Of a DNA stretch of 24,422 bases, positions 1 to 24,422 are shown piece after piece. Below the pieces are notes generated by a model. That model searched no databases, was not told where the DNA came from, and saw only the letters and a list, made by a program, of their open reading frames with translations. Source of the DNA: Bolinopsis microptera (lineage: Eukaryota; Ctenophora; Tentaculata; Lobata; Bolinopsidae); assembly GCF_026151205.1 (NCBI RefSeq), contig NW_026971878.1:1-24422 (forward strand). Direction: 5' to 3'. Both the position numbers and the translations under genes were made by a program. Each line of letters opens with the position of its first letter. Within the stretch, counting starts at the first letter, position 1.

Positions 1-1
1 C

Positions 2-212
2 TCAGAGCGGAAACATATCAAACTTGTCGTACAGCGTGTGGGAGAGAGGGTCTATAGGTACCAACGAACTGGAGCTGGCCTCGTTGAGCGACGTGAGTTC
101 CCTTTGTAACCTGATTTGTATGGAAACTGGCAGGAGCGGTGTGATGTCCCGGTCCCACTCACCAGCTGGAAGTGAGATCCAACTCACCCGCTCCAGCTCG
201 GTCTCGTCCCCC
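2..212 (-). CDS. Candidate terminal exon of an unrecognised protein-coding gene, C-terminal end
   Basis: On the minus strand an open frame runs from a candidate splice acceptor (exon base 212, just after CAG at 215-213) to a TGA stop at 4-2. It encodes about 69 C-terminal residues. They include VSWISLPAGEWDRDITPLLP near the start, a mixed hydrophobic and charged stretch (SIQIRLQREL), a short serine run (ASSSS), and the ending LYDKFDMFPL. The alternation of hydrophobic and charged residues looks like part of a folded domain. I do not recognise the family and assign no function. Of 68 codons I counted, 46 end in G or C, and the segment is much GC-richer than the DNA after it, which supports coding. 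The first exon base would complete a codon split by the intron. The main doubt is strand: the plus strand over 3-290 is also open, with a similar share of codons ending in G or C. If real, the gene's upstream exons lie to the right, where the sequence degenerates after 1,558. Confidence 0.42.
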
Positions 213-270
213 CTGTCTCCAGATCCAGAGAGAACCCAGCAACAGAAAGTGAACGTGAGAAGAAACAGGA
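213..270 (-). promoter_or_regulatory. Candidate 3' splice site with polypyrimidine tract and branch-point-like motifs
   Basis: The minus strand here is strongly pyrimidine-rich and ends in GGAGACAG at 220-213, directly before the candidate terminal exon. Two motifs close to the metazoan branch-point consensus, CTCAC (around 259-255) and TTCAC (around 254-250), lie roughly 40 bases upstream of the CAG. Tract, branch-point-like motif and CAG in this order are the standard layout of a spliceosomal acceptor. This is the main reason for preferring the minus-strand reading of the left edge. No transcript evidence is available. Confidence 0.4.
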
Positions 271-299
271 GAAAAAGAATTCTTGTCCCCGTGAGTTTG

Positions 300-1558
300 C
301 GAGTGTTCGCACTGTTGTTTTAGACAATGTAAATGTTCAGAGAAAGTATCTGACAATGAGATCCAGTTTCTCTCCCAAACTTGGACTCCAGATGATATTT
401 TAACCAAGTTTTTATTCTTTTAACTGAGCCCAACAGAATGATAATGAATTTGCAAGAGTAAAAACAGATGGTGTGATACTTGATATTTTGTTGTCACCGT
501 GCCAAATTATTTATTATCATAGCGAAACTCTTTGTGCTTGTAAGAAGCAATTTTAATTAGCGTTTGAAGTCTGAAGACGTTTTAAGTTTAACGCGTCCAT
601 TTACGGGAGTAAACATGAGATTATAGATAAAATCATTTATCATATATACCATGGGGGTTGAAAGCGATGAATATACCACAATTGGTCGTTTTTCTTGTAA
701 GATAGTAGAAATAGTTTCTGGTCCATTTAAATATTTTTTGTAAATTTGATATAAAATCTTGCGATACAGATTGATTCTTGATATCAAATGATTGAGGACG
801 GTAAATTCATAATGAATGGATTTGAGTCACACCCCACAGTAATTTTACTTTTTTTAAAAGTTTATTTAATTTATAACATAGATAGTATCTATCCCTGTCC
901 CTTTGAAACGATATACGTGCTTCATATTTCAATTTGAATTTGACAAAAAAAATGGATTTTTTCCTACTTCAACAATATTTAAAATTTCTGTCAGAACGGT
1001 TCCTTCTTCAGATTTATCAATTTTTTAACATGTTGACTGTTTGAGTCCCTCACTCCGCTTTGTTGACTATCTGCTAACAGAAGTGACCGGCCTGAAAGAA
1101 GCGAACATTTAACATTTTTTTATAGCTTTCGACTCTATTTAATTCTCATTCATTGATGACGATGTGAACAAAAAATGCCGTGATTTACCTCCATTTTGGT
1201 GCCTTTAAAAAATTGGCCATAGAGGTCAGTTTTCCTTCAGCTTCAGGTCAAGTTTCTTTATTCCCTAACGTTCCATAGAATTAACGAAGTTTTTTGTATG
1301 AAATGTTTTTCGTTCTATTAATGGACATCGAGAAAGATTTTACCCCATAATTGTAATAATACGGAATGAGCAAGGAAAATTAGTTCTACCTGGCATTCCT
1401 TTAAGGAATCTTAAATTATGAGTAAAGAGATCAAACTTCTGCACATTATTATATCCAAAGATATGCTTACTGCACAGATTTTTTCCTACGAGGACAAACA
1501 AATTCGAAAAAAAAAATATTTTAGAGAGTATGAGACATAGATTGCCATCATAGATTGA
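300..1558. other. AT-rich non-coding DNA of normal complexity (intron or intergenic)
   Basis: This stretch has ordinary short-run composition and is AT-rich, with stop codons frequent in all frames. The longest open frame is 76 residues on the minus strand (787-557). It is lysine-, isoleucine- and tyrosine-rich as expected by chance in AT-rich DNA, and it resembles nothing I know. If the left-edge exon is correct, this is most simply its upstream intron. Only minor repeats are visible: the octamer TGTTGACT at 1,031 and 1,061, and CATAGATTG at 1,536 and 1,549. I see no RNA gene or convincing promoter. Confidence 0.6.
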
Positions 1559-2203
1559 CTTAAAATTTTAATTTTTTTCAAAAAAAAGTAAAAATTTTTC
1601 CTTGGTTTTACTGGACTGAATTTTAAATTTTTCCCCGAACCCCAAATTTTTTTGTTTTTAGTTTTTTTTTTAAATTTTTTTTATTTGGGGGGGGTTTTGT
1701 ATTTTTTTGGGGGGGGGGGGGATACAAGGGTAAAAATTTTGGGGGGGTTTTTGGGGGGGGGGTGTGCATTTTCCCCCCAAAACCCCCTTTTTTGGGGGGG
1801 AAAAGCCGAAATTTTGGGGAAAATTCGGGGGGGTTTCCCCCCCGGATTGATTTGGGGTTTAAAAGGTTTTTGTTTTTGCCCCTTTGGTTCGGGTTAAAAT
1901 TTCAATTTCCCCCCCTTTGAAAAACTGGAATTTAAATTTTTTTTTCCCCGGGAAAAAAAATTTTTAAAAATTAGGAAAAAAAAATTTTTTTTCAATAGGG
2001 GCCCATCCCCAAAAAAAAATTTTCGTTTTTTCAGGAAAAAGGGGGAAAAAGTGTAAAAAATGGTACGTTTTACGGGTAAAGTTTTTTTTACATGGGGACA
2101 GTGGGGGAAAAGGGGAAAAAAAAAGGGGGAAAAAAAGTTGGTAAAAGGTTTTTTTTAAAAAAAATTTCCAAGAAAAAGAAAATTTTAAACCCTTTAGTAA
2201 ATT
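1559..2203. other. Onset of homopolymer-block sequence; no gene
   Basis: Complexity collapses within a few tens of bases of 1,559. G runs of up to about 13 dominate 1,686-1,850, followed by A/T blocks. Open frames here encode strings of F, G, K and P and are by-products of the runs. Nothing here can be annotated as a gene. Confidence 0.7.
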
Positions 2204-3310
2204 CGATTGGGTTTTAGAAAATCTTTTTTTAAAAAACCAACATTTTAAATTTAAAAACCAACCCAAAAAAACCAAAAAAAAACGAAAAAAATCAACGCAG
2301 AAAGGAAAAAATTTAAAAAAAAACCCCCGAAAAAAATTTTTTAAAATTTAAACTTTGAACTAAATTTTAAAAAGATTGACCTCCAGGATTTAAAAGGGTT
2401 TTTAATTAGGGTTAAATTTTTTTTGGTTTTTGTTAAATTTTTGTTTTTGTTAATGTTTTGAAAAACTCGGGAAATTTTAGAAACTTTTAAAAAAAAAAAT
2501 ACAAATTTTAAATTTAAAAAAAAATTTAAAAATTTTTTCGATTTGAACAAAAAGAGTAAAGGACTGAAAGGGCGGAACAAAGAACGAAGAAATTTTTTCT
2601 GAAGGTGGGGGCGGTTTTTATAGTCCCTAAAAATTTCGGCACTCCCCCGGAGTGGGGCCCGCCCCCAGAAAATTTCTCCCGTGTAAACAAACGTGGGAGC
2701 CCCTTTCCGGTGGGGGTTTTTTTGCTGACCCGGGGAAAAAACCCCTTCAAAACCCCCCCAGGGCCCCATTTGATTTTTACGGAAAAATTTTTTGTTCTGT
2801 TTTAAAAAAAAACCTTAACAGGGCCCTTTTTTTTTCCGGCAGTTGATTAAGGTTTTTTTTTTTTCAAAACCCCCAAAGGGCCCCGCCGGAAAAAACCCCC
2901 AACCAATTTTGTGTGGTTTTTTTTCTGTCCCCCAAAAAAATGCCCGGGGGGGAACGCTTTTTTTAATAATTTTTTCCCCCCCCTGGGGGCCCCCCCCCCG
3001 CTGGGGAAAAATAACGTTTTAATTGGGCCAAAAAGGGGGGGGAAACCCCAAAAAAATTATTTTTTAGGGAAAATATTTAATTTAAAATTTTTTAAACAAA
3101 CCCCCAAAACCCCCCTTTTTAAAAAAACTATAAAAAATAAAACTTTTTTTTTAAAATAAAAATTTTTTCCGTTTTAAAAAATTAAAAACTAATACATAAA
3201 AAATTAATGCCAAATTCTTCTCGGGTCTTTTGAAAAAATAAAATCTCGTACTAAAAATTTAAAAAATGATGCTGGTTTTGATTTTTGAATTGTGGGGAGT
3301 AAAATTTTTT
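2204..3310 (+). repeat. Long direct repeat, copy 1 (less stretched copy)
   Basis: This stretch matches 8,862-10,312 in the same order and orientation. The best anchors are a CTCGGG motif just after 2,461, GAACAAAAAGAG at 2,545, GAAGGTGGGGGCGG at 2,601, TAGTCCCTAAAAATTTCGGC at 2,621, TTGCTGACCCGGGG at 2,722, TTTTTTGTTCTG at 2,788 and ATGCCCGGGGGGGAACGC at 2,940. The core 2,461-3,050 is the most secure. The outer parts rest on weaker matches, for example GATTGGGTTTTAG at 2,204, GCAGAAAGG at 2,297 and GCTGGTTTTG at 3,270. On the minus strand, 2,769-2,530 is an open frame with fairly mixed composition, but I do not recognise the peptide. The copy could be part of a transposable element or a second reading of one locus. 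The family is unknown. Confidence 0.6.
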
Positions 3311-3910
3311 TCTCTACAAATCTATGATTTAAAATAGTGGGGCCAAAAAAATACACATAACATTTTAAATAAAAATACACAATTAATTTAAAAAAACCTT
3401 TAATCCTTTTATCACAATATTTAAATACACTCCTGTTATAATGATTGGTATATTACTTTTTAATAATATAAATAAAATTTTCATTATACACATTCACACT
3501 TACACAATAAATCTATAATTTTTTTTTATAACTTATTTAAAATTTATGTTTTCTTTTAGACATTATATTTTTTTTTTTGGGTATTTAAAGAAAAAATAAC
3601 CCCACGTTTTTAACCCTAAATAAAATCCCGTTTTTCACACAAATTTTTAAATTTCCCCTAAAGTTTAAATATACACACATTAAAAAAAGAAATTTTTTTA
3701 TTTTTGCACCTAAAATTTTAAATTAATTAATTTTACATAAAAACTATTAATATCCTACTTTATTAATTAATGTAATAAATCTGCTAAATTTCTACATAAA
3801 CTAAAATTTGCACTAAAATTAAATTATACATTTAAAAAATTTACTTTTAACTTAAATTTAACTTTTTAAAACTTAGAAAATAAAAAACAAATTTAGTTTT
3901 TTGTAAAAAA
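3311..3910. other. AT-rich patch, less blocky, no gene
   Basis: Runs are shorter here than on either side and composition is strongly A/T. The word TACAC recurs about six times between 3,350 and 3,675, often within ATACACA-like contexts, as in a decayed simple repeat. Weak matches, such as CTCCTG at 3,430, suggest the long repeat may continue into this patch, but this is not secure. I see no reading frame worth naming. Confidence 0.5.
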
Positions 3911-6900
3911 TTTTTTTAAAGAAAAAATCTTTTAAACCCTTCCCTATGGCCCCCCGGGGCCAGCCCAAATTTTTTTTTTGTTAAAAGTTCCCTCAAATTT
4001 TCCCCCCGGTTTCCCCTTTTTCCCCCCCCCAACCCCTTTTTGGGGGGGGGACTGTTTTTTTTTTCCCCTTTTTTGGGCCCCGGGGGTCCCCCAAAAAAAT
4101 GACAAAAAGGGGGAAGGGGGGAAAGGGTTTTACCCCAAAACCAGCCCTTTTTTTTTTTTTGGGGGGGGAAAATTTTGTTTTCCCCCCCCTGTGCCCCTTC
4201 CCCCCCCCCTTTTTTTGGGGGGTCAAAAAATTTCCCCGGTTTTTTTAAAACCGGGGGGGGGGGGGAAAGGGGTTTCCCCCCTCCCAATTTTGGGAACAAA
4301 AGGGTTAAAAGGAAAAATTTAAAAAAGGTTCCCCTTTTTTTGCCTTTAAAAGGTTTTCCAAAAATTTTTTTTTTTTTAATTTCAAAGGGAAAATAAAAAA
4401 GTGTAACTTTAAAAAGGAAAAAAAAAAAAACGAAACCAAAAAAATACAGTTCCCCAAACCCCCCCTTTTTTTGCCCTTTTGGAAAAACCTGGGGCTTTTG
4501 GGAAAATTGGGCCCTAAACCCCTTTTTCCCCGGGTTTATTTCCAAAAGGGGAAACTTGGGGGTTTTTCCCCCTTCCAATAAATTCCCCCCCTAAAAACGT
4601 GGAAAGGGGGCCCCTTAAAACCCAATATGGGCCCCCCTGGGGGCCCCAAAAAAAAGCTTTCTAAAAAATTTAAAAATTTTAAAATAAACCGGGAATTTCT
4701 TTTCCCAAATATCCCTTTTTTTTTTTTCCTTTTCAATACAAAGGGAAAATTTTGGAAATTTGGTTTTTATTGGTTTAAGAAAATTTTCCACAGGAAAACC
4801 CAACCCTTGGGGAACCCGGTTTTTGTTAAAAGACCCTCCCCTTTTAATTTTTTGGAAAAATTGGAAAATCTAAAATTTCCCCCCGTTTGGGGGAAAAAAC
4901 CCCGCCCCCAAAAATTTTCGGTGCGGGGGGATTTTTCCAAAAAAGCCCCAACCCTTAAAGGGAAAAATTTGAACCCTTTAACAATTTTTTTTAAAAAATT
5001 TTTTCCCTTTAAATTTTTCGTTTTTTCCCCAATCCCCGGGCCCCGTGGGGGAAAAAAAAAATTCCCTTTGGGCCCCCGGGTAAAAAAATCCCCCGCTTTT
5101 TAAAAAAGGGGCCTTTTAAGGGGAAAAAAAGGGGGGTTTCCCCCAACTTCGGGTTAAAACCCAAAAAAACCCAAACAACCCCCCTTCCCCTCCAAACCCC
5201 CAAAGGGGGGGGGGGGGGGGGCCCTTAAAAAATTAAAAATTGGGCCCCAAAAAGGCCCCAACCCCCCCCATTTTGGTTTTTTTCCCGAATTTTGGGGTAA
5301 ATTGGGGGCCAAAAATTTTTGGGGCCCTGGGGTTTTTTTTTCTGGGAAAACCCACCCCGCTTTTTGGGGCCCTGCCCCCCCAAACATTATCTTTAAATAG
5401 ATGGCAAACTACCTTTGGGCGGCCCCCACCAAAATTAAAAAAACCCAAAAATTTTTAAAATCGGCCCAAAACTGGGCAGTAAAACCCCCCCTTTTTTTTC
5501 CCCCCCCCCTTTTTTGACCGAAAACCCGGTGGGAATTTTTTTTTCCCCCAGAACCAAATTTTAAGGCCCCATAAAAGAAGGCCCCAGCCCAAAAAGTTTA
5601 AAAACCCCCCTTAAATTTTTTCCCCAAAAATTTTTTTGGGTTTTAAAATTTAAATCTTTTTTTTTCCCCCAATTGGCCCAATTTTCTTTTCCCGGGGGGT
5701 TTTTTTTAATTTTTTTCCCCAAACCCCCAAAACTTCCCAAACGGGGCCCGACTTAAAAACCCCGGAAATTTTCCCCTTTTTGAAATGGGAAAATTTTCTT
5801 TAAACCCCCCTTTTAGAATTCCAATTTTGGGTTTTCCATGGGGCCCCCCTTTAAAAAAAATTTTTAAAAATCCCCCTAAAAAAAAAAGAACGGGGGTTTT
5901 TTCCCGGGCCCCAATTTTTTTCTCAGCCCTCCCAAGAGTTTTGGGAACCCAAAAAGCATTATCTTTCTTTTTCCCCTTTAAAATTTTCCCCTGAATTTTT
6001 TGTTTTTCCCGGGAAAAAAGCCAATTTTCCCCCCCGGAATTTTTTTTTTTTGAAAACCCCCGGTTTTTTTCCCGTTTTTTTTGGTTTTAAAAAACAAGCA
6101 AAATTTTCCCAGGGGATTGGCCGGGAATTTTCCCCGGGGAATTTAAAAAATTTTAAAAAATTTATTGCCTTTTTCTTTCCCCCGCCTTAAAGAAAAATTT
6201 GAATTTAAAGGAAAACCGAGAAGGCCCAAAAAAATTTTTAATGAAAGGTTTTTAAACCCAAAAATTTTTAACCCCCAGCCCCAAAAAATTTCCGGGGCTT
6301 TTTTTGGGGGAAAATTGGAAACCCCGGGCCCAATTTTTTTTTTTTTTTTCCCCGAAAATTTTTGGAAAATTTTTCCCGTTTTTTTTTTTTGGGGGGTTTG
6401 GGGGGCCCTTTAAATGTTTTTTAACAAAGGGGGGGAAAAAATCCAAAAAGAAAAACCCTTTGGGGCCCAAAATTGGGGATTTTGGGGGGACGTGGGGGAA
6501 CTTTTTCGTTTTAAAAAGCTTTCCCAAAAATAAACCCAAAAATTAAAAGGCAAGTGGGGGCCCTAGGAAAAATATGTTTTTTTAAATTTCCCCCTTTTTT
6601 TTTTTCGAAATTTCCCCCGGTTTTTAGTTGGGTTTTTTTTTAAAAGGGCCCAAAACAAACCTTGGGAAAAAGTAAAAATTTTCCCCCGGGGGCCCCCGTG
6701 GTTTTTTACCCCCGGTTTTTGGGGAAACCGTTTTTTTTTCCCAAAAATCCCCGATTTTTTCCCCTTGGGTGGGGGCTTAGTTTGTTTTTCCCCCCCTTTG
6801 GGGCCCCCCTTCTTTTAATTTAAAACCCCCTTTATCGTTCCCCCGTCCAAAAAAACCCCGCCTTTTTTTATTTAAAAATAGGGGGGAGGGAAAATTTTCC

Positions 6901-8861
6901 CCCCCCGGGGGAAAGCCTTCCTTCCCCCTTCGTCCCCCCGAAAATGTTAAAAAAAGGTTTCCCGGAAAGGTTTTTGGTTTTAAAAACCTTTACACGCCTT
7001 TTCCCCCCTAAACCCAATTTCCCCCCGGAAATTTTAAAACACACAAAAAACCCTTTTTGTCCCCCAAGGGAAAATTTTTCCTTTAAAAGGGGCCCTTTTC
7101 CCAATTTTCAAAAAAACTGATTTTTTTTTTCCCCCAAAAAACCCTTTTTGGAAAACCTTTTTGGGTTTTTTTTGTAATTTAACCCTTCCCCGGGTTTCCC
7201 TTGGGCCCCGGGCCCTCCTCTTTTTTTAAAACCCGTTTTTTTTTTTTTTATCGTTTTGGGGTTTTTTTTTGCCCTGAAAAAAATAAGTGGCCCCAAACCC
7301 CCCCATTGGGAAAAAAAACTGGGAAATCCCCCCCCTCAAAATGGAAAAAGGCATTAAAACCCCAAAAAAATTTTTTTGGAAAACCCCCCTTTTTTTCCCA
7401 TTTGGTTCCCCCCTTTTTTTTTTCCCGGCCATCCCCCCTTTTTTTTTTAAACCCGGGCCCCCCAAAATTCAAAGAAAAAGGGCCCCAAAACAAATTTTTT
7501 TTTTGAAAAAGGCCCTTTAAAATTTAAGGGGGTTTTTCCCCCTTTTTTTCCCCCGTTTTTTTAAGAAAAAACCCCCCCTTTTTAAAACATTTTAAAAAGA
7601 AACTTTAAATTTTTTGGGGTTTTTCCTTTTTCGCCTTTTTTGTTCCCCTTTTTTCCCAGGATTTTTTTTTCCCCAGTTTTTTTTTTTTAAAAGCCCCCTT
7701 TTTAGGGAAAGGGTTTTTGTCCCCCCCCCCCCTACCCTGAAAGGGGCCTTTTTTCTGCCCAAAAGGCCCAAAACCCAAACAAATTTTTTTTGGGGAAAAT
7801 TTTAAAAAACCCTTTTTTATTTTAAAACGTCCCTTTTCCCTCAAATTATCATTAAACTTTTACCCCGCCCCCTGAAACCTTTTCCCAAACCCCAATTTTT
7901 TTTGGGCCGTTTTTTTTTCCCAGCCCGGTTTCCCCGGGGAAAGGGCCCGGAAATTCCCCCCCCCTTTTTCCGAACCCAGTTTTTTTTTTGGCCCTTTTTT
8001 TCGGGAAAAAAAACTTTTAAAAATTTTGGGAAACTTTTGGGTTTTCCCCTGGGCCCCCAAAAGTTTTGGGAAACCCCGTTTCTTTGGGTGGGCCCCCTTT
8101 TCCCCTTTCCTTTTACAAAAACTCCCCAAAATTTTTTCCAAAACCCGTTTTAACCCCCGTTTTTCCTTTTCCGAGAACCCGGAAAAACCCCCCGTTTTTT
8201 TTCCCCGGAAAATTTCCCCGGGGGTTTTTTTTAAAAACGTTTCAGAAAAACCGGAAAAACCCCCCCCTTTTTTCCAGGGCCCCCCCCCGTTTAACCCCGG
8301 TTTAAACCCCTTTTAAAAAATTTATTCCCAAACTCCCCCCCTTTAAATAAAACCGGGAAAAAGTCCCAAAACCCCCGGTAAAAATAAAAATCCCCCCTTA
8401 GGCCTTTTTTCCCAAACCCCCCCCCGGAAAAATACTTGGTTTTTGGGGGTTCCCCCCGGGTTGGAAAAGCCAAAATTTTTGTATTGGAAAGGGTTTTTTT
8501 TGGGGGGTTTTGGCCCCGGTTTTTAAATTTGGGGTGTCCAAAATAGGTAAACCCTTTTTTTCCCCCAAAAAGGTTTTTTCCCCTTTAAATTCCCTTTCCC
8601 GGGAACCCCCCCCTCCCCCCCCTCAAATCAAAATTTTTGGGGGCCCCCACCCCGTTTTCCCCCCGGTTTTTTGCCCAACAATTTTTTTTGGTTTTCCCCC
8701 AAGAGCTGGTCGATTGGTTTTTTTCCCCCGCCCGTTTTTTTTTTGGGGAAAATTTTGGGGGCCCCCCCCCCGGGGTTTTTTTTTGTCCCCTAATTTAAAT
8801 TTTTTTTTTAAAAAAAAAAAGGGAAACCACCAAACAGGCCCAAATTGGGGTGGGCCCAAAA
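3911..8861. other. Homopolymer-block sequence, no supportable gene
   Basis: Nearly all of this stretch is blocks of 3 to 10 identical bases. In 4,021-4,080 I count 15 runs in 60 bases. Many frames stay open for 60 to 220 codons on both strands at once, yet they encode almost only F, K, P, G, L and N and contain no recognisable motif. A few short normal-looking islands occur, for example around 5,385-5,425. They are too short to identify. Confidence 0.65.
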
Positions 8862-10312
8862 GAATGGTTTTACAAAGGCCCCAATAAATATTTTTTGGGG
8901 AATTTTTTTAACAAAAAAAAATGCCCCCAAACCTTGGGAAGGGAAAGGGGGGCTTTTTTTTTGGTTTTCCCTGTTTTAAAATTTTTTGGTTTTTTTGGCC
9001 CGAAAGGGTTTTTTTTTCGGGGCCCCCCCCACAAACCCCCTTTTTTTTAAAATTTCCCCGAAATTTTTAAATTTAAGAAAACCCCCTCCCCCCATTGGGG
9101 AGTCCCCCCAAAGGCCTTTTTTTGGTTTAAAAGGAAATTTCGAAAAATTTTCGTTTTTTGTTTTTTTTTAAAAATTTTTTTTTTTTTTAAACCCCCCCGG
9201 GGAAAAGAAAAAATTCGGGAAAACTTTTTGGAAAAAAAATTGGGGTTTTTAAAAAACAAACCAACAAGTGGGTTTTTAAATTTACTTAAAAACCTTTTTT
9301 TCCAATTTTTCCCATTCAACAAAAAAGATGGGGAAAGGGGTTTAAAAAGGGCCGAAGGGCCAAAAAAAAAAAGAAAATTTTTTTTTTTTTGAAGGTGGGG
9401 GGGGGTTTTTTTTTTAGTCCCCCACTAAAAATTTTCGGGCCCAAAAATCCCTTTGGAAATGCCAGCCCCAAAGGCCTTTCCTCGTGGTTTAAAAAAAAAC
9501 CCCGGGGGAAACCCCCCAAAAAATTTCCCGGGGGTGGGGGTTTTTTGCTTAAAAACCCGGGGGGTAAAAACCCCCCCTTTCCCTTTTAAGGGAACCTCCC
9601 CTAAAAATTTATTTCCCACCTTTGGGTTTAATTCCCTTTTTTGTTCCAAAAAGTTTTTTTTTAAAAAACCCCTTAAAACAAAGGAAAGGTTTTTTTTTTT
9701 TCCCGGGCCATGATTTTTAGGTTTTTTTTTATTTACAAAAAACCCCAAAGTTCCCCCCCCCCCGCCCGGGAAAAACCCCCCAAAACCCCAAAATTTTTGG
9801 GTTGGTTTTTGGGTTTTCCCGTAAGCAATTGCCCGGGGGGGGAAACGCTTTTTAGAATTTTTTGGCCCAAACCCCTGTCCCCCTGGGCCCGGGGGCCAAA
9901 AACCTACTGTCCCCCCCCCAAAATCTTGGGGGTTTTTGGGCCCCGGGGAAGGGTGGGGGAAACAATAAATAAAAAGTTTGATAATGGGTGGGGACCCAAA
10001 ATTTTAAATTGGGAGGGTTTGGGGAACCCCCACCCAAAAACCCTCGCCCTTCCCCCAAGGGGAAACCCCCTTTTAAAACCCTTCTTTTTCCCCCCAAATT
10101 TTTCCTTTCCCTGGGGGGGCCCCCTTTCCCCCCTTAAAAAATTTTAAGGGTTTTCCCTCCCCCCCGTAAGGTTTTGGGGAAAGGGGCCCCCCCCCTTGGG
10201 ATGTTAAAAAAAAAAAACGATAAAATTTAAAAAAAACCCCCGGGGGGAACCCCCTATTTTTTAAATTTGCGGGTTTTTTGACACCACTTTTTGGGGCCCC
10301 CCAAATTTTTTT
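8862..10312 (+). repeat. Long direct repeat, copy 2 (about 1.3 times stretched)
   Basis: This is the partner of 2,204-3,310. The anchors in order are ATTCGGG from 9,208, CAACAAAAAAGATG at 9,317, GAAGGTGGGG at 9,391, TAGTCCCCC at 9,415, TTGCTTAAAAACCCGGGGG at 9,545, TTTTTTGTTCC at 9,637 and TTGCCCGGGGGGGGAAACGC at 9,829. Measured from the first anchor, distances here are 109, 183, 207, 337, 429 and 621, against 84, 140, 160, 261, 327 and 479 in copy 1. Every ratio falls between 1.29 and 1.31. Single bases that interrupt runs in copy 1 are often missing here. No complete coding frame is visible and the element cannot be named. Confidence 0.6.
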
Positions 10313-13300
10313 GGGAACCCCAAAATTTTTTTTTTTTTCTTGGCCAATTTTTTTTTTAATTTTTTTTCCCTGCCCGAAATTTTTTTTTTTTTGATTTACC
10401 CATGTCCCCCCCCCGCCCCCCCAGATCCCTTTTTTTGCTCCTGCGAACGAAACAACGGAAAGAAACCCCCCCAAAAAAAAGAAATTTCTTAAAAATCGGA
10501 ACCCCCAAAGGCCCCAAAATCCCCACGAAAAGAAAAACAAGAATTGGGAAAATTTCTAGTTTTTTGGGCCCCCCGGGCGGGGTCCCCCAACCGGGGGGAA
10601 AATTTTTTTCCAAAAAATTTTTTTTTTGAAGGCCCTTTTTAAAGACATTTAAATTTCCCCCCGTTTAAAAAAAAAAAGGGTTTTTTTTTTTTTTTAAAAT
10701 CTTTTTAAATTATTTTTTTATTTTTTTTCGGGAAAAAACGGGGGGGTTTTAAATTTTTTATTTCCCTGGGGGGGCAGTAAAAAAAAAGGTTTTTTTTTCC
10801 CCCAAACCCCGAAGCCCCCTTTTTGCTTTGCCAAAATAGGCGCCCCCCCCCGCCCCCCCCCGCCCCCCCCCTCCCGTTTTTTTTTTCCCCGGCCCCCCAA
10901 TTGGGGCCCCCCGGTGGGAAACCTTTTCTTGGCCCTTTCAAAGCTTTTTTGGGGGGCCTTGGGGGAATGGTAGGGGGAAAAAATTAAAAACCCTTTTTAA
11001 AGGGGGTTTTTAAACCCAAATTAAAAACCCCCAAATTAAAACTAAAGAAAAAACCCAAACATTTAAAATTTTTTTGGCACTTTAAAAACCCAGAAAAAAT
11101 TTTTCCAAATTTTAAAAAGGGCAATTTTTAAAAAAAATTTAAAAAGGGGGGGGGGGTCCCCGCCCTTTTTTCCTTAAACCCCGTCCCTTTTTAAATCAAA
11201 AAGAAAGGGCCCGAAAAAGGGGGTTTTTCTGGAGGGAGAAGTTGGGAGTGCCCCCAAAACTACAAAGCGCTTTTCATAAAAGCTGTTTTTTTTTTAAACC
11301 TGCCGCCCCGGGCGCGGCCAAAAAAACCTTTTCCCAAACGGGGTTTTTGGGGGGAAAAGGGGGGGCTTTTTTTTTTTTTTTGACCCTTTTTGGAAACCAA
11401 GGGGGCCCCCCCGCCATTTGGCCCCCGAAAAAACAAAAATGGGTTTTTTTGGTTTAAGTTAAAAAAAGGTAAAGGGGCCCCCCGGAAAAATATTATCCCC
11501 TTGCCAACAAAAAAAAAGGGAAGCTTTTTTTCCCTAGACTTTACCCAAATGGGAAAGGAAAAAATGGGGTTCCCCCCCCAAAAAATTTTTTTTAAAACCC
11601 TAATTTCCAAAACCCCTCCCGAAAAAATTAAAAGGGTTTTTCCGGGAAAAGCCCGTAATTTTTTGGCCCCCCCCCTTTTTTTTTAAAAACTAAAAATTTA
11701 AACCCCCCCGGGAAAATCCACCAAATTTTTTTTGGAAAAGTTTTTGGAAAAACCCCCATTGGGAAGGGGCCCCCCGGCCCCCCCAAATTTTTTTTTTAGA
11801 AAAGAAATCAATTCCCCAAGGGGAACCCAGAACGTAAAAAATATCCCCAAAAAAATTTAAAAAAACAACAAAAATTTTAAAAAATTTGGTTCCCCCAAAA
11901 TTTTTTTGGTCCCAAATTTTTTGCCCCAAAAATTTTTACAGGGTAATTTTTTGCCCTTTTCCCAAAAAACCCCCGGCACCCCTCAAAATTTTGGCAAACC
12001 CAGGCGAAAACTCCAAACTGAAATTTTTTTCCCCAAAAAAAAGGGGAAAGGGAAAAAATTTTTGGGAACGGGGGAAAAAAAAACCCTCAAAAAGTCCCCC
12101 CCCCCCCCCCCCCCCCTCAAGAAAAAAAAAAAATTTTTTTTTAAAAAACCCCTTTCCAAAGTTTTTAAAATTTTTAAAGGTGGGAAACCCCCCCAAATTT
12201 TTTTTTCCCGAAAGTCCCCGTTTTTAAAAAAATTTTTAAAAGCTAAAACCCTTAAACCCTTTTTTAAAGCCCAAATTTTTTCCCCCAAAAAACCCCCCGT
12301 TAAAAAAATTTTTAAAAAAATAAAAAACTGAAACTTTTTTTGACTTGGGGGGCCCCAAAATTTTCCAAAAATTCCCAAGAAAAAAAAAAAATCCCTTTAA
12401 AAAAACCCAAGGGAATTTTTGGGTTTAAAAATTTTGGTTATATGATGCCAAACTGTTGGGCAGTTAAAAAAAGAAAACCCCCGGCCCCAATAAAAGGGGG
12501 GAAAAAAATTTCTGGGAAAAAAATTTCCAATTCCCCAAACTGTCAAAAATTTTTAATTCCCCCGAAAAAAATTTTTCAAATAATTTTGGAAAAAAATGGG
12601 CCCGAAATTTTTTAAAATGTTTCCCCCTTTAACAAAATTTAAAAATCGTATTTCAAATGGGGCCCACCCCGGGGTTAAATTAATAAGGGTTTTTTTAAAG
12701 GGTTTCCCCCCCCAATTTTTAAAAATTTAAAATTTTGCTTGGCTTAGAATTTTTTTGGAAAAAAAAACTCTAAACTAGGGGAAAAAATGAATTTTAATTT
12801 CCCCCACAAACAAAGGGTTTTCCGGGCCCTTTTTGGGGGTTTTTTGGTTTGGTCCCCCCCCCAAAAAACTTTTTAACCTTTTTTTTTTTTCCCCCTTTCC
12901 CCCCTGAAAAATTTAAAATTTTTTTTTTTTTTGGGGTTTTTCCCCCAAAATTTCAGTCCCCCTCCCCCATTTTAAACGAGAACCCCAAAAATGAAAAACC
13001 CAAATTTTTGTTTTTTTTTTAAATAAAACAAAAAACCCATTTGGGGGGGGGCCCTTTTGGGCCTTTTAATTTTAAATGGAAAACCCCCGGGCCCCCATAA
13101 CCTTTTTAAAACCCCAAAAAAAGACACCCCAAAAAAATTTGAAAAAATTTTTTAAAAAATTTTAAAATTTTAAAAAAATTTTAAAAAAAAATTACGTCCC
13201 CCCCCAAAGTTATACCTTTGCCCCCCAAAAAAAAAAAAAAGCCCAAAAAAATTTTCTTTGGGTAAAAATTTTTTACCAAAAAAACCCAAAGGGCCCCCCC

Positions 13301-13600
13301 TTTTCTGCCCCTTTTTTTTTAAAAAAAAGGGTCCCGGAAATTCCCTTCATAAAACCCGCCCCCCCCCAACAATAATAAAAATTTAAAAAAACCCCAAAGT
13401 TTTAATTTATTTAAAGGGAAACAAAAAAATCTCTTTCAGGTTTTTTTTAAAATAAATTTTTTATTTTCAAAACCCCGAGCCCTTTTGGTGATTTTTTAAA
13501 AAACCCTTTTTTTTTTAAACTGAAAAATAATTTTCCACCCCCCTTTTGTAAAACCCCCTCTGTTTACAAAACCCCGTTTTTGGAGAAAATTTCCCCCCCT
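10313..13600. other. Homopolymer-block sequence, no supportable gene
   Basis: This is the same blocky text as before, including a run of 21 C at 12,096-12,116. Somewhat more varied islands occur near 10,430-10,470, 11,225-11,310 and 12,435-12,470, none identifiable. Open frames on both strands are by-products of the runs. Confidence 0.65.
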
Positions 13601-14687
13601 TTTAATCTGTTGAAAAAAAAAACCCCGCTAACATATTTTTTTTTGGTTTTAATTTTTGGTTTTTTTGGGAAAGAAAAAATTTTTTCATATTTTCCCCCCG
13701 GATTAGAAGCAGGGGCGGGGGAAAGGGGTGGGGCTTCCAGAAAGGTTTTGTTTTATTCCCCCCCGAGTGCAAAACAAAAAACCATTTAAGCCGGAAACAT
13801 GCGGTTTTTGGAAACGTTTTGACCCCTTTTTGTGAGATTTTCCGTCCCCCCTTTTTAAAAAAAAGGCCCCCCCTTCAGGGGGCCCCTTTACCCCCCCGTC
13901 CCCCCTTCCCCCTGCTGAACAATTTTTCCATCCCCTTCCCCTAGCCCAACTAAGAGTTAAAATTGTTTTTTTTTTTTTTTTTAAGTTTTAAAAAAAAAAT
14001 AAAAAAAATATCACATTTTTCTGTAAAAAACCCGAAAAGGGCCCCCCCCCCCTTTTTATCTGATTTTTTGAGCGAAGCCCCTTTTTCCCCCCATCTAACC
14101 CCCCCTCCCCCCCCAATTTTCCCCCCTTCCCCCTTTTAAGTTCGACACGTCCCCCATAGGTTCGACAACCCTTTAGTTTTTGGGCTTTGATATCAAACCC
14201 CTGTCCCCAACATCGAAAAATTACCGGGGCCCTGTCCCCCCCCAACTTAAAGTTCCCCCCGGGTTTTCGTACCCCTAGTTTTGCAAAATATTCTGCTTGG
14301 ACCCAAAGGCTAAATTGCCCCGGTTTCCCCTAAAAGAAAAATCGCAGGGGTTCAATGGCCGATAAAAAAACAAATTTTTTTCAAAAATCCACAACCCAGC
14401 GTTTTCAAAAAAACAAACAACAACAACAAAAAAGGGCGAAAAACCCAGCAAACAGGAAGAGGGGGGGCCCATCCCCCTTTTTTTCCCTTTTTCGGTCGGG
14501 CGAAACGGGGCCTTTTTCGGTAAAAGATTTTTCCCCCCTGCCCCCAACATATCCCCCGGGCCCCCAACCCCCCCGGGCCCCAAAAACACCGTAAAAATTT
14601 TTTTTCGCAGCTCTTAAAAAAAGCCCCCTACCATCCCAAACCGGTTTTTTTGGGGATGAACGGGCGCCCCCTCTATTTTTTGAAAAT
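13601..14687. other. Mixed blocky and normal-looking sequence, no gene identified
   Basis: From about 13,650 islands of ordinary complexity return, for example 13,700-13,830 and 14,135-14,230. The octamer GTTCGACA occurs at 14,140 and again 20 bases later at 14,160. A minus-strand frame over 14,245-13,988 has a more protein-like start than its neighbours but soon dissolves into G, K and R-rich text. I do not accept it as a gene. Confidence 0.5.
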
Positions 14688-14779
14688 CTTTTGGCCCCCA
14701 ACGGGATTCGAACTCCGCAACCTCAGGGCCAGTAAAAAACAACAAAAATTAAACCAACTAAGCCTGAGCCACCCAAAAG
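14688..14779 (-). tRNA. tRNA-like element: degenerate tRNA gene or head of a tRNA-derived SINE
   Basis: On the minus strand, AGGCTTAGTTGG (14,765-14,754) fits the pol III A-box consensus at 11 of 12 positions. AGTTCGAATCC (14,714-14,704) fits the B box at 10 of 11. Thirty-nine bases separate the two boxes. Around the B box a T arm can be folded: GCGG-G pairs with C-CCGT, with one bulged A, around the seven-base loop TTCGAAT. The ends, CTTTTGG (14,779-14,773) and CCAAAAG (14,694-14,688), form a perfect 7-bp stem like an acceptor stem, and a TTTT pol III terminator follows at 14,686-14,683. Against an intact tRNA, the T arm has an inserted base, there are six extra bases between T arm and acceptor strand, the middle is T-rich, and no anticodon can be assigned. 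A tRNA-derived SINE head or a tRNA pseudogene damaged by run errors fits best. Confidence 0.45.
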
Positions 14780-15447
14780 TCCCCCTGGCAGATAAAACAA
14801 TTTTTTCCCAAACCTCCTAGCAACCACGGTTAAAAAAAACCAAAAAACCTTTTTAGAAAAGTTTTTAAAAATTTTTTTTTCCCCGTTTTATTCGACTAGC
14901 TAACAGGAAAAAAAAATTTTAAACCCAGATTTCAAAAAACTTTAGTTCGAAAGTACGCATTTTTTGTTCGACGAAATCCCCCAAAAAAATTTAAGGGTTT
15001 TTTTTCGAAAATACATAGGGGGAAAACTAGAAGAGCGGTGTCCAACTTTGAGTACTTACTAATTTGCTCCGTAAAACAAAATAAAAAAACCAAAAGGGGA
15101 AACCTCTTTTTCCCGAAAAAATTTTTGCGAAATTTTCCCCAATAAAAAAAAATGTACTTACCATAGAGGGTTTCTCTTTCCCCCCTTTTTTGGGGTTTTA
15201 AGCTTGTGGGAAATTTTGGAAAAAAAAATACAAATTCCCGTTTTATTTTTTGGGCCCCCCACGTTTACGCCAAAAATCTGACTCGAAAAACTGAAATTTT
15301 TTTAAACAGAAAATTACCCCCCCGGCCCCCCAATTTTTTTTAAAAAAAATTTCTCTGTTAAAAAAAAACCCCCGAAAAGTGCCTGTTTAATTTTTCATTT
15401 AAAATTTTGGAAAAATTGTCCCCCAAAAAAAAACATTAATTATAATG
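14780..15447. other. Mixed sequence beside the tRNA-like element, no gene
   Basis: Islands of near-normal complexity lie at 14,885-14,980 and 15,020-15,080, separated by A and T blocks. If the tRNA-like element heads a SINE, the SINE body would lie on its other side, below 14,688, not here. I see no reading frame or RNA structure I can support. Confidence 0.5.
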
Positions 15448-15738
15448 AACATTTAAAATTTACCCCCCCCTTTCTGGGGGTTGTGGCGATGGGGAGGCTT
15501 TTTTTTTTTTAAAAAAAGGTTTTTTTAAGAGCGTGATGTTTTCCATTGTTATTTTAATTATCGAATTTCTGACGGAAACTAGCACGAAAGACCCCCCAAA
15601 TCAAAAAAAAAAAAAAAAAAACCGCTACCCCCCCCCTTTCCCCAATCCCGCAGCTCGCGTTTTCCTAAAAAAAACCCCATTTTTTTTCCAACGATGCCCG
15701 GTAAGGAATGTCCCCGTAAAAACTCCCCCCCGAAAATT
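15448..15738 (+). repeat. Direct repeat of about 290 bp, copy A
   Basis: This stretch aligns with 15,986-16,277. Shared landmarks are an ACATTTAAAATTT-like start and C run, TTCTG at 15,472, GCGAT at 15,486, AAAAAAAGG at 15,511, GTGATGTTTTCC at 15,533, GGAAACT at 15,574, a TAAAAAAAA run at 15,666, GTCCCCGT at 15,710 and CCCCCCGAAAATTT at 15,725. From TTCTG the offsets are 14, 39, 61, 102, 194, 238 and 253, close to those in copy B. The identity is unknown. Run-length errors limit the alignment. Confidence 0.42.
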
Positions 15739-15985
15739 TTGCCCCCCCCCACCCGAAACTTCTTTCCTCCCCCACTTTTTTCTGCCCCGTTTTTTTTCCC
15801 CCCCCAAAAAAATAGAAAAATTGGGGAAAAACCCCAGTTTTTTAAAGTTTTTTTTTACAAAAAAAATATTTTTTTTACTTGGTTGTAGCCAGGCTTTTAA
15901 AAAAAGTCGGTTTTAAATCCCAAAAAGATGAAAATTATAATTAAAACAGAAAGCCAAAAACCTTTAAAAAGTTAAAAAAAAAACA
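15739..15985. other. Spacer between the two direct-repeat copies
   Basis: This is C- and T-rich blocky sequence followed by A/T blocks, with a short normal-looking island around 15,878-15,915. No gene or RNA is visible. Confidence 0.5.
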
Positions 15986-16277
15986 CATTTTAAATTTTAC
16001 CCCCCCTTCTGCAGGGGAAGCAGATGCGATTTGGTTAGGGAAAAAAAGTTTTTGCTTTTTTTGGGGGAAAGTGGTTTTTTTTCCCCCCCCCCCTCCCCCC
16101 TTTTTTTTTTGGGAAACTTTTTTTTTTTTTCTTTTTCCCCTTTTCCCCCTTTTTTCCCCCCCAAAAAAACCCCCTTTTTTCCGGCTGTAGGGGGCGAGCT
16201 TAAAAAAAAATGAAAACGGCCAGTCCCCGTGGGTTTCCCCCCCAAAAAGCCCCCGTCCAAAATCCCCCCGAAAATTT
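15986..16277 (+). repeat. Direct repeat of about 290 bp, copy B
   Basis: This is the partner of 15,448-15,738. Landmarks are an ACATTTTAAATTTTAC start, TTCTG at 16,007, GCGAT at 16,026, AAAAAAAG at 16,041, GTGGTTTTTTTTCC at 16,071, GGAAACT at 16,112, a TAAAAAAAAA run at 16,201, GTCCCCGT at 16,223 and CCCCCCGAAAATTT at 16,264. Offsets from TTCTG are 19, 34, 64, 105, 194, 216 and 257. Unlike the 2.2/8.9 kb pair, these two copies have nearly the same length. Confidence 0.42.
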
Positions 16278-16390
16278 GTTTTTCCCCAAAACGGTTCAAA
16301 AAAATTTTGAAAAAATAATTTTAAATTTTAAAAAATTCCAATTTAAGAGCTTAGGGGGTTTTTAAAACCCTTAAAAAAGTAATTTTAAAC

Positions 16391-16717
16391 AATCGATAAA
16401 CCCTTTAAAAAAACCTTGCCCCAAAAAAAAAAGCAAAAACCTACAAACCTGAGAATTTGGGTAAAACCCCCAAAAACCTTTTAAAAAAAAAAAACAAAAA
16501 AAAACCCTACAAAAACCCGAGGAACGGATTAAAACCCAAGAAAAAAACCCAACCAAAAAAAAAAAGCAAACCTAACAAAACCTAGGAACCCCGGATAAAA
16601 CCAAAAACCTAAACCAAAAAAAAACAAACCCTACAAACCTGAGGAACTGGAAAAAGAACCCTAAGAAAACCTAACCAAAAGACAGCAAACCAAAAAACCC
16701 CGAAAAAACTGGTCCCC
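16391..16717 (+). repeat. Minisatellite: about 5.5 tandem copies of a unit near 60 bp
   Basis: Units begin at about 16,433, 16,495, 16,566, 16,625 and 16,685, with a partial unit before the first (from about 16,391) and a shortened last one. Spacings are near 60 except for one of about 71, which holds longer A runs. Each full unit reads roughly as (g)caaaccctacaaacctgagg, then a short ggaac/ctgg segment, then (g)gataaaaccc, then aacctaaccaaaaaaa. The clearest unit is the one at 16,625. Units differ by substitutions as well as run lengths, so they look like diverged tandem copies and not one unit read several times. On the minus strand the array is open and gives a loose repeat of about 20 residues, which I take to be a by-product. 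Bases are strongly A and C on the plus strand. Confidence 0.65.
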
Positions 16718-18599
16718 CCCCAATAAAATTAAGACTGGGCCCAACAAATTTGTCAGGGCCCGATGGGTTTTAGAGCACAGGTTTTTTCCCCCCTGGCAAT
16801 TGGTACACAAAAATCCATACCCTTATTACAAACTGGAAAAAAAAAAAATTTTTTTAGAAAATTTTTTTCTTTTTTCAAGTCAGAAAGGGGGGCCCCCATT
16901 TTAAATTTTTATAAAATTTTGGAGGGGCCTTTTTTATTGGACCAAAACCCCTTTAATTTAAATTATTGGGGCTTTTAAAAACGGGTCTCAAAAAAATCCT
17001 AAGAGAAATTTAAAAATCTGACTAAAATTGAAATGACCTTGCGATTTTTAATTTTTTTGGGAAAAAATCGAAATGAAAATTTTAGTATTTTTTACCCCAA
17101 AATGTTTTAAAAAAAACTTGTTTCCCCCTGGAAAAGGGCAGGGCTAAAATTAGAAAATGATCACAAATTTTTAAAATTTGGGGCTAAAAAAACGTTTTAA
17201 GTTAAAAAAAAAAAAAAGAAAAAAAGGGATTAAAAAAAAAACAAAAACCCCCGCCCCCCGCCTAGCGGATAAAACCCGAAAAACCCCAAAAAACAAAGGG
17301 GGCCCGGGGCCCGCGCCAAAAAATTTGGGTTTTTTTTTAATTTTTTTAAATAAGGAGGGGGGGAATTTTTAAAAATTTTTTTTACCCCCGAGCGGAAGTG
17401 TTTTTTTGGATTAAAATTTTTTAAATCCCCCCCGGGGGATTTTTGACAAGGGGTTTTTTTTTTAGAAGAAAAAAAAAAATTTTGTTTGGGGAAAACCCAA
17501 TTGTTTAAACCCCCTAACGACAGGGCCCCCCCCCAAAAACCGATTGGGAAAGCTTTTTCCCCAACCAATGTTAAACCGATCCCCGTTTCCCCCCCCTTTT
17601 ATAGGGCCCCCACAAAAACTGAAAAAAGTTTTTAAAAAAAAAAGAGCGGAAAAAAAGGAACAAAAAAATTACAAAAACTTTAATTTTTAGGGGAGAAAAA
17701 AAAGGGAAAATGGGGGTTCGCCCCCAAATTTTCCCCCCCCCCAACCCCCACGCTTGGGAGAAATTCCCAAAAAATTAGCGCGGTTTTGGGAACGTTTTCC
17801 CAGAAATTTTTGCGTGTAAAAAAGGGGAAGGGGTTTTTAAAAATGTTTTTTTTATACCTGTGGTGCCCTTTCGTGTCCCACGTGGTAAATTTTTACCTTT
17901 GGGGGGACCCCACAAATATTATTTCTAAAACATTTAAAAAAAAAAAAAATTTGGGGGAATGACCCCTTTTAGGGGGGCCCCCCCCCTAACGTGGTATAAC
18001 TCGGCGTTATCATTTGGGGGGCTTGGGTACGCACGTGGAAACCCCTGGACCGCCCCCCCGGTAAAACGCGCCCCTCCCCAAAATGTTTTCACCTATTTTA
18101 TATCGAGTTCTAATTCACAGTAAAAAATTTTATTTTGTAATCCCCAAAAATTGGGAAGAAAACCCAGTTACGACTAAAAAAAACGGGGCCGGGTTTTTTT
18201 TAAAAAAAATTTTCCCCGGGGGGGGGAAATAATCACCTGGAAAAATTTATCAAAACGGGGCCCGGGGGCCCTTTAGGATTAATATGATCCCGGCCCCCGA
18301 AAAACCCGGAAAAATATTTTATAGTGTGGGGATCAACAAAAGAAGGGGAAAAAAAGGAGAATTTGAAAAGAAAAATTGCCCAATGTTTGATAAAATTGGC
18401 AAAATGTTTTTTTTTAATTTATTTTTTTAAAAAAAAAAAAATGCATGACCCCTGGAGTAAAAAAAGGGGGAAAACGGAAAAACACGTCCCCCCCACTCCA
18501 AAATTTTTCTTTTTTTCAAACCCCCCAGAGCCCCTTTTCCCCCAAGAATTTTTTTTTTTAATTGAAAAGGCGAGCGAAATTCGTGGGGGCGGATCTCAA
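16718..18599. other. Mixed blocky and normal-looking sequence, no gene identified
   Basis: Normal-looking islands lie at 16,740-16,830, 17,000-17,090, 17,780-17,920 and 17,985-18,130. The last two contain CACGTGG at 17,879 and 18,032 and AACGTGG at 17,988, plus small inverted repeats such as ATAAC/GTTAT around TCGGC at 17,997-18,010. No frame keeps protein-like composition for long. Confidence 0.5.
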
Positions 18600-20100
18600 A
18601 ATTTTTTTTTTTTTAATCAATAAAATTTCAAATTGTTACACAAAAAACATCGTGAAAACCCAACCAAAAAACCCCCTGTGAAAAGGTCCCCCTTCAAAAA
18701 ACCAAGCTCACGAACCTTAAAAAATTTCTTTTAAAGGCTTTAAAAAAAAGGAAACCTGGAACATTATACCATAAAAAAAAATACGCTAAACTCCGGAAAC
18801 CAATTTTCTTGAAAAGGAATTTTTTTTAAAAAAAAAAACCCATCGACGAACTTAGGAAAAAAAACCTAGCCCTTTTTTTTCTCAAATAGGCCCAAAATTA
18901 AAAAACAAAAAGCGCCCTACCAAAACAAAAGATGCTTTAAAAACCCCCCCATCGATAAAATCCCCCCTAAAGCCCCCTTAAAAACGACCTATCATGTTCC
19001 CGTCCCCCCCTGGCCCCCTCCCTCAACCCCAAAAATCTAAAAAGGCAAACCCGCGAAAAAAAAAAAGAAGGGGAAGCCCCCCCGCCCCCAAAATTTTGAC
19101 TAAAAAAATCCTCCCCCAAAACCCAACCCCCCATCTGAAAAAATTTTCCCCCCAAATGGAACAGGGGTTCCCCAAAAAAAAGCTAAAAAACAACTTTTCG
19201 CAAGGTAAAAACGGGAGAAAAAACCCCCCCCTGGGAAGTTTACCTTTTTCCCCCCCCCCAAATTTTTTTTTTTACCTTCCCCTTCCCCCTCGGGCAAAAA
19301 AACTGGCGGTAAAAAAGGTAACGTGAAAACTCTTTTCAAACCAACCCTTTCAACAGCAAAAAACTAAATGAAAAACTAAAACCCCGGTATGAAACGTGGT
19401 CCCCAACAATTGCCAAGAAATAGTACAGTCCTCCCCAAACCGCAAAATTTTTTTTACCTAAACCCCCAACCCCCCCCTTTTTGATTAAAAAAAACATGAG
19501 AAAATTTTTTTTGACCCATTTGGAAGAAAGACTCCTCAAACCACCCCCCAAAATTCTTTTTCCCCAAACAGCGGTTAAAAAAATTTGAGTTTGGCGAAGC
19601 CCCTATTTTAAACAAGCTCCCCTGCCGGCTTTAAAAAGGGCCCCAAAAAATTTTCCCCAAACTCCCCATCTCAGAGTTCAGAAAATCTTAGGAAGAAAAA
19701 AAAAGGCCCCCCCAAAAAAACCAAAAAATTAAAACCCCAAACAACACTTTAAAAAAAAGTGTCGCTTTTTCCCTTTTCCCCCCCCCCGAAAACGGATGTC
19801 AAAACAATTTTTTTTTGAGGAGCTCCCCTTCTTTTTAAACCCCCCATTTTCCCCCAAAACCCCAAGACCACGGGGCCTACTTTAAAGGCCCCAAAATACC
19901 ACAACCTCAGGTCCCAAACCCCCCAACAACCCTCAAAAGTCTGGTTGAAGCTTAAAAGAAATTGGAAACAAAAAAGAAAATCACCCCCTATAAAAAGAAA
20001 ATTCGGGAAGTACCCTTACAGACCCCCTCAAATCCACGTAAAAAATCCCCCCTAAAAAAAAGTCCCCCCCCTTTAAAAACCCCCGCAAAAAAAAATTGTT
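18600..20100. other. A/C-skewed stretch, no gene identified
   Basis: The plus strand is dominated by A and C. For example, positions 19,681-19,740 contain 35 A, 14 C, 6 G and 5 T. Short normal-looking islands occur at 18,620-18,720, 19,325-19,440 and 19,865-19,935. Frames are open on both strands only because runs dominate. I see no RNA gene. Confidence 0.5.
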
Positions 20101-23100
20101 AAAGAACTTTTTTTTTTACCCGTAATAACCTTAAAAAATTATTTTTAGACATCCCTTTCCCCTTTTTTAAATTTTCCCCTGAAAAAAGTAAAAAGGTTTT
20201 AAAAAAAATTTTTTATTAAATTTTTTTTAAATTAAAATTCGTTTTTTTGAATAAATTTTTATTTTTATTTATTTATTCATTCTTGTATAAAAAGAGGCCC
20301 CGTTTTGTGTTTCCCCCCCCTTCTGGTAAATTTTAAAAGTTTTTATCCTGTTTTTTTTAAAAAAAACCACCCCTTTTTTTTCAAAAAAAAAAAAGGTTCG
20401 CCGTGACCCCCAAAAAAAAGCCCTTAAAAAAATGACCGAGTGTAAAAAAAAAAATTAAAAGGGCACCGGGAAAAAACCCCCTTGACCATAAAAAAAGGTT
20501 TCCCCCAATTTAAAATTTTTGGGGCCCCCCTATAAAAGGGACCAATTTAAATATAAGTTTTAAAAAAGATTGCGCAAAAAAAGGGAAGCTAGGTTTTTTT
20601 AAAATATTTTAAACTATTAATTTTAAAAAATTGCGAAAAATTTTTTCCCCCCCCCAAAAAAAACCCCGGGGGAAAAAAATAGAAAAAAAAAAACCCACCG
20701 AAAAAAAAAGACCCAAAATGACCCTCTGGGGGAAAAAACAAAAACCCCCCTTTTGCAAATGGGGTTGAAAAACCCCCCCCAAAATTTTTTGGGGAGGGGT
20801 TAGAAAAAAGGAAAAAGGAAAAAAAAAGGCCCCCAAAGCATTCTTAAATTTTGAATTTTTAAGGCCCCTTTTTATTTTTTTTTAAAATTTTTAACGGGCG
20901 GAAGTGAAAAAAATAACCTTTTGAAAAAAGGTCCCTTTTTTTTTAGCAAAAAATTTTTACTCCCGGGTGTTGCCAGCAAACGTTTAAAAAAAAGCAACGT
21001 GCCGAGCAAAAAACATCTTAACCCACGCCCCGGGTTTTTTTTTGATGATCCCCCTCCAGATTTAAAACTAGCCACATTTTTTTCGCCCACGCATGGATTT
21101 AATATTAAAACTTTGGTTTTGAATTTGGGAAAATTTTTTTGATGCGGTAAAAAAAATAAAAAATTCGTTTTTTGGGAACCCCCCAATACTAAAAACGCTT
21201 GCCCCCCCCCTTTTTTTTAAAATTTCCAATTTTGTCCCACAGTATAAACCCGAGCTAAAAAAAATGAAAGAAAAATTTAAAAAACATAACTGATTTTTTT
21301 AAAAATTTTTCCCCCCGAAACAAAAAACCTTTCGACTAGCGGGTTTTTTTTTAGTAAAAAAATAAAAAATTAATAATAATTTTACTGAAATTCCCCAAAA
21401 ACAATTGGTAAGGATGGAAAAATCCCCCTTGGGCGTTAAAAAATTTCCCCTGGAAATGGCCCCATTTAAAATCATTAAAAGGGGGCAATTCCCCCCCATT
21501 AAAATTAGTTTCATCAAAACCCCCATTGGTTCCTAAAAGTACATTTAAAAAATTTTGCCCCCCGGAATTTTTTCAAAAAAAGAAAAAAATGTTTTTTTTC
21601 AAAAAAAAAAATGGGGGAAAATTTTTTTTTGACTGTGGAGAAAATTGACAACAAAACGTTCAGCCCGGTTTTTAGAAAATGGGAAAAATAAAACCCCACC
21701 CCAAAACCTTAATTTTTGGCAAATCGACAAACCTCTTTTTTTTTTTTTTTTAAAATTTTTTTTTTAATTTTTGCCATTTGTTGGGGAAAAAAAAACTTTT
21801 ATCAAAAATTTTTTTAAAAAAAATTAAAAAATTTAAAAACCCAAAATTGGTGAGAGGCGACACCAGGTTAAATTCAACAATATAAATTTAAATAACACCA
21901 GAAAAAAAAATGGGAAGACCGACAGATTTTTTTAAAAAACTGGTGGGGAAAAAAAAAAATGGGGCGGAAAATTTTCGTTAGGGACTTGGTGCTCTGGGCC
22001 CCTTTTTTTTTCCTCAAGGTAAATCGTTGGAAAAACCCCAAAAAAATATAAAAAAAAATTCCCCGAACTTCGATTAAAAACAGCACCCAAAAAATTTTTA
22101 AAAATAAAAAAAGGGGTTTTGCCCAAAAGCAAAAAAATTGAAAAAAGACACTATTTTAATCCCCCCCGTAGAGATTTTTTGACAAAGGTTTTTAAATTAA
22201 ATCCCCTTTAAAGCGGGCCCCCCCCAAAACACAACAACAGGCCCTATAAAAATTACAAAGAAAAAAAACAAAATGGGCCCCGGCCTTAGCGAACGTAAAA
22301 TTAAACATTTGTAAACCCCTGTACCAAATTTTGTACAGCCCCGGGAAAATTTTTCCCAACAAAAAAAATTCAAATTAGCTCCCCGTTTTACGGAAAACCC
22401 CTTAAACCCCCGAGCAAAAGTCTTTTTTCCCAAATCTGAAAAAAGACACCCCCCGGGGGCCCCGTATATTACAATCAAAATTAAACGTCCCCCAAAATAA
22501 CCTCAGTAAAAAATCAAAAAGTTGGAAAGGAGGTGGCCCGTGGTTAAAAAAAAGACGTGGGGGCCCCCAAAGCAATAAAAAACGGCAGGGTTTTTTAGTC
22601 CCCCCCCCCCATTTTCCCCCCCCGGCGTGCTCAAAAAAATACGGATTCCAGACAATTTTTTAAATAATTCATTCCCCAAAAATCCCAAAACAAACAACCT
22701 GGGACGAAACAGATTTTCACAGGCCCCAAAAGAAAAATTTAAAGTGTAAACCCTCATTTTCAAAAATTTAAGAAATTTTTTGGGTCCACAAAGTTTTTTT
22801 AAAGTCCCCCAACCCCCCCAGCGTTCCGTGCGTGATTAAAAAGAAGAAAAACGGCCCCTTAAGTCCCAAATTTCCTTTTAATGAAAAACGAGGGTTGCGT
22901 TTTTTAAACTAGATAGGGAAAAGCCCCTTTAAAAAAATGAAAATGAAACCCCCTCCCAGCGAACACTAAAAGTTAAATGTTTGGGATAAAACCTTTTTGT
23001 TACGCAAAACCCCGAAACATTAAAAATATAAAGCCGGGGGGACTTTTTTAATTTTTAAAAAAAATTCGTTTGAAACGGGAAAAAAGGGGGCTCTTAAAAG

Positions 23101-24422
23101 CTTTAAATTTATATTTATTTTGCATGGGGTTTTTTTGGGGTTAATTGAAACCCAAAAACCCAAAAATTTTTTAATTATGTAGTTTAAAACAGATTGATCC
23201 CTAAAAAAACCCAGAAACCATTTTTTCCAAATTTTAAATAATTTATGGTTTTTTAAAAAAAAATTAAATTTATGGTATAAATGAGGATTTTTTCCCCCCC
23301 AACAGAAAAAGGAAAAAAATAAAATAAAAAAAAAAAAAAACGTTTTTCTTTTTGGCCCTTATGGCCCCCTATATATATAATGTGTACTAATACAGGGAAA
23401 ACGGTATTTTAATAAAGCAAAAGGCCCACCCGGGGACCGGAAAAACTAAAAAATTACTGATGAAGAACTTTAAACACGTACCCAACAAGGGGCCAAAGTC
23501 GAGAAAAGGGGCCCCCCTTTTTTTAAAATTAAAAACGGGGGTAAATCGCAAACTGACCCTCTTTTTTAACTCCAAAAAATCCCCCCCTTTAATTTTTTAC
23601 AGTTTTAAAAAACCCTTTTCAGGCCCGGGCCCCAAGGAACTTAAAAAATCCCAAAAAAGAGTAAACGAATTAATTTTGGGAATAGCTTTTAAGAAAGGGA
23701 AATTTTTTTTCGAAAACAAAAATTTAAAGACAAATTCAAAAAAGGGTTTTCAGGTGATGATAAAAACTCTAAACCACTCGAATACACGTGGGGCCCCTAC
23801 TTAAAACAGGGTTCCTAGATGGGCCCTCGGGACAATTTTCCCCCGTAACCCCCCTTTTATCTTCCCCAAAAACCCCCCCCCCTTAACCCAAAACCCTTTT
23901 AACTGAAAAACAAAACAAAAACTCCAAAAACCAAAAAAACGAAATTTTTCAACCCCCAACTTTCTTAGGTGGTCCCCTGCCCCCGTGATCGAAACAAAAA
24001 AATTTTTAAAAAAAAATTAAAGGGGCCCATAACTCCCGGGGGGGGGGGGGGGGGGAAATTTTTAAAAGGCCCAATGGGGGGGTTGACCCAGATTTACATT
24101 TCCCCCCAAAAAATACAAAACGATCCCCCAGAATGGGTTTTTTTCCCCAAACTTCCCCTAAGAAAAGGGGGCCCTTTTTTTTGAAAAAACCCCCCGCAAG
24201 TTTCCGGTTTAAAAAGGGGTTTTTTTTCAAAGCAAAGTTTTTTGGCACCTTTTAAAAAAAAGCCCCCCCCCTCCATAACGGTTAATTGTAAATAAACCCC
24301 CTTTAGAAAAAGTGTGCAAAAATAAAAAATTAAAAACCCTCGCGCCCCCCCGGAACCCCTTTACACCCCTTTTTTATTTTACCATAAATTCCAAAAAAAA
24401 ACTCCCCCCGGGTTTTGCCCCA
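20101..24422. other. Mixed blocky sequence with islands, no gene identified
   Basis: Islands of more normal complexity lie at 20,240-20,300, 20,885-21,145, 22,225-22,480, 22,640-22,730, 23,340-23,480 and 23,740-23,800. The first is an A/T-rich stretch with repeated ATTTATT-type words. The most protein-like frames are on the minus strand at 22,763-22,503 (86 residues, starting MKMRVYTLNFSFGACENLF) and on the plus strand at 23,460-23,804 (114 residues, lysine-rich). Neither shows a recognisable motif, and both run through homopolymer blocks, so I list neither as a gene. A run of 18 G lies at 24,038-24,055. Confidence 0.5.
22319..22338. repeat. 20-bp near-perfect palindrome
   Basis: CTGTAC and GTACAG flank an AAATTT core, so nine of ten base pairs match. 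It lies in a normal-looking island. By rough estimate one such palindrome is expected by chance in a window this long, so no function is assigned. Confidence 0.3.

Follow-up and report, generated by a model that had tools for sequence, protein, structure and literature searches.

Two stretches of unequal length in a small Bolinopsis microptera contig as the probable, unequally distorted LTRs of one retrotransposon

Results

The window and its clean counterpart

The window analysed in this study covers contig C119 in full (24,422 bases), one of the 232 contigs that make up the 264.65 Mb of the Bolinopsis microptera assembly. Its first 700 bases match the minus strand of contig C1 at 96%, and the reverse complement of C1 7,709,262-7,745,261 (36 kb; C1rc in the following) served as the reference for the window. 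The two sequences align collinearly, with the window corresponding to C1rc 6,001 to about 25,250-25,260 (C1 7,720,002-7,739,261). The features are listed below in window coordinates; stretch is the length in the window divided by the length of the counterpart in C1, and the strand of the predicted LTRs was set by gag and the TG..CA ends.

1-1,540, no strand: little-distorted contig start; stretch 1.02-1.05, with 1,481 of 1,491 aligned bases identical to C1 in three 500-base tiles
1,600-3,880, no strand: distorted segments with the first copy; the tiles before about 3.6 kb have a stretch of 0.87-1.14
2,352-3,099, minus strand: predicted 3' LTR, distorted (first copy of the sequence-only reading); stretch 1.09 (747/683); counterpart C1rc 8,382-9,064; left edge approximate
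3,100-9,039, minus strand: predicted retrotransposon interior, distorted; placed by tile-wise best match to its C1rc counterpart and by global alignment
3,950-13,600, no strand: most inflated segment, with the second copy; the tiles are stretched 1.37- to 1.55-fold, and most mean runs are close to 3
6,780-9,051, minus strand: counterpart of the 503-aa gag frame of C1; mapped from C1 and absent from the window's own listed ORFs
9,040-10,040, minus strand: predicted 5' LTR, distorted (second copy of the sequence-only reading); stretch 1.46 (1000/683); counterpart C1rc 13,218-13,901
13,750-24,395, no strand: distorted segment with a stretch of 1.56 in one of its 18 tiles and of 1.15-1.28 in the other 17; G and T lost more

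C119 is a distorted version of a single clean stretch of C1 with a mean run length of 1.38, and most probably a badly called duplicate of it. For all 35 run-collapsed window tiles of 700 bases, the best-scoring place in C1 is the expected place on the same strand. The expected places were taken from the global alignment of the window with C1rc, and the candidates in this control were overlapping tiles on both strands of the 36 kb of C1 that were compared. For the two tiles lying over a predicted LTR, the other LTR ranks second, with scores of 233 and 220 for the tile at 2,101, and of 216 and 207 for the tile at 9,101. A BLAST comparison of the run-collapsed sequences returned the true alignment plus many others of about 62-65% identity on both strands and with small E-values, which we take as effects of the collapsed alphabet; for this reason the fixed-tile test was used instead. 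An inverted read-through was rejected, as for none of the 35 window tiles does a minus-strand match in this part of C1 exceed the score at the tile's own place. Beyond the part covered by the window, C1rc 28,430-28,839 (C1 about 7,716,423-7,716,832) holds a tandem array of related units.

A gag-bearing element in C1 and its relatives

In C1, the two copies correspond to a direct repeat of 683 and 684 bp (at the C1rc positions listed above), whose members start 4,836 bp apart, are 99.56% identical and differ by two substitutions and one 1-base gap. We interpret this pair as the LTRs of a gag-bearing, otherwise ordinary LTR retrotransposon, which reads on the plus strand of C1. The LTR ends are TG..CA (TGTAGGG...GTTACA in all four copies of the element that were read), and the 684-bp match extends up to five bases beyond them. 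A putative PBS-like site, TGGTGCTGCGACC, lies a few bases past the 5' LTR, and a polypurine tract, aaaggagggtggag, precedes the 3' LTR. The 503-aa frame of C1 matches the family Retrotrans_gag (Pfam: PF03732) with an E-value of 7.4e-6 and a score of 26.5 bits (cut-off 24.1); zf-CCHC falls narrowly below its cut-off in the same frame (20.3 versus 20.8 bits), and residues 363-401, the CCHC knuckle region, match solved nucleocapsids with a best E-value of 6.7e-5. From gag to the 3' LTR, the element strand of the C1 copy contains five frames of 60-77 aa in which no pol was detected; two of their matches, both below the cut-off, are to DUFs (E 0.006 and 0.015). This result is compatible with a strongly decayed pol.

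Three relatives of the same layout (L006, L007 and L008) are present elsewhere in the genome, two on C10 and one on C6. Their terminal repeats are 4.8-4.9 kb apart, and the left LTR is interrupted in L008. Target site duplications are usual in LTR retrotransposons, and recombination can remove them. By eye, three of the four copies show a 4-bp duplication (ACGT in L006, CCTG in L007 and GTGG in L008), and the C1 copy has none (gtgt versus aagt). Such a duplication alone is not decisive for membership in Ty3/Gypsy. Across the four copies read, the LTR pairs are 99.2-100% identical, one pair being in two pieces. As in the C1 copy, no match to a pol family was found, here for the 112-aa frame of L006, and among the matches listed there are weaker gag relatives elsewhere in the genome. 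We give an even chance to the reading that the element belongs to an LTR family which is gag-only, small and recently active, and which would have been copied by the polymerase of another element.

Within the 5' LTR of L008 lies an insertion of 2.76 kb (L008 670-3,429; C10 about 1,607,870-1,610,629). An open frame of 810 aa (L008 1,052-3,481, minus strand) is located nearly completely inside this insertion; it matches no Pfam family at the cut-off (best E 0.11). We rejected the possibility that it is an antisense frame of the element, given its true place in the LTR insertion.

The repeat could also be a local segmental duplication rather than an LTR pair, and the missing target site duplication of the C1 copy would fit this model. 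Against it stand the three relatives at other places, which share the layout and carry 4-bp duplications, as well as the gag frame, the PBS-like site and the polypurine tract, all found in place. We consider a segmental duplication very improbable.

Similarity and limits of the two copies

The sequence-only reading had described a collinear core, 2,461-2,957 and 9,208-9,848, in which seven anchors recur in the same order. This homology is borne out by our comparisons. After run collapse, the two cores align with a score of 132.5, which none of 1000 controls reaches (maximum 57.0), and the full repeat aligns with 150.5, a score that likewise none of 1000 controls attains (maximum 80.0); in each draw, the second sequence was resampled by a first-order Markov model. 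With the earlier limits of 2,000-3,400 and 8,600-10,400, the score is 163, against maxima of 92.5 for 300 shuffles and 111.5 for 300 other stretches of the window. When the whole window is compared in run-collapsed 1-kb tiles (1,081 non-adjacent pairs on both strands, i.e. 2,162 comparisons), the copy pair holds the top two scores, 148.5 and 143.0, followed by 110.0.

The cores also map alike onto the clean repeat. Their starts, 2,461 and 9,208, fall on C1rc 8,492 and 13,328, the latter being equivalent to 8,492 in the frame of the first copy; their ends, 2,957 and 9,848, fall on 8,937 and 13,774 (equivalent to 8,938). Two weaker matches had been extrapolated beyond the core. The one at 3,025 and 9,938 falls within the repeat, and its two sites correspond to homologous positions, give or take about 5 bp. 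The one at 2,204 and 8,862 turns out to be a chance match: its sites lie to the left of the two copies, which begin at 2,352 and 9,040, and they map to C1rc 8,225 and, in frame, 8,263. Outside the repeat, the left flanks are at chance level (391 of 1000 shuffles are equally good), and so are the right flanks (731 of 1000). Since the copies outscore the shuffled sequences and their flanks do not, the similarity is real and ends near definite edges.

These edges bear on the earlier proposal that one sequence was read twice and that the assembler joined both readings in tandem. Two copies on the same strand with unlike run inflation are what such an error would leave behind. However, the window has a single, collinear place on C1, which passes through the unique interior of the element that separates the copies; the clean C1 itself holds both copies with a different interior between them, and the homology ends at the LTR ends, with flank scores at chance. 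The proposal is thus refuted by C1 unless C1 was misassembled in the same way, and we see hardly any probability left for it.

Regimes of distortion along the window

The mean run length per kb is 1.43 in the first kb, 2.9-3.2 in the region of 4-13 kb and 2.2-2.7 past 14 kb. The onset of the distortion is abrupt near 1.6 kb. A second switch takes place between the copies at about 3.6-3.95 kb, with a jump of the run length near 3.95 kb; the tile stretch is 0.87-1.14 from about 1.55 to 3.6 kb and 1.37-1.55 from there to 13.7 kb. Compared to C1, the percentage of lost single-base runs, given as the range over the bases, is 1-3% in 1-1,540, 47-59% in 1,600-2,400, 17-38% in 2,400-3,880, 30-44% in 3,950-13,600 and 18-36% in 13,750-24,395. 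The single-base runs that survive average 1.5-2.1 bases in 2,400-3,880 and 2.3-3.1 bases in 3,950-13,600 (1.4-3.1 overall from 2,400 on). Of the runs of three or more bases, at most 4% are lost from 3,950 on. All four bases show this loss of single-base runs together with the lengthening of the survivors. The alignment is poor over about 1,550-2,471, where two tiles have 368 and 350 aligned bases out of 500 in C1, and hence the first LTR is delimited on its left side approximately.

In the segment 13,750-24,395, single A (18%) and C (21%) are lost less often than G (36%) and T (35%). This loss is strand-dependent, the rates for G and T being 1.7 to 2 times those for A and C, and it may underlie the negative GC skew and the positive AT skew of the segment.

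The origin of the factor 1.30

According to the sequence-only reading, the spacing within the two copies differs by a constant factor of 1.30. As an overall ratio of the cores this holds: relative to C1, the first core is stretched by 1.11 (496/445) and the second by 1.43 (640/446), so that the second exceeds the first by 1.29 (640/496). The constancy does not hold, as the ratio varies from 1.01 to 1.69 per 50 bp over the LTR and from 1.08 to 1.55 per 100 bp. The earlier reading gave no positions for its five inner anchors; for seven evenly spaced core anchors chosen in this analysis, the cumulative ratios are 1.31, 1.28, 1.26, 1.30, 1.30 and 1.29, and the interval ratios 1.31, 1.24, 1.21, 1.41, 1.31 and 1.22. 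When seven anchors were drawn at random 2000 times, the median spread was 0.04 for the last four cumulative ratios versus 0.54 for the interval ratios. The factor 1.30 thus appears steady because cumulative distances average out, and the argument that biological insertions and deletions would not scale so uniformly is weaker than stated, since it is based on such distances. The stretch is 1.13 at C1rc 8,501-9,000 versus 1.46-1.49 at 13,001-14,000; the LTRs lie in unlike regimes (about 1.1 and about 1.45), and as a consequence their distances differ by a factor of about 1.3. The factor itself has no biological meaning.

Discussion

We are nearly certain that the two copies represent the LTRs of one retrotransposon, which lies reversed in C119, an unequally distorted duplicate of a clean stretch of C1; the clean repeat, the one-to-one mapping of the window, the distortion regimes and the stretch ratio are observed directly. 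According to this model, errors at the base level have removed many single-base runs from C119 and lengthened those that survive, and the strength of these errors varies along the contig, abruptly in places. The first LTR lies in a mild regime, with a stretch of about 1.1, and a strong one (about 1.45) holds the second. The second proposal of the sequence-only reading, that two copies of a repeat were technically distorted to different degrees, is supported: both copies are undistorted in C1, and their stretch differs in the window. The technical nature of the distortion is an interpretation; it probably derives from low-quality long reads, or from their consensus, kept as extra contigs.

Other small contigs of the assembly show similar features. 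In a sample of 37 that were chosen by number from C20 to C232, with 800 bases taken from a single place in each, the median of the mean run length is 1.45; 13 contigs exceed 1.6 and six exceed 2.1. The values of 1.6-1.9, found in seven of the 13, may partly be natural. Four of the distorted contigs (C118, C180, C220 and C225) were read at both ends, and all contain low as well as high run lengths; the changes are abrupt in C180, C220 and C225 and more gradual in C118, and the clean starts of C180 and C220 match repeats in several contigs. For the long contigs C1, C6 and C10, the sampled pieces have mean run lengths of 1.37-1.40. A sequence pattern tried as a marker of distorted contigs occurs at four places, none of them in C119.

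That the run-rich sequence is real DNA, e.g. an unusual homopolymer-rich haplotype whose copies were expanded biologically, has nothing in its favour beyond the sequence of C119 itself and is scarcely credible in view of the first 1.5 kb, which agree with C1 with slight inflation up to the abrupt onset, the loss of single-base runs and lengthening of survivors in all four bases, the changes between low and high run length seen in four other small contigs, and the low values of the long contigs.

Strong run-length distortion affects some of the small contigs in this assembly, and frames, composition skews and repeats read directly from such contigs are unreliable; a clean duplicate should be consulted first.

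Long-read sequencing makes run-length (homopolymer) errors, and C119 resembles this type of error in that changes of run length dominate, but differs from it in the additional loss of single-base runs. In the titles and abstract openings covered by our literature search, we met no description of this loss pattern, which is not proof of its being unreported.

With the Retrotrans_gag (PF03732) LTR retrotransposons, the element shares the paired TG..CA LTRs, the PBS-like site, the polypurine tract, the gag with its CCHC knuckle region and, in three of the four copies, the 4-bp target duplications; unlike in these, no pol domain was detected in the interior of the C1 copy. In the latter respect it is similar to non-autonomous LTR elements such as the TRIMs, which are LTR elements without a detectable polymerase. 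The abstract on PbTRIM (PMC3532108) describes TRIMs as small; in contrast to them, the element described here measures about 5.5 kb and possesses a gag frame.
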